This document shows, piece by piece, positions 1 through 64,000 of a DNA stretch of 64,000 bases. The notes under the pieces were generated by a model that had not been told where the DNA came from, did not search any database, and saw only the letters and a program-made list of their open reading frames with translations. The position numbers were made by a program, and so were the translations under genes. The stretch's first letter is position 1, and every line of letters begins with the position of its first letter. The DNA is from an uncultured beta proteobacterium. GTDB taxonomy: Bacteria > Pseudomonadota > Gammaproteobacteria > Burkholderiales > Burkholderiaceae_E. The stretch is from assembly GCA_903934295.1 (NCBI GenBank), contig CAIZNI010000020.1, positions 310,001-374,000 of the forward strand. Direction: 5' to 3'.

Positions 1-57
1 CGAGACAAGGCCTGCCGCACCGGCGGCACCGACGAATACACGACGGGAAGAATCCAT
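1..57 (-). CDS. Partial 5' end of a Tat-exported protein gene
   Basis: Only the first 19 codons are in the window; the gene reads off the left edge. The peptide starts MDSSRRVFVGAAGAAG, a twin-arginine (SRRVFV) n-region followed by a hydrophobic Ala/Gly stretch, so the product is probably exported folded by the Tat system. A GGAG ribosome-binding site sits about 9 bases upstream of the ATG. It is divergent from the allophanate hydrolase operon, and the palindrome at 117-128 lies about 60 bases upstream of its start, so shared control with that operon is plausible. The mature protein is not visible and its function cannot be told. Confidence 0.65.
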   Translation of the reverse strand, partial: MDSSRRVFVGAAGAAGLVS

Positions 58-116
58 GAGAAAGCTCCAGAAAGGGATTTGAGGGGCGAGGCGGGCTGCC
101 GACAGGGCGTCGCCAG

Positions 117-128
117 CTTGTGTACAAG
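117..128. promoter_or_regulatory. Putative GntR/FCD operator O1
   Basis: CTTGTGTACAAG is an inverted repeat with one mismatched pair (5 of 6 positions symmetric). Its core, TTGTGTACAA, resembles the TTGTATACAA-type sites bound by several FCD-subfamily GntR regulators. It lies about 60 bases upstream of the minus-strand Tat gene. The regulator encoded at 9769-10476 is the obvious candidate ligand. The assignment is inferred from symmetry and context. Confidence 0.45.
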
Positions 129-374
129 ACCGGACGCAAGATTCTTGCCAGCGGGAGACCCGCGGGAAAACCGCCACCGCGCCCGCCATCGCGGTGCACC
201 GGCGCACGCCACCCAACCGGCAAGCGCACCAAATCCGTGCCTCATCGGCACGACTTCCGTGCATTCGCCTCGAACCCCACCGCATCCGCGTGCCCACCGA
301 CAGGACACACCGCGACACCGCCCCCTCTGGACCAGCCATCGGCGCCCACCCCCTGGCACGCAGCTTGCATTCGA

Positions 375-388
375 TCTTGTATTCAAGA
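375..388. promoter_or_regulatory. Putative GntR/FCD operator O2
   Basis: TCTTGTATTCAAGA is a 14-base inverted repeat with one mismatched central pair. It shares the TTGT..nCAA core of the site at 117-128. It lies 20-33 bases upstream of the chosen start of the allophanate hydrolase gene, where a bound repressor would block transcription or initiation. The linked FCD-type regulator at 9769-10476 is the likely binder. Confidence 0.5.
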
Positions 389-407
389 ATGGATGCCGCA
401 GGAAACC

Positions 408-2090
408 ATGGACTCGGTCTGGATCGAAAAAATCACCGCCGAGGCGGGCGCCACCGCGCAACCCGCCGCCACCGGCCCGCTCGCCGGACGCCGCTTCGCC
501 GTCAAGGACAACATCGACGTCGCGGGCGTGCCGACCACCGCCGCGTGCCCGGCGTTCTCCCATGTACCCGCGCAGTCGGCGACCGTGATCGAGCGGCTGC
601 TGCAGGCCGGCGCCTTGGTCGCGGGCAAGACCAACATGGATCAGTTCGCCTGCGGGCTGAACGGGTCGCGCTCGCCCTATGGCACGCCGGCCAACAGCTT
701 CGACGCGCGTCTGGTGCCGGGCGGCTCGAGTTCCGGCTCGGCGGTGGCGGTCGCGCGTGGCGAAGTCGACTTCGCGCTGGGCACCGACACCGCAGGTTCG
801 GGACGCGTGCCGGCGGCGATGAACAATCTGGTGGGCCTGAAGCCGACGCGCGGCCTGATCAGCAACCGCGGCGTGGTGCCGGCCTGCCGGTCGATCGACT
901 GCGTGTCGATCTTCACCACCACCGTGGCCGAGGCGGTCGACGTGCTGATGGCCGCCGCCGCTCACGACCCGCTCGACCCCGGTTCGCGGGCCCTGCGTCT
1001 GGACCCGGCGTTCTTTCCCCCGGTCTTTCGCTTCGGCGTGCCGCGCACCGAAGACCTCGAGTTCTTTGGCGACGACGCGTCGCGCGAGGCCTTCGCGCAG
1101 GCCTGCGCCCGCCTGCAACGGCTCGGCGGCACACTGGTGGCGATCGACTTCCGGCCGTTCGCGCAGGCGGCCGCGATGCTTTATGAAGACGCGTTCGTGG
1201 CCGAGCGCTACGCCGGCATCCGCGACTTCTTCGATGCCCACGCCGACAGCCAGCCCGAGGTCTTCGACCCGGTGGTGCGCGCCATCATCGCGTCGGGCCG
1301 GCGCTTCAGCGCCGCCGACTGGTGCCAGGCCACCGACCGCCTGGGGCTGCTGCGCCAGCGCTGCGATGCCGCCCTCGCGAGTGTCGATGTGCTGGTGCTG
1401 CCCACCACCCCGACGCTGATCAGCGTCGAGGCGATGCGCGCCGAGCCGGTCGAGATGAACCGCCGGCTGGGTCATTACACGAACTTCGTGAACCTGCTCG
1501 ACTATGCGGCCCTGGCGGTGCCCGCCTGCCTGCGGGCCGACGGTCTGCCCTTCGGCATCAGCTTCATCGGCCCGGCGGCCAGCGACCTGCGCCTGGCCGA
1601 CATCGGTCAGCGCTTCCACCACGACACCGGCCTGAGCGCCGGCGCCACCGGCAAGCCGCTGGCACCGGCCCGCGACATCGTCCGACCGGCCGGCAGCACG
1701 GTGACGCTCGCGGTGGTCGGCGCCCACCTGTCGGGCATGCCGCTCAACGGCCAGCTGCGCGAACGCGGCGCGCGCTTGCTGCGCACCGCGCGGACCGCGC
1801 CCGAGTACCGGCTATTCGCGCTCGAAGGCACGGTGCCCCCGAAGCCGGGCCTGCTGCGCGTGGCGCCGGAGCAGGGGCACGCGATCGCGCTCGAGATCTG
1901 GGAGATGCCCGTCGAGCACTACGGCTCGTTCGTCGCCCTGATCGGCGCGCCGCTGGGGATCGGCACCCTGCGCCTGGAAGACGGTGCCACGGTGCAGGGT
2001 TTCCTCTGCGAGGCGCTCGACACCACCACCAGTCCCGACATCTCCGCCTTCGGCGGCTGGCGTCACTTCATCGCCGCGCGCAAGACCTGA
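408..2090 (+). CDS. atzF: Allophanate hydrolase (AtzF type)
   Basis: Amidase-signature enzyme predicted to hydrolyse allophanate to ammonia and CO2, the last step of cyanuric acid/biuret-type nitrogen salvage; cytosolic. The 560-residue protein has the Ser-cisSer-Lys triad: K33 in FAVKDN, GGSSSGS at 105-111, and nucleophile S131 in TDTAGSGRVP. A C-terminal domain (about 420-560) carries the GAHLSGMPLN and GFLCEA motifs of allophanate hydrolases, so it is not a generic amidase. AtzF is about 605 residues, so the length fits. The start at 408 is preceded by AGGA; an ATG at 393 in the same frame is possible. It is the first gene of the operon, separated from atzG-atzE-atzH by a transporter. A urea-amidolyase-linked role is the main alternative. 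Confidence 0.9.
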   Translation: MDSVWIEKITAEAGATAQPAATGPLAGRRFAVKDNIDVAGVPTTAACPAFSHVPAQSATVIERLLQAGALVAGKTNMDQFACGLNGSRSPYGTPANSFDARLVPGGSSSGSAVAVARGEVDFALGTDTAGSGRVPAAMNNLVGLKPTRGLISNRGVVPACRSIDCVSIFTTTVAEAVDVLMAAAAHDPLDPGSRALRLDPAFFPPVFRFGVPRTEDLEFFGDDASREAFAQACARLQRLGGTLVAIDFRPFAQAAAMLYEDAFVAERYAGIRDFFDAHADSQPEVFDPVVRAIIASGRRFSAADWCQATDRLGLLRQRCDAALASVDVLVLPTTPTLISVEAMRAEPVEMNRRLGHYTNFVNLLDYAALAVPACLRADGLPFGISFIGPAASDLRLADIGQRFHHDTGLSAGATGKPLAPARDIVRPAGSTVTLAVVGAHLSGMPLNGQLRERGARLLRTARTAPEYRLFALEGTVPPKPGLLRVAPEQGHAIALEIWEMPVEHYGSFVALIGAPLGIGTLRLEDGATVQGFLCEALDTTTSPDISAFGGWRHFIAARKT

Positions 2091-2169
2091 CGACCGCGGC
2101 GGCCCGACGCCGCCGCGCCCCCCTGTCCCCTGTCCCGACACGCCCATCACCAACGCCTGAGAGGTCTTC

Positions 2170-3765
2170 ATGAGAACCCGGATCTTCACCGCCCTTGTCA
2201 CGGCCGCCCTGCTGACCGCGGGCGCCGCCGTCGCGCAGGACGCGCGCAAGGAAACCCTGGTCGTGGCCAATGAATTCGGCCCGAACATGCTCGACATCCA
2301 CGGCGTGGGGGCCAACCGCCCCGCTTACGGCGTGGCCTGGATCGCCTACGACCGTCTGATGTCCCACGGCAAGAAGACCTTGCCCAACGGCGTCACCACC
2401 TACGACTACACCAAGCTCGAGCCCGAACTGGCCGAGCGCTGGGAGGTCGCCAAGGACGGCAGCGGCGTCACCTTCTACCTGCGCAAGACCGCGAAATTCC
2501 ACGACGGCTCGCCGGTCACCGCCAACGACGTCAAATGGAGCTTCGAGCGCGCGCTGGCGATGGGCGGCTTCCCGCAGTTCCAGATGAAGGCCGGCTCGCT
2601 GGAGAAGAACGAGCAGTTCGAGGTGGTCAACGACCACACCTTCCGGGTCAAGTTCCTGCGTCCCGACAAGATGACCATGCCCAACATGGCGGTGCCGGTC
2701 GCTTCGATCTACAACTCGACGCTGGCCAAGAAGAACGCGACCGCCGACGACCCGTGGGCTGCCACCTGGCTCAAGAACAACACCGCCGGCGGCGGCGCCT
2801 ACAAGGTCGAGAGCTTCAAGCCCGGCCAGGAAATCGTCTACACCCGCTTTGACGACTGGAAGAACGGTCCGCTGCCCAAGCTCAAGCGCATCATCCAGCG
2901 CGACGTGCCCTCGGCCGGCAACCGGCGCGCGCTGCTGCTGCGCGGCGACATCGACATGACCTACGACATGCCCCCGAAGGACTTCGGCGAACTCGCCGCC
3001 GACACCGGCAAGCTCAAGGTGGCCTCGGTGCCGATCGAGAACGCCCTGTTCTATCTCGGCATGAACGTGACCAAGCCGCCGTTCGACAAGGTCAAGGTTC
3101 GCCAGGCCCTCGCCTACGCGGTGCCCTACGACAAGATGTGGGACGCCGCGATGTACGGCCGCGGCGTGAAGCTGTACGGCGGATCCAACGAGCCCAAGAC
3201 GATCGCCTGGCCGCAGGCCCATGGCTACAAGAACGACATCGCGCGCGCCAAGCAGCTGCTCGCCGAAGCCGGGTTCCCCAACGGCTTCGAAACCACCCTG
3301 TCGTTCGACCTGGGCGGCGCCACCATCAGCGAACCGATGGCGATCCTGATGCAGGAATCGCTCGCCCAGATCGGCATCAAGGCACAGATCAACAAGGTGC
3401 CCGGCGCCAACTGGCGGGCCGCCCTGCTCAAGAAGGACATGCCGCTGATGCTCAACCGGTTCGGCGGCTGGCTGAACTACCCGGAGTACTTCTTCTACTG
3501 GTGCTATCACGGCCAGAACGCGGTGTTCAACACGATGTCCTACCAGGACCCCGAGATGGACAAGTTCATCACCAACGCGCGCTTCGCCGAGAGCAAGGCC
3601 ATCTACGACGACCAGGTGAAGGCGATGATCCGCAAGGCCAACAACGACGTGCCGCGGGTGCCGCTGTTCCAGCCGACGCAGGACGTGGCGATGCAGAAGA
3701 ACATCAGCGGCTTCACCTACTGGTTCCACCTGCAGCCCGACTATCGGCAGCTGGTGAAGAACTGA
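2170..3765 (+). CDS. ABC transporter substrate-binding protein, SBP_bac_5 (peptide/nickel) family
   Basis: Periplasmic receptor of the Dpp/Opp-type importer encoded here. The 531-residue precursor has a clear Sec signal peptide (residues 1-22, AVA cleavage site). Family 5 features follow, including the conserved FHDGSPVTANDVKWSFERA segment around residue 105 and NxALFYLGMN in the middle. GAGGT precedes the ATG. Family 5 receptors bind oligopeptides, nickel, opines and other small polar solutes, so the ligand cannot be read from the sequence. Lying between atzF and atzG-atzE-atzH, it probably captures a nitrogen-rich compound (ureido, biuret-like or amide) that the amidases degrade. That substrate assignment is inference. 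Confidence 0.9.
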   Translation: MRTRIFTALVTAALLTAGAAVAQDARKETLVVANEFGPNMLDIHGVGANRPAYGVAWIAYDRLMSHGKKTLPNGVTTYDYTKLEPELAERWEVAKDGSGVTFYLRKTAKFHDGSPVTANDVKWSFERALAMGGFPQFQMKAGSLEKNEQFEVVNDHTFRVKFLRPDKMTMPNMAVPVASIYNSTLAKKNATADDPWAATWLKNNTAGGGAYKVESFKPGQEIVYTRFDDWKNGPLPKLKRIIQRDVPSAGNRRALLLRGDIDMTYDMPPKDFGELAADTGKLKVASVPIENALFYLGMNVTKPPFDKVKVRQALAYAVPYDKMWDAAMYGRGVKLYGGSNEPKTIAWPQAHGYKNDIARAKQLLAEAGFPNGFETTLSFDLGGATISEPMAILMQESLAQIGIKAQINKVPGANWRAALLKKDMPLMLNRFGGWLNYPEYFFYWCYHGQNAVFNTMSYQDPEMDKFITNARFAESKAIYDDQVKAMIRKANNDVPRVPLFQPTQDVAMQKNISGFTYWFHLQPDYRQLVKN

Positions 3766-3805
3766 TCGTCCGACGCGCAACCACCCTGTCCGACGAAGGT
3801 CACCC

Positions 3806-4819
3806 ATGCTGGTCCTGATTCTCAAACGCCTGCTGCTGTCGGTGCCGACCCTGGCCGGCATCGTGGTGGTGACTTTCGCCCTCACCCGGCTCTTGCCGGG
3901 GGATCCGGCCGCCTACTTCGCCGGCAACGCCGCCAGCGTCGAGGCGGTCGAACAGATCCGTCAGAAGCTCGGTCTGAACCAGCCGTTGGCCACCCAGTTC
4001 CTGCGCTATGTGCAGGAACTGGCGGTGGGCAACTGGGGCCAGTCCCTGTCGACCGGGCAGCCGGTGGCGCATGAAATCGCCACCCGCCTGCCAGCCTCGC
4101 TGGAGCTGACGCTGATCGCGCTGGTGCTGTCGCTCGCCGTCTCGATCCCGCTCGGGGTGCTGGCCGCCACACGGCCCGGCTCCTGGGTCGACCAGCTGTG
4201 CCGGGTGGTGACCACCGCCGGCGTCTCGCTGCCGGTCTTCTTCACCGGCCTGTTGCTGTCTTTCGTCTTCTATTTTCTGCTTGGCTGGGCACCCTCCCCG
4301 CTGGGCCGCATCGACCCTTACGTCACCGCGCCAGCCACGGTGACCGGCTTCTATCTGATCGACAGCCTGATCGCGCGCGACGGCGCGGCCTTCGTGTCCA
4401 GCGCCAAGCAGCTGATCCTGCCGGCGATCACGCTGGCCCTGTTCGTGATGGCGCCGGTGGCGCGCATGACGCGTGCCTCGATGCTGGGGGTGCTGTCGGC
4501 CGACTTCGTGCGCACCGCACGCGCCATGGGCCTGTCGCGCACCCGGGTGCTCTACGGTTATGCGTTCCACAACGCCTTCCTGCCGGTGCTGACCACGATC
4601 GGCATGGTGTTCTCGTTCATGCTGGGCGCCAATGTGCTGGTCGAGAAGGTGTTCGCCTGGCCCGGCATCGGCTCGTTTGCAGTCGAGTCGCTGGTGGCCA
4701 GCGACTACGCGCCGGTGCAGGGCTTCGTGCTGACGATGGCGATCCTGTACGTGGCCCTGAATCTGGTGATCGACCTGCTGTATCTGGTGATCGATCCGCG
4801 CGTCACTGTGGAAGGCTGA
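3806..4819 (+). CDS. ABC transporter permease, DppB/OppB type
   Basis: Inner-membrane permease of 337 residues with about six transmembrane segments. It carries the DppB hallmark after the first helix (LGLNQPLATQFLRY followed by LAVGNWGQSL) and a cytoplasmic EAA-like loop (RTARAMGLSRTRVL) that docks to the ATPases. It starts 40 bases after the binding-protein gene with AAGG upstream, and is followed one base later by the partner permease. It forms the channel for the solute delivered by the binding protein at 2170-3765. Confidence 0.93.
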   Translation: MLVLILKRLLLSVPTLAGIVVVTFALTRLLPGDPAAYFAGNAASVEAVEQIRQKLGLNQPLATQFLRYVQELAVGNWGQSLSTGQPVAHEIATRLPASLELTLIALVLSLAVSIPLGVLAATRPGSWVDQLCRVVTTAGVSLPVFFTGLLLSFVFYFLLGWAPSPLGRIDPYVTAPATVTGFYLIDSLIARDGAAFVSSAKQLILPAITLALFVMAPVARMTRASMLGVLSADFVRTARAMGLSRTRVLYGYAFHNAFLPVLTTIGMVFSFMLGANVLVEKVFAWPGIGSFAVESLVASDYAPVQGFVLTMAILYVALNLVIDLLYLVIDPRVTVEG

Positions 4820-4820
4820 C

Positions 4821-5711
4821 ATGACCGCCGCGAACCTCTCCGCCCCCGCTCGCCCCGGCGAGCCCTCGACCTCCCTGTGGTCGCACACCCGCTATGTGAT
4901 CGGCGAGAACCCGCTGACCGCGGTCGCCTTCCTGCTGTTTGCGCTGTTCCTGGTGATGGCGGTGGCCGGCCCGTGGCTGGCGCCTTACGATCCGCTGGCC
5001 ACCAACGCCACGGCCGCGATGCAGCCGCCGTCGATGAAGCACTGGTTCGGCACCGACGCGCTGGGCCGCGACGTGCTCTCGCGGGTGATGGTGGCCACCC
5101 AGGTCGACTTCGGCATCGCGCTGTCGGCGGTGCTGCTGTCGTCGGTGGTGGGCATCGGCCTGGGCATGCTGGCCGGCTATCACGGCGGCCTGTTCGACCG
5201 GCTGGTCGGCCGGGTGGTCGACACCATCATGGCGTTTCCGCTGTTCGTGCTGGCGATGGGCATCGTCGCCGCGCTGGGCAACACGGTGGCCAACATCGTG
5301 CTGGCCACCGCGATCATCAACCTGCCCTTCTACCTGCGGGTGGCGCGCGCCGAGACCAACATCCGGCGTGACGCGGGCTTCATCGAGGCGGCGCGCGTCA
5401 CCGGCAACAGCACGACACGGGTGCTGATCTTTCACATGCTGCCCAACATCCTGCCGCCGGCCATGGTGCAGATCTCGCTGAACATGGGCCTGGCGATCCT
5501 GAACTGCGCGGGGCTGTCGTTCATCGGCCTGGGTGTTCGTCCACCGCAGCCGGAATGGGGAATCATGGTCGCCGAAGGCGCGCAGTACATCGTGTCCGGC
5601 GAATGGTGGGTGGCGCTGTTCCCGGGCGCGGTGCTGATGCTGGCGGTGTTCTGCTTCAACCTGCTGGGCGACGGCCTGCGCGACATCATCGACCCGAGGC
5701 GCCGCACATGA
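4821..5711 (+). CDS. ABC transporter permease, DppC/OppC type
   Basis: Second inner-membrane subunit of the importer, 296 residues. It shows the DppC-type motif GTDALGRDVLSRV after the first helix and the EAA loop IEAARVTGNSTTRVL. The N-terminus (about 30 residues, Pro/Ser-rich) is cytoplasmic, followed by helix 1 (ENPLTAVAFLLFALF). Its stop overlaps the start of the next gene (ATGA at 5708-5711), so translation of permease and ATPase is probably coupled. Confidence 0.93.
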   Translation: MTAANLSAPARPGEPSTSLWSHTRYVIGENPLTAVAFLLFALFLVMAVAGPWLAPYDPLATNATAAMQPPSMKHWFGTDALGRDVLSRVMVATQVDFGIALSAVLLSSVVGIGLGMLAGYHGGLFDRLVGRVVDTIMAFPLFVLAMGIVAALGNTVANIVLATAIINLPFYLRVARAETNIRRDAGFIEAARVTGNSTTRVLIFHMLPNILPPAMVQISLNMGLAILNCAGLSFIGLGVRPPQPEWGIMVAEGAQYIVSGEWWVALFPGAVLMLAVFCFNLLGDGLRDIIDPRRRT

Positions 5712-6670
5712 ACCCGCTGCTTCGAATCGACGGACTCTCGATGGAGTTCCGCACCCGCAGCGGCACCGTGTCGGCGCTGCAGCGGATTTCACTCGCGATC
5801 GAAAAAGGCGAGACGCTCGGACTGGTCGGCGAGAGCGGCTCGGGCAAGTCGGTGCTGTCGTACGCGATCATGGGCATCCAGGATCCGGCGGCGCGCGTCA
5901 CCGCCGGGTCGGTGCAGTTCGCCGGCATGGACCTGCTGCACATGCCCGAGCGCCAGATGGCCGACATCCGGGGACGCGAGATCGCGATGATCTTCCAGAA
6001 CCCGCGGGTCGCGCTGAACCCGATCCGTCGCGTCGGCGACCAGATCGGCGACGTGCTGGCGCGTCACACCACCACCCTGGCCCGCGATCGCGAGGCGCGC
6101 GCGGTGGCGATGCTGCAGGCGGTGCGCATTCCCGACCCGCAACGCCGCGCCCGCGCCTATCCCTTCGAGATGTCGGGCGGCCAGTGCCAGCGGGTGATGA
6201 TCGCGATGGCGCTCGCCGCCAACCCGGCACTGCTGATCGCCGACGAGCCCACCACCGGCCTGGACGTGACCACCCAGGCGGCGATCATGCGGCTGCTGCG
6301 CGAAGCGGCGACCGACCGGCAGATGGCCACGGTGCTGATCACCCACGACCTGGCGCTGGCCAGCGAAAGCTGCGACCGGATCGCGGTGATGCATGCCGGT
6401 CACATCGTCGAGATCGCCCCCACCCGCGAGTTGTTCACGCGCCCGCGCCATCCCTACACCGCGTCGCTGATCCGCTCGGTGCCGGCCAACGCGGCGTCGC
6501 TGGCCGACCTCGATGCGATCCCCGGATCGCTGCCCGACCTGCGCTCGCCGGACCTGCCGGCCTGCCGCTTCGCCGATCGCTGCTCGCGCGCCCAGGCCCT
6601 GTGCCGCACGCAAACCCTGCCCACTGTCCTGGAAGGTGAATCGATGGTCGCCTGTCACTTCCCGCTATGA
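5708..6670 (+). CDS. ABC transporter ATP-binding protein, DppD/OppD type
   Basis: Cytoplasmic ATPase, 320 residues, one of a heteromeric pair energising the importer. Walker A is GESGSGKS at 41-48; the signature is MSGGQCQR; Walker B is LLIADEPTTGLD; the switch histidine lies in TVLITHDL. The C-terminal oligopeptide/dipeptide extension has the Cys-containing CRFADRC...ARAQALC pattern typical of DppD/OppD (4Fe-4S or structural cysteines). Both ends use 4-base ATGA overlaps with neighbours, so the start at 5708 is secure. Confidence 0.93.
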   Translation: MNPLLRIDGLSMEFRTRSGTVSALQRISLAIEKGETLGLVGESGSGKSVLSYAIMGIQDPAARVTAGSVQFAGMDLLHMPERQMADIRGREIAMIFQNPRVALNPIRRVGDQIGDVLARHTTTLARDREARAVAMLQAVRIPDPQRRARAYPFEMSGGQCQRVMIAMALAANPALLIADEPTTGLDVTTQAAIMRLLREAATDRQMATVLITHDLALASESCDRIAVMHAGHIVEIAPTRELFTRPRHPYTASLIRSVPANAASLADLDAIPGSLPDLRSPDLPACRFADRCSRAQALCRTQTLPTVLEGESMVACHFPL

Positions 6671-7659
6671 CCTACGCCCCCCTGCTGCGAGTCGACCACC
6701 TGGCCAAGCGCTTTCCGATGCGCAAGGGCCTGCTGCGCCGCGGCGCGCCCTCCTTCCTGCACGCGGTCGACGATGTGAACCTGACGATCGGCGCGGGCGA
6801 ATGCGTCGGTCTGGTCGGCGAGTCGGGCTGCGGCAAGTCGACGCTGGTGCGGGTGCTGGCGCGCCTGCTCGACGCCACCGACGGCGTGATCGATTTCGAT
6901 GGCGAGAACCTCGCCACGGTGCCGGCCGGCCGCTTTGCCGGCCACCCGCGCCGGCGCGAGTTGCAGGTCGTCTTCCAGGACCCGACCGAATCGCTGAATC
7001 CGCGCTACACCGGCTTCGACTGCATCGCGGAGCCGCTGCGCCTGCTGGCCGGCATCACCGAGGCGGGCGAACTCGCGCGTCGCGTCGAGGAGGCGGCCAC
7101 CGAGGTCGGGCTGCCGCTGGCGCTGCTCGGGCGTTATCCGCACCAGCTCTCGGGCGGCCAGAAGGCACGGGTCAACATCGCCCGGGCCGTCGCGGTGCGC
7201 CCGCGCCTGATGATCCTGGACGAGCCGACGGCGGCGCTGGATGTGTCGGTGCAGGCGATCGTGCTCGACCTGCTGGCGGACCTGCGCCAGCGCCACGGCC
7301 TGTCCTATCTGTTCGTGTCGCACGACCTCAATGTGGTGCGGCTGATGTGCGACCGGGTGATGGTGATGTACCTGGGCCGCATCGTCGAATCCGGTCCGGC
7401 TGCCGAGGTCTTCGCCAACCCGGCGCATCCCTACACCCGGCTGCTGGTCGATGCCCTGCCCCGTCTGGGCGTGCCGGCGCCGCCGGTGGAATTGCCGGCC
7501 GGCGAGCCGGGCAGCCCGATCGACCCCGATCCCCAGCAATGCCGCTACGCTTCGCGCTGCCCGAAGGCGCATTCGAAATGCTCCGAGATCTCGCCCAGCC
7601 TGACCAGCGCCGGCACCGCCCGCGAGGTCGCCTGCCACTTTCCCCTGACAATGGCGTGA
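6667..7659 (+). CDS. ABC transporter ATP-binding protein, DppF/OppF type
   Basis: Second ATPase of the importer, 330 residues. Walker A GESGCGKS at 51-58, signature LSGGQKAR, Walker [13 protein letters not shown] and H-switch LFVSHDL are all intact. The C-terminal extension [14 protein letters not shown] again carries the oligopeptide-family cysteine pattern. ATGA overlap with the preceding gene shows translational coupling. With the two permeases and the binding protein it makes a complete five-gene importer, so transport and hydrolysis are encoded in one unit. Confidence 0.93.
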
Positions 7660-7690
7660 TCCGCTGACCGAACCCGCGCAGGAGAACCGC

Positions 7691-7723
7691 ATGAACCCTC
7701 ACCCTGGCAAGGCCGCCTCATGA
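7691..7723 (+). CDS. Possible 10-codon leader peptide coupled to atzG
   Basis: ATG at 7691 is preceded by a strong CAGGAGA ribosome-binding site and encodes MNPHPGKAAS. Its stop overlaps the atzG start as ATGA (7720-7723). The strong site of the region thus belongs to this mini-ORF, while atzG itself has only a weak AAGG. This looks like translational coupling, or it may be a relic of a duplicated start, since both peptides begin MNP. It is too short to recognise. Confidence 0.35.
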   Translation: MNPHPGKAAS

Positions 7724-7911
7724 ACCCGACCCTCGTCCACTACGCCGATGCGATGCTCGCGCTGCACGGCTTCGACCTCACCCCCGAGGCGCGCGAAGCG
7801 GTGCTGCGCAACATCGAACTCAGCGCGTCGATCGCGGCCGTCTTCCTGGACCACGATCTGGGGCCCGAAGACGAGATGGCCCCGGTGTTCCGGCCGGTGA
7901 GCGCGCCATGA
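7720..7911 (+). CDS. atzG: AtzG-like small subunit (DUF4089)
   Basis: A 63-residue, mostly helical acidic protein resembling AtzG, the small partner that binds and stabilises the amidase AtzE, much as GatC does with GatA. It has the family's pattern of a short YxxAMLxLHGF helix, a PEAREAVLxNIE helix and a C-terminal tail. Its stop overlaps the atzE start (ATGA at 7908-7911), as expected for a stoichiometric complex. Known biology: AtzE is inactive or unstable without AtzG. The start overlaps the stop of a 10-codon leader. Confidence 0.85.
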   Translation: MNPTLVHYADAMLALHGFDLTPEAREAVLRNIELSASIAAVFLDHDLGPEDEMAPVFRPVSAP

Positions 7912-9308
7912 GCGGCCCGACCCCGGGCGACAACACCGCCATCGCGATCGCGCAGCGCATCCGCAACGGCGAGACCAGCGCACGCAGCGTCACCGAGCAG
8001 ACGCTGGCCGACATCGCGGCGCGCAACGACCAGTCGAACTCATTCACCCTGGTGACCGGCGAGCGCGCGCTTGCGCAGGCTGACGCCATCGATGCCGCGA
8101 TCGCGCGCGGCGAGCGCCTGCCGCCGCTGGCTGGCGTGCCCTTCGCGGTCAAGAACCTGTACGACATCGACGGTGAGGTCACCGCCGCCGGGTCGGTGGT
8201 GAACCGCTCGCTGCCCCCGGCCGGCGCGGATGCGGTGCTGGTCGAGCGCCTGACGCAGGCCGGCGCGGTGCTGGTCGGCGCGCTCAACATGGACGAATAC
8301 GCCTACGGCTTCTCCACCGAGAACACCCACTACGGTCCGGCCCGCAACCCGCATGACCGCAGCCGCATCGCCGGCGGCTCGTCGGGGGGCTCGGCCACCG
8401 CGGTCGCCGATCGGCTGGTACCGCTGAGCCTGGGCACCGACACCAATGGCTCGATCCGGGTGCCGGCCTCGCTGTGCGGCGTGTTCGGCCTGAAGCCCAC
8501 CTACGGTCGGCTGTCGCGGCGCGGCTCGTTTCCCTTCGTCGCAAGCCTCGATCACGTCGGCCCCTTCGCCACCACGCTGGACGACCTGGCCCTGTGCTAC
8601 GACCTGCTGCAGGGCCCGGATCCGCGCGATCCGGCCTGCGCGCAGCGCGCGCCCGAACCGGTCAGCGATGCGCTGGACGGCAGTATCGCCGACCTGCGCA
8701 TCGCGCGTCTGGGCGGGCACTTCGACAAGTTCAGCGGCGCGCTCGCCAGCCGCGCGGTCGCGATCGCCTGCGAGGCCCTGGGCGCGACCCAGACCCGGGA
8801 ATGGCCGATGGCAGGCATGGGCCGCGCCGCCGCGTTCATCATCACCAGCGCCGAGGGCGGCGCCCTGCACCTGCCCAACCTGCGCACTCGGTATGACGAC
8901 TTCGAGCCGCTGTCGCGCGACCGATTCATTGCCGGTTGCCTGCTGCCGGCCGCCTGGTACCTGAAGGCCCAGCGGGTGCGCGAGGTGTATGCCCACGCGG
9001 TCGCCCGGACGTTCAGCGACACCGACATCTTCATCACCGCCGCCACGCCGCTGCCGGCACCGGTGATCGGCACCGAGACGATCGACATCAACGGCATCAC
9101 GCTGCCGTCGCGTGCCAGCATGGGCTTGCTCACCCAGCCGATCTCGTGCATCGGCCTGCCGGTGCTGGCGGCACCGATCCCGGTGGCCGGTGAACTGCCG
9201 ATGGCGATCCAGATCATCGCCGCCCCGTGGCGCGAACGCGATGCGTTCCGGGTGGCGGCGGCGCTGGTGCGCGCCGGCGTGTGCCGGGCGCCCGTGCCGC
9301 CCGCCTGA
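7908..9308 (+). CDS. atzE: AtzE-like amidase (1-carboxybiuret hydrolase family)
   Basis: Catalytic amidase of 466 residues, predicted to deaminate 1-carboxybiuret to 1,3-dicarboxyurea or to act on a related carboxylated urea. The amidase-signature triad is intact: K82 in FAVKN, GGSSGGS at 156-162, and nucleophile S182 in TDTNGSIRVP. The SLCGVFGLKPTYGR and FDHVGPF-like (SLDHVGPFA) segments match AtzE and GatA relatives. It follows atzG with a 4-base overlap and precedes atzH. It differs clearly from the atzF amidase of the same operon. The exact substrate is uncertain because no cyanuric acid hydrolase is present here. Confidence 0.85.
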   Translation: MSGPTPGDNTAIAIAQRIRNGETSARSVTEQTLADIAARNDQSNSFTLVTGERALAQADAIDAAIARGERLPPLAGVPFAVKNLYDIDGEVTAAGSVVNRSLPPAGADAVLVERLTQAGAVLVGALNMDEYAYGFSTENTHYGPARNPHDRSRIAGGSSGGSATAVADRLVPLSLGTDTNGSIRVPASLCGVFGLKPTYGRLSRRGSFPFVASLDHVGPFATTLDDLALCYDLLQGPDPRDPACAQRAPEPVSDALDGSIADLRIARLGGHFDKFSGALASRAVAIACEALGATQTREWPMAGMGRAAAFIITSAEGGALHLPNLRTRYDDFEPLSRDRFIAGCLLPAAWYLKAQRVREVYAHAVARTFSDTDIFITAATPLPAPVIGTETIDINGITLPSRASMGLLTQPISCIGLPVLAAPIPVAGELPMAIQIIAAPWRERDAFRVAAALVRAGVCRAPVPPA

Positions 9309-9317
9309 TGCGCGGCG

Positions 9318-9347
9318 CTGACCAACCCTGACCGACACTGACCGACC
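9318..9347 (+). repeat. Three 10-bp direct repeats upstream of atzH
   Basis: The spacer between atzE and atzH contains CTGACCAACC, CTGACCGACA and CTGACCGACC in tandem. They lie 26 bases before the atzH start. They may simply be slippage-derived, and no function is evident. Confidence 0.45.
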
Positions 9348-9372
9348 GACCCTGGACCCTGGAGCCCTCGAC

Positions 9373-9747
9373 ATGCAGATCAATCTCGCACCGGTGGTGG
9401 CGGAAGTCACCGAAGCCTTCGCCCGCTACGAGCAGGCGCTGGTGAGCAACGATGTGGCGGTTCTCGACGAACTGTTCTGGAACAGTCCGCACACCCTTCG
9501 CTACGGCGCGGGCGAGAACCTCTACGGCTACGACGAAATCAAGGCGTTCCGGGCCGGGCGGCCGGCGGCCGGCCTGTCGCGCGAAGTGCTGCGCACCGTC
9601 ATCACCACCTACGGCACCGACTTCGCCACCGCCAACATCGAGTTCCGCCGCGAGGGCGCGACGCGCACCGGCCGCCAGAGCCAGACCTGGGCCCGCACCG
9701 CCGACGGCTGGCGCGTGGTGGCCGCCCACGTCAGCCTGCTCGGATGA
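9373..9747 (+). CDS. atzH: AtzH-like protein (DUF3225, SnoaL superfamily)
   Basis: A 124-residue cone-fold protein of the NTF2/SnoaL superfamily. AtzH of Pseudomonas sp. ADP converts 1,3-dicarboxyurea, the AtzE product, to allophanate, the AtzF substrate. Its reported catalytic residues Tyr22 and Arg46 are 24 apart; here Y19 (FARYEQAL) and R43 (HTLRYG) have the same spacing and context, so both seem retained. GGAG lies about 10 bases before the ATG. Position between atzE and the regulator fits the atzG-atzE-atzH gene order. This closes the link from AtzE to the AtzF-like enzyme at the head of the operon. Confidence 0.88.
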
Positions 9748-9768
9748 CCGACTGAGACCCGGCCGACC

Positions 9769-10476
9769 ATGGGCGCGCCCGACGCTGCATCCCCCCTTCA
9801 CGCCTCGCTGGCCGACACGGTCTATGCGCGGGTGAAGGACGACATCGCCGAGTTCCGGCTGGTGCCCGGCGACCGCTTCACCGAGAACGAGGTCGCGACC
9901 CGGCTGGGCGTGTCGCGCACGCCGGTGCGCCAGGCGCTGTTTCGGCTCGAGCGCGAAGGCTTCGTGCAGGTGCATTTCCGCTCGGGCTGGCAGGTGCAGC
10001 CCTTCGACTTCGAGAAGTTCGAGCACCTCTACGACCTTCGGGTGGTGCTGGAAACCACCGCGGCGCAGCGGCTTTGCGAAGCCGCGCCCGACCGCATCGA
10101 CCGCAGCCGGCTCGATGCCCTGCAGGCCTTCTGGCTGGTGGCCCGGCCCGAGCGCAAGCTCGACGCCCGACTGGTCTCGCAACGCGACGAGGAATTCCAC
10201 GCCACCCTGGTGGCGGCCGCCGGCAACCCCGAACTGGCGCGAGTCCACCGCGAAGTGACCGACCGGATCCGCATCGTGCGCCGGCTCGACTTCACGCAGG
10301 TCGAGCGGGTGCAGTCCACCTACGATGAACACAGCCAGATCCTGCGCGCGGTGCTGCGCCGACGCACCGAGCAGGCGGTGATGCTGCTGCGCAGTCACAT
10401 CGAGGCCAGCAAGTCCGAGGTCCGCAAGCTGACCCTGCACAACCTCTATCTCGCCCGGCAGCCCGCGCGCGGCTGA
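9769..10476 (+). CDS. GntR-family transcriptional regulator, FCD subfamily
   Basis: A 235-residue regulator. The N-terminal winged helix-turn-helix spans about 15-75 (FTENEVATRLGVSRTPVRQALFRLEREG). The C-terminal FCD effector domain (about 85-215) has the usual acid/His pattern: EEFHATLVAAAGN, EHSQILRA and LLRSHIEASK, which generally bind a metal and a carboxylate ligand. It closes the transport/amidase operon 21 bases after atzH, so it is probably autoregulated and senses the imported compound or a carboxylated intermediate. The palindromes at 117-128 and 375-388 are its best candidate operators. FCD regulators are usually repressors. Confidence 0.9.
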   Translation: MGAPDAASPLHASLADTVYARVKDDIAEFRLVPGDRFTENEVATRLGVSRTPVRQALFRLEREGFVQVHFRSGWQVQPFDFEKFEHLYDLRVVLETTAAQRLCEAAPDRIDRSRLDALQAFWLVARPERKLDARLVSQRDEEFHATLVAAAGNPELARVHREVTDRIRIVRRLDFTQVERVQSTYDEHSQILRAVLRRRTEQAVMLLRSHIEASKSEVRKLTLHNLYLARQPARG

Positions 10477-10637
10477 GATCCCGGTGCCCGGCCGCCGAGC
10501 CACCGGGCCACCGGACTGTCGGGCTTTGTAGACATCGCCGCACCGGCAGCGTCACTATCGTGACTCCAACAACCTCCGTAGCCGGTTCGCCGCAGCGTCG
10601 GCGTGTCTTGCCGGGTCGGAAATCACAGGAGACCGCG

Positions 10638-11813
10638 ATGAATCACCGCATGCGCTTCGGTATCTTTCTGGCACCTTTCCACAAGCCCGGCATCAATCCG
10701 ACGCTGGCACTGGAGCAGGATCTCGAGCTGATCGCCTGGCTCGATCGCTGCGGCTACGATGAAGCCTGGTGCGGCGAGCACCACTCGGCGGGCTCCGAGA
10801 TCAGCGCCTCGCCCGAGATCCTGATCGCAGTGGCTTCCCAGCGAACCCGCAGCATCCGGCTGGGCACCGGCGTGGTCAGCGTCTCGTATCACAACCCGCT
10901 GTGGGTGGCTGAGCGCATCGTGCAGCTCGATCACCTGACCCGGGGGCGCGTGATGCTGGGCCTGGGGCCGGGCTCACTGCCCAGCGACGGAATCATGGTC
11001 GGCATCTCGCAGTCGCAGACCCGCGGCCTGCTCGAGGATGGCCTGGGCGTGATCATGAAGCTGCTCACCACCGATGAGCCGGTGACGTTTCGAAACGATC
11101 GCTGGGACCTGCGCGAGGCGCGTCTGCATCTGCGGCCCTACTCGAACCCGCTGTTCGACATCGCGGTGCCGGCGGTCGCCTCGCCCACCGGGCCGAAGCT
11201 GGCGGGCATGCATGGCGTGGGACTGCTCTCGATCGGGGCGACCACCGCCGCGGGTTTCGATGCGCTGGCGCTGCACTGGGATGTGATGGAGGCGCAGGCC
11301 CGCCACTACAAGACCCGCGTGGATCGGAACAAATGGCGGCTGGTGGGCATGGTGCATTGCGCCGAGACCATGGACCAGGCGTATCGCGACGTCGAGTACG
11401 GCATCGAGCAGTGGTTCGATTATTTCCAGACGGTGGCCGCCTTTCCGCAGATGGCGGTGCCCGGCAGCAACATCAAGGAAATGGTCTCCTTCGTGAACGA
11501 CTCGGGCTTCGGCGCGATCGGCACGCCCGACATGGTCAATGCGCAGATCGACCGCCTTTGGAAGCAGTCCAACGGCGGCTTCGGCGCCTACCTGATGCTG
11601 GCGCACAACTGGGCCAATTTCGACGCCACCCGCAAGAGCTACGACCTGATCGCGCGCCATGTGTTTCCGCGCTGGCAGGGTCAGGGCGCCTCGACGATCG
11701 ACGCTGCCGACCGGGCCCGCGCCACGCGTCCGGCACTGGCCGAGGTGCATGCGAAGGCGGTCGAAGTGGCCACCCAGCGATTCGCCGAGGAAACCGCACG
11801 CCGGGCGGGCTGA
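10638..11813 (+). CDS. Luciferase-like flavin-dependent monooxygenase (LLM), limonene monooxygenase-like subgroup
   Basis: A 391-residue TIM-barrel flavoprotein predicted to use FMNH2 and O2 to oxygenate a small organic substrate. Recognisable segments are MRFGIFLAPFH at the N-terminus, GYDEAWCGEHHS around residue 40, and RLGTGVVS...RIVQLDHLTRGR around 75-110. AGGAG precedes the ATG at 10638. It follows the regulator by 160 bases; that gap contains a degenerate operator-like TTGTAGACAT at 10526-10535, so co-regulation with the amidase operon is possible but unproven. A paralogue of the same subgroup lies at 52297-53526. The substrate is unknown. Confidence 0.85.
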   Translation: MNHRMRFGIFLAPFHKPGINPTLALEQDLELIAWLDRCGYDEAWCGEHHSAGSEISASPEILIAVASQRTRSIRLGTGVVSVSYHNPLWVAERIVQLDHLTRGRVMLGLGPGSLPSDGIMVGISQSQTRGLLEDGLGVIMKLLTTDEPVTFRNDRWDLREARLHLRPYSNPLFDIAVPAVASPTGPKLAGMHGVGLLSIGATTAAGFDALALHWDVMEAQARHYKTRVDRNKWRLVGMVHCAETMDQAYRDVEYGIEQWFDYFQTVAAFPQMAVPGSNIKEMVSFVNDSGFGAIGTPDMVNAQIDRLWKQSNGGFGAYLMLAHNWANFDATRKSYDLIARHVFPRWQGQGASTIDAADRARATRPALAEVHAKAVEVATQRFAEETARRAG

Positions 11814-11857
11814 GATCGCGGCCACGGCCGCCTGACTGTGCCTTGTCAATGCGCCAG

Positions 11858-11892
11858 GGGTGGCATCGGGTGATGATCACCCGATGCCACCC
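11858..11892. promoter_or_regulatory. 16-bp perfect hairpin spanning the P-type ATPase start
   Basis: Bases 11858-11873 pair perfectly with 11877-11892 around a TGA loop. The ATG of the ATPase gene (11884-11886) lies inside the 3' arm, so in mRNA the start codon would be sequestered. It is also 45 bases past the stop of the upstream monooxygenase gene and could act as a terminator, although no T-run follows. As DNA it is a long dyad that a dimeric repressor could bind. Confidence 0.6.
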
Positions 11893-14583
11893 GCTTCCCG
11901 GCTGCCCACGCCCCCCGAGACCCCCTCCGCCGACGAACAGACGCCCGGTCTGCCAGCGGATCCGCATCTGAAGACCGCGGCGGCGATCGCCAGCCAGTTG
12001 CGAGTCGACCCCCGCCAGGGGCTCGCGCCCCACCAGGTCAATGCCCGGCGCAGCGCGCACGGCCCCAACCGGCCGCCCGCGGCGGTGCGGCGCGGATGGC
12101 TGGAACGCCTGCTCGATCCGTTTCGCGACTTCATGATCCTGGTGCTGATCGCTGCGGCGGTGCTGTCCGGACTGATCGGTGACCGGATCGACACGATCAC
12201 CATCCTGTTGATCGTGCTGCTCGATGCCGCAGTGGCGATCAGCCAGGCCTGGCGCGCCGATCGCGCGCTCGAGGCGCTGCGTGAACTGGCCGCGCCCCAG
12301 GCCACCGTCGTGCGCGGTGGCCGCGAGCAGCGGATCCAGACCGACCAGCTCGTACCCGGCGATGTGGTGCGTCTGGAATCCGGCAACCGGGTTCCGGCCG
12401 ACCTGCGGCTGCAGGCGATCGCGCGACTGTCGATCGACGAGTCGACACTGACCGGCGAATCGGTCAGCGTCGACAAGCACGACGAGCCTCTGCCGGCGGG
12501 CGAGCATCCGCTGGGCAATCGCTGGAACATGGCTTTCATGGGCACGCTGGTCACCGGTGGCCGGGCAACCGGACTGGTGGTGGCCACCGGCGCCGCCACG
12601 CAGATCGGGCAGGTGGCCGCACTGCTGCGGCAGACAACGGTTCGCAACACGCCGCTGCAGCAACGGCTGACGGTATTCGGCAAGCGGCTGTCGCTGGTGG
12701 TGCTGGCGATCTGCGCGCTGGTGTTCGCCCTCGGGGTGCTGCGCGGCGAACCGCTGCTGCCGATGGCCCTGACCGCGATCAGCCTGGCGGTGGCGGCCAT
12801 CCCCGAGGCGCTGCCGGCGGTGGTGACGGTGCTGCTGGCCCTGGGCGCGCACCGGATGGTGCGGGTCAACGCACTGGTGCGCCGGCTGCCGGCGGTCGAG
12901 ACGCTGGGCAGCGTGACCACCATCTGCTCGGACAAGACCGGCACCCTGACCTTGAACCGGATGCGCGTGCGGGCGATCGATTCATTCGGCACGGCGCCCG
13001 ACGAACTGCTGCGCGCAGCGGCGCTGTGCAACGACGCCCGGGTCGGTCCGAAGGGCCTGATCGGCGAACCGACCGAGACCGCCCTGCTGGCCCATTCGCA
13101 GGCTGCCGGGCTCGATCTCGTCGCGCTGGCGGGCGCGGCACCGCGGCTGCAGGAATGGCCGTTCGATGCGCAGCGAAAACGGATGACCACGCTGCATCCG
13201 CACCTCGATGGATGGCGCGCGTACTGCAAGGGCGCGCCGGAATCGGTACTGGCCTGCTGCACCACCCTGATCGGGCCGGGCGGTGAACAGCCGCTGCGGC
13301 GGGCCGAGGTCCAGCTCCTGATCGACGAATGGGCGACGCGTGGCTTGCGGGTGCTGGCCTTCGCGCGGCGCGACGGCCACTGGCCGACCGCGGCGCGGCA
13401 ACACGACGGCGCGCCGGCAGGTGGCGACGCCACGGCGGACGGGCACCCCCGGCTGTCAGCGGACGAAGGCGCGATCGAGCAAGAACTGGTGCTGCTGGGT
13501 CTGATCGGGCTGATCGATCCGCCGCGCCCGCAGGCGCTGGCGGCGGTGACCCAATGCCATGAGGCCGGCATCCGGGTGGCCATGATCACCGGCGACCATC
13601 CGGCGACCGCGCTGGCGATCGCCAGCGAACTGGGGATCGCCACACCGACGCAGCAACGGGTGCTCACCGGTCTCGAACTGAGCGCCATCAGCGATGCCCA
13701 GCTGGCCGGCGAAGTCGAGCAGATCGCGGTGTTTGCCCGGGTCGATCCGGCCCAGAAAATCCGCATCGTGCAATCCCTGCAGGCGCGCGGCCATCGGGTG
13801 GCGATGACCGGCGACGGCGTCAATGACGCACCGGCGCTCAGAGCGGCCGACATCGGCATCGCGATGGGACAGGGCGGCACCGATGTGGCCCGCGAATCGG
13901 CGGGTCTGGTGCTGCTCGATGACAACTTCGCGACGATCGTGGGCGCGGTGCACGAGGGACGGCGCATCGTCGACAACCTGCGCAAGTTCATCCGCTACGC
14001 GCTGACCGGCAACTCGGGCGAGATCTGGGTGCTGCTGCTGGCGGCGCTGATGGGCATGGCCACCCCGCTGCTGCCGATCCACATCCTGTGGGTGAACCTG
14101 GTCACCGATGGCCTGCCGGGACTCGCGCTCGCCGCCGAACCCGCGGAGCCGGACATCATGCGCCGTCCGCCCCGCCCGCCCAGCGAGAACCTGTTTGCCC
14201 GCGGGCTGTGGCAACACGCGCTGGGCGTGGGCCTGCTGATCGCCGGACTGTGCCTGGCGGTTCAGGCCTGGGCCAGCGCCAACGCCAATCCGCACGGGCA
14301 GACGATGGTCTTCACCGTGCTGACACTGGCCCAGATGGCGCATGTGCTGGCGATCCGCTCCGAGCGCGAGTCGCTGTTCAGTCAGGGGCTGTCGGGCAAC
14401 CGGCCGTTGCTGGCAGCGGTCCTGCTGACCACCGGGTTGCAGCTGGCGACCGTCTATGTCCCCTGGCTGCAGCCGGTGTTTCGCACCCAGGCGTTGAGCG
14501 CTGCCGAACTGGCCCTCTGCCTGGCCTGCGCCGCGGTGGTGCTGGCCGGCGTCGAGATCGAGAAGGCCTGGCGGCGGCGCTGA
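11884..14583 (+). CDS. P2A-type cation-transporting ATPase (Ca2+ ATPase, PacL/SERCA-like)
   Basis: Inner-membrane pump of 899 residues. An N-terminal cation-ATPase domain is followed by the actuator TGES at 190-193, PEALP in M4 at 307-311, the phosphorylated D350 in DKTGTLT, KGAPE at 449 and the hinge GDGVNDAP from 643. Ca2+-site residues of SERCA appear conserved: N710 and E713 in M5 (NSGE), N738, T741 and D742 in M6 (NLVTDGLP), and the M4 Glu308. Calcium (or Mn2+) export is therefore more likely than H+ or heavy metal transport. The start is ambiguous: ATG 11884, or GTG 11860 in the same frame; both lie in the hairpin at 11858-11892 and neither has a clear ribosome-binding site. Confidence 0.9.
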
Positions 14584-14585
14584 CC

Positions 14586-14597
14586 GTCCGATCGGAC
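14586..14597. promoter_or_regulatory. 12-bp perfect palindrome between ATPase and EamA genes
   Basis: GTCCGATCGGAC is perfectly symmetric and starts two bases after the ATPase stop. It could be an operator for the downstream exporter or part of a weak terminator. No regulator gene is adjacent. Confidence 0.3.
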
Positions 14598-14654
14598 CCC
14601 GCGGGCGGCGGCGCGCTTGCCCTCGGGTGCGCGGCGTGCCAGTCTCGCGCCCCT

Positions 14655-15548
14655 ATGCCGCAAACCGCCGTTCCGCGCCGCGCCCTCGTCCTGCTGGTCA
14701 TTCTGATGATCGTCTGGGGCACCAACTGGCCGCTGTTCTCGCTGGCGGTGCGCGAGATCTCGGTGTGGACCTTCCGGTCGGTGTCGGTGACGATCGCCGG
14801 GCTGCTGCTGCTGGCGGTGGCCCGCGCCCGCGGGCAGTCGCTGCGGATCCCCCGCGAGCACTGGGGCACGATCAGCGTGGCGACCTTTTTCTACCTGGTG
14901 GTCTGGAACATCGCCAGCACCTATTCCGCGATCCTGATCCCGTCGGGTCAGTCGGCGGTGCTGGGCTTCACCATGCCGCTGTGGTCGGCACTGATCTCGT
15001 GGGCGGTGCTGGGCGAGCGGATCAGCGCGCGGCTGCTGGCGGCGCTGGCCCTGGGCGGGGCCTCGGTCACGCTGCTGATGGTGCCCAGCCTGGCGACCTA
15101 TGCCGACGCCCCGCTGGGGCTGGCGCTGGGCCTGCTGGCCGGGCTCGGCTGGGCGGTCGGCACACTGATCCTGAAGCGCAGCGCGGTGTCGGTGCCGGCC
15201 ACCGTGCTGACCGGCTGGCAGTTGCTCATCACCTCGGTGCCGATCACCGCGGGCGCGTTCGCCCTGGCCGAGGGCGGGTGGTTCATGCCGTCATGGCAGA
15301 CGATCGTGGTGGTCGCCTACATCACCATCGTGCCGATGTGCATCGGCAATGTCAGCTGGTTCGCGGTGGTGAACCTGCTCCCGGCCAACCTGGCCGGCCT
15401 GTCGACGATCATGGTGCCGATGGTCGCGATGGTGTCGGGGGCGATCGTGCACGGCGAGCCGCTGGGCCCGATGCAGCTCGCCGCGATGGCGTGCTGCGCG
15501 GGGGCGCTGTCGCTGGCCCTGCTCAAGCCGCGGACGGTCGTCGGCTAG
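14655..15548 (+). CDS. EamA-family (DMT superfamily) transporter
   Basis: Inner-membrane protein of 297 residues with about ten helices in two EamA repeats. The first helix is LVLLVILMIVWGTNWPLF, with the family's WG(T/S)N/xxP motif, and each half ends in the usual VSW-VLGE (about 110) and HGEPLGP (about 270) signatures. Members export amino acids, nucleosides or drugs; the substrate is not predictable. Convergent with the CbiX gene: the two stop codons overlap in CTAG at 15545-15548. Confidence 0.88.
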   Translation: MPQTAVPRRALVLLVILMIVWGTNWPLFSLAVREISVWTFRSVSVTIAGLLLLAVARARGQSLRIPREHWGTISVATFFYLVVWNIASTYSAILIPSGQSAVLGFTMPLWSALISWAVLGERISARLLAALALGGASVTLLMVPSLATYADAPLGLALGLLAGLGWAVGTLILKRSAVSVPATVLTGWQLLITSVPITAGAFALAEGGWFMPSWQTIVVVAYITIVPMCIGNVSWFAVVNLLPANLAGLSTIMVPMVAMVSGAIVHGEPLGPMQLAAMACCAGALSLALLKPRTVVG

Positions 15549-15940
15549 ACGCCCGCCGCCTGCCAGCGTTCGCGATACACGCCCGACAGCGCCGCCAGCA
15601 CCTCGGGGCTCGCGCCCAGGACCGGCCAGCGCTCGATGCGCAGGTGCGGATGGCGCGCCTGCGCCTGCGCGATCAGCTCGGGCACCTCGCGCTTCAGATG
15701 GCCGCCCTCGGCCCAGAACAGCGGCGCAATCGCGATCCGGACCGCACCGGCCGCGGCCGCCGCATCGATCGTCTCGACCAGTTCGGGCGACATGAATTCC
15801 AGGAAGGCCACCGCGATCCGGACCTGCGGCAGGGCGGCGGCGAGCATCGACGCCATCGCGTCGACCGGCACCCGCCACCCCGGGTCGCGGGCCCCGTGCG
15901 CGAACAGGATCAGGGTGTCGGCGTCGGTCGTGCCAGCCAT
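15545..15940 (-). CDS. Short CbiX/SirB-family chelatase-like protein
   Basis: A 131-residue single-domain protein of the sirohydrochlorin ferro/cobaltochelatase family, which inserts Fe2+ or Co2+ into sirohydrochlorin and in the short form works as a homodimer. The two metal-binding histidines are visible: H15 in LFAHGARDPGW and H81 in LFWAEGGHLKREVPEL. It starts two bases after the stop of the Anbu gene, so the two are co-transcribed. Its role could be siroheme or cobalamin synthesis; cobT-cobS-cobC lie 26 kb away. Function in this pairing is unclear. Confidence 0.85.
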   Translation of the reverse strand: MAGTTDADTLILFAHGARDPGWRVPVDAMASMLAAALPQVRIAVAFLEFMSPELVETIDAAAAAGAVRIAIAPLFWAEGGHLKREVPELIAQAQARHPHLRIERWPVLGASPEVLAALSGVYRERWQAAGV

Positions 15941-15942
15941 GA

Positions 15943-16770
15943 CTAGATCAGCCGCTCGTCGGGCGAGCCGATCTTGCGCAGCGGCCGGCTGCGCGCACCG
16001 TTGACCATCAGCGGCACCTCGGTGCGGCCACCGTTCCACATCGGGTCCTCGATGCTGTCGAACACCTGGCGCAGCTTCTCGCCCCAGCTGCCGTGCAGCA
16101 TCCGGAAATAGGGATTGTTCTCGTCGATGCAGACGATCTTGTCGGTCGCGAATCGATCGGTCTCGTAGACCACCAGATCCAGCGGCAGGCCGACGGAGAG
16201 ATTGGACTTCAGCGTCGAGTCCATCGAGACGAGCGCGCACTTGGCGGCTTCGTCCAGCGGCGTGTCGGGCTCGATCACCCGGTCGAGCACCGGCTTGCCG
16301 TACTTGGATTCGCCGATCTGGAAATACGGCGTCTCGGGGGTGGCCTCGATGAAGTTGCCCGCCGAATAGACCTGGTACAGCCGCAGGCCTTCACCGCGGA
16401 TCTGGCCGCCAAAGATCAGCGACACATTGAACTCGACCCCGGCATGCGCAAGCGACGCGGCATCGCGCGCATGCACGCGGCGCACCGCCGCGCCCAGCAC
16501 GCGGGCCGCATCGAACATGCTGCGGGCGTTCCAGATGGTGATCGGTTCGGCGTCGTCATGATCCTTCAACTGCTCGACCTGCAGGATCTCGCGCACCGAC
16601 TGGGCGATCGACAGATTGCCCGCGCTCAGCAGCACCATGAAGCGATCGCCGGTGCGCTCATAGACGATCATCTTGCGAAAGGTGCTGATCTGGTCGAGGC
16701 CGGCGTTGGTCCGGGAATCCGACAGGAACACCAGGCCGGCGTTCAGTTTGATGGCCACGCAGTAAGTCAT
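15943..16770 (-). CDS. Anbu: ancestral beta-subunit proteasome-like peptidase
   Basis: A 275-residue protein beginning MTYCVAIKLNAGLVFLSDSR, the characteristic start of Anbu, an Ntn-hydrolase homologue of proteasome beta subunits and HslV. After Met removal Thr2 would be the nucleophile, which decides the start at 16770 over upstream in-frame starts. Anbu assembles into open helical rings; its substrates are unknown. In many genomes it is linked to DUF403, DUF404 and transglutaminase-like genes; here those partners are absent and the only operon mate is a CbiX-like chelatase. HslV, a distant relative, is also in this window (62880-63416). Confidence 0.9.
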   Translation of the reverse strand: MTYCVAIKLNAGLVFLSDSRTNAGLDQISTFRKMIVYERTGDRFMVLLSAGNLSIAQSVREILQVEQLKDHDDAEPITIWNARSMFDAARVLGAAVRRVHARDAASLAHAGVEFNVSLIFGGQIRGEGLRLYQVYSAGNFIEATPETPYFQIGESKYGKPVLDRVIEPDTPLDEAAKCALVSMDSTLKSNLSVGLPLDLVVYETDRFATDKIVCIDENNPYFRMLHGSWGEKLRQVFDSIEDPMWNGGRTEVPLMVNGARSRPLRKIGSPDERLI

Positions 16771-16926
16771 GGAGAAGGCCGCCGGCAGTGGCGCGGGTTG
16801 ATCGATGGGGGGACCCATTATGCCCGCCGCCACGCCGGTCGCCGCGCTTGAGGGGCCGAGGAGATCGAAGGGACCGATGGGTTCGCGCCATCACCGTGAC
16901 CCCAGGTGGGCTATGCTTGCGCCCCC

Positions 16927-17820
16927 ATGCCGCCGCCCCTGACCACCACCGCCTCGCCCTGGGGCCCGATCAGCGCCCTGCTGCTCAACGCTTTCCTCTG
17001 GGGCATCGCCTGGTGGCCCTTTCGCTGGCTGAGCGAACGCGGACTGCACAGCCTGTGGGCGACGTCGGCGATCTACCTGGTGGCCTGGCTGGTGATCGTG
17101 GCCCGTCAGCCGTCCTCGGCGCTGGCGTCGCTGCGCCACCCCGGTCTGCTCGCGCTCGCGGTGGCCTCGGGGATGACCAACACCTGCTTCAACTGGGGCG
17201 TGAGCACCGGCGAGGTGGTTCGGGTGGTGCTGCTGTTCTACCTGATGCCGATCTGGGCGGTGCTGCTGGCGCGCGTGCTGATGGGCGAGCCGCTGCGGGC
17301 GCTGTCGATCGGACTGGTGCTGCTGGCGGTGGTCGGCGCCGGGATCGTGCTCTGGCGACCGGGCGTCGGTGTGCCGCTGCCCGCCTCGCGGGCCGACTGG
17401 CTGGGGGTGGCCGGCGGCATGTTGTTCGCGCTGACCAATGTGCTGCTGCTCAAGCATGCCTCCGCCGCGTCCGCCTCGCGGGCAGCGGCGATGTTCGCCG
17501 GCGCCACCGTGATACCGGCGGTCGTCGCGCTGGCGATGGCCGCCAGCGGCGCCGACGTGCCCTTGCCGGCGCTGCAGTCGGGCGCCCTGCTCCCGCTGGT
17601 GCTGGTGGCGGTGCTGTTCCTGGCGGGCAATCTGGCGCTGCAGTTCGGCGCGGCCCGCCTGCCGACCCGGGTCACCGCGGTGATCATGCTCAGTGAGGTG
17701 GTGTTCGCCGCGCTGTCGGCGGTCTGGCTTGCCGATGAAGTGCTGACCCTGCAGATGACGCTGGGAGCCGCGCTCATCATCGGCGCCAGCCTGCTGTCGG
17801 CGCTGAGTTCGCGGCGCTGA
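16927..17820 (+). CDS. EamA-family (DMT superfamily) transporter
   Basis: Second EamA transporter, 297 residues and about ten helices. Helix 1 (LLLNAFLWGIAWWPFRWL) and the middle MGEPLRALS plus C-terminal LADEVLTLQMTLGA segments mark the two repeats. It is divergent from the Anbu-CbiX pair with 156 bases between starts; TATGCT at 16912-16917 could be a -10 element close to the start, making a very short leader. A GTG at 16906 in frame would add seven residues. Substrate unknown. It shares architecture but little obvious sequence with the exporter at 14655-15548. Confidence 0.87.
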   Translation: MPPPLTTTASPWGPISALLLNAFLWGIAWWPFRWLSERGLHSLWATSAIYLVAWLVIVARQPSSALASLRHPGLLALAVASGMTNTCFNWGVSTGEVVRVVLLFYLMPIWAVLLARVLMGEPLRALSIGLVLLAVVGAGIVLWRPGVGVPLPASRADWLGVAGGMLFALTNVLLLKHASAASASRAAAMFAGATVIPAVVALAMAASGADVPLPALQSGALLPLVLVAVLFLAGNLALQFGAARLPTRVTAVIMLSEVVFAALSAVWLADEVLTLQMTLGAALIIGASLLSALSSRR

Positions 17821-17845
17821 GCTCGCGGCGCTGAGTTCGGCGCGT

Positions 17846-18463
17846 TCAGGCGCCGTCGAGCAGGCGCCCGAGATCGCCCACCAGCGCGGCCGGCCCCTGG
17901 CCGTGCTTGACGAACAGCCGCAACCGGCCCTTGGGGTCGAAGACGTAGCTGCCGGCGGTGTGGTCCAGGGTGTAGCTGCCGGGCGTGCTGCCAGGCACCT
18001 TCTGGAAGAACACCTTGAATTCGCGCGCCACCCGGGTGGTGGCCTGCGCGTCGCCGAACAAACCCAGGAAGCGCTTGTCGAAGGCCGGCACGTATTGCGC
18101 GAGCAATTCGCGGGTGTCGCGCTCGGGATCGAGGGTGATGAAGAGCACCTGCACCTGGTCGGCCCGCGCGCCGAGCGCGACCATGGCCTGCGCCATTTCG
18201 CTCAGTGTGGTGGGGCAGACGTCGGGGCACTGGGTGAAGCCGAAGAAGACGATCACCGCCTTGCCACGAAAATCGGCCAGCGTGCGCGGCTGACCGTGGT
18301 GATCGGTCAGATCGAAGCCGCGCCCGAACTCGGCGCCGGTGACATCGGTGTTGACGAAACCGGGGCTGCCCTGACGGCAGGCGCCGAGCGCCAGCACCGC
18401 GACCGAGCCCACCAGGCCGGCCAGCAGGCGGCGACGAGGGACAAACGACAGGGCGGCACGCAT
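17846..18463 (-). CDS. SCO1/SenC copper chaperone for cytochrome oxidase
   Basis: A 205-residue thioredoxin-fold protein that delivers copper to the CuA site of cytochrome oxidase subunit II or reduces its cysteines. The N-terminus has a lipobox LGAC (C29), so it is probably membrane-anchored facing the periplasm. The copper ligands are C79 and C83 in CPDVC plus a His near residue 168 (YTLDHTAG). It is the last gene of the oxidase assembly cluster, 16 bases after the heme O synthase gene. The longer open frame upstream overlaps that gene and was not used. Confidence 0.93.
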   Translation of the reverse strand: MRAALSFVPRRRLLAGLVGSVAVLALGACRQGSPGFVNTDVTGAEFGRGFDLTDHHGQPRTLADFRGKAVIVFFGFTQCPDVCPTTLSEMAQAMVALGARADQVQVLFITLDPERDTRELLAQYVPAFDKRFLGLFGDAQATTRVAREFKVFFQKVPGSTPGSYTLDHTAGSYVFDPKGRLRLFVKHGQGPAALVGDLGRLLDGA

Positions 18464-18479
18464 CGGGGAGCTGGCGGCC

Positions 18480-19370
18480 TCAGAGGTAATGATCAATGAG
18501 CAAGGCAGCGAACAGCGCGGCCAGATAGAAGATCGAGTAGCGGAAGATGCGCCGCGACAGTTCGTCGGAATAGTGGCGCCACAGGCGCCACGCGTAGACC
18601 AGGAACACGCCACCCAGCGCCAGCGCGCTCACCAGATAGAACCAGCTGCTCATGCCGATCAGGAACGGCAGCACTGTGGTGACCAGCAGCAGCACCGTGT
18701 AGAGCAGGATGTGCAGCCGGGTGAACTCCGGCCCGTGGGTGACCGGCAGCATCGGCAGCCCGGACTTGCGGTAATCCTCGATCCGGTAGAGCGCCAGCGC
18801 CCAGAAATGCGGCGGGGTCCAGACGAAGATGATCAGGAACAGGATCAGCGGCGGCGCACTCACTTCGTTGGCCACCGCGGTCCAGCCGAGCAGCGGCGGC
18901 ATCGCGCCCGACGCGCCGCCGATCACGATGTTCTGGGGCGTCGCCGGCTTCAGGATGACGGTGTAGACCACCGCATAGCCGATGAAGGTGCCCAGCGTCA
19001 GCCACAGGGTGAGCGGGTTCACGAAGACGTAGAGCATCCACGCGCCGATGCCGCCCAGCACGCCGGCAAACGCCAGGGTACCGGTGGCGCTGACCTGACC
19101 GCGTGCCAGCGGGCGCGAGCGGGTGCGCGCCATCCGGGCGTCGATGCCGCGCTCGATCAGGCAGTTGAAGGCAAAACCCGAGGCCGCCAGCAGCGAGATG
19201 CCGGTCAGGCCGAACACCAGGATGCGCCAGGGCACCATCGCCTCGGTTGCCAGCAGCATGCCGATCAGCGCGCAGAACGCGGTGAGCAGCACGATCCGCG
19301 GCTTGGTGAGCTCGAGATAATCGTGTGCCAGGCGTCGCAGGTCGAGCGGCAGGGAGGGCTGGGCGTGCAT
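18480..19370 (-). CDS. ctaB: Heme O synthase (protoheme IX farnesyltransferase)
   Basis: Inner-membrane UbiA-family prenyltransferase of 296 residues with about nine helices. It adds farnesyl to heme b to give heme O for the aa3 oxidase. The family motifs are visible: TKPRIVLL in helix 1, [19 protein letters not shown] (first Asp-rich loop) and [17 protein letters not shown] (second loop). It lies between ctaA and sco in the minus-strand assembly cluster; CtaA then converts heme O to heme A. Confidence 0.95.
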
Positions 19371-19401
19371 CAGGGCCTGGTAGGAGAAAGTGAGGCCGGC
19401 G

Positions 19402-20469
19402 TCAGACCCGGAATCGGGCCTGCCGGGCGCGGAAGTTTAGCACCAGGGTGAGTCCCAGCAGCACCGCCGCGCCCCCGTTGTGGGCGACCGCCACCGGCAG
19501 GGGCAGGCTGAACCAGACATTGGACAGGCCGAGCACCCACTGGACGGTCAGCATCGCCAGGAGCGCCAGACCCAGCACGCCGATGCCCGGGGTGCGCAGG
19601 GTTCGCCAGGCCGTCCAGCCGACGATCAGGGCCACCGCGACTGCGCCGATGCGGTGCACGAGGTGGATGGCGGTCAGGGCCTGCAGGGACAGGTTCTCAC
19701 CGTCCCCGGTCTTGCCCAGTTCGCGGATGACATGGAAACCGTCGGGGAAATTCACCGCCGGCCACCACTGCCCCTGGCAGGTCGGCAGATCGGTGCAGGC
19801 CAGCGCCGCATAGTTCGTGCTGACCCAGCCGCCCAGGACGATCTGGATCACCACCGCGGCCAGTGCCAGTCGCGCCGGCCAGAGCAGCGCGGCGACCGGT
19901 TCGGCATCGATGTAGCGGGTCGGCGGGCGCTGACGCAACCACAGCCACAGCAGCAGGCTGAAGGTCAGCATGCCGCCGATCAGGTGCCCGGTCACGATCG
20001 CCGGCTTGAGCAGCAGCGTCACCGTCCACTTGCCGAACAGACCTTGCAGGATCACCACGCCCAGCAAAACCACCGCGAGCAGCGGCGACTGGCGCAGCGC
20101 CGCCCGACGCCAGAGGGCGTAAGCCGCCACCAGCAGAATCACCGCGCCCAGGAACGTCGCGATGTAGCGATGGATCATCTCGCGCCAGGCCTTGCCCATC
20201 GACACCGGACCGTGCTCGCCGCCCTGCGCCTGCACCGCCTCACTGATCCGGTCGGCGGCCCGCGTCGGGGTCAGGTGACCGTAGCAGCCCGGCCAGTCGG
20301 GGCAGCCCAGACCCGCATCGGTCAGCCGGACCCAGGCGCCGAGCATGATCAGGCACAAGGTGACGACGACGGCGAAGCCCACCACGCGCGACATCAGGCG
20401 GCGAGCAGCGCGGCCATCGGCGGAAGGGGTCAGGAACGAGGCACCGGTGTTCATGGTCAGGGGTTGCAT
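19402..20469 (-). CDS. ctaA: Heme A synthase (COX15/CtaA)
   Basis: Polytopic inner-membrane oxygenase of 355 residues that turns heme O into heme A. It has eight predicted helices with four conserved His sites (MIHRY, HLIGG, HLVHR, AHNGG). Two cysteine pairs face the periplasm: [12 protein letters not shown] and [11 protein letters not shown] second Met (20454) is possible. It lies 31 bases upstream of ctaB in the same direction, so the two heme-modifying enzymes are made together. Confidence 0.95.
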
Positions 20470-20499
20470 CCGGGAGGGGATCGGGGCGCGGGGTGGCGT

Positions 20500-21138
20500 T
20501 CAGCCGACCCGAGAAGCGCGCAGCAGCTTGGCGATGTCCTTCTTCATCCGACTGGGATCGGCATCGGCAGGAAAGCGCATCATCAGGTTGCCCAGCGGAT
20601 CGATCACGTAGACCGAGGGCGCCGCCAGCGTCTGCGATTCGGGCAGCGCACGCTGCAGCGCCGCCGGATCGGTCCGCAGCACGTGCAGGCCTTCATGTTC
20701 GGCCAGCACCGTGGCGGCCGGACTGGCCTGATCGGTGAGCAGCAGCACCCGCTCGATCCGCTCGCGCTCCTTGCCGGTGGTCAGGCGCACCTGACGCATC
20801 ACATAGAGCCGGTGGGCGCAGGCGGCATCGCAGGCGCCGGGCGCCGCAGTCATCAGCACCCATTTGCCGCGGAAGGCCTCCATCCCGGCCGCCGTCCCAT
20901 CGGGACGGGTGACCGACAGCCCTGCGGCGGGACGCTGCGGCTCGACCAGTTCACCGTAGTTCGTGCGGCCATCGGGCTTGATGACGTAGTAGGTGAGATA
21001 GGAGGCGATCACCGGCGCCGCGCACACCGCCAGCACCGCGAGCAGCTTCAGGCGCTGGCGGCGGCGCTGGGCGGGATCTTGGGTCGTCACCGGCGCGGCG
21101 GAGTCAGACAGCAGGGGTTTGACGGATTCTTGCATCAC
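20500..21138 (-). CDS. Sco-like thioredoxin-fold membrane protein of the cox cluster
   Basis: A 212-residue protein with one N-terminal membrane helix (LKLLAVLAVCAAPVIASYLTYY) and a periplasmic thioredoxin-like domain. Where Sco proteins have CPxxC after the first strand, it has GACDAACAHRL, keeping a CxxxC spacing without the Pro. The C-terminal PSVYVIDPLGNLMMRF resembles the Sco/TlpA strand before the last helix. This uncharacterised family is a regular neighbour of SURF1 and ctaA in Betaproteobacteria, so a role in oxidase copper or thiol handling is likely. Its start overlaps the SURF1 stop by about 35 bases. An adjacent second Met (21135) is possible. Confidence 0.8.
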   Translation of the reverse strand: MMQESVKPLLSDSAAPVTTQDPAQRRRQRLKLLAVLAVCAAPVIASYLTYYVIKPDGRTNYGELVEPQRPAAGLSVTRPDGTAAGMEAFRGKWVLMTAAPGACDAACAHRLYVMRQVRLTTGKERERIERVLLLTDQASPAATVLAEHEGLHVLRTDPAALQRALPESQTLAAPSVYVIDPLGNLMMRFPADADPSRMKKDIAKLLRASRVG

Positions 21139-21874
21139 GGCGAAGGCTGTACACCAGGTAAAGAGTCACGGCTGCAGCGGCAGCCGACATTGCGAACCAC
21201 TGAAGCGCGTAGGCACGGTGCTTGTCCACATCGCCACCGGCGGTCCGCCATTCCCGAACCAGGCCATCGTCGATCGCACTGGTCGGCGATTGCCGCAGCA
21301 CCAGGGGCTGCAGCGTCAGACCCGACCACCGCCGATAGACGGCGGGGTCGAAATTTTGCCAGAGCCGATCCTCGGACCCGGGCGGTGCCGACGCCTGCAG
21401 CTCCATCGTCCGGGCCAGCGAGCGCTCGGCCAGACCGGTGATGTCGACATCGCCAGCCGGCGTGGGTACCGCGGGCAGACGATTGCGATCGCGCACATCC
21501 CGCGCCACCCAACCCCGGAGCACCAGCACATGCAGCGCCGACTCGGGAATTTTAACCGGCGTGAGAACGTGGAAGCCGGCAACCCCTTGATGGGTGCGGT
21601 TGTCGATGAACACGGTGCCCGCGGGGACGAAGCGACCCCGGACCGAGACCGCACGGCCGGCGATCGCATCGGCCTCGAGCAGCACGCCGCCCAGCGCGAT
21701 CGGAGCGGCGGTGGCGGCACGGTCGGTTTGCGCCTGCAGCGCGGTCTTCTCCTCGGCACGGCGCAGCTGCCAGCCACCCAGCGAGGCGGTCAGCGCGGTG
21801 ACCCCGGCCATGGCGACGACCGCGAACAGCCGGGAACGCTGCCGGCCGGGGGAAGGGCTAGAATCAGGTCCCAT
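21104..21874 (-). CDS. SURF1-family cytochrome oxidase biogenesis protein
   Basis: About 256 residues, with two membrane helices flanking a periplasmic domain: FAVVAMAGVTALTASLGGWQ near the N-terminus and WFAMSAAAAAVTLYLVYS near the C-terminus. The conserved SURF1 elements RRAEEK, GVAGFHVLTP, VLVLRGWVARD and ALQWFAM are present. SURF1 helps insert heme A into subunit I. The start is odd: the ATG at 21874 shares bases CATG (21872-21875) with the divergent DUF2909 gene and has no ribosome-binding site. Upstream in-frame Mets would put the start inside the DUF2909 gene. Confidence 0.92.
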   Translation of the reverse strand: MGPDSSPSPGRQRSRLFAVVAMAGVTALTASLGGWQLRRAEEKTALQAQTDRAATAAPIALGGVLLEADAIAGRAVSVRGRFVPAGTVFIDNRTHQGVAGFHVLTPVKIPESALHVLVLRGWVARDVRDRNRLPAVPTPAGDVDITGLAERSLARTMELQASAPPGSEDRLWQNFDPAVYRRWSGLTLQPLVLRQSPTSAIDDGLVREWRTAGGDVDKHRAYALQWFAMSAAAAAVTLYLVYSLRRDARIRQTPAV

Positions 21875-22088
21875 GAAATGGTTTGTCGTGTTCGCGTTCG
21901 TTCTCATACTGGGCAGCCTGGCCTCGGCCATGGTTTTTCTGATCCGCGACCGCGGCCGCACCCGCAATGTGGTCCGGGCGCTCGGATTTCGGGTGGGATT
22001 CTCGATCCTGCTGTTCCTGCTGGTCCTGTTTGCCAACTGGATGGGCTGGATTCAAAGCACCGGCATACCGGTGGGTCCCGGCAACTGA
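21873..22088 (+). CDS. DUF2909 (twin transmembrane) protein
   Basis: A 71-residue protein with two hydrophobic helices, VVFAFVLILGSLASAMVFLI and GFSILLFLLVLFANWMGWI, separated by a basic loop RDRGRTRNVVRAL. This is the DUF2909 layout. The family sits in oxidase clusters of Betaproteobacteria, but its function is unknown. It lies on the plus strand, against all other oxidase genes here, and its ATG overlaps that of SURF1 on the other strand. TAGAAT at 21859-21864 would give a leaderless or nearly leaderless transcript, and no good ribosome-binding site is seen. Confidence 0.85.
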   Translation: MKWFVVFAFVLILGSLASAMVFLIRDRGRTRNVVRALGFRVGFSILLFLLVLFANWMGWIQSTGIPVGPGN

Positions 22089-22205
22089 GGGTCGGGCAAC
22101 GGCGGGCCAAGCAACGGCGGGCCTGACCGCAGTCCAAGGCAATACGACCGCAGACAACCTGCACGCGGCCAGGATCACACCGGCAGCAGACCGGCCTTCG
22201 CCATG

Positions 22206-22229
22206 AAAAAAGGCTGCCGCCCGGCAGCC
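22206..22229 (-). terminator. Rho-independent terminator after ctaE
   Basis: Read on the minus strand: stem GGCTGCC, loop GGGC, stem GGCAGCC, then six T (22211-22206). It lies 44 bases past the subunit III stop and ends the oxidase structural operon, so SURF1 and the heme synthase genes need their own promoter. Confidence 0.85.
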
Positions 22230-22272
22230 CTCGACTGGTGAGCGGCGGCGGGACGAGCCCGCCGCTGCACGC

Positions 22273-23139
22273 TCAGAGCCAGTAGACAATGATGTACAGG
22301 CCGAGCCAGACCACGTCGACGAAGTGCCAGTACCAGGCCGCGGCCTCGAAGGCAAAATGATGCTCGGCGGTGAAGTGCCCGCTGAGCACCCGGAACAGCA
22401 CCACTGTCAGCATGATCGCGCCCACGCAGACATGGAAGCCGTGGAAGCCGGTGAGCATGAAGAAGGTCGAGCCGAAGATGCCGGACGACAGCTTCAGGTT
22501 CAGGTCCTGGTAGGCGTGCGCATACTCGACGCCCTGCAGCGCCAGGAACACCGCACCGAGCAACACCGTCATCAGGAGCCAGAACTTCAGGCTGCCGCGA
22601 TGATTGTCCTTGAGCGCATGGTGGGCGATGGTGAGGGTCACGCCGGAAGCCAGGAGCAGCGCCGTGTTGATGGTGGGGATCGGCCACGGTCCGATGGTCT
22701 GGAACGCCTCGGTGATGCCCGCCGGCCCCAGGTTCGGCCATGACGCGGTGAAGCCCGGCCACAGCACCATCTTGTGATCGAGGTCACCCAGCCAGGGCAT
22801 CGCGATGACCCGGGCGTAGAACAGCGCGCCGAAGAACGCGGCAAAGAACATCACCTCGGAGAAGATGAACCAGCCCATGCTCCAGCGGAAGGAGACATCG
22901 ACGCGCTCGTTGTAGAGGCCTTCTTCGGACTCATGGGCAACCGCAGCGAACCAGCCGTACATCATGTAGATGAGGATCGCGAAGCCGATCGCCAGCAACC
23001 AGGGGCCGTAGGCCGCGTCGTTGACCCAGCCGGCGGCACCGAAGGCGGCGCACAGCAGGGCGATCGCACCCACCGCCGGCCACTGCGAGGGGCTGGGTAC
23101 GAAGTAGTAGGGCGCGGAACCGTGCGCGGTTGCACTCAT
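22273..23139 (-). CDS. ctaE: Cytochrome c oxidase subunit III
   Basis: Inner-membrane subunit of the aa3 oxidase, 288 residues with seven predicted helices. Recognisable segments are YYFVPSPSQWP at the N-terminus, RWSMGWFIFSEVMFF in helix 3 and TGFHGFHVCVGAIML with the conserved FHGFH. GGGAGAATCCC precedes the ATG. A gap of 118 bases to the DUF2970 stop could hold an internal promoter. Subunit III supports proton uptake and stability of subunit I. A terminator follows at 22206-22229. Confidence 0.96.
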   Translation of the reverse strand: MSATAHGSAPYYFVPSPSQWPAVGAIALLCAAFGAAGWVNDAAYGPWLLAIGFAILIYMMYGWFAAVAHESEEGLYNERVDVSFRWSMGWFIFSEVMFFAAFFGALFYARVIAMPWLGDLDHKMVLWPGFTASWPNLGPAGITEAFQTIGPWPIPTINTALLLASGVTLTIAHHALKDNHRGSLKFWLLMTVLLGAVFLALQGVEYAHAYQDLNLKLSSGIFGSTFFMLTGFHGFHVCVGAIMLTVVLFRVLSGHFTAEHHFAFEAAAWYWHFVDVVWLGLYIIVYWL

Positions 23140-23257
23140 CGGGATTCTCCCTCTCGAAAACTCGAACAGTATTGTCTGTCTTGAAATGATTCACCGTGCG
23201 GGAACCGCCCGCCACACGGCAGGCCTCCCAGGCGGATGGTCGAGACCGGCTCGCGGC

Positions 23258-23470
23258 TCATCGCAGCACCATCCGGACGATGGTCAGCAGCGTCAGCACA
23301 AAGACCGCCGCCAGCACCACGCCGGCGATGATCACATGGATCGGATTCAGCCGGGCCATGTCGGCCTGGTGCGCGCGGCTGCCGCGCACACCGAAGAACG
23401 ACGCGCCCACTGCCTTGATCGTCTGAAAAAACGAGGCCTTGCGGGCGGTGATGTCGCGCAGATCGTCCAT
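23258..23470 (-). CDS. DUF2970 small membrane protein
   Basis: A 70-residue protein with a basic N-terminal segment (KASFFQTIKAVGASFFGVRG) and one C-terminal helix (PIHVIIAGVVLAAVFVLTLL). It matches DUF2970, found between cox11 and subunit III genes in Betaproteobacteria; function unknown. Its ATG overlaps the Cox11 stop (TGATG at 23472-23468), so it is translationally coupled. Longer open frames in this region start inside Cox11 and are not supported. Confidence 0.85.
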   Translation of the reverse strand: MDDLRDITARKASFFQTIKAVGASFFGVRGSRAHQADMARLNPIHVIIAGVVLAAVFVLTLLTIVRMVLR

Positions 23471-24045
23471 CAGCCCCCCACCTGAGCCGGGCCGGCGGGC
23501 GCGACGGTCTTGACGCCCTGGCCGCCCACCTCGAAGAAGGTGTAGGACAGCGTGATGGTTCCGACGTCGGCCGGCAGCTTGGGGTCGATCACGAACACCA
23601 CCGGAAACTCCCGGGTTTCGTTGGGCGCGAGCGCTTGTTGCTTGAAGCAGAAGCACTCGAGCTTGCGAAAGAATTTGCCGGAACCCTCAGGCGCATAGCT
23701 GGGAATGGCCTGCCCAACCGTCGGGCGCGTCTCGGTGCTGACGAGTTCGTAGACGACGGTGACCAGTTCGCCTGGATGCACCGACACCGCCGGCACCTTG
23801 GGCCGAAACTGCCAGGAGCCCCGGCTGTTGGCATCGAACTCGACCATCACCCGCCGGCTGGTGTCGACCTGGGTGTTGCGCGCGAAGGCCGCTGCGTCTT
23901 CGTCGCGCTCGGTCATGATGCCGATGCCGGTGAATTCGCAGATGGCACGGTAGATCGGCACCATCGCATAGCCGAACCCGAACATCGCGACCGCGATCAC
24001 CAGCAGCTTGCTGGACAGATGCCAGTTGGAGATCGAGACGTTCAC
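23470..24045 (-). CDS. ctaG: Cytochrome c oxidase assembly protein Cox11/CtaG
   Basis: A 191-residue copper chaperone for the CuB site of subunit I. One N-terminal membrane helix (LLVIAVAMFGFGYAMVPIY) ends at YRAICEFTG, whose Cys is conserved. A periplasmic immunoglobulin-like domain carries the copper motif ECFCF. Both ends overlap neighbours: ATGA with the small assembly gene at the start and TGATG with DUF2970 at the end. Confidence 0.95.
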   Translation of the reverse strand: MNVSISNWHLSSKLLVIAVAMFGFGYAMVPIYRAICEFTGIGIMTERDEDAAAFARNTQVDTSRRVMVEFDANSRGSWQFRPKVPAVSVHPGELVTVVYELVSTETRPTVGQAIPSYAPEGSGKFFRKLECFCFKQQALAPNETREFPVVFVIDPKLPADVGTITLSYTFFEVGGQGVKTVAPAGPAQVGG

Positions 24046-24149
24046 GATCCGAACAGCACCCGGTTGACGATCACCCCGGCAAAGAAGACGGCCGCCAGCG
24101 ACAGGAGAATCAGCGCGGTGCGCAGGTTGTTCCGGGGAGCTGGGGCCAT
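24042..24149 (-). CDS. Small cytochrome oxidase assembly protein
   Basis: A 35-residue single-helix membrane protein (NNLRTALILLSLAAVFFAGV). Genes of this size sit between subunit I and Cox11 genes in Betaproteobacteria and are annotated as small assembly proteins; their mechanism is not known to me. Its stop overlaps the ctaG start as ATGA, supporting real translation. It starts 43 bases after the subunit I stop, without a strong ribosome-binding site. Confidence 0.75.
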   Translation of the reverse strand: MAPAPRNNLRTALILLSLAAVFFAGVIVNRVLFGS

Positions 24150-24192
24150 TGGTCGGGGCGTCGGTTCAGTCGTGGTGGTCGGTCGGCGCGGC

Positions 24193-25770
24193 TTACTTGA
24201 CGACCGGCGGGGTTTCGAAGGTGTGGAACGGCGCCGGGCTGGGCAGCGTCCACTCGAGACCCTGAGCGCCCTCCCACGGCTTGTCGGCCGCCTTCTCGCC
24301 ACCCTGGATGCACTTGATCACCGCCCACAGGAACACCAGCTGCGACAGACCGAAGCCGAAGGCGCCGATGGTGACCAGCGCGTTGAAGTCGGCGAACTGC
24401 ATCGGATAGTCGGCATAGCGGCGCGGCATGCCCGCCAGACCCAGGAAGTGCATCGGGAAGAAGGTGATGTTGAAGGTGATCAGGCTGAGCCAGAAGTGCC
24501 ACTTGCCCAGCGACTCGCTGTACATGTGGCCGGTCCACTTGGGCAGCCAGTAGTAGGTGCCGGCGAACAGCGCGAACAGCGAACCCGCCACCAGCACGTA
24601 GTGGAAGTGCGCCACCACGTAGTAGGTGTCGTGGAGGGCGATGTCCAGGGGCGCGACCGACAGGATGATCCCGGTCAGGCCGCCCATGGTGAACACGAAG
24701 ATGAAGCCGATCGCGAACAGCATCGGCGTCTCGAAGGTCATCGACCCGCGCCACATCGTGGCCACCCAGTTGAAAATCTTCACGCCGGTGGGCACCGCGA
24801 TCAGCATGGTCGCGTACATGAAGAACAGCTGCCCGGTCACCGGCATGCCGGTGGTGAACATGTGGTGGGCCCACACGATGAACGACATGATCGCGATCGA
24901 CGCGGTGGCGTAGACCATCGAGCTGTAGCCAAACAGCCGCTTGCGGGCGAAGGTCGGGATGATCTCGGACACGATCCCGAAGGCCGGCAAGATCATGATG
25001 TAGACCTCGGGGTGACCGAAGAACCAGAAGATGTGCTGGTACATCACCGGGTCACCGCCACCGGCCGCATTGAAGAAGCTGGTGCCGAAGTGGCGATCGG
25101 TCAGGATCATGGTGATCGCGCCGGCGAGCACCGGCATCACCGCGATCAGCAGGTAGGCGGTGATCAGCCAGGTCCAGACGAACAGCGGCATCTTCATCAG
25201 GGTCATGCCGGGCGCGCGCATGTTCAGGATCGTGGTCACGATGTTGATCGAGCCCATGATCGAGCTGGCACCCATGATGTGCATGGCGAAGATGGCCAGG
25301 TCCATGCCGGGGCCCATCTGCACCGACAGCGGCGCATAGAGCGTCCAGCCGGCCGCGGTGGCGCCGCCGGGAACGAAATAGGACGCGATCAGCAGCAGCG
25401 CCGCCGGGGGCAGCAGCCAGAAGCTGAAGTTGTTCATCCGGGCAAACGCCATGTCGGAGGCACCGATCATCAGCGGGATCTGCCAGTTCGCGAAGCCCAC
25501 GAACGCCGGCATGATCGCCCCGAACACCATGATCAGCCCGTGCATGGTGGTGAGCTGATTGAAGAATTCGGGATTGACGATCTGCAGGCCGGGCTGGAAC
25601 AGCTCACTGCGCAGCAGCAGGGCGTTCAGTCCGCCCACGATGAACATGGTGAACGAGAACCACAGGTACATCGTGCCGATGTCCTTGTGGTTGGTCGCGT
25701 AAAGCCACCGCCGCCATCCGTGGGGATGGTCGTGCGAATGGTCATGATCGTGATCGAGCACTGCACTCAT
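24193..25770 (-). CDS. ctaD: Cytochrome c oxidase subunit I
   Basis: Catalytic subunit of the aa3 heme-copper oxidase, 525 residues, twelve helices. The heme and CuB ligands are visible: [10 protein letters not shown] (heme a), FGHPEVYI with the His-Tyr cross-link (CuB), WAHHMF (CuB) and VVAHFHYVL (heme a3 and heme a). The His-rich N-terminus ([11 protein letters not shown]) before [12 protein letters not shown] is unusual and may bind metal. It lies 69 bases after subunit II, and the cofactor genes follow. Confidence 0.97.
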
Positions 25771-25839
25771 TGATCGACTCCTGGCGAAACTCGGAAAAGC
25801 GAAAGGGGACGCGACAGGGCGTTGCCGTCGGGCTCGCGG

Positions 25840-27048
25840 TTACTTGCCGCGCGCAGCCAGCACTTCCCGGGGCTGCACGATGTTGTCTTCGGCCTTGTTG
25901 GTCCACGCATTGCGGGTGTAGGTCAGCACCGCCGCCAGCTCGGTGTCCGAGAGCTGCTTGAACGATGCCATCGACGTGCCCGCCTTGCCCTTGAGCAGCA
26001 GCGCGATCTGGTCGTCCTGAGGACCGAGCACGAGCTTGGAGCCCTCCAACGCGGGGAAAGCGCCCGCAACACCCTTGCCGGTGGGCTGGTGGCAGGCCAC
26101 GCAGTTGGCCGCATAGACCTTTTCGCCACGCGCCTGCAGATCGGCGACCTGCCACTCCTTGGCCGGATCATCCTGGCGGGCCAGCATTTCCTTCTTCTTG
26201 CCCTCGACCCAGGTGCGGTAGTCGGCTTCGGACTTGACATCGACGACGATCGGCATGAAGGCGTGGTTCTTGCCGCAGAGTTCGGCGCACTGCCCGCGGA
26301 AAACGCCCACCTTGTCGGCACGGAACCAGGTGTCGCGCACGAACCCGGGGATGGCGTCCTGCTTGACCCCGAAGGCCGGCACCATCCAGGCGTGGATGAC
26401 GTCATTGGCAGTGGTGATGACGCGGATCTTCTTGCCGACCGGCACCACCAGCGCGTTGTCGACTTCCATCAGGTAGGTGGGGTTCTGCTCGCGCTTGGCG
26501 CGCGCATCGGGGAAGTTCCTGTCCTCGATCTGCTCGCGGGGCGTGGTGAGCGTGGAGAGCATGCTGATGCCCTCGCCTTCGCCCTTGAGGTAGTCGTAAC
26601 CCCATTTCCACTGATAGCCGGTGGCCTTGACGGTGATGTCGGAGTTCGAGGTGTCCTTCTGGGCGACCAGATCACCGGTGGCGACCACGCCGAGCGCCAC
26701 CACGATGATGAAGGGCACCACCGTCCAGGCGATCTCGACCGAGGTGCTCTCGTGGAAATCGGCCGACTTGGCGCCCTTGGACTTCCGGTGCGCGAACATC
26801 GAATAGAACATCACCGCGAACACCGCGACGAAGATCACCACGCAAACCCACATGAGCAGGTTGTGGATGCTGTGCTGACCCTGGGCAATGGACGTCGCCG
26901 GCGCGGCGAGGTTCCACTGGTTGACGCCGGGCCCGCCCGGCATGTCGGAGACGGCCGCTGCGATGCCGGCCCAACCGCCCAGTGCTGCCGTCACGCCGGC
27001 CTGTCGGAGGTTCTTGAGAGTCATGCTGTCACCAAAGAATCGTGCCAT
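25840..27048 (-). CDS. ctaC: Cytochrome c oxidase subunit II with fused cytochrome c domain
   Basis: A 402-residue subunit with three parts. The first is a signal peptide and two helices (NLLMWVCVVIFVAVFAVMF; EIAWTVVPFIIVVALGVV). The second is a cupredoxin domain with the CuA motif GQCAELCGKNHAFM. The third is a C-terminal cytochrome c domain with CVACH heme attachment and a distal Met (GTSMASF). The fused heme lets the oxidase take electrons from soluble carriers through its own cytochrome, as in caa3-type enzymes. An ATG at 27024 has the better spaced GGTGA and a more typical signal peptide; 27048 is the longer choice. It follows DUF2244 by 21 bases. Confidence 0.95.
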   Translation of the reverse strand: MARFFGDSMTLKNLRQAGVTAALGGWAGIAAAVSDMPGGPGVNQWNLAAPATSIAQGQHSIHNLLMWVCVVIFVAVFAVMFYSMFAHRKSKGAKSADFHESTSVEIAWTVVPFIIVVALGVVATGDLVAQKDTSNSDITVKATGYQWKWGYDYLKGEGEGISMLSTLTTPREQIEDRNFPDARAKREQNPTYLMEVDNALVVPVGKKIRVITTANDVIHAWMVPAFGVKQDAIPGFVRDTWFRADKVGVFRGQCAELCGKNHAFMPIVVDVKSEADYRTWVEGKKKEMLARQDDPAKEWQVADLQARGEKVYAANCVACHQPTGKGVAGAFPALEGSKLVLGPQDDQIALLLKGKAGTSMASFKQLSDTELAAVLTYTRNAWTNKAEDNIVQPREVLAARGK

Positions 27049-27069
27049 GTCGTGTTGTGATCCTGTCTG

Positions 27070-27546
27070 CTAGCCCCGCCATCCGGCGACCGAGGCGCGC
27101 AATTCACGCGCCAGCTGCCCACGCCCATCGTCAGGCACGAATCGCCCGACAGACATTTCGCTGCCCGCCGCCACCAGCCGGATCAACTCCCGGCGGGCAC
27201 CGTCGTATTCCACCCTGACCCAGGACGACCGGCATTCGACACTGGCCAGATCGCCACCGTGGAGCCGCTCGACCAGCACCCGGTCAGGTCCTACGACGAT
27301 GCGTTCGTAATCGCCCGCGTGACGGGCATGCACCACGAACGCCACCGCCAGCGCACCGAGCTCGACCCCGGCGAACGGCACCACCAGCCAGGCCCCCTGC
27401 GCGGCGAACCCGACCGCGATCAGGAGTGACACCAGCCCGACCGATGCGAAGCAGACCGCCAGCTGGCGCGGACTGAGCGCGCAATTGCGTCGAAGGAGCC
27501 ACTGCTGGCTGCCGGCTTCCGCAACATGAATCCACCGGTACGGCAT
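27070..27546 (-). CDS. DUF2244 integral membrane protein
   Basis: A 158-residue protein with two adjacent helices (about 32-75: LAVCFASVGLVSLLIAVGFA, then WLVVPFAGVELGALAVAFVV), followed by a cytoplasmic beta-rich tail (RIVVGPDRVLVERL, SWVRVEYDGARRELI). This matches DUF2244, often the first gene of aa3 oxidase operons in Proteobacteria; its function is unknown. The start at 27546 is 64 bases from a consensus -10 at 27615-27610, so it probably heads the oxidase operon. Confidence 0.85.
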   Translation of the reverse strand: MPYRWIHVAEAGSQQWLLRRNCALSPRQLAVCFASVGLVSLLIAVGFAAQGAWLVVPFAGVELGALAVAFVVHARHAGDYERIVVGPDRVLVERLHGGDLASVECRSSWVRVEYDGARRELIRLVAAGSEMSVGRFVPDDGRGQLARELRASVAGWRG

Positions 27547-27609
27547 GGGGGACTGACCAGACGTATGGCAAACCGGCCCATCCGGCTCGCAAAGGCAGTG
27601 CAATGCAGC

Positions 27610-27638
27610 ATTATACGGACGGCCGGAATGAGAACCAA
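27610..27638 (-). promoter_or_regulatory. Sigma-70-type promoter for the oxidase operon
   Basis: On the minus strand, TTGGTT (27638-27633) and a perfect TATAAT (27615-27610) are separated by 17 bases. Transcription would start near 27603 and run into DUF2244 and ctaC-ctaD. The -35 matches only 3 of 6 positions, but the spacing and -10 are ideal and the site lies in a 176-base gap. Confidence 0.65.
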
Positions 27639-27722
27639 ATCCGACGCTGTGTCGCGGTCGGGTATCGAGGCCGACCCCGGGCCGACCCCGGTCTCGCGGC
27701 GGGCCGCGAGACCGTCAACCGC

Positions 27723-28676
27723 TCAGCGGCTGTCGCCCGCCGGCAGCGGGGCCGCACGCTGGCGCGGCAGGAAGGTGATCGGCGCCAGACCGTCGGGCAG
27801 GCGCTTGCGTGGCGGGCACCACGCATGCCCCTGGATGATCTCGAATTCGACGGCGATCAGGCCGTCGTCGCCGCGCCGCGACTCGAGGGCCGCCAGCCAG
27901 TCGGCGTGCCGCGAGCGGCCAACCAGGCCACGCCGGCGCGCCGCCAGTGCATTGCCGCCCAGCGCCGCGCGCAATTCAGCCAGCAGGTCCTCGGGGCGCC
28001 GATAGCCCAGCGTGATCCGCTCGGCATCCATCACCGGCTCGGCGAACCCGGCATTGACCAGGGCATCGCCGATGTCGTGCATGTCCGGAAAGGTCACGAT
28101 GCCGGCATTCGGTCCGAGCAGCGCGCGCAGCGAATCGACGCCGAAGGCCGAGAACATCAGCAGACCGTCCGGGCGAACGACGCGATACCACTCGGCGACG
28201 ACCGCCAGCGGATCCTCGAAGCCGTGCCAGGCGAGGTTCGACCAGATGAGGTCGACGCTCGCGCCCGGCAGGGGAAGGTGATGGGTATCGGCGGCGATGA
28301 AGGCCGCTGGCGCTGGCGCCGGGGCGCCGCCCCGAAGACCGCCGACGCGCTCGCCCGCGCGGCTCAGCCAGCGACCCGCACGGGCCAGCAGCGAGCCGGC
28401 CGGTCGGCCCGCCTGCGCCCGGCGCAGGGTCGCCGCGGCGAGATCGATGCCCAGGTAGCGCGCAGCGGGGTAGCGCGCGGCGAGCAGATCGACCGACGCG
28501 GCGCGACCGCAGCCGATGTCGGCGATCAGATCGGGCGCCAGGCGGATCAGGTCCAGGCGCTCGGCCATGCGGCGCTCAATCTCGCGCGCGATGAAGTCGC
28601 GCTCGGACTCGTCGCGCGCACGCCGCGCCGCCTGCAGTCGCAAGGCCTTTCGGTCTAGTTCGGAGGGCTTGAGCAT
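27723..28676 (-). CDS. BioC-like SAM-dependent methyltransferase
   Basis: A 317-residue class I methyltransferase. The SAM motif is LIADIGCGRA around residue 58, followed by the acidic LGIDLA, and motif IV-like DLIWSNLAWHGFEDP. The N-terminal ERRMAERLDLIRLAPD and the HDIGDALVNAGFAEPVMD tail resemble BioC and its relatives, which methylate malonyl-ACP in biotin synthesis. An Ala/Gly-rich insert near 110-135 is atypical. No other bio genes are near. It is divergent from comF with 27 bases between starts, a common pairing in Betaproteobacteria. Exact substrate uncertain. Confidence 0.82.
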   Translation of the reverse strand: MLKPSELDRKALRLQAARRARDESERDFIAREIERRMAERLDLIRLAPDLIADIGCGRAASVDLLAARYPAARYLGIDLAAATLRRAQAGRPAGSLLARAGRWLSRAGERVGGLRGGAPAPAPAAFIAADTHHLPLPGASVDLIWSNLAWHGFEDPLAVVAEWYRVVRPDGLLMFSAFGVDSLRALLGPNAGIVTFPDMHDIGDALVNAGFAEPVMDAERITLGYRRPEDLLAELRAALGGNALAARRRGLVGRSRHADWLAALESRRGDDGLIAVEFEIIQGHAWCPPRKRLPDGLAPITFLPRQRAAPLPAGDSR

Positions 28677-28703
28677 CGCCGCGCAGTATAGAGGCGGCAG
28701 GCT

Positions 28704-29654
28704 ATGCTGGACGCCATGCAGACGATCACCCCCGGCCCGCCGGCCCTGGATCCGCCGGCCCTGGATCCGCCGGCCCTGGATCCGCCGGCCCTGGATCCGC
28801 TCACCCCGGCACCCGCCGACCGCAGCCGGTCCGCCTCCGGGCTGCCGGGCTCGATGCGGGCTTCGGCGCCCTGGCAGCGCTGCCGCGAGGCGGCGCTGCG
28901 GGCGCTCGACCCGTGGCTGCCGCGCGCCTGCGCGCTGTGCGGTGCGACGCTCACGCAGCGCCACGCCGGTCTGTGTCGTCACTGCCGCCTGGACTTGCCG
29001 GGACGCACCAGGCTGCGTTGCCAGCGCTGCGGCGGCGGGCTCGGCGCCGCCGGCCCCTGTCCGGACTGCGCCGAGACCGGTTTCGCCTTCGACGCCACCT
29101 GCGTGCTGGCCGACTACGCGCCGCCGCTGGATCGGCTGATCGGAGCCCTCAAGTTCCGCGGCCAGCTGGCGGGCGGGCGCGCGCTCGGGCTCGAGACGGC
29201 CCGCGTGCTGCGCCGCTGGCAGGCCGACAACGCCGCCGCGGGCGGCCTGCCGATCGGACTGCTCATTGCGGTCCCGCTGTCCGAGGCGCGCCTGCGCGAA
29301 CGCGGATTCAATCAGTCGCAGGCGATCGCCACCGCGCTCGGGCAGCGCTGCGAGATCGCGCTGGGCCAGCCGCTGATCCGGGCCCGCGCTACGCTGGCGC
29401 AGTCAGGCCTGCCGCTGGCCGAACGCCGAACGAACCTGCTCGACGCATTCGTCCTCGCCGCCGCCTTCACCCCGGGCGCGAGGAATCCCGCCCTGCCCGG
29501 GCATGTCGCGCTCGTCGATGACGTGATGACCACCGGTGCCACACTGCATGCCGCCGCCCGGGTCCTGCGCCTGGCCGGCGTGCGGCAGATCACCGCCGTC
29601 GTCGCGGCCCGAACCCGCCGACCCGACCTCCCGCCATCAGCGAGTCAGACTTGA
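28704..29654 (+). CDS. ComF-family phosphoribosyltransferase-like protein
   Basis: A 316-residue protein. Two zinc-ribbon-like CxxC pairs (CALCG, CRHC, CQRCG, CPDC) precede a phosphoribosyltransferase fold with the PRPP loop VALVDDVMTTGAT near the C-terminus. ComF proteins are linked to natural transformation and are cytosolic. The N-terminus is unusual: four PALDP pentapeptides from a perfect 15-bp tandem repeat (28741-28800) sit ahead of the conserved domain and make the protein longer than typical family members (about 230-250). An ATG at 28716 is an alternative start. TATGCT at the first start could be a -10. Confidence 0.85.
   Translation: MLDAMQTITPGPPALDPPALDPPALDPPALDPLTPAPADRSRSASGLPGSMRASAPWQRCREAALRALDPWLPRACALCGATLTQRHAGLCRHCRLDLPGRTRLRCQRCGGGLGAAGPCPDCAETGFAFDATCVLADYAPPLDRLIGALKFRGQLAGGRALGLETARVLRRWQADNAAAGGLPIGLLIAVPLSEARLRERGFNQSQAIATALGQRCEIALGQPLIRARATLAQSGLPLAERRTNLLDAFVLAAAFTPGARNPALPGHVALVDDVMTTGATLHAAARVLRLAGVRQITAVVAARTRRPDLPPSASQT
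28741..28800 (+). repeat. Perfect 15-bp tandem repeat, four copies
   Basis: CGGCCCTGGATCCGC occurs four times without a mismatch, in frame, giving PALDP repeats at the N-terminus of the ComF-like protein. Each unit contains a GGATCC site. Because the unit is a multiple of three, copy-number change would keep the frame. Confidence 0.95.
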
Positions 29655-30121
29655 TCCACGTCGTCCTGGTCCATCCGCAGATTCCGCCCAACACCGGTAA
29701 CGTCATCCGGCTGTGCGCCAACACCGGCGCGCACCTGCATCTGGTCGAGCCGCTGGGCTTTCCGATCGATCACAGCAAGATGCGCCGCGCCGGGCTCGAC
29801 TATCACGAGATCACGCGCCTGACGCTGCACCCCGACTGGGCCGATCTGCGACGCGCCAGCGCAGGCGCGCGCCGGTTCGCGCTCACCACCACAGGCCAGC
29901 GGCGCCCCGACCAGGTGACCTTCGAGCGCGGCGACTGGCTGGTGTTCGGCAGCGAACCCGATGGACTGCCGGCGGACGTGCTCGATGAATTCCCGACCGA
30001 CAGCCGGCTGCGCCTGCCGATGCGCCCGGGCAATCGCAGCCTGAACCTGTCCAACGCGGTCGCGGTGACCGTCTTCGAGGCGTGGCGGCAGTTCGGCTTC
30101 GAGGGCATGGCCGAACCCTGA
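29651..30121 (+). CDS. trmL: tRNA (cytidine(34)-2'-O)-methyltransferase
   Basis: A 156-residue SPOUT-fold enzyme that 2'-O-methylates the wobble base of tRNA-Leu isoacceptors using SAM. The trefoil-knot motifs are visible: HPQIPPNTGNVIRLCANTGA at the N-terminus, LVFGSEPDGLP, and RLPMRPGNRSLNLSNAVAV at the C-terminus. The start is TTG at 29651, overlapping the ComF stop as TTGA. No other start fits, since the conserved sequence begins at residue 3. Confidence 0.93.
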   Translation: MIHVVLVHPQIPPNTGNVIRLCANTGAHLHLVEPLGFPIDHSKMRRAGLDYHEITRLTLHPDWADLRRASAGARRFALTTTGQRRPDQVTFERGDWLVFGSEPDGLPADVLDEFPTDSRLRLPMRPGNRSLNLSNAVAVTVFEAWRQFGFEGMAEP

Positions 30122-30149
30122 CCGCCGGACGGCGGCCGGACGGTCAGGG
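30116..30149. terminator. Bidirectional hairpin between trmL and LOG genes
   Basis: CCCTGACCG (30116-30124) pairs with CGGTCAGGG (30141-30149), and an inner CCGG/CCGG pair closes the loop. It covers both convergent stops. There is no T-run, so it may be a weak or Rho-assisted terminator. Confidence 0.5.
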
Positions 30150-30752
30150 CGCGACCGCGGCCAGGGTGGCGTCGATCGAATCCGCGGCGCGCATCACCGC
30201 CAGGTCGGCCGCGTGCACGAAACCGTGGCCGGTCATGGCGCGGCAGGCGGCCAGCAAGGGGTCCCAGTAACCGTCCTGGTTGTACAGCGCGACCGGCTTG
30301 CGGTGATAGCCGATCTGGGCGAGGGTCAGCACCTCGAAGAGTTCGTCGAGCGTGCCCAACCCGCCGGGCAGCGCGACGAAAGCGTCCGAGAGCTCGATCA
30401 TCCGGGTCTTGCGCTCGGCCATGTCGGGCACCACCTCGAGGCGGGTGAGGCCGCGATGGGCCACCTCGCGCTCCATCAGGCGCTGCGGAATGACGCCGAT
30501 CACCTCGCCGCCGCCGGCCAGGGTGCCGTCGGCCACCGCGCCCATCAGGCCGACATTGCCGCCGCCGTAGACCAGCGCCCAGCCGCGCGCGGCCAGGGCG
30601 CGACCGAGATCGAACGCCGCATTGACCCAGCGCGGATCGTTGCCGCTCTTGGCGCCGCAGAAGACGCCGATGGCGCGCCGGCGGGTCGGGGAATCCTGGG
30701 AAGGTGTGTTCAAGACAGATCTCGCTTGCTCAGTGTTCTCGCTTGGGCTCAC
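30144..30752 (-). CDS. LOG-family protein (nucleoside 5'-monophosphate phosphoribohydrolase)
   Basis: Rossmann-fold protein of up to 202 residues, with VYGGGNVGLMGAVADG and the catalytic PGGLGTLDELFEV motif of LOG proteins. These release a free base from (cytokinin) nucleotides such as AMP and contribute to purine turnover. The GTG start at 30752 overlaps the gpsA end by 23 bases; a TTG at 30713 would remove about 13 unconserved residues. It follows gpsA in the same direction. Confidence 0.88.
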   Translation of the reverse strand: MSPSENTEQARSVLNTPSQDSPTRRRAIGVFCGAKSGNDPRWVNAAFDLGRALAARGWALVYGGGNVGLMGAVADGTLAGGGEVIGVIPQRLMEREVAHRGLTRLEVVPDMAERKTRMIELSDAFVALPGGLGTLDELFEVLTLAQIGYHRKPVALYNQDGYWDPLLAACRAMTGHGFVHAADLAVMRAADSIDATLAAVAP

Positions 30753-31749
30753 GCGCCAGCAGTGACAGCACCGCCTCGCGGGCGCTCAGACGCCCCGCCA
30801 TGACGGCCTGCACCGCCGCCGCGATCGGGACATCGATGCCCGCCAGCGCCGCCTGCCGGACGACTTCTTCGGTACAGGGGACGCCCTCGGCAACATGGCC
30901 GAGATCGGCCAGCGCCGCCGCCAGCGGCCGGCCCGCGGCCAGCGCCAGGCCGACGCGCCGGTTGCGCGACAGATCGCCGGTGCAGGTGAGGACCAGGTCG
31001 CCCAGGCCGGTCAGCCCCATGAAGGTGCCGGCCTGCGCTCCCTGCGCGGTGCCGTAGCGCGCGATCTCGGCCAGGCCGCGGGTGATCAGGGCTGCCCGCG
31101 CGTTGTGCCCCAGGGCCAGCCCGTCGCAGATGCCGGCGGCGATGGCCATGACATTCTTGAGGGCGCCGCCGACTTCGACCCCGACGATGTCGTCGGCGCG
31201 GTAGATGCGCGCGGCGCCGTGGTGCAGACCCTGCACCACGGCATCGGCCAGCTCGTCGTCAGCGGTGGCCACGGTGAGCGCCACCGGCAGCCCGGCCGCC
31301 ACCTCCTGGGCGAAGCTCGGGCCCGAGAGCGCCGCGCCGCGCAGGCGCGGCCAGGACTGCGCCGCCACCTGGTGCGGCAGCAAGCCGGTGCCGCTTTCCA
31401 GCCCCTTGCACAGCCAGACCACCGGGATGGCATCGGCCGGCGCCCGGACGCGCTCGCGCAGCGCCGCGAGTGTGGGCCGCAGACCGGCGACGGTGGTGCC
31501 GATGACCAGCAGACGCGGGATGTTCGCATCCCCGCCGGTCAGCCAGTGCATCAGTTCATCGAGCGAGTCGGTGGCGTCGAGCGCGTCGGGGAATCGGATG
31601 CCAGGCAGGTATCGCGGGTTGCCGCGCGCCTCGGCCATCGCGGCCGCGTGTGCCGGGCTGCGGGAGAACAAGCGGACCGGATGGCGACGCGCCGCATGGA
31701 TCGCCAGGGCAGTACCCCAGGCGCCAGCCCCGAGCACGGCGATGCGCAT
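30730..31749 (-). CDS. gpsA: Glycerol-3-phosphate dehydrogenase [NAD(P)+]
   Basis: A 339-residue cytosolic enzyme reducing dihydroxyacetone phosphate to sn-glycerol-3-phosphate for phospholipid synthesis. The NAD(P) loop is VLGAGAWGTALA at 5-16. VWLCKGLESGTGLL, SGPSFAQEVAAG and the catalytic Lys region VGGALKNVMAIAAG are all intact. The start at 31749 is set by the dinucleotide-binding motif; the longer open frame upstream runs into the SH3 gene. The order secB-SH3-gpsA-LOG is co-directional. Confidence 0.96.
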   Translation of the reverse strand: MRIAVLGAGAWGTALAIHAARRHPVRLFSRSPAHAAAMAEARGNPRYLPGIRFPDALDATDSLDELMHWLTGGDANIPRLLVIGTTVAGLRPTLAALRERVRAPADAIPVVWLCKGLESGTGLLPHQVAAQSWPRLRGAALSGPSFAQEVAAGLPVALTVATADDELADAVVQGLHHGAARIYRADDIVGVEVGGALKNVMAIAAGICDGLALGHNARAALITRGLAEIARYGTAQGAQAGTFMGLTGLGDLVLTCTGDLSRNRRVGLALAAGRPLAAALADLGHVAEGVPCTEEVVRQAALAGIDVPIAAAVQAVMAGRLSAREAVLSLLAREPKREH

Positions 31750-31780
31750 CAGGCAGCGGCCGGCCGGGCACGGCGCGACA

Positions 31781-32224
31781 TCAGAGTCCCCAGACCTCGG
31801 CCGAGCGCACCCAACCCGAACTGCCGTCGCGGTGGCGTACCCGGATCCAGCCAAACACAGGCGCGGGATCGACCAGTTCCAGGGCGATGCCGCGTTCGGC
31901 CACGAACAGGACCTCGGCGCCCTCCTGGCCCGCGGCGCGGACCGGCGCATTCACCCGCGACACCACCGTTCGCTGGGCCGACAGTTCGGCCCGTTCGATC
32001 CAGGCCGCGTCGCCGGAAACATCACGCACCTTGATCCACTGGCCGACGGTGGCGAGCACCTCAAGCGGCATCAGGCGCGGTGCCACCCAGAGCCGGCGGG
32101 CCTGCAGCGACGGGCCGTCATAGAGGATGGCAGCCGGCGACCCGACGGAGCGGAACTCGGCGGCGAAGGCAGGCGCGAGCGGCAGGCCCGCCGCCATCAT
32201 CAGAATAGCCAACGCCCGCGTCAT
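31781..32224 (-). CDS. Secreted bacterial SH3-domain protein
   Basis: A 147-residue protein with a signal peptide (MTRALAILMMAAGLPLAPAFA) and two SH3-like repeats (about 24-85 and 88-145). Each contains the RxLWVAPxxMPLEVLA or APVRAAGQEGAEVLF pattern and ends in WIERAEL or GWVRSAEVW. Such periplasmic SH3b proteins may bind peptidoglycan; the function here is unknown. It lies 31 bases upstream of gpsA, in the secB-gpsA cluster. Confidence 0.85.
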   Translation of the reverse strand: MTRALAILMMAAGLPLAPAFAAEFRSVGSPAAILYDGPSLQARRLWVAPRLMPLEVLATVGQWIKVRDVSGDAAWIERAELSAQRTVVSRVNAPVRAAGQEGAEVLFVAERGIALELVDPAPVFGWIRVRHRDGSSGWVRSAEVWGL

Positions 32225-32334
32225 GACACGACGCCACCGGATCGCCCGCCCGACGTCGCCGCCAGCCGCGGCGCGCCGAGGACCGCCGGCATCCGGAGAG
32301 ATCACCGCTGCCCCGCCCGGCGCCCGATGGCGAC

Positions 32335-32823
32335 TTACTGCGCGCCGTTGGGCACGTAGATCGAGGGCCGCGCGGCCGCCTGCTCCTGGGCCTGCTGCTG
32401 CAGGCGTTGCTGATAGAGCGCCTCGAAATTGATCTCGGACAGGTGGATCGGCGGAAAGCCGGCCCGCTGGATCACGTCGGCAACGTTGGAGCGCAGATAT
32501 GGGTAGGCAATGTTGGGGCAGACCACGTTCAGGATCAGCGGCAGCTGGTCGTCCGGCACGTTGCGGACCTCGAAGATGCCGGCCTGCTTGGCCTCGACGA
32601 GGAAGGCCACCTTGTCGCCGACCTTGGTGGTGACGGTGACGGTGACGGTGGTCTCGTAGATGCCCTCGACCAGCGCCTGCGCGGCGACGTCGAGCTGGAT
32701 CTCGACCGACGGGACCTGGGTCTCGAGGAAGATCTGGGGCGCGCCGGGAATCTCGAGGGACAAGTCCTTGAGGTAGAGACGCTGGATGCCGAAGACGGGG
32801 TCGTTGCTCTGCTGGGCTGACAT
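32335..32823 (-). CDS. secB: Protein-export chaperone SecB
   Basis: A 162-residue tetrameric cytosolic chaperone that holds precursor proteins unfolded for SecA. The N-terminal [19 protein letters not shown], the [19 protein letters not shown] region and the C-terminal [15 protein letters not shown] are conserved SecB segments. The tail is Gln/Ala-rich. It lies 28 bases after grxC, a standard Betaproteobacterial order. Confidence 0.96.
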
Positions 32824-32851
32824 GGTGGGTCCTTGAAAAGGGGAGGCGGGT

Positions 32852-33112
32852 TCAGCCAGCCAGCAGCGGCGTCAATCCGCCGGCCCGGTCCAGGGCGGCC
32901 AGGTCGTCGAAACCGCCGACATGCGTGTCGCCGATGAAGATCTGCGGGACAGTGCGCCGGCCGGTGCGGGCGATCATGTCGTCGCGCAGGCCGGCATCGA
33001 GGTCGATGCGGATCTTGTCGATGGCCTCGACGCCGCGCTGCTTGAGCAGCTGTTCGGCTCGCACGCAGTAAGGGCAGACCGCGGTGCTGTACATGGTGAC
33101 TTTGGCGGACAT
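32852..33112 (-). CDS. grxC: Glutaredoxin 3
   Basis: An 86-residue dithiol glutaredoxin. The CPYC active site is C13-C16; [18 protein letters not shown] contains the cis-Pro and the glutathione-binding GGFDD. It reduces protein disulfides and glutathionylated thiols in the cytosol. Co-directional between the rhodanese gene and secB. Confidence 0.95.
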
Positions 33113-33208
33113 GGAGAACTCCGGAGCTGTGGCGACGCTGGGGTGTCGGGACGGGCGCGGGGGGTCTGAAAGCGCGCGGGAATCAGGGCAACGAGGCCGG
33201 GCCGCCGG

Positions 33209-33610
33209 CTAGCGGACCACCGGCAGGCCCGCCTGCCGCCAGGCCTGCAGCCCGCCCGCCAGGTTGAAGACCTGATCGCGCCCGGCCTTGCGCAACTGGC
33301 CGGCGGCACTGCCCGAGCGGTTGCCACTGGCGCAGCACACCAGCACCGGCTTGCCGGCGGGCAACTCGGTACCGCGACCGGCCAGCTCGGCCAGCGGAAT
33401 GTTGCGGGCACCCGGCAGGTGTCCGGTGGCGAACTCGGCGGCATCGCGCACATCGAGCACAACCGCGTGGGAATCGTTGATCAGCCGGGTGGCCGCCAGG
33501 GTGTCGAGCGACGGACCGCCGGTGCTGCGCTGGATCAGGGGCCAGACGAGCATCGCACCCGAGGCGAACGCGATGACGATCAGGATGATGTTTTCGGTGA
33601 CGAAGTTCAC
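33209..33610 (-). CDS. Membrane-anchored rhodanese-like protein
   Basis: A 133-residue protein: one N-terminal helix (NIILIVIAFASGAMLVWPL) followed by a rhodanese domain with the active-site loop C93-ASGNRS and the usual VVLDVRDAAEFATGHLPGA. It may transfer sulfane sulfur near the membrane. The start is taken as GTG at 33610 because the membrane anchor begins directly after it; upstream in-frame Mets add an unconserved Pro/Arg segment. First gene of the rhodanese-grxC-secB group, divergent from gpmA. Confidence 0.87.
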   Translation of the reverse strand: MNFVTENIILIVIAFASGAMLVWPLIQRSTGGPSLDTLAATRLINDSHAVVLDVRDAAEFATGHLPGARNIPLAELAGRGTELPAGKPVLVCCASGNRSGSAAGQLRKAGRDQVFNLAGGLQAWRQAGLPVVR

Positions 33611-33784
33611 GAGTGCGGATCCCGGACCGACCCCTCGGCCCTCGCGGATGCGACGGCATTGCCAGAATGGCCCGGGGAGCGGTAAAAGCGGTGGAGTATA
33701 AGGCACGCGACTGCCCCGCCGGCCGGTATCCTTGCCCGCTGATAGGGCTCAGCGACCACTCCGATCAATTCCCCACCCGACACC

Positions 33785-34537
33785 ATGACCCACAAAATCG
33801 TGCTGCTGAGACACGGCGAAAGCCAATGGAACCTCGAGAACCGCTTCACCGGCTGGACCGATGTCGACCTGACCGACAACGGGCGTGCCGAGGCCCGGCG
33901 CGCCGGCGCCCTGCTGGCGGCCGAGGGCTTCGATTTCGATGTCGCTTACACCTCGATGCTGAAGCGGGCGATCCGCACGCTGTGGGGCGCGCTCGACGAG
34001 ATGGACCGGATGTGGCTGCCGGTGGTGCATTCCTGGCGGCTCAACGAGCGCCATTACGGCGCGCTGCAGGGGCTGAACAAGACCGAAACCGCCCGGCAGT
34101 ACGGTGAGGAGCAGGTGCTGATCTGGCGGCGCGCCTACGGGATCGCACCCGAGCCGCTGCCGGCGGGCGACCCGCGAAGCTCGGACCACGACCCGCGCTA
34201 CGCCGGTCTCGACCCGGTCCAGATTCCGCGCACCGAATGCCTGCGCGACACGGTGACCCGGGTGGTGCCCTACTGGAACGAGACGATCGCCCCGGCGGTG
34301 CGCGCCGGCCAGCGGGTGCTGGTGGCCGCCCACGGCAACTCGCTGCGCGCCCTGATCAAGTACCTCGACGACGTCTCGGAGGACGACATCGTCAATCTGA
34401 ACATCCCGACCGCGCGCCCGCTGGTCTACGAACTCGACGACGACCTTCGGCCGCTGCGTCACTACTACCTGGGCGACCAGGCCGAGATCGAAGCCGCGGC
34501 GGCGGCGGTCGCCGCGCAGGGCCAGGCCAAGGCTTGA
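33785..34537 (+). CDS. gpmA: 2,3-bisphosphoglycerate-dependent phosphoglycerate mutase
   Basis: A 250-residue glycolytic enzyme interconverting 3- and 2-phosphoglycerate. The phosphohistidine is H10 in [26 protein letters not shown] and [13 protein letters not shown] supply the other active-site residues. It is divergent from the rhodanese gene with 174 bases between starts. TATAAG at 33697-33702 might be a -10, but no matching -35 is evident. Confidence 0.96.
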
Positions 34538-34593
34538 GCCGCCCGCGCGCCGGCTGACGCGCGGTCGCGGACGGCGGCGCGGCGGCCCTCCGC

Positions 34594-34610
34594 AGGGCAG
34601 GGTCTGCCCT
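34594..34610 (+). terminator. Hairpin downstream of gpmA
   Basis: AGGGCAG (34594-34600) and CTGCCCT (34604-34610) form a perfect 7-bp stem with a GGT loop, 57 bases past the gpmA stop. No T-run follows, so termination efficiency is uncertain. A TATACT at 34631-34636, just beyond, could serve the ctpA gene. Confidence 0.45.
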
Positions 34611-34741
34611 TCCGGGGACTTACCCGGGTTTATACTGGGCGGTCAACCCCTTTGTTTCGGCGAGCAAGGTTCGCGGCCACCCCGCGACCCAATCACCGGA
34701 CGGCGTTGAGTCAACCCGGTGGAACAAGGCAGGCGGATCCC

Positions 34742-36178
34742 ATGCAAGGCAAAATGAAGCAAATCGGACTGCTCTCGGTCGGCGCGGTGGCAGGCGTGCT
34801 CATCAGCATCGGCCTGTCGGCGGTCGCCCAGCGCGAGGCCCGGCCGCCCCTGCCGCTGGAGGAACTGCGCCAGTTCTCCGATGTCTTCGGCGCCATCAAG
34901 TCCAACTACGTCGAGCCGGTCGAGGACAAGAAACTCATCACCGAGGCCATCAGCGGCATGCTCGCCGGGCTCGATCCGCATTCCCAGTATCTGGATGCCG
35001 AAGCCTTCAAGGAACTGCAGGTCGGCACCCAGGGCGAGTTCGGCGGGCTGGGCATCGAGGTCGGCACCGAGGACGGCTTCATCAAGGTGGTCTCGCCGAT
35101 CGAGGACACCCCGGCGTCCAAGGCCGGCATCAAGTCGGGCGACCTGATCATCAAGATCGACGAGAAGCCCACCAAGGGCCTGCCGCTGAACGAAGCCGTC
35201 AAGCTGATGCGGGGCAAGCCCAAGACGCCGATCACCCTGACCCTGGCGCGAAAGGGTGAGTCGCGGCCGATCGTGGTGCAGCTGGTGCGCGACGTGATCC
35301 GGGTGCAATCGGTGAAGTCCAAGATGCTGGAGCCCGGCTACGGCTATGTCCGGCTGACCCAGTTCCAGGAACACACCGTCGAGAACATGGTCAAGGCGAT
35401 CGAGGGTCTGTACAAGCAGCAGGGCCCGCTCAAGGGCATGGTGCTCGACCTGCGCAACGATCCGGGCGGCCTGCTGCACGGGGCGATCGGCGTCTCGGCG
35501 GCCTTCCTGCCGGCGCGCACCCTGGTCACCAGCACCGACGGGCGCAACGAGGATGCCAAGCGCAAGTACCTGGCCGTTCCCGAGGACTACCTGCGCGGCA
35601 GCCGCGACGACATCGTCGCGCGACTGCCAGCGGGCGTGAAGTCGGTGCCGCTGGTGGTGCTGGTCAACGGCGGATCGGCCTCGGCCTCCGAGATCGTGGC
35701 TGGCGCGCTGCAGGACCACAAGCGGGCGGCGGTCATCGGCACCCAGACCTTCGGCAAGGGCTCGGTGCAGTCGATCCTGCCACTCACCAACAACACCGCG
35801 ATCAAGCTCACCACCGCGCGCTACTACACGCCCAACGGACGCTCGATCCAGGCCAAGGGCATCTCGCCCGACTTCCTGGTTGAAGAGACGCCGGAAGGCG
35901 ACGTGAACCAGTTCCGGCTGCGCGAGGCCGACCTGACCCGTCACCTGAGCAACAACAAGGAATCCGAAGAAAAACCGACGGTGCCCAAGCCCAGCGACGC
36001 GGCAGCCGAGGCCCGGCTGAAGGACCGCAAGCCGATCGAATTCGGTTCGGCCGACGACCACCAGCTGGCCCAGGCGATGAACCACCTCAAGGGCCGCCCG
36101 GTGCTGATCGCCAAGCCGCGCGACGACGCGGCCCGGCCGGACGCCGACAAGGCGGAGAAATCCGAGAAGGCGAAATAG
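34742..36178 (+). CDS. ctpA: Carboxy-terminal processing protease (S41 family, CtpA/Prc type)
   Basis: A 478-residue periplasmic serine protease. A signal anchor (about 7-29) is followed by a PDZ domain (about 92-175) and the catalytic domain. The Ser-Lys dyad is S314 in NGGSASASEI and K339 in TFGKGSVQ, with the 25-residue spacing of characterised Ctp enzymes. The tail beyond about 400 is charged and low-complexity, ending in Lys/Glu. It trims C-termini of envelope proteins or peptidoglycan hydrolases. The start at 34742 was chosen by the signal sequence; the open frame extends 30 codons upstream without support. Confidence 0.93.
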   Translation: MQGKMKQIGLLSVGAVAGVLISIGLSAVAQREARPPLPLEELRQFSDVFGAIKSNYVEPVEDKKLITEAISGMLAGLDPHSQYLDAEAFKELQVGTQGEFGGLGIEVGTEDGFIKVVSPIEDTPASKAGIKSGDLIIKIDEKPTKGLPLNEAVKLMRGKPKTPITLTLARKGESRPIVVQLVRDVIRVQSVKSKMLEPGYGYVRLTQFQEHTVENMVKAIEGLYKQQGPLKGMVLDLRNDPGGLLHGAIGVSAAFLPARTLVTSTDGRNEDAKRKYLAVPEDYLRGSRDDIVARLPAGVKSVPLVVLVNGGSASASEIVAGALQDHKRAAVIGTQTFGKGSVQSILPLTNNTAIKLTTARYYTPNGRSIQAKGISPDFLVEETPEGDVNQFRLREADLTRHLSNNKESEEKPTVPKPSDAAAEARLKDRKPIEFGSADDHQLAQAMNHLKGRPVLIAKPRDDAARPDADKAEKSEKAK

Positions 36179-36212
36179 GCCTGCCGGCAGCCGCCGGTAC
36201 CGGAGGCGGGTG

Positions 36213-36971
36213 ATGAACGACGAGCAGCTGCTTCGCTACAGCCGGCACATCCTGCTCGACGAGATCGGCATCGAGGCGCAGGAACGGCTGCTGGGCGCCA
36301 CCGTGCTGGTGATCGGCGCCGGCGGACTGGGCTCTCCGGCGGCGATGTACCTGGCCAGCGCCGGCATCGGCTGCCTGATCCTGGCCGACGGCGACACCGT
36401 CGACCTCACCAACCTGCAGCGCCAGATCCTGCACCGCCAGACCTCGCTGGGCCAGCCCAAGGCCGTGTCCGGGCGCGAGAGCCTGCTGGCGATCAACCCG
36501 CAGATCGACATCGTCGCGATCACCGAACGGCTGGCCGGCGCGGCGCTCGACGAACAGGTCGCGCGCAGCACGGTCGTGGTCGACTGCAGCGACAACTTCG
36601 CCACCCGCCACGCGATCAACGAGGCCTGCGTGCGCCATCGGGTCCCGCTGGTTTCGGGCGCGGCGATCCGCTTCGACGGCCAGCTGTCGGTGTTCGACAC
36701 GCGCCGCGCCGACTCCCCCTGCTATGCCTGCCTCTTCCCGCCCGCCGATGCGCCCGAAGAAGTCGCGTGCGCGACGATGGGCGTGTTCGCGCCGCTGACC
36801 GGCATCGTCGGCTCGATGCAGGCGGCCGAGGCACTGAAGGTGGCGGGCGGTTTCGGCCATCCGATGGTCGGGCGCCTGCTGCTGATCGATGCCCGCGGCC
36901 TGCAGATGAACGAGATCCGGATGGCCCGCGACCCGCACTGTCCGGTCTGCGCAGCACTGCGCGCCGACTGA
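36213..36971 (+). CDS. moeB: HesA/MoeB/ThiF-family adenylyltransferase
   Basis: A 252-residue E1-like enzyme that adenylates the C-terminus of a ubiquitin-like sulfur carrier (MoaD or ThiS). It has the RYSRHILLDEIG start, the nucleotide loop VIGAGGLGSPAA, NLQRQILH, and two zinc CxxC pairs (CYAC and CPVC). GGAGG lies six bases before the ATG at 36213. No moa or thi genes are adjacent, so molybdopterin and thiazole roles cannot be separated; MoeB is the commoner assignment after ctpA in Betaproteobacteria. Confidence 0.88.
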   Translation: MNDEQLLRYSRHILLDEIGIEAQERLLGATVLVIGAGGLGSPAAMYLASAGIGCLILADGDTVDLTNLQRQILHRQTSLGQPKAVSGRESLLAINPQIDIVAITERLAGAALDEQVARSTVVVDCSDNFATRHAINEACVRHRVPLVSGAAIRFDGQLSVFDTRRADSPCYACLFPPADAPEEVACATMGVFAPLTGIVGSMQAAEALKVAGGFGHPMVGRLLLIDARGLQMNEIRMARDPHCPVCAALRAD

Positions 36972-36978
36972 GCCGGCG

Positions 36979-38241
36979 TCAGTCGCGCGAGGGGTCGGCG
37001 GCGACGATGCCCAGCTCGCGATAGACCGGCAACAGTCCTGCCCTGACCCGCGGATAGACCAGCGCGAACAGTGCGCTGCCGGCCAGGCACAAGCCGCCGG
37101 CCAGCGTCAGCGTGAGCGGCGCGCCGAGGTGACGCACCATGAACCCGGTCAGCAGCGTGCCCAGCGGCACCACCCCCAGGAAGCACATCGCGTAGATCGA
37201 CACCACCCGGCCGCGACGCCCGTCGTCGACCACGCTCTGCAGGATGGTGTTGGTGCCGGCAGCAGTGGTGATGATGCCGAAGCCGACGGCCACCAGACCG
37301 CCGCAGGCCAGCGGCAGCGAGCCGGTCTGCGCGAAGGTGATCAGGCCAAGCGCGCCGATCGCACTGGCGGCATTGATCACCCGGACCAGACCGCGCACCG
37401 ACGGACGCGCGGCCAGCAGGAAGGTGCCGATCAGGGCGCCCACGCCGGCGCTGCTCACCAGCAGGCCCTGGGTGCGCGAATCGCCGTGATGGATCTCGCT
37501 GGCAAACAGCGGCACCATCGCCTGGTAGACCGGCACCGTCAGGGACATCACCGTCAGGTGGGCCAGCAGCCAGCGCGCCGGAGCGAAGCCCCAGACCCAG
37601 CGAAAGCCGTCGGCGAGCTGGCGCATGAGCGCCGCCGTCGGGCGCGCCGGCGGCGCGGGCGGCAGGGCACGGACCGCCAGCAGAACCGGCAGGAAAGTGA
37701 CCGAGTTCAGCAGGAAGCACCAGCCCTCACCCGTCCAGGCGAGCAGCAGCCCGGCCAGCGCCGGACCGACGAAGCGCGCCAGGTTCATCACCAGCGAACT
37801 CAGGGCGATCGCATTGGAGAGATCCTCGCGGCCGCCGATCATCACCGGCAGCAGCGCCTGGCGGGCCGGCACGTCGAAGGCCCAGGAACAGCCGTAGACC
37901 AGGGCCAGCGGCACGATCAGTTCGATCGGGGTGTAGTCGGCGAAGGCCAGCGCCGCCAGCGTCCCCGCCTGGACCATCTGCACCACCTGGGTGGTGATCA
38001 AGGCGCGCCGGCGGTCGAAGCGGTCGATCAGGGCGCCGGCGAAGGGTGAGATGACCAGCATCGGGATGCTGCCGGCGAAGGCCACGACGGCCAGCATCAC
38101 CGGCGAGCGGGTGGTGCGCCAGACCAGCCAGGACAGCGCCACCGTCTGCAGCCAGAAGCCGACCAGCGACACCGTCTGGCCGGCGAAGAAACGCCGGAAC
38201 AGGGGGTGACGCAGGGCACGGAAGGCCGCGCTCAGCTGCAT
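36979..38241 (-). CDS. MFS transporter (MFS_3/enterobactin exporter-like)
   Basis: Inner-membrane protein of 420 residues with about twelve helices. It opens ALRHPLFRRFFAGQTVSLVGFWLQTVALSWLV and has the MFS loop GALIDRFDRRRAL after helix 2 and DVPARQALLPVMIG after helix 4, as in the EntS-like group of exporters. The ligand is unknown. It is convergent with moeB (seven bases apart) and lies 10 bases after the amidase stop, so it may be co-transcribed with the amidase and export its product or import its substrate. Confidence 0.87.
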   Translation of the reverse strand: MQLSAAFRALRHPLFRRFFAGQTVSLVGFWLQTVALSWLVWRTTRSPVMLAVVAFAGSIPMLVISPFAGALIDRFDRRRALITTQVVQMVQAGTLAALAFADYTPIELIVPLALVYGCSWAFDVPARQALLPVMIGGREDLSNAIALSSLVMNLARFVGPALAGLLLAWTGEGWCFLLNSVTFLPVLLAVRALPPAPPARPTAALMRQLADGFRWVWGFAPARWLLAHLTVMSLTVPVYQAMVPLFASEIHHGDSRTQGLLVSSAGVGALIGTFLLAARPSVRGLVRVINAASAIGALGLITFAQTGSLPLACGGLVAVGFGIITTAAGTNTILQSVVDDGRRGRVVSIYAMCFLGVVPLGTLLTGFMVRHLGAPLTLTLAGGLCLAGSALFALVYPRVRAGLLPVYRELGIVAADPSRD

Positions 38242-38251
38242 GGGTGCGCGA

Positions 38252-39682
38252 TCACCGTGGCGGCTTGCGCTCGACCCAGCGGGTGGCCTGATCGTAGGCA
38301 TGCGCCAGTTCGAGCACCTGCAGGTCGGCGCCCGGCGCACCGATCAGCTGCATGCCCATCGGCGCGCCGCCCGAGCCGAAGCCCACCGGCACGCTGATCG
38401 ACGGGGCACCGGCCAGGGTCGGGCCGATCACCACCTCCATCCAGCGGTGGTAGGTGTCCATCGTCCGGTCGCCGATCCGCTCGGGCCAGTGGCGCCCGAC
38501 ATCGAAGGGGAAGACCTGGGCGGTCGGCAGGACCAGGATGTCGTACTGCCGGAACAGACCGAGCAGGTGCCGATGCCAGGCGGTGCGCTCCTCGGAGGCC
38601 TGATAGACCTGCAGGGCACTGGTGGCCCGGCCGCGCTCGACCTCCCAGATCGCCTCGGGTTTCATCAGGGCCCGGCGCGCCGGGTCGCTGTAATCGGCCC
38701 AGCGCCCGCCGGCCACCACGCAGCTGCGCAGCGTGAGCCACATCTCCCACAGCCGCTCGGGGGCAAAGCCCAGGCGGGCCGCCTGCACCTCGCAGCCCAC
38801 CCCCGCCAGCGCGGTCAGCGCGTCGGTGCACAGGTCGAGAATGCCGGGCTCGAAAGCCAGGTGGCCGTCGAGATCGCCCAGCCAGCCGACCCGCAGACCG
38901 CGCGCCGGCGCGCGCAGCGGTTGCGCGAACACCGACGGATCGCTCTCGCGCGACAGCGGTGCGCGCGGGTCGGCGCCGGCCTGGGTGGCCAGCAGCCGCG
39001 CCAGGTCGGGCACGCTGCGCGCCATCGGGCCCTCGACGCCCAGCTGCTCGATGAAGGCCTCAGGCACCGGATACTTGGGCACCAGACCCGCGCTGGGGCG
39101 AAACCCGAACACGTTGTTGAAGGCCGCCGGGTTGCGCAGCGACCCGCCCATGTCGCTGCCATCGGCCACCGGCAGCAGCCGCGCGGCCAGCGCCACCGCC
39201 GCGCCACCGCTGGAGCCGCCGGCGCACAGCGTCGTGTCATAGGCATTGCGGGTGGCGCCGTATACCGGGTTGTAGGTCTGCGAGCCCAGGCCGAACTCGG
39301 GCGTGTTGGTCTTGCCGATCAGGATGGCGCCCGCCTGGCGGACGCGCTCGACGATGATCGAATCCTCGGCGGGCAGGAAATCGCGGTAGAGCGGCGACCC
39401 GCGGGTGGTCGGGATGTCGCGGGTCGCGGCCAGGTCCTTGATCGCCTGGGGCATGCCATGCATCCACCCCATCCACTCGCCGCGCGCGGCCTTCTCGTCC
39501 ATCTCGCGGGCCTGCGCGAGCAGGGTCTCGGGCGGCTTCATCGCGACGATCGCGTTGAGCACCGGATTCAAGCGGGCGATCCGCTCGAGGTAGGCGGCCA
39601 TGACGCCGTGGCAGGACAGGTCGCGGGCATGGATGGCCGCGGACAGCTCGAGCGCGCCCAGGCGCGTGATGTCGTCGCTCAT
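38252..39682 (-). CDS. Amidase-signature family amidase
   Basis: Third amidase of the window, 476 residues. The triad is intact: K82 in QAIKDLAATR, GGSSGG at 155-160 with the cis-Ser, and nucleophile S181 in GSDMGGSLRNP. It resembles generic amidases rather than GatA, AtzE or AtzF; there is no C-terminal extension. Substrate unknown. The start MSDDITR at 39682 was chosen over an upstream in-frame ATG because the family begins there. It precedes the MFS exporter gene in the same direction. Confidence 0.88.
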   Translation of the reverse strand: MSDDITRLGALELSAAIHARDLSCHGVMAAYLERIARLNPVLNAIVAMKPPETLLAQAREMDEKAARGEWMGWMHGMPQAIKDLAATRDIPTTRGSPLYRDFLPAEDSIIVERVRQAGAILIGKTNTPEFGLGSQTYNPVYGATRNAYDTTLCAGGSSGGAAVALAARLLPVADGSDMGGSLRNPAAFNNVFGFRPSAGLVPKYPVPEAFIEQLGVEGPMARSVPDLARLLATQAGADPRAPLSRESDPSVFAQPLRAPARGLRVGWLGDLDGHLAFEPGILDLCTDALTALAGVGCEVQAARLGFAPERLWEMWLTLRSCVVAGGRWADYSDPARRALMKPEAIWEVERGRATSALQVYQASEERTAWHRHLLGLFRQYDILVLPTAQVFPFDVGRHWPERIGDRTMDTYHRWMEVVIGPTLAGAPSISVPVGFGSGGAPMGMQLIGAPGADLQVLELAHAYDQATRWVERKPPR

Positions 39683-39802
39683 GTCGGTTTCGTCTTTCGG
39701 AAGGTGGGTGCCGGCAGGTCTGCGCACCGGCCCGGTACCCGCCGAGAATAAGGCCTGGCCGCGCCCCGCATGACCCGCGATCGCCCGGCGAGGGTCCGGA
39801 AC

Positions 39803-40411
39803 TCAGCCGATCAGCGTGGCGACCTGATGCTCGAAGTGCTCGGCGGGAGGCCGGCGAAAACCGCTCTTGGCAAAGCGCAGCCAGCGGCCCATCACGAAGG
39901 CCAGCACGATGCCGGCCCGCGCGGCGGTGTCGGTGTCGGGCGCCAGGCGCCCCTGGGTCACCGCCTGGCGAAAGCTCTGGCGGATCGAGGCCTCGATCCG
40001 GTCGATCAGCTGGTTGATGCGCTCCTGGAGCCGGTCGTCCTCGGTGACCAGGGCGTCGCCGATCAGGACCCGCGTCATGCCGGGATTGCGGTCGGCGAAG
40101 CCCAGCAGCATCGCGGTGGTCTTGTGCAGCTGGCGCAGGCCGTCCTCGTCCTGGCTGGCGATCTGGTTGATCAGCCCGAAGACGGTCGCCTCGATGAACT
40201 CGATCAGGCCCTCGAACATCTGGGCCTTGCTGGCGAAATGACGGTACAGCGCCGCCTCGGACACCTTCAGGCGGGCGGCGAGCGCGGCGGTGGTGACCCG
40301 GTCGCCGGCGGGCTCCTGGAGCATGACGGCGAGGGTCTGGAGGATCTGGAGTCGGCGCTCGCCGGGCTTCGGACGAACCGCTCGGGCCGGCGCAGTGCTG
40401 GGCTGATTCAT
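39803..40411 (-). CDS. slmA: Nucleoid occlusion factor SlmA (TetR family)
   Basis: A 202-residue TetR-fold protein closely resembling SlmA: helix-turn-helix TTAALAARLKVSEAALYRHFASKAQMFEGLIEFIE at about 40-75, followed by LLLGFADRNPG-like and RINQLIDRIEASIRQ segments. SlmA binds chromosomal sites and blocks FtsZ rings over the nucleoid. Gene context (HAD nucleotidase and argB upstream) is the Betaproteobacterial slmA neighbourhood. Its start overlaps the HAD gene stop as ATGA. Confidence 0.9.
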   Translation of the reverse strand: MNQPSTAPARAVRPKPGERRLQILQTLAVMLQEPAGDRVTTAALAARLKVSEAALYRHFASKAQMFEGLIEFIEATVFGLINQIASQDEDGLRQLHKTTAMLLGFADRNPGMTRVLIGDALVTEDDRLQERINQLIDRIEASIRQSFRQAVTQGRLAPDTDTAARAGIVLAFVMGRWLRFAKSGFRRPPAEHFEHQVATLIG

Positions 40412-41142
40412 CGAAGACGGTCTGGAAGACGGGGCAAAAGCGCAATCGATTGTAGCTGAACGTCGATCGCCCGAGCGCCGCCGGCGCGCGGGCGCCGCGG
40501 CGTCGCCCCCGAGGGATGCGTCAGCCCGGACACCAGCACCGTGCGCAGGCCGACCGCGCGCGCGCTCACCAGGTTGGCCGCCGAATCCTCGAGCAGCACG
40601 CAGCGGGCCGCCGGCACCCGCAGCCGCGCGACGATCTTGCGCAGCATCCGGCGCGAGGGCTTCGGGTGCCAGCGCCCGGCAAAGCGCATGTCCTCGACGC
40701 AGACCAGGCCATCGAGCAGCGGCGCGATGCCGAGCAGGCGCAGCACCGCGCTGGCGTAGGCCCGCGGCGCGTTGGTCACCACCACCTTGCGCCCCTTCAG
40801 CCGGCGCAGCGAGTCGCGCAGATGGTGATCGCGGGCGACGATCCGGTGCAGATCGGGAAACGGATGGGTCTCGCGCAGGAACTCGTGCGGGTCGATGGCG
40901 TGGTGATGCACCAGTCCGAGCAGCGTCGCGCCGTAGCGCCGCCAGTAATGCACCCGCAGCGCGCTGGCCTCCTCGGGCGGCAGGCCGAGGCGGCGCGACA
41001 CATAGTCGGTCATCGCGGTGTTGATGCGCGGGAACACGCGGCTGCCGGCATCGTGCAGCGTGTTGTCGAGATCGAAGAGCCAGACGGGCGAGGCGGCCAA
41101 GGACGGCTCAGCGCGCGCAGGATGGAGCGGGTCGCTCGGCAC
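40408..41142 (-). CDS. HAD-superfamily pyrimidine 5'-nucleotidase
   Basis: A 244-residue phosphatase. HAD motif I is WLFDLDNTLHDA (about 21-32), motif II VVTNAP, the Lys of motif III in WHPKPS and motif IV LLEDSAANL. The cap and spacing match the TIGR01993-type pyrimidine 5'-nucleotidases, which dephosphorylate UMP/CMP or damaged nucleotides. The start is GTG at 41142 with a weak ribosome-binding site; TTG near residue 15 is an alternative. Overlaps slmA by four bases. Confidence 0.87.
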   Translation of the reverse strand: MPSDPLHPARAEPSLAASPVWLFDLDNTLHDAGSRVFPRINTAMTDYVSRRLGLPPEEASALRVHYWRRYGATLLGLVHHHAIDPHEFLRETHPFPDLHRIVARDHHLRDSLRRLKGRKVVVTNAPRAYASAVLRLLGIAPLLDGLVCVEDMRFAGRWHPKPSRRMLRKIVARLRVPAARCVLLEDSAANLVSARAVGLRTVLVSGLTHPSGATPRRPRAGGARAIDVQLQSIALLPRLPDRLR

Positions 41143-41190
41143 CGCCGCAGGGGCAGCGTGACGGGGTCGGCATGCGTCGGCGGACCCGCA

Positions 41191-42126
<936 letters not shown>

Positions 42127-42186
42127 CTAAGATGCACCGGATTCTACGACAGGCCCGGCGCCCGCTCCGGGCCCCCCATCGCCGCG

Positions 42187-43308
42187 ATGCCCGACCCCAC
42201 CCGATCCGCCGACACTCCGGCCGCGCCGCCTGGCGGCGTGGGCACGGCCGCGAGCCCGGTCAGCGCGCTGACCGCCGCGATCGACGCCGCGCTGGCCGCC
42301 AAGACCATGCCCGCCGGCGCACTGGCCGGCCTGGCCGACCTCGCGCGCCGGATCGCGCTGTGCCAGGGCACCGTCAGCCCGCAGGTCGAGCGCACCGCGC
42401 TGCTGGTGTTCGCCGCCGATCACGGCATCGTCGAGGAAGGGGTGTCGGCCTATCCGGCCGCGGTCACCGGTCAGATGCTGGCCAACTTCCGGGCGGGCGG
42501 CGCGGCGGTCAACGTCTTTTGCCGGGCCAACGACATCGCGCTGGAGGTCGTCGACGCCGGCGTCGGGCGACCGACCGGCAACTTCGCGCGCACCACCGCC
42601 ATGAGCATCGAGCAGGCACAGGCGGGCATCGCGCAGGGCGCGGCGATCACCCGGGCCACCCTGGCACGGCACCGCGCGCAGGCGATCGGCCTGGGCGAAA
42701 TGGGCATCGGCAACACCTCGAGTGCCGCCGCCCTGACCGCGCGGCTGCTGGCGCTGCCGGTCGCCGACTGCGTCGGACCGGGCACCGGGCTGGACGCCGC
42801 GCGCCTGACGCACAAGCGGCAGGTGATCGGCGCCGCGCTCGCACTGCACGAATCGGCGCGCGATCCGGTGGCGGTGCTGGCAGCGATGGGCGGCTTCGAG
42901 ATCGCGATGCTGGTGGGCGCGATCGAAGCGGCCACGCAAGCCGGCTGCATCGCGGTCATCGATGGCTATGTGGTGACCGCGGCGCTGCTGGTGGCGTGGC
43001 GGCGCGACCCGCGCGTGCTCGAAGGCTGCGTGTTCGCCCACCGGTCGGCCGAACCCGGTCACCGCCACGCGCTGGCCGCGCTCGGGGTGAGTCCGCTGCT
43101 CGACCTGGGCATGCGGCTGGGCGAGGGGTCGGGCGCGGCGCTGGCCATGCCGCTGCTGCGCGCGGCGGCGCGGATGCTGACGGAGATGGCCAGCTTCGAG
43201 CAGGCGGGGGTAAGCCGGGCCCAGGCCGTTGCCGCGCCGATGACAGCGCCGGTGATTCAGGCCCAGGCGGATCCGGCGGACCCCGGCCAAACGGACGGGC
43301 AGCGATGA
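42187..43308 (+). CDS. cobT: Nicotinate-nucleotide--dimethylbenzimidazole phosphoribosyltransferase
   Basis: A 373-residue enzyme making alpha-ribazole phosphate from nicotinate mononucleotide and dimethylbenzimidazole, for the lower ligand of cobalamin. FAADHGIVEEGVSAYP, GEMGIGNTSSAAAL and the catalytic Glu in GMRLGEGSGAALA are intact. The start at 42187 is in the short gap after argB; the much longer frame upstream is antisense to argB and not real. Its stop overlaps cobS (ATGA). I see no cobalamin riboswitch in the 78-base leader. Confidence 0.95.
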   Translation: MPDPTRSADTPAAPPGGVGTAASPVSALTAAIDAALAAKTMPAGALAGLADLARRIALCQGTVSPQVERTALLVFAADHGIVEEGVSAYPAAVTGQMLANFRAGGAAVNVFCRANDIALEVVDAGVGRPTGNFARTTAMSIEQAQAGIAQGAAITRATLARHRAQAIGLGEMGIGNTSSAAALTARLLALPVADCVGPGTGLDAARLTHKRQVIGAALALHESARDPVAVLAAMGGFEIAMLVGAIEAATQAGCIAVIDGYVVTAALLVAWRRDPRVLEGCVFAHRSAEPGHRHALAALGVSPLLDLGMRLGEGSGAALAMPLLRAAARMLTEMASFEQAGVSRAQAVAAPMTAPVIQAQADPADPGQTDGQR

Positions 43309-44132
43309 CCCAGCTGCGCCTCTTCCTGGTCGCCCTGCAGTTCTACTCCCGGCTGCCGGTGACCGGCCGACTGGCGCAGTGGATGGGCTTCGATCCGGCC
43401 TGGATCGCGCCGGCCACGCGCTATTTCCCGCTGGTCGGCCTGGTGGTCGCGACGCTGACGGCGATCGTCTATGCGGCCGCGGGACTGCTGCTGCCCCATG
43501 CGGTGGCGCTGCTGATCGCGATGGCCGCCGGCCTGCTGCTGACCGGCGCCTTCCACGAGGACGGCCTGGCCGACTACTGCGATGCGATGGGCGGCCATCA
43601 TGAGCGCGACCGGCTGCTGGAAATCATGCACGACTCGCGCATCGGCACCTATGGCGCGGCGGGGCTGTTCATGGTCCTGCTCGGCCGCTTCGAGACGCTG
43701 TCGGCGGTCGACCCGACCTGGATCGGCGTGCTGCTGCTCACCTCGGCGGGCGTCTCGCGCGGCTGCTCGGTGGTGGTGATGATCACCCTGCCCTACGTCC
43801 GCGTGGAAACACCCGGCATCGCCAAGCCGATCGCCCGGGATCTGTCGGCCCGCGACGCGGCCATCGCGCTGGCGATCGCCGGCGCGCCGCTGCTGCTGGC
43901 GGCGCTGTGGACCGGCGAGGTCACGGTGTTCGCCTCGGCGCTGTCGGGGGCAGCGGCGATCACCGCCTGGATGCGCCGTCGCCTGCGCTTGCGGCTGGGC
44001 GGCTACACCGGCGACTGCCTGGGCGCGGTCCAGCAACTGGCCGAGCTCGCTTTCCTGGTCGGCGCGCTGGCGATGCTGGCCGGCGGCGAGGCGGCCCCGG
44101 GCGAGGGGCCGGCGGCCGGCAGCCTCGATTGA
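43305..44132 (+). CDS. cobS: Adenosylcobinamide-GDP ribazoletransferase (cobalamin synthase)
   Basis: Inner-membrane enzyme of 275 residues that joins adenosylcobinamide-GDP to alpha-ribazole (phosphate). It has the ALQFYSRLP start, the catalytic acidic motif GAFHEDGLADYCDAMGG and DSRIGTYGAAGL, plus several hydrophobic helices and GGYTGDCLGAVQQ near the end. It overlaps cobT by four bases. Confidence 0.95.
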   Translation: MTQLRLFLVALQFYSRLPVTGRLAQWMGFDPAWIAPATRYFPLVGLVVATLTAIVYAAAGLLLPHAVALLIAMAAGLLLTGAFHEDGLADYCDAMGGHHERDRLLEIMHDSRIGTYGAAGLFMVLLGRFETLSAVDPTWIGVLLLTSAGVSRGCSVVVMITLPYVRVETPGIAKPIARDLSARDAAIALAIAGAPLLLAALWTGEVTVFASALSGAAAITAWMRRRLRLRLGGYTGDCLGAVQQLAELAFLVGALAMLAGGEAAPGEGPAAGSLD

Positions 44133-44174
44133 AAAGGACAGGGTCGGCGCCTCCCGGTGCCCGACCGACCGAAG

Positions 44175-44192
44175 CGGCCGCGCGCGCGGCCG
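44175..44192. promoter_or_regulatory. 18-bp perfect GC palindrome upstream of cobC
   Basis: CGGCCGCGCGCGCGGCCG is perfectly symmetric and ends 13 bases before the cobC start, just ahead of the AAAGAAA stretch that could serve as a ribosome-binding site. In RNA it would fold as a GC hairpin in the cobS-cobC spacer. Confidence 0.4.
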
Positions 44193-44205
44193 GGAAAGAA
44201 ACACG

Positions 44206-44808
44206 ATGCGACTCTGGCTGATCCGACACCCCAAACCCGCCGTTCCGGAAGGCACCTGCTACGGGCGCACCGACGTCGACACCGACGCGCAGCATTTCGA
44301 GGCAGTGGTCGCCCGGCTGCGTGGCCTGCATGACAGCGACGAGGGCCCGACCCCGCTGCAGGTCTACAGCAGCCCGCTGTCGCGCTGCGCCCGGGTCGCG
44401 CAGGCCCTGTCGGGCGCGCCCTGGCCCGAGCCGGTGATCGAGCCCCTGCTGGCCGAGATGCATTTCGGCCACTGGGAGGGCAAGGACTGGAGCGCGATCC
44501 CGCGCGACGAGATCAATGCCTGGCGCGACAACATCGAGCACTGGCGCCCGCCCGGCGGCGAGACGGTCACCGAGCTCGCCGGACGCGGCTGGCGCTTCCT
44601 GCAGTCGATCACGCCGCAGGGCGCGGCGGCGAGCGGCCCGCGGCCAGCCGTGGCGGTGCTGACCCATGCCGGGGTCATCCTCACGCTGCTCAAGCAGGTG
44701 CGCGGCGAGCCGCTGAACCAGTTCGGCGGGCTGAAGATCGACTTCGGCTCGGTGCATCACCTGGAGCACGACGAGCGCGGCTGGCGGGTGGTGCGCGAGA
44801 ACGTCTGA
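44206..44808 (+). CDS. cobC: Histidine phosphatase, probable alpha-ribazole phosphatase
   Basis: A 200-residue phosphohistidine phosphatase with catalytic R7-H8 in WLIRHPKP, VYSSPLSRCARVAQAL, a catalytic Glu in LAEMHFGHWEG and the second His in VAVLTHAGVI. The family is broad, but the position directly after cobT-cobS and the CYGRTDVDTD segment make alpha-ribazole-5'-phosphate dephosphorylation the best call. Together the three genes cover nucleotide loop assembly. Confidence 0.88.
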   Translation: MRLWLIRHPKPAVPEGTCYGRTDVDTDAQHFEAVVARLRGLHDSDEGPTPLQVYSSPLSRCARVAQALSGAPWPEPVIEPLLAEMHFGHWEGKDWSAIPRDEINAWRDNIEHWRPPGGETVTELAGRGWRFLQSITPQGAAASGPRPAVAVLTHAGVILTLLKQVRGEPLNQFGGLKIDFGSVHHLEHDERGWRVVRENV

Positions 44809-44831
44809 CGCGCTGCCGGCCCGGCGGAACA

Positions 44832-44849
44832 GTCGATCGACCGATCGAC
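44832..44849. promoter_or_regulatory. 18-bp palindrome, putative operator of the RND efflux operon
   Basis: GTCGATCG and CGATCGAC flank an AC spacer in perfect symmetry. GATAAT at 44850-44855 directly follows and could be the -10, so the dyad would lie between -35 and -10, a usual place for a TetR-type efflux repressor. No such regulator is encoded next to the operon. Confidence 0.5.
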
Positions 44850-44863
44850 GATAATGCCCCGCC

Positions 44864-44885
44864 GGCCCGGCCTTCGGGCTGGGCC
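44864..44885 (+). promoter_or_regulatory. Stable UUCG-tetraloop hairpin in the RND leader
   Basis: A 9-bp stem (44864-44872 with 44877-44885, one G-U pair) closes the loop cTTCGg, the very stable UUCG tetraloop. It lies seven bases before the AGGA ribosome-binding site of the first efflux gene. It could stabilise the mRNA 5' end or pause transcription. Confidence 0.5.
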
Positions 44886-44903
44886 CCTCTCAGGAACCGC
44901 CCG

Positions 44904-46223
44904 ATGCGCGCTCGCTTCCTTGCCATGACCGTGGTGTGCCTGGCCAGCGCGCTGGCCGCCTGTGGCCCGTCGCCCTCGACACCGGCCGACAGCAAGGGGC
45001 CGGCGAGCGCGGGTGGCGCGGCGAAAGGGGACGCGGGCAAGGGGGATGCGCCGAAAGGGGACGCACCGAAAGGGGACCCGGCCAAGGGCGACGCCGCGAA
45101 AGGCGCCGGCGCGCCGGCGATGCCGCCGGCCGAGGTCGCAGTGATCATCACCGCCCCCGAGGCGATCGCCCTGGTGGCCGATCTGCCGGGCCGCCTGGAG
45201 GCGCTGCGCACCGCCCAGGTCCGGGCGCGCGTGCCGGGCATCGTGCAGCAAAGGGTCTTCCAGGAAGGCGCCGACGTCCGCCAGGGCGACGTGCTGTATC
45301 GCATCGACCCGGCCGCGTTCCAGGCCGCGCTCGACAGCGCGCAAGCCACCCTGGCGCGCGCCGAGGCCACGCTGATGCTCACCGGCACCACTGCCGAGCG
45401 CTATGCGCCGCTGGCCCAGGCCAATGCGATCAGCCGGCAGGAATACACGAACGCGCAGGGTGCGTTCAAACAGGCCGAGGCCGATGTCGCGGCCGGCAAG
45501 GCCGCGGTCCAGACCGCCCGGATCAACCTGGGCTATGCCACCATCACCGCGCCGATCGCCGGGCGCATCGGCCGCACCCAGGTGAGCGAGGGCGCGCTGG
45601 TGGGCCAGGGCGATGCCACGCCGCTGGCGCTGATCCAGCAGGTCGACCCGCTGTACGTCAACTTCACTCAGCCGGTTGCCGACGTGCTGCGGCTGCGCCA
45701 GTCGATCGGCAGCGGCGGACTGAAGGCGGCCGACCCGGCCAGCGCAGCCCGGGTGCGGGTGGTGCTCGACGACGGCAGCCCCTACCCGCATGCCGGCAAG
45801 CTGCTGTTCTCGGACCTCGCCGTCGATCCCGCCTCGGGTCAGGTCACGCTGCGCGCACAACTGCCCAACCCGCAAGGCCTGTTGCTGCCCGGCATGTATG
45901 TCCGGGTCCGGCTGGAGCAGGGCCGCAACGACAACGCGCTCGCACTGCCCCAGCAGGCGGTGACCCGCGGCGCGCAGGGCGACACGGTGATGGTCGTCGA
46001 CGACAAGGGCATGGTCACGCCGCGACCGGTGAAGATCGCGATGGGCCAGGGCAACCGGTGGGTGGTGACCGAGGGCCTGCAGGCGGGCGAGAAGGTGATC
46101 GTCGAGGGCTTCCAGAAGCTGCGCCCCGGCGCGCCGGTCCGAACGGTGCCCTGGAAGGGGCCCGCCGGTGCGAGGCCGGCGGCAGCGGCGGCCACGCCGG
46201 GCGCCCCGGCTGCGGGCAAGTAG
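44904..46223 (+). CDS. RND efflux periplasmic adaptor (membrane fusion lipoprotein)
   Basis: A 439-residue adaptor of the AcrA/MexA type linking the RND pump to the outer-membrane channel. It has a lipobox LAAC (C20), then an odd Lys/Gly/Asp-rich stretch of about six KGD(A/P)-type repeats (about 37-70). The lipoyl half motifs (VRARVPGIV, and INLGYATITAPIAGRIG after the coiled coil at 125-190) and the beta-barrel follow. AGGA is eight bases before the ATG. It starts the three-gene efflux operon behind an operator-like palindrome. Confidence 0.93.
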   Translation: MRARFLAMTVVCLASALAACGPSPSTPADSKGPASAGGAAKGDAGKGDAPKGDAPKGDPAKGDAAKGAGAPAMPPAEVAVIITAPEAIALVADLPGRLEALRTAQVRARVPGIVQQRVFQEGADVRQGDVLYRIDPAAFQAALDSAQATLARAEATLMLTGTTAERYAPLAQANAISRQEYTNAQGAFKQAEADVAAGKAAVQTARINLGYATITAPIAGRIGRTQVSEGALVGQGDATPLALIQQVDPLYVNFTQPVADVLRLRQSIGSGGLKAADPASAARVRVVLDDGSPYPHAGKLLFSDLAVDPASGQVTLRAQLPNPQGLLLPGMYVRVRLEQGRNDNALALPQQAVTRGAQGDTVMVVDDKGMVTPRPVKIAMGQGNRWVVTEGLQAGEKVIVEGFQKLRPGAPVRTVPWKGPAGARPAAAAATPGAPAAGK

Positions 46224-46229
46224 ACGGCC

Positions 46230-49200
46230 ATGGCTTCCTTTTTCATCGACCGGCCGATCTTTGCCTGGGTGATCGCGCTGTTCATGCTGGTGGCCGGCGC
46301 GGTGGCGATCACGCAGCTCCCGATCGCCCAGTACCCGACGGTGGCGCCCCCCTCCATCGTCATCACCGCCACCTACCCCGGCGCCTCGGCCCGCACCCTG
46401 GACGAGGCGGTGGTGAGCCTGATCGAGCAGGAGATGAACGGCTCGCCCGGCATGATCTACATGGAGTCGGTGAGCCAGGCCAACGGCACCGCCACCATCA
46501 CCGTCACCTTCGAGCCGGGCACCGCGCCGGCCCTGGCCCAGGTCGACGTGCAGAACCGCCTGTCGCGCGCGACACCGCGCCTGCCCCAGGCGGTGATCCA
46601 GCAGGGGGTGCGGGTCGATCGCGCGCGCTCCAATTTCCTGCTGTTCGCGATGATCTATTCCGAGGGCGGCAAGCTCGATCCGGTGGCGCTGGGCGACTAC
46701 GCCTCGCGCAATGTGCTGCCCGAGATCCAGCGCCTGCCCGGCGTGGGCGTGGTGCAGCTCTTCGGCACCGAGCGCGCGATGCGGATCTGGCTCGATCCGG
46801 CCCGGCTGGTGAGCTACAACCTGTCGGCGGCCGACGTCACCACCGCGATCCGCGCCCAGAACGCGCAGGTCTCGGCCGGCGCGATCGGCGAGCTGCCCAA
46901 CCTTGCCTCGCAGACCATCACCGCCACCGTGGTCGCCAGCGGTCAGCTCGGCTCGACCGAGGCCTTCGGCAACATCGTCCTGCGCTCGGCCACCGACGGC
47001 TCGAGCGTGCGGCTGCGCGACGTCGCGCGCATCGAGATCGGCGGCCAGGCCTACGCGCCGTTTGCGCGTCTGAACGGCTCCAACGCGGTCGGCCTGGCGG
47101 TGCAGCTCTCGCCCACCGGCAACGCCCTGGCGACCGCGGCCGCGGTGCAGGCGCGCATGGAGGAGCTCTCGCGATTCTTCCCGCCCACCGTCCAGTTCAA
47201 GCTGCCCTACGACACCTCCAAATTCGTTCGCATCTCGATCACCCAGGTGGTGATGACGCTGCTCGAGGCGGTGGTGCTCGTCTTCCTGGTCATGGTGCTG
47301 TTCCTGCAGGGCCTGCGCTATGCGCTGATCCCCACGCTGGTGGTGCCGGTGGCGCTGATGGGCACCTTCGGCATCCTGCTGGCGATCGGCTTCACCATCA
47401 ACGTGCTCACCCTGTTCGCGATGGTGCTGGCGATCGGCATCCTGGTCGACGACGCGATCGTGGTGGTGGAGAACGTCGAACGCATCATGCTCGAGGAGCA
47501 GCTCTCGCCGCGCGCGGCGACCCGCAAGGCGATGGGCCAGATCACCGGCGCGATCGTGGGCATCACCACCGTGCTGGTGTCGGTGTTCGTGCCGATGGCG
47601 TTCTTCCAGGGGTCGGTGGGCAACATCTATCGCCAGTTCGCGGTCACGATGATCACCTCGATGCTGTTCTCGGCCTTTCTTGCGCTGAGCCTGACGCCGG
47701 CGCTGTGCGCCACCCTGCTCAAGCCGGTGGCGCCCGGGCATCACCAGCGGCGCGGCCCCTTCGGCTGGTTCAACCGCGGATTCCGGCGCGCCACCCAGGG
47801 CACCGGCCGGCTGGTGGGCGGGGCGCTGCGCCGCGTCTGGCTCTGGGTCTTCATCTACGGTGCGCTGGTGATCGCCTGCGGCCTGCTGTTCGTGCGCATG
47901 CCCTCTTCGTTCCTGCCCAATGAAGACCAGGGCTACCTGCTGGCGAACATCCAGCTGCCGCCCGGCGCCACTGCGAACCGCACGCTCGAGGTGGTCCGCG
48001 AGGTCGAGGGCTTCTTTCTCAAGCAGCCCGAGGTCGCGCAGATGGTCGGCGTGGTCGGCTTCAGCTTCGCGGGCGTGGGCCAGAACGCGGCGCTCGCCTT
48101 CGTCACCCTGAAACCCTGGGACGAGCGCACCGGCCCGCAGAGCTCGGCGCAATCGATCGCCAAGCGTGCGTTCGGCGCGCTGATGTCGGTCAAGGACGCC
48201 TTCATCTTCGCGCTGAGCCCGCCGCCGATCCCGGAACTGGGCACCGGCACCGGCTTCAACCTGCGACTGCAGGACCGCGGCGGCGTGGGCCGAGAAACCC
48301 TGGTCGGCGCGCGCAACCAGCTGCTGGGCATGGCAGCCCGCAGCCCGGTGCTGGCCGGCGTGCGGCCCGATGGACTCGAAGACGCGCCGCAACTGCGGGT
48401 GGACATCGACCGCGAGAAGGCCGCGGCGCTCGGCGTGGGTTTCGAGGCCATCGGCAACACCCTGTCGACCGCGCTGGGCTCGGCCTATGTGAACGACTTC
48501 CCCAATGCCGGCCGACTGCAGCGGGTGGTGGTGCAGGCCGACCCGGCCCAGCGGATGCAGCCCGACGATGTGCTGCGGCTCACCGCGCCCAATGCGCAGG
48601 GTCGCCCCGTGCCGTTCTCGGCGTTCGCCACCACCCAGTGGGTCAGCGGCGCGATGCAGGCGATCCGCTTCAACGGCTATCCGGCGATGCGGATCGCGGG
48701 CGACGCCGCGCCCGGGTTCAGCACCGGCGAGGCGATCGCCGAAATCGAGCGCCTGGCCGGCCAGCTGCCACGCGGCATCAGCTACGAATGGACCGGCCTG
48801 TCGCGCGAGGAAAAGCAGTCGGGCCGCCAGGCGTCGGTGCTGCTCGCGTTCTCCCTGCTGGCCGCCTTCCTGTGCCTGGCCGCGCTCTACGAGAGCTGGA
48901 CGATCCCGCTGGCGGTGCTGCTCGCCGTGCCCCTGGGCGTGGTCGGTGCGGTGGTGGCGGCGATGCTGCGCGGCTACCCGAACGATGTCTATTTCACTGT
49001 CGGGCTGGTCACGATCATCGGGCTGTCGGCCAAGAACGCGATCCTGATCATCGAGTTTGCCCGCGAGCTGCAGCGCCAGGGCCTGGGGCTGGTCGAGGCG
49101 ACGCTGCAGGCGGTGAGCCTGCGCATGCGCCCGATCGTGATGACCTCGCTTGCCTTCCTGATGGGCGTTCTGCCGCTGGCGCTGGCCACCGGCGCCGGCT

Positions 49201-49421
49201 CGGCCGGGCAGCGCGCGATCGGCACCGGCGTGATCGGGGGCGTCATCACCGCCACCGTGCTGGCGCTGCTGCTGGTGCCGGTCTTCTTCGTCGCGGTGCG
49301 CCGGATCTTCAAGGCCGAGCCGGTGCGCGGCGACGGCGCGGCGGGCGCAGGTCCTGCGGTACCCGCCGCTTCACCCTCGCCCTCGGCCCCAGCCGACGGC
49401 GCCCGCAACGGGGACGCCTGA
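46230..49421 (+). CDS. RND efflux pump permease, HAE1 family (AcrB/MexB-like)
   Basis: Inner-membrane proton/drug antiporter of 1063 residues with twelve helices and two large periplasmic loops. It opens MASFFIDRPIFAWVIALFM, and the proton-relay aspartates are in helix 4 (GILVDDAIVVVENVERIM). The second half has a matching helix 10 SAKNAILIIEFA. The length is typical for HAE1 pumps of hydrophobic drugs, solvents and detergents. It starts six bases after the adaptor gene. A 1211-codon open frame antisense to it is a GC artefact. Confidence 0.96.
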   Translation: MASFFIDRPIFAWVIALFMLVAGAVAITQLPIAQYPTVAPPSIVITATYPGASARTLDEAVVSLIEQEMNGSPGMIYMESVSQANGTATITVTFEPGTAPALAQVDVQNRLSRATPRLPQAVIQQGVRVDRARSNFLLFAMIYSEGGKLDPVALGDYASRNVLPEIQRLPGVGVVQLFGTERAMRIWLDPARLVSYNLSAADVTTAIRAQNAQVSAGAIGELPNLASQTITATVVASGQLGSTEAFGNIVLRSATDGSSVRLRDVARIEIGGQAYAPFARLNGSNAVGLAVQLSPTGNALATAAAVQARMEELSRFFPPTVQFKLPYDTSKFVRISITQVVMTLLEAVVLVFLVMVLFLQGLRYALIPTLVVPVALMGTFGILLAIGFTINVLTLFAMVLAIGILVDDAIVVVENVERIMLEEQLSPRAATRKAMGQITGAIVGITTVLVSVFVPMAFFQGSVGNIYRQFAVTMITSMLFSAFLALSLTPALCATLLKPVAPGHHQRRGPFGWFNRGFRRATQGTGRLVGGALRRVWLWVFIYGALVIACGLLFVRMPSSFLPNEDQGYLLANIQLPPGATANRTLEVVREVEGFFLKQPEVAQMVGVVGFSFAGVGQNAALAFVTLKPWDERTGPQSSAQSIAKRAFGALMSVKDAFIFALSPPPIPELGTGTGFNLRLQDRGGVGRETLVGARNQLLGMAARSPVLAGVRPDGLEDAPQLRVDIDREKAAALGVGFEAIGNTLSTALGSAYVNDFPNAGRLQRVVVQADPAQRMQPDDVLRLTAPNAQGRPVPFSAFATTQWVSGAMQAIRFNGYPAMRIAGDAAPGFSTGEAIAEIERLAGQLPRGISYEWTGLSREEKQSGRQASVLLAFSLLAAFLCLAALYESWTIPLAVLLAVPLGVVGAVVAAMLRGYPNDVYFTVGLVTIIGLSAKNAILIIEFARELQRQGLGLVEATLQAVSLRMRPIVMTSLAFLMGVLPLALATGAGSAGQRAIGTGVIGGVITATVLALLLVPVFFVAVRRIFKAEPVRGDGAAGAGPAVPAASPSPSAPADGARNGDA

Positions 49422-49422
49422 G

Positions 49423-50829
49423 ATGCGTACCCGAACCCTCGTGTCGCTCGCCCTGGGGCTCGCCGTGTCGGCCTGCTCGTTCGTGCCGACCTATCAGCGA
49501 CCGGCCGCGCCGGTCGCCGAACAGTTCCCCGGCGCCCGACCGGGACCCGCAGGCAACCCGCCGGTGCCGGCCAGCGAGATCGGCTGGCGCAGCTTCTTCG
49601 CCGACGAGTCGCTGGCCTCGCTGATCGAACTCGGCCTGGCCAACAATCGCGACCTGCGAATCGCCGCGCTGTCGATCGAGCGCGCCCGCGCCACGCTCCA
49701 GATCCAGCGGGCCGAACTGCTGCCGGTGCTCAACGCGACCGCGCAACACGCGCGCCAGCGGGTGGCCGGCGCAACCACGCCCTCCGGCACGGGCTACACC
49801 ACCGACTACTACCAGGCAGGTCTGGCCAGCACCGCTTTCGAAATCGACTTCTTCGGCCGGATCCGTGCGCTGAGCGAGGCCTCGCTGGCCGCCTACCTGG
49901 CCACCGAGGAGGCGCGCCGTAGCGTGCACATCGCGCTGGTCGCCTCGATCGCCAATGCCTGGCTCGCCGTGCTGGCCGACGAGGCGCTGCTGCAGCTGGC
50001 GCGCGAAACGCTGGCCAGCCGCGAAGCCTCCGCCGCCCTGGTGCGCGTGCGCGTCGCGGGCGGCGTGGCCCCCGAGTCCGAGCTGGCGCAGGCGCAGGTG
50101 CTGCTCGAGACGGCGCGGGTCGCGCTGGCACAGCTCGCGCGCAGCCGCGCGCTCGATGAGAACGCGCTGGCGCTGCTGGTCGGCAGCCCCCTGCCCGAAG
50201 GCCTGCTGGGCAAGGCCGCGAACCGCGCGCGCCCGGTGTTCGCCGAGGTTCCCGCCGGCCTGCCTTCGGACCTGCTGATCCGCCGGCCCGATGTGCGCGG
50301 CGCCGAACAGTCGCTGATCGCCGCCAACGCGAACATCGGCGCCGCCCGGGCGGCCTTCTTTCCGCGGATCGCGCTGACCGGCACCGTCGGACTGGCCAGC
50401 GGCGAGCTCTCGGGGCTGGTGAGCAGCGGCGCGCGCGCCTGGACCTTGATCCCGGCCCTGTCGCTGCCGATCTTCGACGGCGGGCGCAACCAGGCCAACC
50501 TCGACAGCTCGCTGGCGAGCCGGGAAATCGCGGTGGCCCAGTATGAGAAAACCATCCAGATCGCCTTCCGCGAGGTAGCCGACTCACTGACCGGTGCCGC
50601 CACGCTCGACGATCAGCTGAACGCCCTGAAGGCGCAGGTCCAGGCCGAGGAGTCGCGGCTGCGACTGAGCGATCTGCGCCACCGCGCCGGCGTCAGCAGT
50701 TCGCTCGAGGTGCTCGATGCCCAGCGCTCGCTGTTCGCCGCGCGCCAGCTCCTGATCCAGACCGGCTTCGCCGCGCTGCAGAACCAGGTGACCCTCTACA
50801 AGACCCTGGGCGGCGGCTGGAAGCGCTGA
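49423..50829 (+). CDS. Outer-membrane efflux lipoprotein (NodT/OprM family)
   Basis: A 468-residue TolC-type channel with a lipobox (VSAC, C18) and two OEP repeats. GWRSFFADESLASLIELGLANNRDLRIAALSIERAR marks the first and SLPIFDGGRNQANLDSS the second. It starts one base after the pump gene and completes the tripartite system. The last 34 bases overlap the convergent GNAT gene. Confidence 0.95.
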   Translation: MRTRTLVSLALGLAVSACSFVPTYQRPAAPVAEQFPGARPGPAGNPPVPASEIGWRSFFADESLASLIELGLANNRDLRIAALSIERARATLQIQRAELLPVLNATAQHARQRVAGATTPSGTGYTTDYYQAGLASTAFEIDFFGRIRALSEASLAAYLATEEARRSVHIALVASIANAWLAVLADEALLQLARETLASREASAALVRVRVAGGVAPESELAQAQVLLETARVALAQLARSRALDENALALLVGSPLPEGLLGKAANRARPVFAEVPAGLPSDLLIRRPDVRGAEQSLIAANANIGAARAAFFPRIALTGTVGLASGELSGLVSSGARAWTLIPALSLPIFDGGRNQANLDSSLASREIAVAQYEKTIQIAFREVADSLTGAATLDDQLNALKAQVQAEESRLRLSDLRHRAGVSSSLEVLDAQRSLFAARQLLIQTGFAALQNQVTLYKTLGGGWKR

Positions 50830-51377
50830 GGCGCGCCAGGTTCGTCAGCCGGTAGCGGGCGCGCGGATCCGATCGCGCCCTGATAGCGGATTTCCTCGAG
50901 CGTGCGCCCGCCCATCTCGAAGGTCTTCACCTGCGCGGGCTCCGGCGCCAGGCCCAGGCGGCTGTAAAAGCGGCGCGCCCGGGGATTGCCGGTCAGCACC
51001 CACAAGGTCACCGCCTCGAATCCGCGCGCCCGCAAGCGCGGGTGCGCACCCGCCCAGAGCGCGCGCCCGACCCCGCGCGACCAGTGCGCCGGGTCGGCAT
51101 ACAGGGACCAGATCTCGCCGGTGCCGGCGGGCGCGCCCGGGTCGCGGCTGCGATCGAAGGCGATCCAGCCCAGCACCGCATCGGGCTCGCCAGCGACCAG
51201 GATCTCGGGGCTGGCGCGCGCGATCGAGTCGCGCCACGCGGCCTCCCGTCGGTCGGTCGACAGCGCAGCCAGATAGGTCTCGGACATCAGGTCGCGATAG
51301 GCGACCCGCCAGCTCGCCACCTGAACCTCGGCGATCGCCCGCGCATCGGCGGGCGTGGCGCAGCGGATCGGATGCAT
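50796..51377 (-). CDS. GNAT-family N-acetyltransferase
   Basis: A 193-residue acyl-CoA-dependent transferase. It opens IRCATPADARAIAEVQVASWRVAYRDL, the usual RimI-like start. The acetyl-CoA loop is SRGVGRALWAGA (about 100-111), and VLTGNPRARRFYSRLGL lies in the last helix-strand. Substrate unknown. The C-terminal 11 codons overlap the efflux channel gene on the other strand; the tail ADEPGAPQRFQPPPRVL is unconserved, so the overlap may be tolerated drift. Confidence 0.82.
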   Translation of the reverse strand: MHPIRCATPADARAIAEVQVASWRVAYRDLMSETYLAALSTDRREAAWRDSIARASPEILVAGEPDAVLGWIAFDRSRDPGAPAGTGEIWSLYADPAHWSRGVGRALWAGAHPRLRARGFEAVTLWVLTGNPRARRFYSRLGLAPEPAQVKTFEMGGRTLEEIRYQGAIGSARPLPADEPGAPQRFQPPPRVL

Positions 51378-51404
51378 GCGGTGGCGAGGACGCCCGCGGC
51401 GTGA

Positions 51405-52256
51405 TTACTTCGGCTCGTCGGCGCCGCGCTCGCGGTAGTCCTGGAAGGCGGCGTCGCGCTCGCTGAGCAGGCCGCTCACGCTGGCGCCGTCGCGGCGAAA
51501 GCGCGACATGTAGGCCTTGCTCGGCGCAGTCTGGAAGGCCAGCGCCTGCAGGTCGGTACCGGCGCGAATCGCCGCGCGCAGACCCATGATCTCCATCGCG
51601 CGGTGCACGCTGCGCTTGTTGATCGCCGCCAGTTCGCTGGGCAGCTTGGCCACCCGCTCGGCCACCGCGAGGACTTCGGCCTCGAGATCGGCGGGCGCAT
51701 ACGAACGGTTGGCCCAGCCGCGCTCGGCCGCCTCGCGACCGCTGAGCGCATCACCGGTCAGCATCGACTCCATCGCCTGGCGCATGCCCATCATCCAGGG
51801 ATGGAACTGCATGTCGGGCGGGCTCATCAGGCGCACCGGCGGATAACCGATCTGTGCATCGTCGGCCACATAGACGAGGTCGCAGGCGGTGGCCAGCTCG
51901 GTGCCGCCGGCCAGGCAATAGCCATGCACCTGCGCGACCACCGGCTTGGCCAGGTCCCAGATGCGGAACCAGCCGTCGACCACATGGCGCGACCACTGGC
52001 CCAGGCCGCCGGCGGTGTGGTACGGCTGATCGACCGTGTTGTCGGCCGACAGGTCGTAGCCGGAGCTGAAGGCCGGGCCGGCGCCGCGGATGATGGTGAC
52101 CCGGACGTCCGGATCGCGGTCATGCGCCTCGAGGGTGGAGAACACTTCGGTGCGCAGGCGGTTGTTCAGCGCGTTGCGCTTCTCGGGCCGGTTCAGGGTG
52201 ATCCGGCGCACCCCCGGCAGCGGCGTGTCGAGCAGGATGTGGATCAGGTCGCTCAT
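51405..52256 (-). CDS. Enoyl-CoA hydratase/isomerase (crotonase) family protein
   Basis: A 283-residue crotonase-fold enzyme. The oxyanion-hole segments GPAFSSGYDLSAD and GYCLAGGTELATACD are intact. The first catalytic Glu (GGTEL) is present, but the position of the second hydratase Glu is occupied differently (IGYPPVRLM), so simple enoyl-CoA hydration is not assured. The N-terminal LPGVRRITLNRPEKRNALN is typical. GGAGAG precedes the start. It is 40 bases downstream of the monooxygenase gene and probably in its operon, suggesting degradation of an oxygenated acyl-CoA. Confidence 0.87.
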   Translation of the reverse strand: MSDLIHILLDTPLPGVRRITLNRPEKRNALNNRLRTEVFSTLEAHDRDPDVRVTIIRGAGPAFSSGYDLSADNTVDQPYHTAGGLGQWSRHVVDGWFRIWDLAKPVVAQVHGYCLAGGTELATACDLVYVADDAQIGYPPVRLMSPPDMQFHPWMMGMRQAMESMLTGDALSGREAAERGWANRSYAPADLEAEVLAVAERVAKLPSELAAINKRSVHRAMEIMGLRAAIRAGTDLQALAFQTAPSKAYMSRFRRDGASVSGLLSERDAAFQDYRERGADEPK

Positions 52257-52296
52257 CGGGTCTCTCCGGGGTGTGGGGTCAGGGGAACGGGCCGGT

Positions 52297-53526
52297 TCAG
52301 CCGCGACGGATCAGGTCGGGCGCGTTGTGCCCGGGCATGGCCAGCCGGCTGTCCTTGGTCAGCGCGAGCGCCGCGGTGGCACCCTCGTGCTCGAGGATCT
52401 TGCTCATCACCGCCTTGCCGGCCGCCTCGAAGTATTCGCGGTTCTTGACCACGAACTCGCGCGACTCGCGGTAGCGCGCCAGCAGGCCATTGACCTCGGG
52501 GATCACATAGCGGGCGACCAGTTCCCAGCTGCGCGACGTGTTCTCGCGATTGGCCCAGTCATGGACGAAGCCGACCAGGGTGCCGAAGCCGCCGGTCAGG
52601 CCGATCAGCTTGTGGATCGCGGCGACGAGGTCGTCGGGCGTGCCGATGACCGAGGCGGCGCCCGGGGTGAACGCGACTTCATCGACCGCCTCGTCGGGGG
52701 TCTTGAAGAACTTCGAGCCGGGGCGCTGCAGCGTGCCGTGGATGTACTCGTTGTTCCAGTGCATCAGGCCGGCACCGGCCTCGCGGCGCGCCTGCTCGCG
52801 GGTCTCGGCGATGTGCCAGGACAGCAGCACCCGCCAGTCCTTGCGGTCGACGGTGTTGCCGTGCTTGCGCGCCGAGTCCTCGGCGAAGCTCCACTGGGTG
52901 GCCAGCGCGGCCAGGCCTTCGGTGGACGAGGACCCGATCGAGATCACGCCGGTGCCGTACTTGCCGGCCAGCGTCATGCCCGAGGGGCTGATCGTCGAGG
53001 CGACCGCCATCGGCAGGTTCTCCTGCAGCGGCAGCAGCTGCAGCTTGGCGTCCTTCAGGCGGAACCACTCGCAGTCGTAGCTGAAGCGGTCCTCGCCCGC
53101 CAGCAGGCGCCGGATCACGCCGAGCGCCTCGTCCTGGCGATTGCGCTGCAGCGCCGGATCGATGTCGAGCGTGTGGGCATCGGAGGCGAGCGCGCCGGGA
53201 CCCGAGCCGAAGATCGCCCGCCCGCCGGTCATGTGGTCGAGCTGCACGATGCGCTGGGCGACATGGAAGGGATGGTGGTAGGGCAGCGAGATCACGCCGG
53301 TGCCCAGCCGGATCCGCGCGGTGTGCTCGCCCGCGGCCGCCAGGAACATCTCGGGCGAGGCGATGGTTTCCCAGCCGGTGGAGTGATGCTCGCCGCACCA
53401 GAACTCGTCGTAGCCCAGCGAATCGAGGTGCTTGACCAGCTTCAGATCGTTGCGGTACTGGAGCATCGGGTGCTCGCCGATCGGGTGGTGCGGCGCGAGA
53501 AAGGCGCCAAAGCGCAGACGGCTCAT
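52297..53526 (-). CDS. Luciferase-like flavin-dependent monooxygenase (LLM), second paralogue
   Basis: A 409-residue bacterial-luciferase-fold enzyme of the same subgroup as the one at 10638-11813: MSRLRFGAFLAPHHP, GYDEFWCGEHHSTG, RLGTGVIS and RIVQLDHMTGGRAIFGSGPGA. It would use reduced FMN from a separate reductase. GGAG is seven bases before the ATG. A crotonase gene follows in the operon, so it may oxidise a terpenoid, alkyl or cyclic substrate that is then handled as a CoA ester. Substrate unknown. Confidence 0.87.
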   Translation of the reverse strand: MSRLRFGAFLAPHHPIGEHPMLQYRNDLKLVKHLDSLGYDEFWCGEHHSTGWETIASPEMFLAAAGEHTARIRLGTGVISLPYHHPFHVAQRIVQLDHMTGGRAIFGSGPGALASDAHTLDIDPALQRNRQDEALGVIRRLLAGEDRFSYDCEWFRLKDAKLQLLPLQENLPMAVASTISPSGMTLAGKYGTGVISIGSSSTEGLAALATQWSFAEDSARKHGNTVDRKDWRVLLSWHIAETREQARREAGAGLMHWNNEYIHGTLQRPGSKFFKTPDEAVDEVAFTPGAASVIGTPDDLVAAIHKLIGLTGGFGTLVGFVHDWANRENTSRSWELVARYVIPEVNGLLARYRESREFVVKNREYFEAAGKAVMSKILEHEGATAALALTKDSRLAMPGHNAPDLIRRG

Positions 53527-53661
53527 CGAGGTCTCCAGTGCGGGGATGGTCGGCGCTCGAAGCGGCGCCGCAGTGGACGGATTCTGTCAGGTTCGACGCG
53601 ATGTCGCCGGTCGATGCGCGCCAACATGGAACTGCCCGGCCAACCGGGCCGGGCGGTTTCG

Positions 53662-54591
53662 TCAGAGGAAAGTGCCCGCCAGCGTGACCACCCGCCCGCC
53701 ACTGCCGAGCTTGAAGCGCGCGATGCCGGCGCCACTGGCGGTGTTGACACCGCCCAGATCGAGCAGGCGAATGCCACGCTGCGCGAGCTGGTCCATCGCC
53801 TGCCACAGCAGCAGGTTGTGGGCGCCGCTCTCGCGCCCCTGCTCGCCGCTCCAGCCCAGGTGATAGGTGGCCGCCGTGCCGTGGATCAGGAACATCATCG
53901 CCGCGACCGGCTCGCGGCCGATGTCCACCCGCAGGGTGAGCACCGGATCGTCACCGGGGGGGCGGGCCGCCTGATAGGCCTCGACGAAACCCGGCGGCAG
54001 CGCCTGGTAGCCGCGGCTGGCCCGCTGCGCCGTCTCGCGCTCGATCAGCCACCGGTACTGGGCCGGCCGGGCACCGACCCGCTGCACCCGCAGACCGGCC
54101 CGCTCGGCTGCGACCAGGCGGTTGCGCCACTTCGGGTGCAGGGCGGCGCGCCGCGTGGCGGTGTCGGCGTCCAGGTCGATGAGCACCGTCGACTGACCGG
54201 TGATCACCCGGTGCAGGCGATCGAGCCCGGCGGCCGGGCTGGCGGGCTCGTCCGGCGAGAACAACAGCACCCTCGGGCGCCGCAGCGGGACCTCGCGCTG
54301 CAGGGCCCGGTAGACCTGCGCCTTGGCCGGCGCCTGGGAGCGGGTCGGCTCGGCAAAGACCGGACCGCGGGTGCACAGGGCGTTCCAGACCAGCCAGGCG
54401 ACGCGGCGCGCGATGAACTGTGCCTGGCCGAGCGGCTCGCCGGTGTCGGCGAGGACCTGCGCGCGCAGGCACTGCACGCCGGCCGCCCGCATCGCCTCGC
54501 CATAGGCCCAGTCCTGCTGCAGGGGGGCGGCTGCGGTACGATGCAGCGAATCCCACGCGTCTCGATCCAGTCCGTTCCAGCGTACCTGCAT
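53662..54591 (-). CDS. FemAB/GNAT-like aminoacyl- or acyltransferase
   Basis: A 309-residue protein with a double-GNAT layout like FemAB enzymes. It has a start PLQQDWAYGEAMRAAG, HPKWRNRLVAAERAGLRVQ in the middle (the KxRNxI-type motif of this family), and AATYHLGWSGEQGRESGAHNLLLWQAMDQLAQRG near the end. FemAB proteins add amino acids to peptidoglycan precursors; many Proteobacterial relatives act in exopolysaccharide or unknown pathways. It is a stand-alone gene divergent from the 59-residue membrane protein. Function unassigned. Confidence 0.8.
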   Translation of the reverse strand: MQVRWNGLDRDAWDSLHRTAAAPLQQDWAYGEAMRAAGVQCLRAQVLADTGEPLGQAQFIARRVAWLVWNALCTRGPVFAEPTRSQAPAKAQVYRALQREVPLRRPRVLLFSPDEPASPAAGLDRLHRVITGQSTVLIDLDADTATRRAALHPKWRNRLVAAERAGLRVQRVGARPAQYRWLIERETAQRASRGYQALPPGFVEAYQAARPPGDDPVLTLRVDIGREPVAAMMFLIHGTAATYHLGWSGEQGRESGAHNLLLWQAMDQLAQRGIRLLDLGGVNTASGAGIARFKLGSGGRVVTLAGTFL

Positions 54592-54657
54592 GCCCGCATT
54601 TTACCGTCGATCCGTCCGGCGCCCGGCCCCCCAGCGCGCGAGCCTCCTGAAGCGCCG

Positions 54658-54837
54658 ATGAAACAGCCGCTCCAGACGGTGATGGGCCACACCCTGCCCG
54701 AGCCGCGCCTCACCCCGCTGGGCATCGCCCTGCTGGTGCTGGTGGTGAGCGTCCCGGTGCTGGTGCTGGGCACGGTGCTCGACCTGGCGGTGCAGTGGCT
54801 GTTCGGCTGGTGCGTCGGCCTGTGGTGTTTCGTCTGA
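54658..54837 (+). CDS. Small hypothetical membrane protein
   Basis: A 59-residue protein with a polar N-terminus (MKQPLQTVMGHTLPEPR) and one long or two short hydrophobic segments (LTPLGIALLVLVVSVPVLVL and LAVQWLFGWCVGLWCFV). I do not recognise a family. It ends 40 bases before the acyl-CoA synthetase gene, which has its own strong ribosome-binding site. It may be a small subunit or a spurious frame; the amphipathic-hydrophobic layout and length favour a real gene. Confidence 0.5.
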   Translation: MKQPLQTVMGHTLPEPRLTPLGIALLVLVVSVPVLVLGTVLDLAVQWLFGWCVGLWCFV

Positions 54838-54877
54838 ACGGCGCGCCCGCCGTTGTCACCGTCCCGAGGAGACGACC

Positions 54878-56449
54878 TTGCCCGATCGTGATCTGAACGC
54901 GATGCTCGACCGCCAGGCCCGCCAGCAGCCGCAGGCGGTGGCGTTTCGCGACCCGCAGCGCAGCTGGACCTTCGAGCAGGTCCAGCAGGCCAGCCTGCGG
55001 ATCGGCCAGGGCCTGCGCGCCGCCGGCATCGGCCCCGGCGAGCGCGTCGCCTGCCTGACCCGCCACGTCGTCGAATGCACGCTGCTCACTCTGGGCGCGG
55101 CCCGGATCGGCGCGGTCTGCATGCCGGTGAACTGGCGGCTCGCACCCAACGAGGTCGCGTACATCCTGGCCAACGGCCACGCGCGCTTCCTGATGACCGA
55201 TGCCCTGTTCGCCGACACCGCCCGCCAGGCCGCGCCGCCCGGCCTGCTCACGATGGTGGCGACCGACGAAGGCAGCACGCTGACCGGGTTCGGCGACTGG
55301 TACGGCGCGTACCCGGCCCTGGACGCCGGCGTCGAGACCGACCCCGACGCGACCGCGCTGCAGCTCTACTCGTCGGGCACCACCGGCCAGCCCAAGGGCG
55401 TCGAGATCAGCCACCGCAACATCACGATCAACACCGAGCAGACCGGGAGCGAGATCGGATTCGACGGGCCGGCGCACGTGATGTTCAACGCACTGCCGCC
55501 ATTTCACATCGCCGGCGTCGGTCTGACGCTGCTCACGCTGGGGCGCGGGGGCCAGTCGGTGTGCATGCCCGAGTTCGATCCGCCGCGCATCATTGAGGGC
55601 ATCGCGCAGCACCGCATCACCCACCTGTTCCTGGTGCCGGCGATGATCCTGGCGCTGATCAGCACGCCGGGCGTGGCGGCCGGCGATTACTCGTCGGTGC
55701 AGTCGATCTCGTACGGCGCCTCGCCGATCAGCGAGAGCGTGCTGCGCGAAGCGACCCGGGTGTTCGGCTGCGGCTTCACCCAGCTCTACGGGCTCACCGA
55801 GACCACCGGCGCCATCGTCTACCTGCCTCCGGAAGATCACGACCCCCAGGGCCCGAAGGCGCACCTGATGCGGGCCGCCGGGCGAGCCGGCCGGCTGGTG
55901 GGCCTGCGCATCGTCGATGCCAACACCGGCGTCGACCTGCCCGAGGGCGAAGTCGGCGAAGTCTGGATCCGCTCGCCGCAGAACATGCGCGGTTACTGGG
56001 ACAACCCGGCGGCCACCGAGCAGGCCTTTCCGCAGGGGCGCGACGCCCAGGGCGGCTGGTTTCGCAGCGGCGACGCCGGATGCCTGCGCGAGGGCTACCT
56101 GTACATCCGCGACCGCATCAAGGACATGATCATCTCGGGCGGCGAGAACATCTATCCCGCCGAGGTCGAGAACACGCTGATGAAGCACCCGGCGGTGGCC
56201 GATGGCGCGATCATCGGCGTGCCCGACGACAAGTGGGGCGAGTCGGTCAAGGCCTGCGTGGTGCTGCGCCCCGGCGCGCAGGCCACCGAGCGGGACATCA
56301 TCGACTTCATGCGCCGCGAAATCGCCCACTACAAGTGCCCGAAGTCGGTCGACTTCCGGACCGAACTGCCGCGCAATCCCAGCGGCAAGCTGCTCAAGTA
56401 CGTGCTGCGCGAGCCCTACTGGGCGGGACGCGACCGCGCGGTCGGCTGA
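54878..56449 (+). CDS. AMP-forming acyl-CoA synthetase (fatty-acid-CoA ligase-like)
   Basis: ANL-superfamily enzyme of 523 residues that activates a carboxylic acid to its CoA thioester through an acyl-AMP. The P-loop LYSSGTTGQPKGVEISH (about 165-180), YGLTETTG, RSGDAG, IKDMIISGGENIYP and the C-terminal catalytic Lys in NPSGKLLKY are intact. The start is TTG at 54878, six bases after a strong AGGAG; no ATG fits as well. A crotonase gene follows 47 bases later. Substrate may be a medium/long-chain or aromatic acid. Confidence 0.93.
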   Translation: MPDRDLNAMLDRQARQQPQAVAFRDPQRSWTFEQVQQASLRIGQGLRAAGIGPGERVACLTRHVVECTLLTLGAARIGAVCMPVNWRLAPNEVAYILANGHARFLMTDALFADTARQAAPPGLLTMVATDEGSTLTGFGDWYGAYPALDAGVETDPDATALQLYSSGTTGQPKGVEISHRNITINTEQTGSEIGFDGPAHVMFNALPPFHIAGVGLTLLTLGRGGQSVCMPEFDPPRIIEGIAQHRITHLFLVPAMILALISTPGVAAGDYSSVQSISYGASPISESVLREATRVFGCGFTQLYGLTETTGAIVYLPPEDHDPQGPKAHLMRAAGRAGRLVGLRIVDANTGVDLPEGEVGEVWIRSPQNMRGYWDNPAATEQAFPQGRDAQGGWFRSGDAGCLREGYLYIRDRIKDMIISGGENIYPAEVENTLMKHPAVADGAIIGVPDDKWGESVKACVVLRPGAQATERDIIDFMRREIAHYKCPKSVDFRTELPRNPSGKLLKYVLREPYWAGRDRAVG

Positions 56450-56496
56450 CCGGGCACGCTCGCCACCCGCCCATCAACACCCGTCAAGGATCCCCG

Positions 56497-57306
56497 ATGA
56501 CCGAACCCATCCTCACCACCGAACGCTCGCCCGACGGCTATGCCGTCCTGACCCTGAACCGGCCGGGCGCGATGAACGCGCTGTCGTCGGCGCTGCGCCG
56601 CGCGCTGGCCGACACGATCGACGAGTTGCAGGCCGACCCGGCGGTGCGGGTGCTGATCCTGACCGGCGCCGGTCGCGCGTTCAGCGCCGGCCTGGACCTG
56701 AAGGAACTGGGCGTGAGCGGCCTGAGCAGCACCCGCAGCGGCGCGGGCGACATGCAGGAGGCGGTGCAGGTCGGTGACCCGGTGCGCGCGCTCGCCCGCT
56801 TCACCGGCCCGGTGATCGGCGCCATCAACGGTGTGGCGATCACCGGCGGCTTCGAACTGGCGCTGGCCTGCGATGTGCTGCTCGCCTCGACCCAGGCCCG
56901 GTTCGCCGACACCCATGCGCGGGTGGGCGTGATGCCCGGCTGGGGGCTGTCGCAGAAGCTGAGCCGCGCCGTCGGCATCCACCGCGCCAAGGAACTGTCG
57001 CTGACCGGCAATTTCCTGTCGGCCGAGCAGGCGCTGGCCTGGGGGCTGGTGAACCGGGTGGTCGATCCGGCCGAACTGCTGCCACAGGCCCGGGCGCTGG
57101 CCCGCGACATGCTGTCGGTGATCCCGCAGATGCTGGTCGACTACAAGCGGGTGATCGACGACGGCTACGCGCTGGCCTTCGGCGACGGGATGAAGCTGGA
57201 GCGCGAACGCGCCAACGCGGCCAACGTCGGCGTGCGCGCCGAGGACATCGAGCAGCGCCGCGAAGCGGTGCGGGCCCGCGCCCACGCGCAGCGCGACGGC
57301 GACTGA
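56497..57306 (+). CDS. Enoyl-CoA hydratase/isomerase (crotonase) family protein
   Basis: A 269-residue crotonase. GRAFSAGLDLKEL and NGVAITGGFELALACD form the oxyanion hole and supply the first Glu. The segment FADTHARVGVMPGWG has His rather than the second catalytic Glu of canonical hydratases, so isomerase, hydrolase or another crotonase activity is possible. AAGGA lies before the ATG. Co-directional with the acyl-CoA synthetase, it probably acts on that enzyme's product. The two crotonases here are not close duplicates. Confidence 0.88.
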   Translation: MTEPILTTERSPDGYAVLTLNRPGAMNALSSALRRALADTIDELQADPAVRVLILTGAGRAFSAGLDLKELGVSGLSSTRSGAGDMQEAVQVGDPVRALARFTGPVIGAINGVAITGGFELALACDVLLASTQARFADTHARVGVMPGWGLSQKLSRAVGIHRAKELSLTGNFLSAEQALAWGLVNRVVDPAELLPQARALARDMLSVIPQMLVDYKRVIDDGYALAFGDGMKLERERANAANVGVRAEDIEQRREAVRARAHAQRDGD

Positions 57307-57340
57307 CAACCGGCACGCCGACGCTCGCCGAGCCGGCGTC

Positions 57341-57373
57341 GGCAGGGCGTTGGCAGGGCGTCGGCAGGGCGTT
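57341..57373. repeat. Three 11-bp tandem repeats in a convergent gap
   Basis: GGCAGGGCGTT, GGCAGGGCGTC and GGCAGGGCGTT follow each other, with a degenerate fourth copy. They lie between the convergent crotonase and DUF748 stops. The 11-base unit puts copies about one helical turn apart. No terminator hairpin was recognised. Confidence 0.7.
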
Positions 57374-57411
57374 GGCGGTGCGCCCGTGCGGCGTCGCCAC
57401 CGCGCGCAGGG

Positions 57412-60400
57412 TTACTTCAGCGCCAGATCGACCCGGGTGGTGCTGGCGTCGGGAGATGCCTCGTCGGCCACCAGCCGCGGCGCCACCAGGAACAGCCGCT
57501 CACCCGCGATACCGCCCTCGGTGCCCAGCCACTCCTTGGCCGCCTGGGCCCGCGCGTTGGCCAGATTGCGCAGGTCGTCCGGAGCGGCCGCGATGTCGGC
57601 CATCAGCCGTTTTTCCATCTCGGGCGCCGGCAGGTCGAGCAGCAGACCGGCCGCATTGCGCGGCTTGCTGAACTCGCCGGCCCGATACGCCGCCAGCAGG
57701 TATTTGGGGTACTCGGCCGGGGTGATCACGATCGCCTCGAGCGCACCGGCCCCCGTGCCGAGTTCACGCTGCTTGGCCGTCTTCAGGCGCCGATCGAAAG
57801 CCTGCCGGCGCAGCGCTTCGGTGTCGCGGACCGGATCGGCCCGGCCCATCAGGTCCAGGCGCAGTCCCGGGCGATCGGCCAGCGCGGTGGCCAGCGATTT
57901 CAGGCGTGCCTGCGCGGGTGGCTCGAGCACCGACCGCCCGGGGCTAAACTCGAGAACCGAGCGCTCATCACCGCCCCCGGCCAATCCGGCCAGCAGGCTG
58001 AAGGGCGCGGTCACCGCCTTGACGATCAGGTTCCCGATGATCCGCAGGACCAGCCCCGCCACGCTGAACTGCGGATCGTCGAGCGACCCGCCGATCGGCA
58101 GATTCACATCGATCACGCCGTTGCGGTCCTTGAGCAGGGAGACCGCGAACAGGACTGGCAGCTTGGTGGCGGTCGGGCTGTCGATCTTTTCGCCAAAAGT
58201 GAGCTGATCGAGCACGATGCTGTTCTCGGCCTCCAGCTTGCGGTTCTCGATCCGATACTTGAGGTTGACCGACAACTTCCCTTTTTCGATGCCGTAACCA
58301 AGATATTTAACGGCATAGGGCGAAGTTCGCGGCAGATCGATGTCGCGGGCACGCGCCGCGATGTCGAGTTGCAGCGACGATCCCAGCGGATTGACCCGGC
58401 CCAGAATCTCGACCGACCCCGCATTGTCGATGCGCCCGCGCAGCTCGATCTCCCCCGGCGTGTCGGGCGCCAACAGGGTGATCCCGCCGTTCATGCCGGT
58501 CAGGTTCGCCGAGTAATTGGGCCGCACGAAGAAGTCGCTGAAGTCGATGTTGCCGTTGACCAGGCTGATCCGGCCGATCTTCAGCGGCAGGGGCATGTGC
58601 GGCGCGGCGCCCGCCTGGGACGCACCGGGATCGGCCGCCTTCTCGAGCTGCTTATCCACCGGCTTATCCACCGCCTTCTCGGGCGCCTTCGCCGGGGTCT
58701 TGTCGGCTTTCTCAGCTGCCTTGTCGGCCGCGCCGGCATCGGCGGTCTGCGCGTCGCCGCGCTGGACCAGCACGTCCTGCAGATTCAGCCGGCCATCGGG
58801 TCGAATGATCAGCCGGGTGTAGAAGTCGCTCAACACCACCTGCCCGAGGTCGACCTTCAGCGGGGCCACGACAATGTCCATGCCGGTCAGCTGCAGGGAC
58901 TTCCAGCGCAGCAGCTCGTCATTCGATCCGGCCGGCGTGGCGGCGAAATCATCCAGCGCGAATCCGCCGCGATAGCTGGCGCGCAGCGGCCCCTGATCCG
59001 GCAGGTCGGCGCCAAGCTCGCCCTGGGCGCTCAGCTTTCCCGAGGTCAGCGCCAGATTCACCTGCGGCGAGAGCCAGGGCTGGAACGGCGCCAGCGCGAT
59101 CGACCGAAGGTCCACGGCGAGCCGTGAGGCGACCGGATTCAGGCCCAGCGTGCCGCGCAGATCGACACTGCCGCCCGCGCCGATTCGGGTGCGCAGCACG
59201 ATCCGGCCCCGGCTGTCTCGGGCATTGCCCAGGTCCTCGAGCTGCAGCCCGATGTCGGCGAGGGCCACCAGCACCGGCGGATCGCCGGCACCCGCGCCAG
59301 GCGGGCTCAGGCGAAGGCCGGCCGCGAACTGGTCGATGCTGGCGCGGCGCAGATCGAAGCGCCAGGGCGCCGGGGCATCGGCGGACGCGGTCGCTGCGGG
59401 ACTGATCGGGCGAGCGGCGGGCGCGGGGGTGGACGCGGGGGTGGACGCGGGGGTGGACGCGGGGGTGGACGCAGACACGGACGCAGGCGCAGCCGCAGAC
59501 ACGGCAGCGGGCGCCGAGAAGGCGCGCGCCAGGCTCGTCTGCCCGTCCGGGCCCTGGGTCAGGCTGATCGCACCACCGGCCACCGCCAGCTTGCCCACCA
59601 CCACCGAGCGTGCGGCCAGATCCAGGTCGGTATCGGACACCGTCAGCGACGGCAGCCGAAGCAGGTCACCCTTGTCCCAGCGCTGGCGCAGCGCCAGCGA
59701 CTGGAGATCGGCACTCAACCCCTTGAGCTGCACCCGGACCTGGCCCTCGACCTCCTCGACCAGCAGACCGGTCTGCAGCTTCAGCGCCCCACCGGTGAGG
59801 TCGGCCTGCAGCCGCGGCTCGGCCAGCCACCACCAGTTGCGCAACGCGATGTCGCCAATCGAAGCGCTGGCCTGCAGGCGCAGGGGTCGCGGGCTGAGGT
59901 TGCCGGTCACCGCGACGCGCTCACCGGTGTCGGCCGCCATGCCGAGCGTGAACGGCAGGGGCGCGGTCAGATCGCTGCTCAGGCGCTCGACCTTCACGTC
60001 CACGCCCGAGAGCGTCACCGCCAGCGGTCTGGGCTCGAACAGCTGGTCGAGCAGGGCCAGCCGGCCCCCCTTGAGGACGATCTCGCCGATGGCCCATCGG
60101 AAGGCCGGGGGTGCCGGTGGCGCAGCGGCGACGGAAGCAGGCGGCACAGCAGCAGCGGACGCTGGCGACACGGCGACGGGGAGCGCAGGCGGCGCAGCGG
60201 CGGCGGACACCGGCGGCGCCGCCGCGGCGACCGGCGCAGCCACCACCGCCGGCTGCGCCGCGGGCAGCGCGTCGAGCACCGCCTGCAGGAAGCGCTGCTG
60301 CCCGGTTCGCCGCTGCACGGTCAGCTGTGGCTCATCGATCTCGATGGCCGCCAGCTCGGCGCGACCCGCCAGTGGCTCGAGCAGCAGCGATTTCGCCCGA

Positions 60401-61305
60401 ATCTCGGCCAGCCGCAGCAGCGGCCCGCCCCCTGGCTCGCGCACATCGAGTGCCGACAGGCTCGCCTCACCGGTGACAGTGACCGTGGGTGGGGCCTTGA
60501 GCGGCTGGGCGAACTCGATCCGCAGATGGCCGGCCAGCCGGCCCGAGACCAGTTGAACCGGCAGGGGCACCGGCGAATACGCGGCATAGGCCGACAGGTC
60601 GAGCGGCGCCAGCACCAGGTCGAGCGAAGACTCACGGCCGGGGCTGAACGGCAGGCTGCGCCCGGTCAGATCGATCCGGGTGTCGTTGACCTTCATGCCG
60701 AGCCGCGGCTCGACGTTGATGCGCCCGTGCACCGGCAGGCTCGACACGAACGGCAAGGCCAGTTCGATCGCCGACACCTGGTGTGAACGCCCGACCGGCT
60801 GGTCGTCGAAGTCGATCCGGCCACCGCGCAGCTCGATGTTGGCCACCGAGAAGCGCGGCATCGGTTCATCGGGCTTGGGCGGGCGCTGCATCCAGCGCTG
60901 GATCAGGTCGTCGACGCTGTAGCGGCCGTCCTTGCCACGCGCCAGGTGCACCCGAGGCTCGATCAGCCGCACCGCCGACACCACCGGCGCCCGCTCGATC
61001 AGCGAGCGCCAGGACAGCTGCGCCTCGAAGCGCGAAAATCCCAGTGCGAGCGGCGCGCCCGCGGTGTCGGCCGCGCCCCGTTCGGCGATTTTCAGGCCGA
61101 CGACCGCCAGTTCCAGGGTGAACGGGTTGAACGCGATGTCATCGATCGACACCTTGCGCTCGAGCGCCTGCGACAGCCGTTCCGGCAGCTTGGCGCGACC
61201 CAGTGCGGGCAGGCCGAGAAACCCGGCCGCCGCATAGAGCCCCACCACGGCGGCCAGCACCGCGACCGCCAGCGCAAGCCGGCGCCGCACCAGGGGCAGG
61301 TTCAT
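57412..61305 (-). CDS. Giant DUF748/AsmA-like envelope protein
   Basis: A 1297-residue protein anchored by one N-terminal helix (LALAVAVLAAVVGLYAAAGFLGL), with the rest predicted periplasmic and beta-rich. DUF748-type segments recur (VSIDDIAFNPFTLELAVVGLKI, MPRFSVANIELRGGRIDFDD). Pro/Ala-rich linkers interrupt it, one made of four STPA repeats from a 12-bp tandem repeat. The C-terminus (VLEFSPGRSVLEPPAQARLKSLATAL) resembles an OmpA-like domain. By analogy with AsmA-like proteins it may bridge lipids or support outer-membrane assembly; that is inference. Its ATG overlaps the stop of a 55-residue basic protein gene. Start set by the signal anchor. Confidence 0.87.
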   Translation of the reverse strand: MNLPLVRRRLALAVAVLAAVVGLYAAAGFLGLPALGRAKLPERLSQALERKVSIDDIAFNPFTLELAVVGLKIAERGAADTAGAPLALGFSRFEAQLSWRSLIERAPVVSAVRLIEPRVHLARGKDGRYSVDDLIQRWMQRPPKPDEPMPRFSVANIELRGGRIDFDDQPVGRSHQVSAIELALPFVSSLPVHGRINVEPRLGMKVNDTRIDLTGRSLPFSPGRESSLDLVLAPLDLSAYAAYSPVPLPVQLVSGRLAGHLRIEFAQPLKAPPTVTVTGEASLSALDVREPGGGPLLRLAEIRAKSLLLEPLAGRAELAAIEIDEPQLTVQRRTGQQRFLQAVLDALPAAQPAVVAAPVAAAAPPVSAAAAPPALPVAVSPASAAAVPPASVAAAPPAPPAFRWAIGEIVLKGGRLALLDQLFEPRPLAVTLSGVDVKVERLSSDLTAPLPFTLGMAADTGERVAVTGNLSPRPLRLQASASIGDIALRNWWWLAEPRLQADLTGGALKLQTGLLVEEVEGQVRVQLKGLSADLQSLALRQRWDKGDLLRLPSLTVSDTDLDLAARSVVVGKLAVAGGAISLTQGPDGQTSLARAFSAPAAVSAAAPASVSASTPASTPASTPASTPAPAARPISPAATASADAPAPWRFDLRRASIDQFAAGLRLSPPGAGAGDPPVLVALADIGLQLEDLGNARDSRGRIVLRTRIGAGGSVDLRGTLGLNPVASRLAVDLRSIALAPFQPWLSPQVNLALTSGKLSAQGELGADLPDQGPLRASYRGGFALDDFAATPAGSNDELLRWKSLQLTGMDIVVAPLKVDLGQVVLSDFYTRLIIRPDGRLNLQDVLVQRGDAQTADAGAADKAAEKADKTPAKAPEKAVDKPVDKQLEKAADPGASQAGAAPHMPLPLKIGRISLVNGNIDFSDFFVRPNYSANLTGMNGGITLLAPDTPGEIELRGRIDNAGSVEILGRVNPLGSSLQLDIAARARDIDLPRTSPYAVKYLGYGIEKGKLSVNLKYRIENRKLEAENSIVLDQLTFGEKIDSPTATKLPVLFAVSLLKDRNGVIDVNLPIGGSLDDPQFSVAGLVLRIIGNLIVKAVTAPFSLLAGLAGGGDERSVLEFSPGRSVLEPPAQARLKSLATALADRPGLRLDLMGRADPVRDTEALRRQAFDRRLKTAKQRELGTGAGALEAIVITPAEYPKYLLAAYRAGEFSKPRNAAGLLLDLPAPEMEKRLMADIAAAPDDLRNLANARAQAAKEWLGTEGGIAGERLFLVAPRLVADEASPDASTTRVDLALK
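59423..59470 (+). repeat. Perfect 12-bp tandem repeat, four copies, inside the DUF748 gene
   Basis: GCGGGGGTGGAC is repeated four times without mismatch. On the coding (minus) strand it gives the STPA linker repeats. The unit length keeps the frame when copies are gained or lost. Confidence 0.95.
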
Positions 61306-61469
61306 TCGAGCGGTTCCTTCCTGAGCGCCTGCCGGGCGCGCCGCCGCTCGGCACGACGATCCGGCGAATGGCTGCCGGCCTGGCGCGAGCGGGCCAGCAC
61401 CGCCAGCGGGTTGCGCGGCTTGAACGTGGCCTCGACCAGTCCGCGCTTGCGCTGCCGGGTCGAGTTCAT
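61302..61469 (-). CDS. Small basic hypothetical protein
   Basis: A 55-residue, strongly basic protein starting MNSTRQRKRGLVEATFKPRN, then NPLAVLARSRQAGSHS and an Arg-rich tail (DRRAERRRARQALRKEPLE). No membrane segment; I do not recognise a family. Its stop overlaps the DUF748 start as ATGA (61305-61302), which supports translation and coupling. It lies 40 bases after hslU, with no obvious ribosome-binding site. The charge suggests nucleic acid or ribosome contact, but this is only a guess. Confidence 0.6.
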   Translation of the reverse strand: MNSTRQRKRGLVEATFKPRNPLAVLARSRQAGSHSPDRRAERRRARQALRKEPLE

Positions 61470-61508
61470 GGGGCGGTGGCAAGGCGGGCGCGGCGCCCGC
61501 CGGGGCGA

Positions 61509-62876
61509 TCAGAGCACATAGCGGGCCAGGTCCTCGCTGCGGGCAAGCCCGGCCAGGCGGTCCTCGACATAGGCGGCGTCGATGCTCATCGTCTGGCCGG
61601 CCATGCGCGCGGCGTTGAACGAGATGTCCTCGAGCAGCTTTTCCATCACGGTGTGCAGTCGCCGGGCGCCGATGTTCTCGGTCGAATCGTTGACCTGCGC
61701 CGCAATCTCGGCCAGCCGACGCACACCGGGTGCGGTGAAATCGAGCCGCACATTCTCGGTGGCCAGCAGCGCCTCGTACTGTCGGGTCAGGCAGTTGTCG
61801 GTACCGGTGAGAATACGCTCGAAATCGGCGACCGACAGCGAATCGAGTTCGACGCGGATCGGCAGACGGCCCTGCAGTTCCGGAATGAGATCCGAGGGCT
61901 TGGCCAGGTGAAACGCCCCGGACGCGATGAACAGGATGTGATCGGTGCGCACCATGCCGTACTTGGTGTTCACCGTGGTGCCCTCGACCAGCGGCAGCAG
62001 GTCGCGCTGCACACCCTGACGCGAGACATCGGCGCCCTGCGCCTCGGAACGGCTGACGATCTTGTCGATCTCGTCCAGGAACACGATGCCATCGTTTTCG
62101 ACCGCCGCCAGCGCCTGCGCCCGGATCTCGTCGTCATTGACCAGCCGGCCCGCCTCCTCGTCGGCCAGCACCTTCAGGGCCTGCGCGATCGGCAGCCGGC
62201 GTGATTTCTTCTTGCCGGCCCCCAGGTTCGCGAACATGCCCTGGAGCTGCTGGGTGAACTCTTCCATGCCCGGTGGCGTCATCACATCGAGCGGCGCGCC
62301 GGCGGCGGCCACTTCGATGTCGATCTCCTTGTCGTCGAGCTCGCCTTCGCGCAGCCGCTTGCGCAGCTTCTGCCGGGTGGCCGAGTCGCGCTCATCGCGC
62401 GCCCGTTCGCCGACCGGCTCGTCGGCGCCGAGCCCGAAACCGAACCCCTCGCGCGGCCGGGCCGAAGGCAGCAGGACATCGAGCACCCGGTCTTCGGCGG
62501 CGTCGAGCGCGCGCTGGGTCTGGCGCCGCTTGGCCTGTTCGCGCATCAGCTTGACCGCCACCTCCATCAGGTCGCGGATGATGGTGTCGACGTCACGCCC
62601 GACGTAGCCGACCTCGGTGAACTTGGTGGCTTCCACCTTGATGAACGGTGCGCCCGCCAGCCGCGCCAGGCGTCGCGCGATCTCGGTCTTGCCGACCCCG
62701 GTCGGGCCGATCATCAGGATGTTCTTGGGGGTGATCTCCTGACGCAGCGGCTCGCCAACCTGCTGGCGGCGCCAGCGGTTGCGCAGCGCGATCGCCACCG
62801 CCCGCTTGGCGCGCGGCTGACCGACGATGTGCTTGTCGAGCTCGGAGACGATTTCTTCCGGTGTCATCTGGGTCAT
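61509..62876 (-). CDS. hslU: ATP-dependent protease ATPase subunit HslU
   Basis: AAA+ unfoldase of 455 residues. It opens [16 protein letters not shown]. Walker A is [12 protein letters not shown], followed by the pore GYVGRD loop (EVGYVGRDV), the I domain (about 110-245), Walker [11 protein letters not shown] and sensor regions, ending EDLARYVL as expected for the C-terminal tail that docks into HslV. It starts three bases after hslV. HslUV degrades misfolded cytosolic proteins and is usually heat induced; I could not find a convincing sigma-32 promoter. Confidence 0.97.
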
Positions 62877-62879
62877 GGC

Positions 62880-63416
62880 TCAGCCGATCGTCTCGATCGT
62901 GTGGTTCTGGTTGGTGTAGATGCAGATGTCGCCGGCAATCGTGAGCGCCTTGCTCACGATGTCGCGCGGATCGAGGTCGGTGTTCTGGAGCAGCGCCTGC
63001 GCGGCCGCCTGGGCATAGGCGCCCCCGGAGCCGATCGCCACCAGGCCATCCTCGGGTTCGAGCACATCGCCGTTGCCGGTGACGATCAGCGAATGCTCGG
63101 CATCGGCGACCGCGAGCATCGCCTCCAGGCGGCGCAGCATGCGATCGGTGCGCCAGTCCTTGGCCAGTTCGACCGCGGCGCGCAGCAGGTGGCCGCTGTG
63201 CTTGTCGAGTTTGGCCTCGAAGCGTTCGAACAGGGTGAAGGCATCGGCGGTGCCGCCGGCGAAACCCGCCAGCACCCGGTCATGGTGCAGACGGCGGATC
63301 TTGCGTGCACCGCGCTTGATGACGATGTTGCCCAGCGTGACCTGTCCGTCGCCGCCCAGCGCGACACGCCCGCCACGCCGCGCCGACACGATCGTGGTGC
63401 CGTGAAACTGTTCCAT
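62880..63416 (-). CDS. hslV: ATP-dependent protease peptidase subunit HslV
   Basis: A 178-residue Ntn-hydrolase. The short propeptide MEQFHG precedes the nucleophile T7 of [17 protein letters not shown], the catalytic-supporting Lys of [11 protein letters not shown] and the [14 protein letters not shown] segment are conserved. Twelve copies form the double ring capped by HslU. It precedes hslU by three bases. With Anbu (15943-16770), the window encodes two proteasome-related peptidases. Confidence 0.97.
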
Positions 63417-63532
63417 TGTGTCGACCGCCGCGAGGCGCGCCGCCGCCGGCGCCGCGGACGGGTCCGGGGAAGTTGGAAAGTTCGAGTTTACTGCGTCGCC
63501 AGCCGGTGGCGGTCAGGCCGCGGCGGTGCGCT

Positions 63533-63547
63533 GGCCGGAACCCGGCC
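63533..63547 (-). terminator. Short GC hairpin after the STAS gene
   Basis: GGCCGG and CCGGCC pair around AAC, three bases past the STAS gene stop on the minus strand. The stem is only 6 bp and no T-run follows, so this is a weak candidate. Confidence 0.3.
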
Positions 63548-63549
63548 GT

Positions 63550-64000
63550 TCAGACCTTGCGGCGTCGAATCTCGGCGAGTTCATCGATGCCCATGACCAC
63601 CAGCAAGACCTCGACGATGAAGCTGGGCTCGATGATCAGCACCGGCTTGCCGGCGCTGCGCAGGACCACCACCTCGTTGAGCAGTTCGCCGGCTGCGACG
63701 AAGTCCAGGCGCTTCAGGCCGCGGGCATCGATGACGACCTCGCTGCGGTCGGCCGCATGCGCGCGCAGCAGGCCCAGTTCGGTGACCATGCGCCCGCTCA
63801 CCTGACCGCGCAGGACGAGGGCGCTGCCCTCGATCGAGGTGCTTTGACCAGCCGGATCCGCCAGAGCAGCAGCCGGGGCCGGCGCGGCGCCACCGGCCGC
63901 CGGATCGGATGCCGGCGCAGCGCCTTCGGCTCCGAGCAGCGTGATACGGGGCCCGACCGGCTCCCAGGAGGGCGGCGACACTTCGTAGGTGACGCAGTAT
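63550..64000 (-). CDS. STAS-domain protein, partial at its 5' end
   Basis: The gene enters from the right edge and ends at 63550; the open frame continues upstream without a stop (YCVTYEVSPPSWEP at the edge), so the GTG near 63981 is probably not the start. The visible part has an Ala/Pro-rich linker and then a STAS-like domain: LVLRGQVSGRM, SEVVIDARGLKRLDFVAAGELLNEV (the D-x-x-x-(L)DF pattern) and a C-terminal VVMGIDELAEIRRRKV. STAS domains serve in anti-sigma antagonists, MlaB-like lipid transport and transporters. The specific role cannot be read here. Confidence 0.72.
   Translation of the reverse strand, partial: YCVTYEVSPPSWEPVGPRITLLGAEGAAPASDPAAGGAAPAPAAALADPAGQSTSIEGSALVLRGQVSGRMVTELGLLRAHAADRSEVVIDARGLKRLDFVAAGELLNEVVVLRSAGKPVLIIEPSFIVEVLLVVMGIDELAEIRRRKV

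Follow-up and report, generated by a model that had tools for sequence, protein, structure and literature searches.

What substrate does an operon serve when it carries AtzG, AtzE and AtzH without the ring-opening enzyme of the cyanuric acid pathway? In beta-proteobacteria, an allophanate hydrolase gene, often an ABC importer and then atzG-atzE-atzH have been described together, and the available text of that study leaves the substrate open while proposing that the cyanuric acid operon may be the younger of the two (Esquirol 2018, PMC6219798). The gene arrangement is thus already published, and the substrate is not. The window analyzed here, a stretch of 64,000 nucleotides (C20:310001-374000) from a 4.62 Mb draft genome in 72 contigs that is 98.5% complete, holds a cluster of the same gene order at 408-10476. 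Its ten open reading frames lie co-directionally on the + strand exactly where the original prediction had placed its tightly packed operon, with junctions, in gene order, of +79, +40, +1, -4, -4, +60, -4, +64 and +21 nt. The gene names given at that time, AtzF, a five-gene Dpp-type importer, AtzG/AtzE/AtzH and a GntR/FCD regulator, were likewise upheld by profile scores (Table 1).

Table 1. Genes and candidate operators at the left end of the window (window coordinates).
Feature	Position	Strand	Basis or remark
bmpS 5´ end (BMP-family periplasmic binding protein), first gene of the divergent set	1..57	-	Set at genome C20:302575-310057
CTTGTGTACAAG, proposed operator of the bmpS side	117..128		Near-palindrome before bmpS
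CTTGTATTCAAG, proposed operator of the atzF side	376..387		Near-palindrome, ends 20 nt before AtzF start
AtzF, allophanate hydrolase (amidase + C-terminal domain AH_C)	408..2090	+	TIGR02713, 749.5 bits, cut-off 511
Periplasmic binding protein (SBP5)	2170..3765	+	SBP_bac_5
DppB-type permease	3806..4819	+	BPD_transp_1
DppC-type permease	4821..5711	+	BPD_transp_1
DppD-type ATPase	5708..6670	+	ABC_tran/oligo_HPY
DppF-type ATPase	6667..7659	+	ABC_tran/oligo_HPY
AtzG-like small subunit	7720..7911	+	PF13318, 39.4 bits, cut-off 24
AtzE, predicted 1-carboxybiuret amidohydrolase	7908..9308	+	TIGR02715, 653 bits, cut-off 425.75
AtzH (DUF3225/HpxZ family)	9373..9747	+	AtzH-like PF11533, 208 bits; HpxZ NF033625, 211 bits, cut-off 135
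GntR/FCD regulator, proposed for both halves	9769..10476	+	GntR/FCD domains

AtzF, the sole allophanate hydrolase above the curated cut-off in the genome, was assigned the ATG at 408, which has AGGAAA upstream, though an alternative in-frame ATG at 393 is possible; the DppD start was placed at 5708 within a longest open reading frame that begins at 5555. AtzE retains K82, S158 and S182, which we take to be the amidase-signature Lys-Ser-Ser triad and which are conserved in at least 47 of 48 AtzE rows. With these residues, a score over the curated cut-off and an AtzG partner, the two proteins are predicted to form AtzEG. AtzH is recognized by Tyr22 and Arg46 plus an arginine-rich pocket (Esquirol 2018, PMC6219798), and the window protein keeps all nine published pocket residues, these two included (positions mapped via alignment). 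None of the ten NCBIfam families listed for the binding protein at 2170-3765 exceeded its cut-off (best GsiB, 132.7 of 594 bits; DppA, 111.6 of 1005), and the best solved match was AgaA 6hlx (143 bits).

The operon makes up only half of a larger, divergent gene set; the other half starts at window base 57 and exits the window. Its order is a BMP-family binding protein (bmpS), two BPD_transp_2 permeases, a formamidase (564 bits, cut-off 406), BiuH, an ABC ATPase with two ABC domains, and TrtA. BiuH passed the NF050097 equivalog profile (432 bits against a cut-off of 370) and matched the Rhizobium BiuH structure 6azo at 417 bits; TrtA scored 242 bits on the same profile, under the BiuH cut-off, and matched 6xix at 291 bits and 6xj4/6xje at 287 bits. 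6XJ4 and 6XJE are named as TrtA, and six positions discriminate TrtA from BiuH (PMC7948467). The TrtA of this locus (L006:2575-3333) has the triad D24/K129/C162 and all six of its discriminating residues, F35, N41, A134, E160, Y187 and I205, and BiuH has Y, Y, S, D, T and V at these positions. Across a table of 57 rows, three of which are copies (L019 and two of L024), five of the six positions carry the TrtA residue in every one of the 32 TrtA rows and the remaining one, A134, does so in 30 of them, the window genome's own protein counted; among the 25 BiuH rows, own protein again counted, L032 deviates at four positions, another row deviates at one and one row is truncated. TrtA residues, a BiuH orthologue and an AtzF orthologue thus stand in the same locus, the make-up predicted of a TrtA-BiuH-AtzF cluster. 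The best solved match of bmpS is 6pi5, an 'atrazine periplasmic binding protein'. The bmpS proteins of TrtA loci are 64-73% identical to it, and that of the same-genus genome G210 is 87% identical. G210 corresponds to the Betaproteobacteria MAG locus L071.

The two halves also appear to share an operator. Just two sites in the 64 kb, one before each half (Table 1), lie within two mismatches of CTTGTATACAAG, where 0.11 would be expected. In the same-genus locus L059 the bmpS-side site is identical and in the same place, and CTTGTATCCAAG occupies the atzF-side place. The motif was first recognized by eye in the window and L059, before any counts were made; a repeat scan of the intergenic stretch had passed over the operators on account of their short arms. 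In a count that left out 8 of 140 loci as duplicates or near-duplicates, and in which several remaining loci are close relatives, 22 of 38 AtzF genes and 12 of 31 bmpS genes in the 52 FCD-bearing loci had CTTG-N4-CAAG upstream, with 0/29 for TrtA, 0/48 for AtzE and 15 occurrences in the remaining 965 kb. Among the 80 loci without a visible FCD gene, 4 of 32 AtzF genes and 2 of 21 bmpS genes were preceded by it, with 18 occurrences in 1.3 Mb; L059, in which no FCD gene was seen, counts in both fractions. CTTGTNNNCAAG was not over-represented genome-wide: it occurs at 10 distinct places, of which this locus accounts for two, and the reversed control gave 50 hits. The FCD regulator probably binds both CTTG-N4-CAAG sites and controls both halves.

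We are fairly confident that the operon belongs to a divergent regulon for scavenging nitrogen from triuret and biuret, of which it makes up one half and in which carboxybiuret would reach allophanate by two routes; each of the steps proposed below is drawn from homology and gene context. The BMP-type importer, the Dpp-type importer or both would bring in triuret and biuret, and TrtA, encoded off-window, would convert triuret to 1-carboxybiuret and ammonia. Triuret fits as the source because TrtA makes carboxybiuret, a compound with a half-life of about 20 min (PMC7948467), and carboxybiuret is the substrate of AtzEG. AtzE with AtzG would deaminate carboxybiuret to 1,3-dicarboxyurea, which AtzH would decarboxylate to allophanate. 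BiuH, also off-window, would produce allophanate from biuret, either imported or derived from carboxybiuret decay, and AtzF would convert allophanate to ammonia and CO2. Given the parallel BiuH route, AtzGEH would not be strictly required for triuret. The earlier proposal of a route for an already linear, biuret-like compound thus gains support, as TrtA next door would make carboxybiuret from triuret, but its view of a peptide-type importer standing in for the ring opener is not supported: TrtA would fill that place, with a BMP-type importer beside it.

Linkage elsewhere is consistent with this regulon. Across 399 genomes of the order, own genome included, AtzE was found in 47, a TrtA-grade gene (at least 230 bits, a line drawn at a gap in the scores) in 51 and both in 30 (Fisher value 9e-20, phylogeny ignored); the co-occurrence table holds the best match per genome, some second copies and matches on the AtzE contig, and its omitted rows alter no count. 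Of the 47 genomes, 17 have a TrtA/BiuH-type gene no more than 1.5 kb from AtzE, the neighbor being BiuH-type in two of these, and 20 have one within 16 kb, these 20 spanning nine families. We also compared 78 named AtzE loci (80 less L100 and L103), many cut by contig ends and several closely related to one another (those of Variovorax, for example): TrtA or BiuH is present in 36 and AtzD in 2, AtzF, AtzE, AtzH, TrtA and BiuH occur together in 23, with 20 of these on one strand, and 11 have a Dpp importer, 7 of which also hold TrtA or BiuH. L057 carries FCD-DppFDCB-TrtA-ATPase-BiuH-permeases-bmpS-AtzH-AtzE-AtzG-SBP5-AtzF on one strand, and L087 (Curvibacter) and L090 (Caenimonas sedimenti) have the same gene set, co-directional in a different order. 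Nine of the 47 AtzE genomes, three of them with the Dpp-linked version, have neither TrtA/BiuH nor AtzD, which calls for at least one further source of substrate for AtzGEH.

A less likely alternative is that the operon is the downstream half of a cyanuric acid pathway, with an AtzD on another contig opening the ring and AtzGEH-AtzF finishing here. The original prediction had described the set as lacking AtzD and suggested looking for AtzD/barbiturase or biuret hydrolase in the rest of the genome. The description is correct for 408-10476, which is not a cyanuric acid operon of the atzDGEHF type, AtzD being absent from it, but is not supported if meant for the genome: three AtzD/barbiturase-family genes are present, on contigs C41 and C71 only, and BiuH was found in the adjacent divergent set. 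The C41 gene matches the cyanuric acid amidohydrolase 4bvq at 438 bits and an entry named barbiturase at 290, is 61% identical to pADP-1 AtzD and probably encodes a cyanuric acid hydrolase. AtzD was present in 24 of the 399 genomes, including 18 of the 47 with AtzE against 6 of the 352 others (Fisher value 6e-14, phylogeny again ignored), and in 4 of the 47 it is on the AtzE contig within 17 kb (236 bp away in G169, 5-17 kb in G286, G097 and G058). However, AtzD is unlinked to the operon in this genome, and the named loci hold it far less often than TrtA or BiuH (2 against 36). Since AtzD and TrtA both make carboxybiuret, this pathway and the triuret reading are compatible.

On the original prediction, the Dpp importer would supply a different linear ureide, to be degraded by AtzEG-AtzH and AtzF alone, with no part for TrtA or AtzD. 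Of 12 Dpp-linked genomes, three (G349, G263 and G175, of which G175 is 89% complete) lack TrtA/BiuH as well as AtzD, so a further ureide may be used in these three; inspection by eye of the first 60 residues of each open reading frame brought out no other candidate hydrolase beside their operons, in the flanks of the Dpp-only clusters L022, L036 and L037. The failure of the binding protein to pass any named NCBIfam cut-off points the same way. Nevertheless, we consider this version improbable here, as the genome itself has TrtA and BiuH adjoining the operon with a shared proposed operator, and TrtA or BiuH also accompanies most of the named Dpp-linked loci (7 of 11).

We give still less credence to an HPX-type oxalurate pathway, in which AtzG-E-H would act as HpxX-Y-Z on oxalurate from purine breakdown. 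AtzH does exceed the NCBIfam HpxZ cut-off, though pADP-1 AtzH is annotated likewise, and the uncharacterized structure 2rcd scores 169 bits to it, near the 180 of AtzH 6bjt. Klebsiella hpxXYZ (L152) is a homologous triad (AtzE 54%), but its annotated neighbors are the regulator HpxU, an amino-acid-type ABC transporter and an aminotransferase, and no separate AtzF, TrtA or BiuH match was found within 8 kb. The best solved matches in the window are 6bjt for AtzH and, for AtzE, 6c62 (553 bits; listed as a biuret hydrolase), which we take to be AtzE, although no entry among the structures listed is named HpxY. TrtA, BiuH and AtzF would be superfluous for oxalurate. Inspection by eye of the called open reading frames of L006 and the window brought out neither HpxW nor purine-catabolic neighbors. 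Finally, service of AtzF in a urea amidolyase (urea carboxylase plus allophanate hydrolase) with incidental neighbors is scarcely credible, and we rejected it unless the draft misses the urea carboxylase gene. AtzF is the sole component common to the two pathways, which speaks for this reading, but urea carboxylase gave 26 partial matches in the draft genome and none over the cut-off (best 532 of 1304 bits), and the co-directional operon is conserved elsewhere (L057, L087 and L090).

A triuret/biuret regulon of this kind bears on the origin of the cyanuric acid operon. The pADP-1 atzDGEHF genes of Pseudomonas sp. ADP share AtzG, AtzE, AtzH and AtzF with the window and are adjoined by a BMP-type importer set on the opposite strand, but have AtzD in place of TrtA/BiuH and a LysR gene in place of FCD. 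We considered and rejected the pADP-1 BMP importer as a bmpS orthologue, as its identity is 36% compared to the 64-73% of bmpS in TrtA loci. AtzE trees sampled the loci closest to the query alignment together with a small number of plasmids; 8 duplicate or near-duplicate loci, L154, and AtzE fragments that contained stops or had no more than 380 aligned residues were omitted. The 63-row tree places pADP-1 AtzE in a group with those of Caenimonas koreensis, a Ramlibacter MAG and Caenimonas sedimenti (support 98/97), and TrtA is present in all three of these loci. Among the sampled loci, L090 is the best match of pADP-1 AtzG (58%), AtzE (76%) and AtzH (72%, score-tied with L081), whereas AtzF is best matched by L120 (54%) and AtzD by L109/L021 (64%); in an AtzF tree, pADP-1 AtzF received no supported place. 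On the 125-row AtzE tree the AtzD label needs at least 4 changes, gains or losses, and the TrtA label at least 15, with TrtA in fact present in the genomes of some 'none' rows (L015, retained as the copy of G264, and L071, whose contig is cut) because labels were taken from the locus and not the genome. Four cyanobacterial rows at the base of this tree have no TrtA/BiuH within 10 kb, and the nearest AtzE rows outside the genus, G152 and G250, are AtzF-AtzGEH-FCD clusters in genomes with neither TrtA/BiuH nor AtzD.

On balance, we lean towards a history in which the pADP-1 atzGEH cassette was taken from a Comamonadaceae chromosomal triuret operon where TrtA supplied carboxybiuret, with AtzD replacing TrtA as the source of this compound and AtzF and AtzD coming from elsewhere, and in which beta-proteobacterial AtzGEH more widely would be mainly a triuret set parallel to BiuH under FCD control. 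The proposal that atzGEH is older than the cyanuric acid operon gains support here for the pADP-1 copy, to judge from the sequence comparisons. The basal cyanobacterial rows, the many changes of the TrtA label and the sampling of the trees weigh against a general claim of this kind, and triuret as the role of the very oldest AtzE finds no support in them.

The same partners are known in other combinations. In the Herbaspirillum/Rhizobium triuret pathway, TrtA, BiuH and AtzF orthologues occur together and TrtA yields carboxybiuret, as here, and carboxybiuret is decarboxylated to biuret by TrtB or spontaneously (PMC7948467); the AtzG-AtzE-AtzH branch, the Dpp-type importer, the formamidase and the FCD regulator come in addition here. 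In nitrifiers, a BMP/nucleoside-type importer stands beside TrtA/BiuH/AtzF-type genes (PMC12625717); trtA, biuH and atzH are listed there as the triuret/biuret genes, with atzH appearing only in the abstract and atzF elsewhere. Both papers cite AtzE as a pADP-type enzyme or phylogenetic comparator, and trtA-atzGEH operons are not reported in their available text, subscription literature being outside the scope of our comparison. The study of the beta-proteobacterial clusters, which notes ABC transporters, and amidases downstream, pre-dates TrtA (Esquirol 2018, PMC6219798), and the link to TrtA and BiuH and the proposed shared operator are what is added here.

Collectively, these data propose a substrate for the widespread atzD-less atzGEH clusters, which the 2018 paper left open, predict a regulon with named candidate sites, and set out, in a form that can be tested, how part of a well-studied plasmid for herbicide degradation may have arisen. 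Triuret forms when uric acid is oxidized and occurs as an impurity in urea fertilizer (PMC7948467), which may explain why enzymes known from man-made triazines are so common in nature.

Five genomes of the order carry TrtA and an AtzH-family gene 13-56 bp apart (G079, G166, G178, G255 and G344; loci L064, L067 and L065 in G166, G178 and G255, respectively), and AtzE had no match at E 1e-80 in any of them. The AtzE product cannot be the substrate of these TrtA-adjoining AtzH-family proteins in the five genomes. They may instead form biuret by decarboxylation of carboxybiuret, as has been published for TrtB (PMC7948467).

In another genome in which a search for AtzE gave no match (G171), the genes at 2-9345 of locus L066 run AtzF-AtzH-BMP importer-FmdA-BiuH-ATPase-TrtA-FCD, and an AtzD-family gene lies ~0.8 kb past TrtA on the same contig. 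At two loci with near-identical stretches in common (L017 in G284, L019 in G029), the gene immediately preceding AtzG-AtzE is BiuH, not TrtA; TrtA of each genome is on a different contig.

We also noted further genes in the window and its genome, as listed below.

Further genes and gene regions in the window and on contig C71 of its genome
Feature	Location	Strand	Remark
AtzD/barbiturase-family gene region (L008)	L008 (C71), 7050-11030		family match
AtzD/barbiturase-family gene region (L009)	L009 (C71), 9507-13117		family match
Luciferase-like monooxygenase	window, 10638-11813	same as FCD gene	next after FCD gene

The luciferase-like monooxygenase has a match in a same-genus locus (L011) and, across the remaining loci compared, just a single weak match, in L069. 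Besides the C41 gene, the genome has two AtzD/barbiturase-family genes, both on C71. One adjoins an amidase and an NtaA/DmoA-type monooxygenase; the other is close to a RutB-like hydrolase (287 bits, below the 378 cut-off). Pyrimidine or barbiturate routes are possible for these neighbourhoods.

Klebsiella record CP125156.1 (L152) came from the plasmid collection and is described as a plasmid, but its 5.37 Mb size suggests a chromosome. Three Achromobacter loci (L107, L125, L132) have an AtzE-FCD-AtzH cluster, with no match to TrtA, BiuH or AtzF within the loci; CTTG-N4-CAAG, the proposed operator motif, was found, but away from the matched genes. These clusters may represent the monooxygenase-linked type of Esquirol 2018 (PMC6219798).
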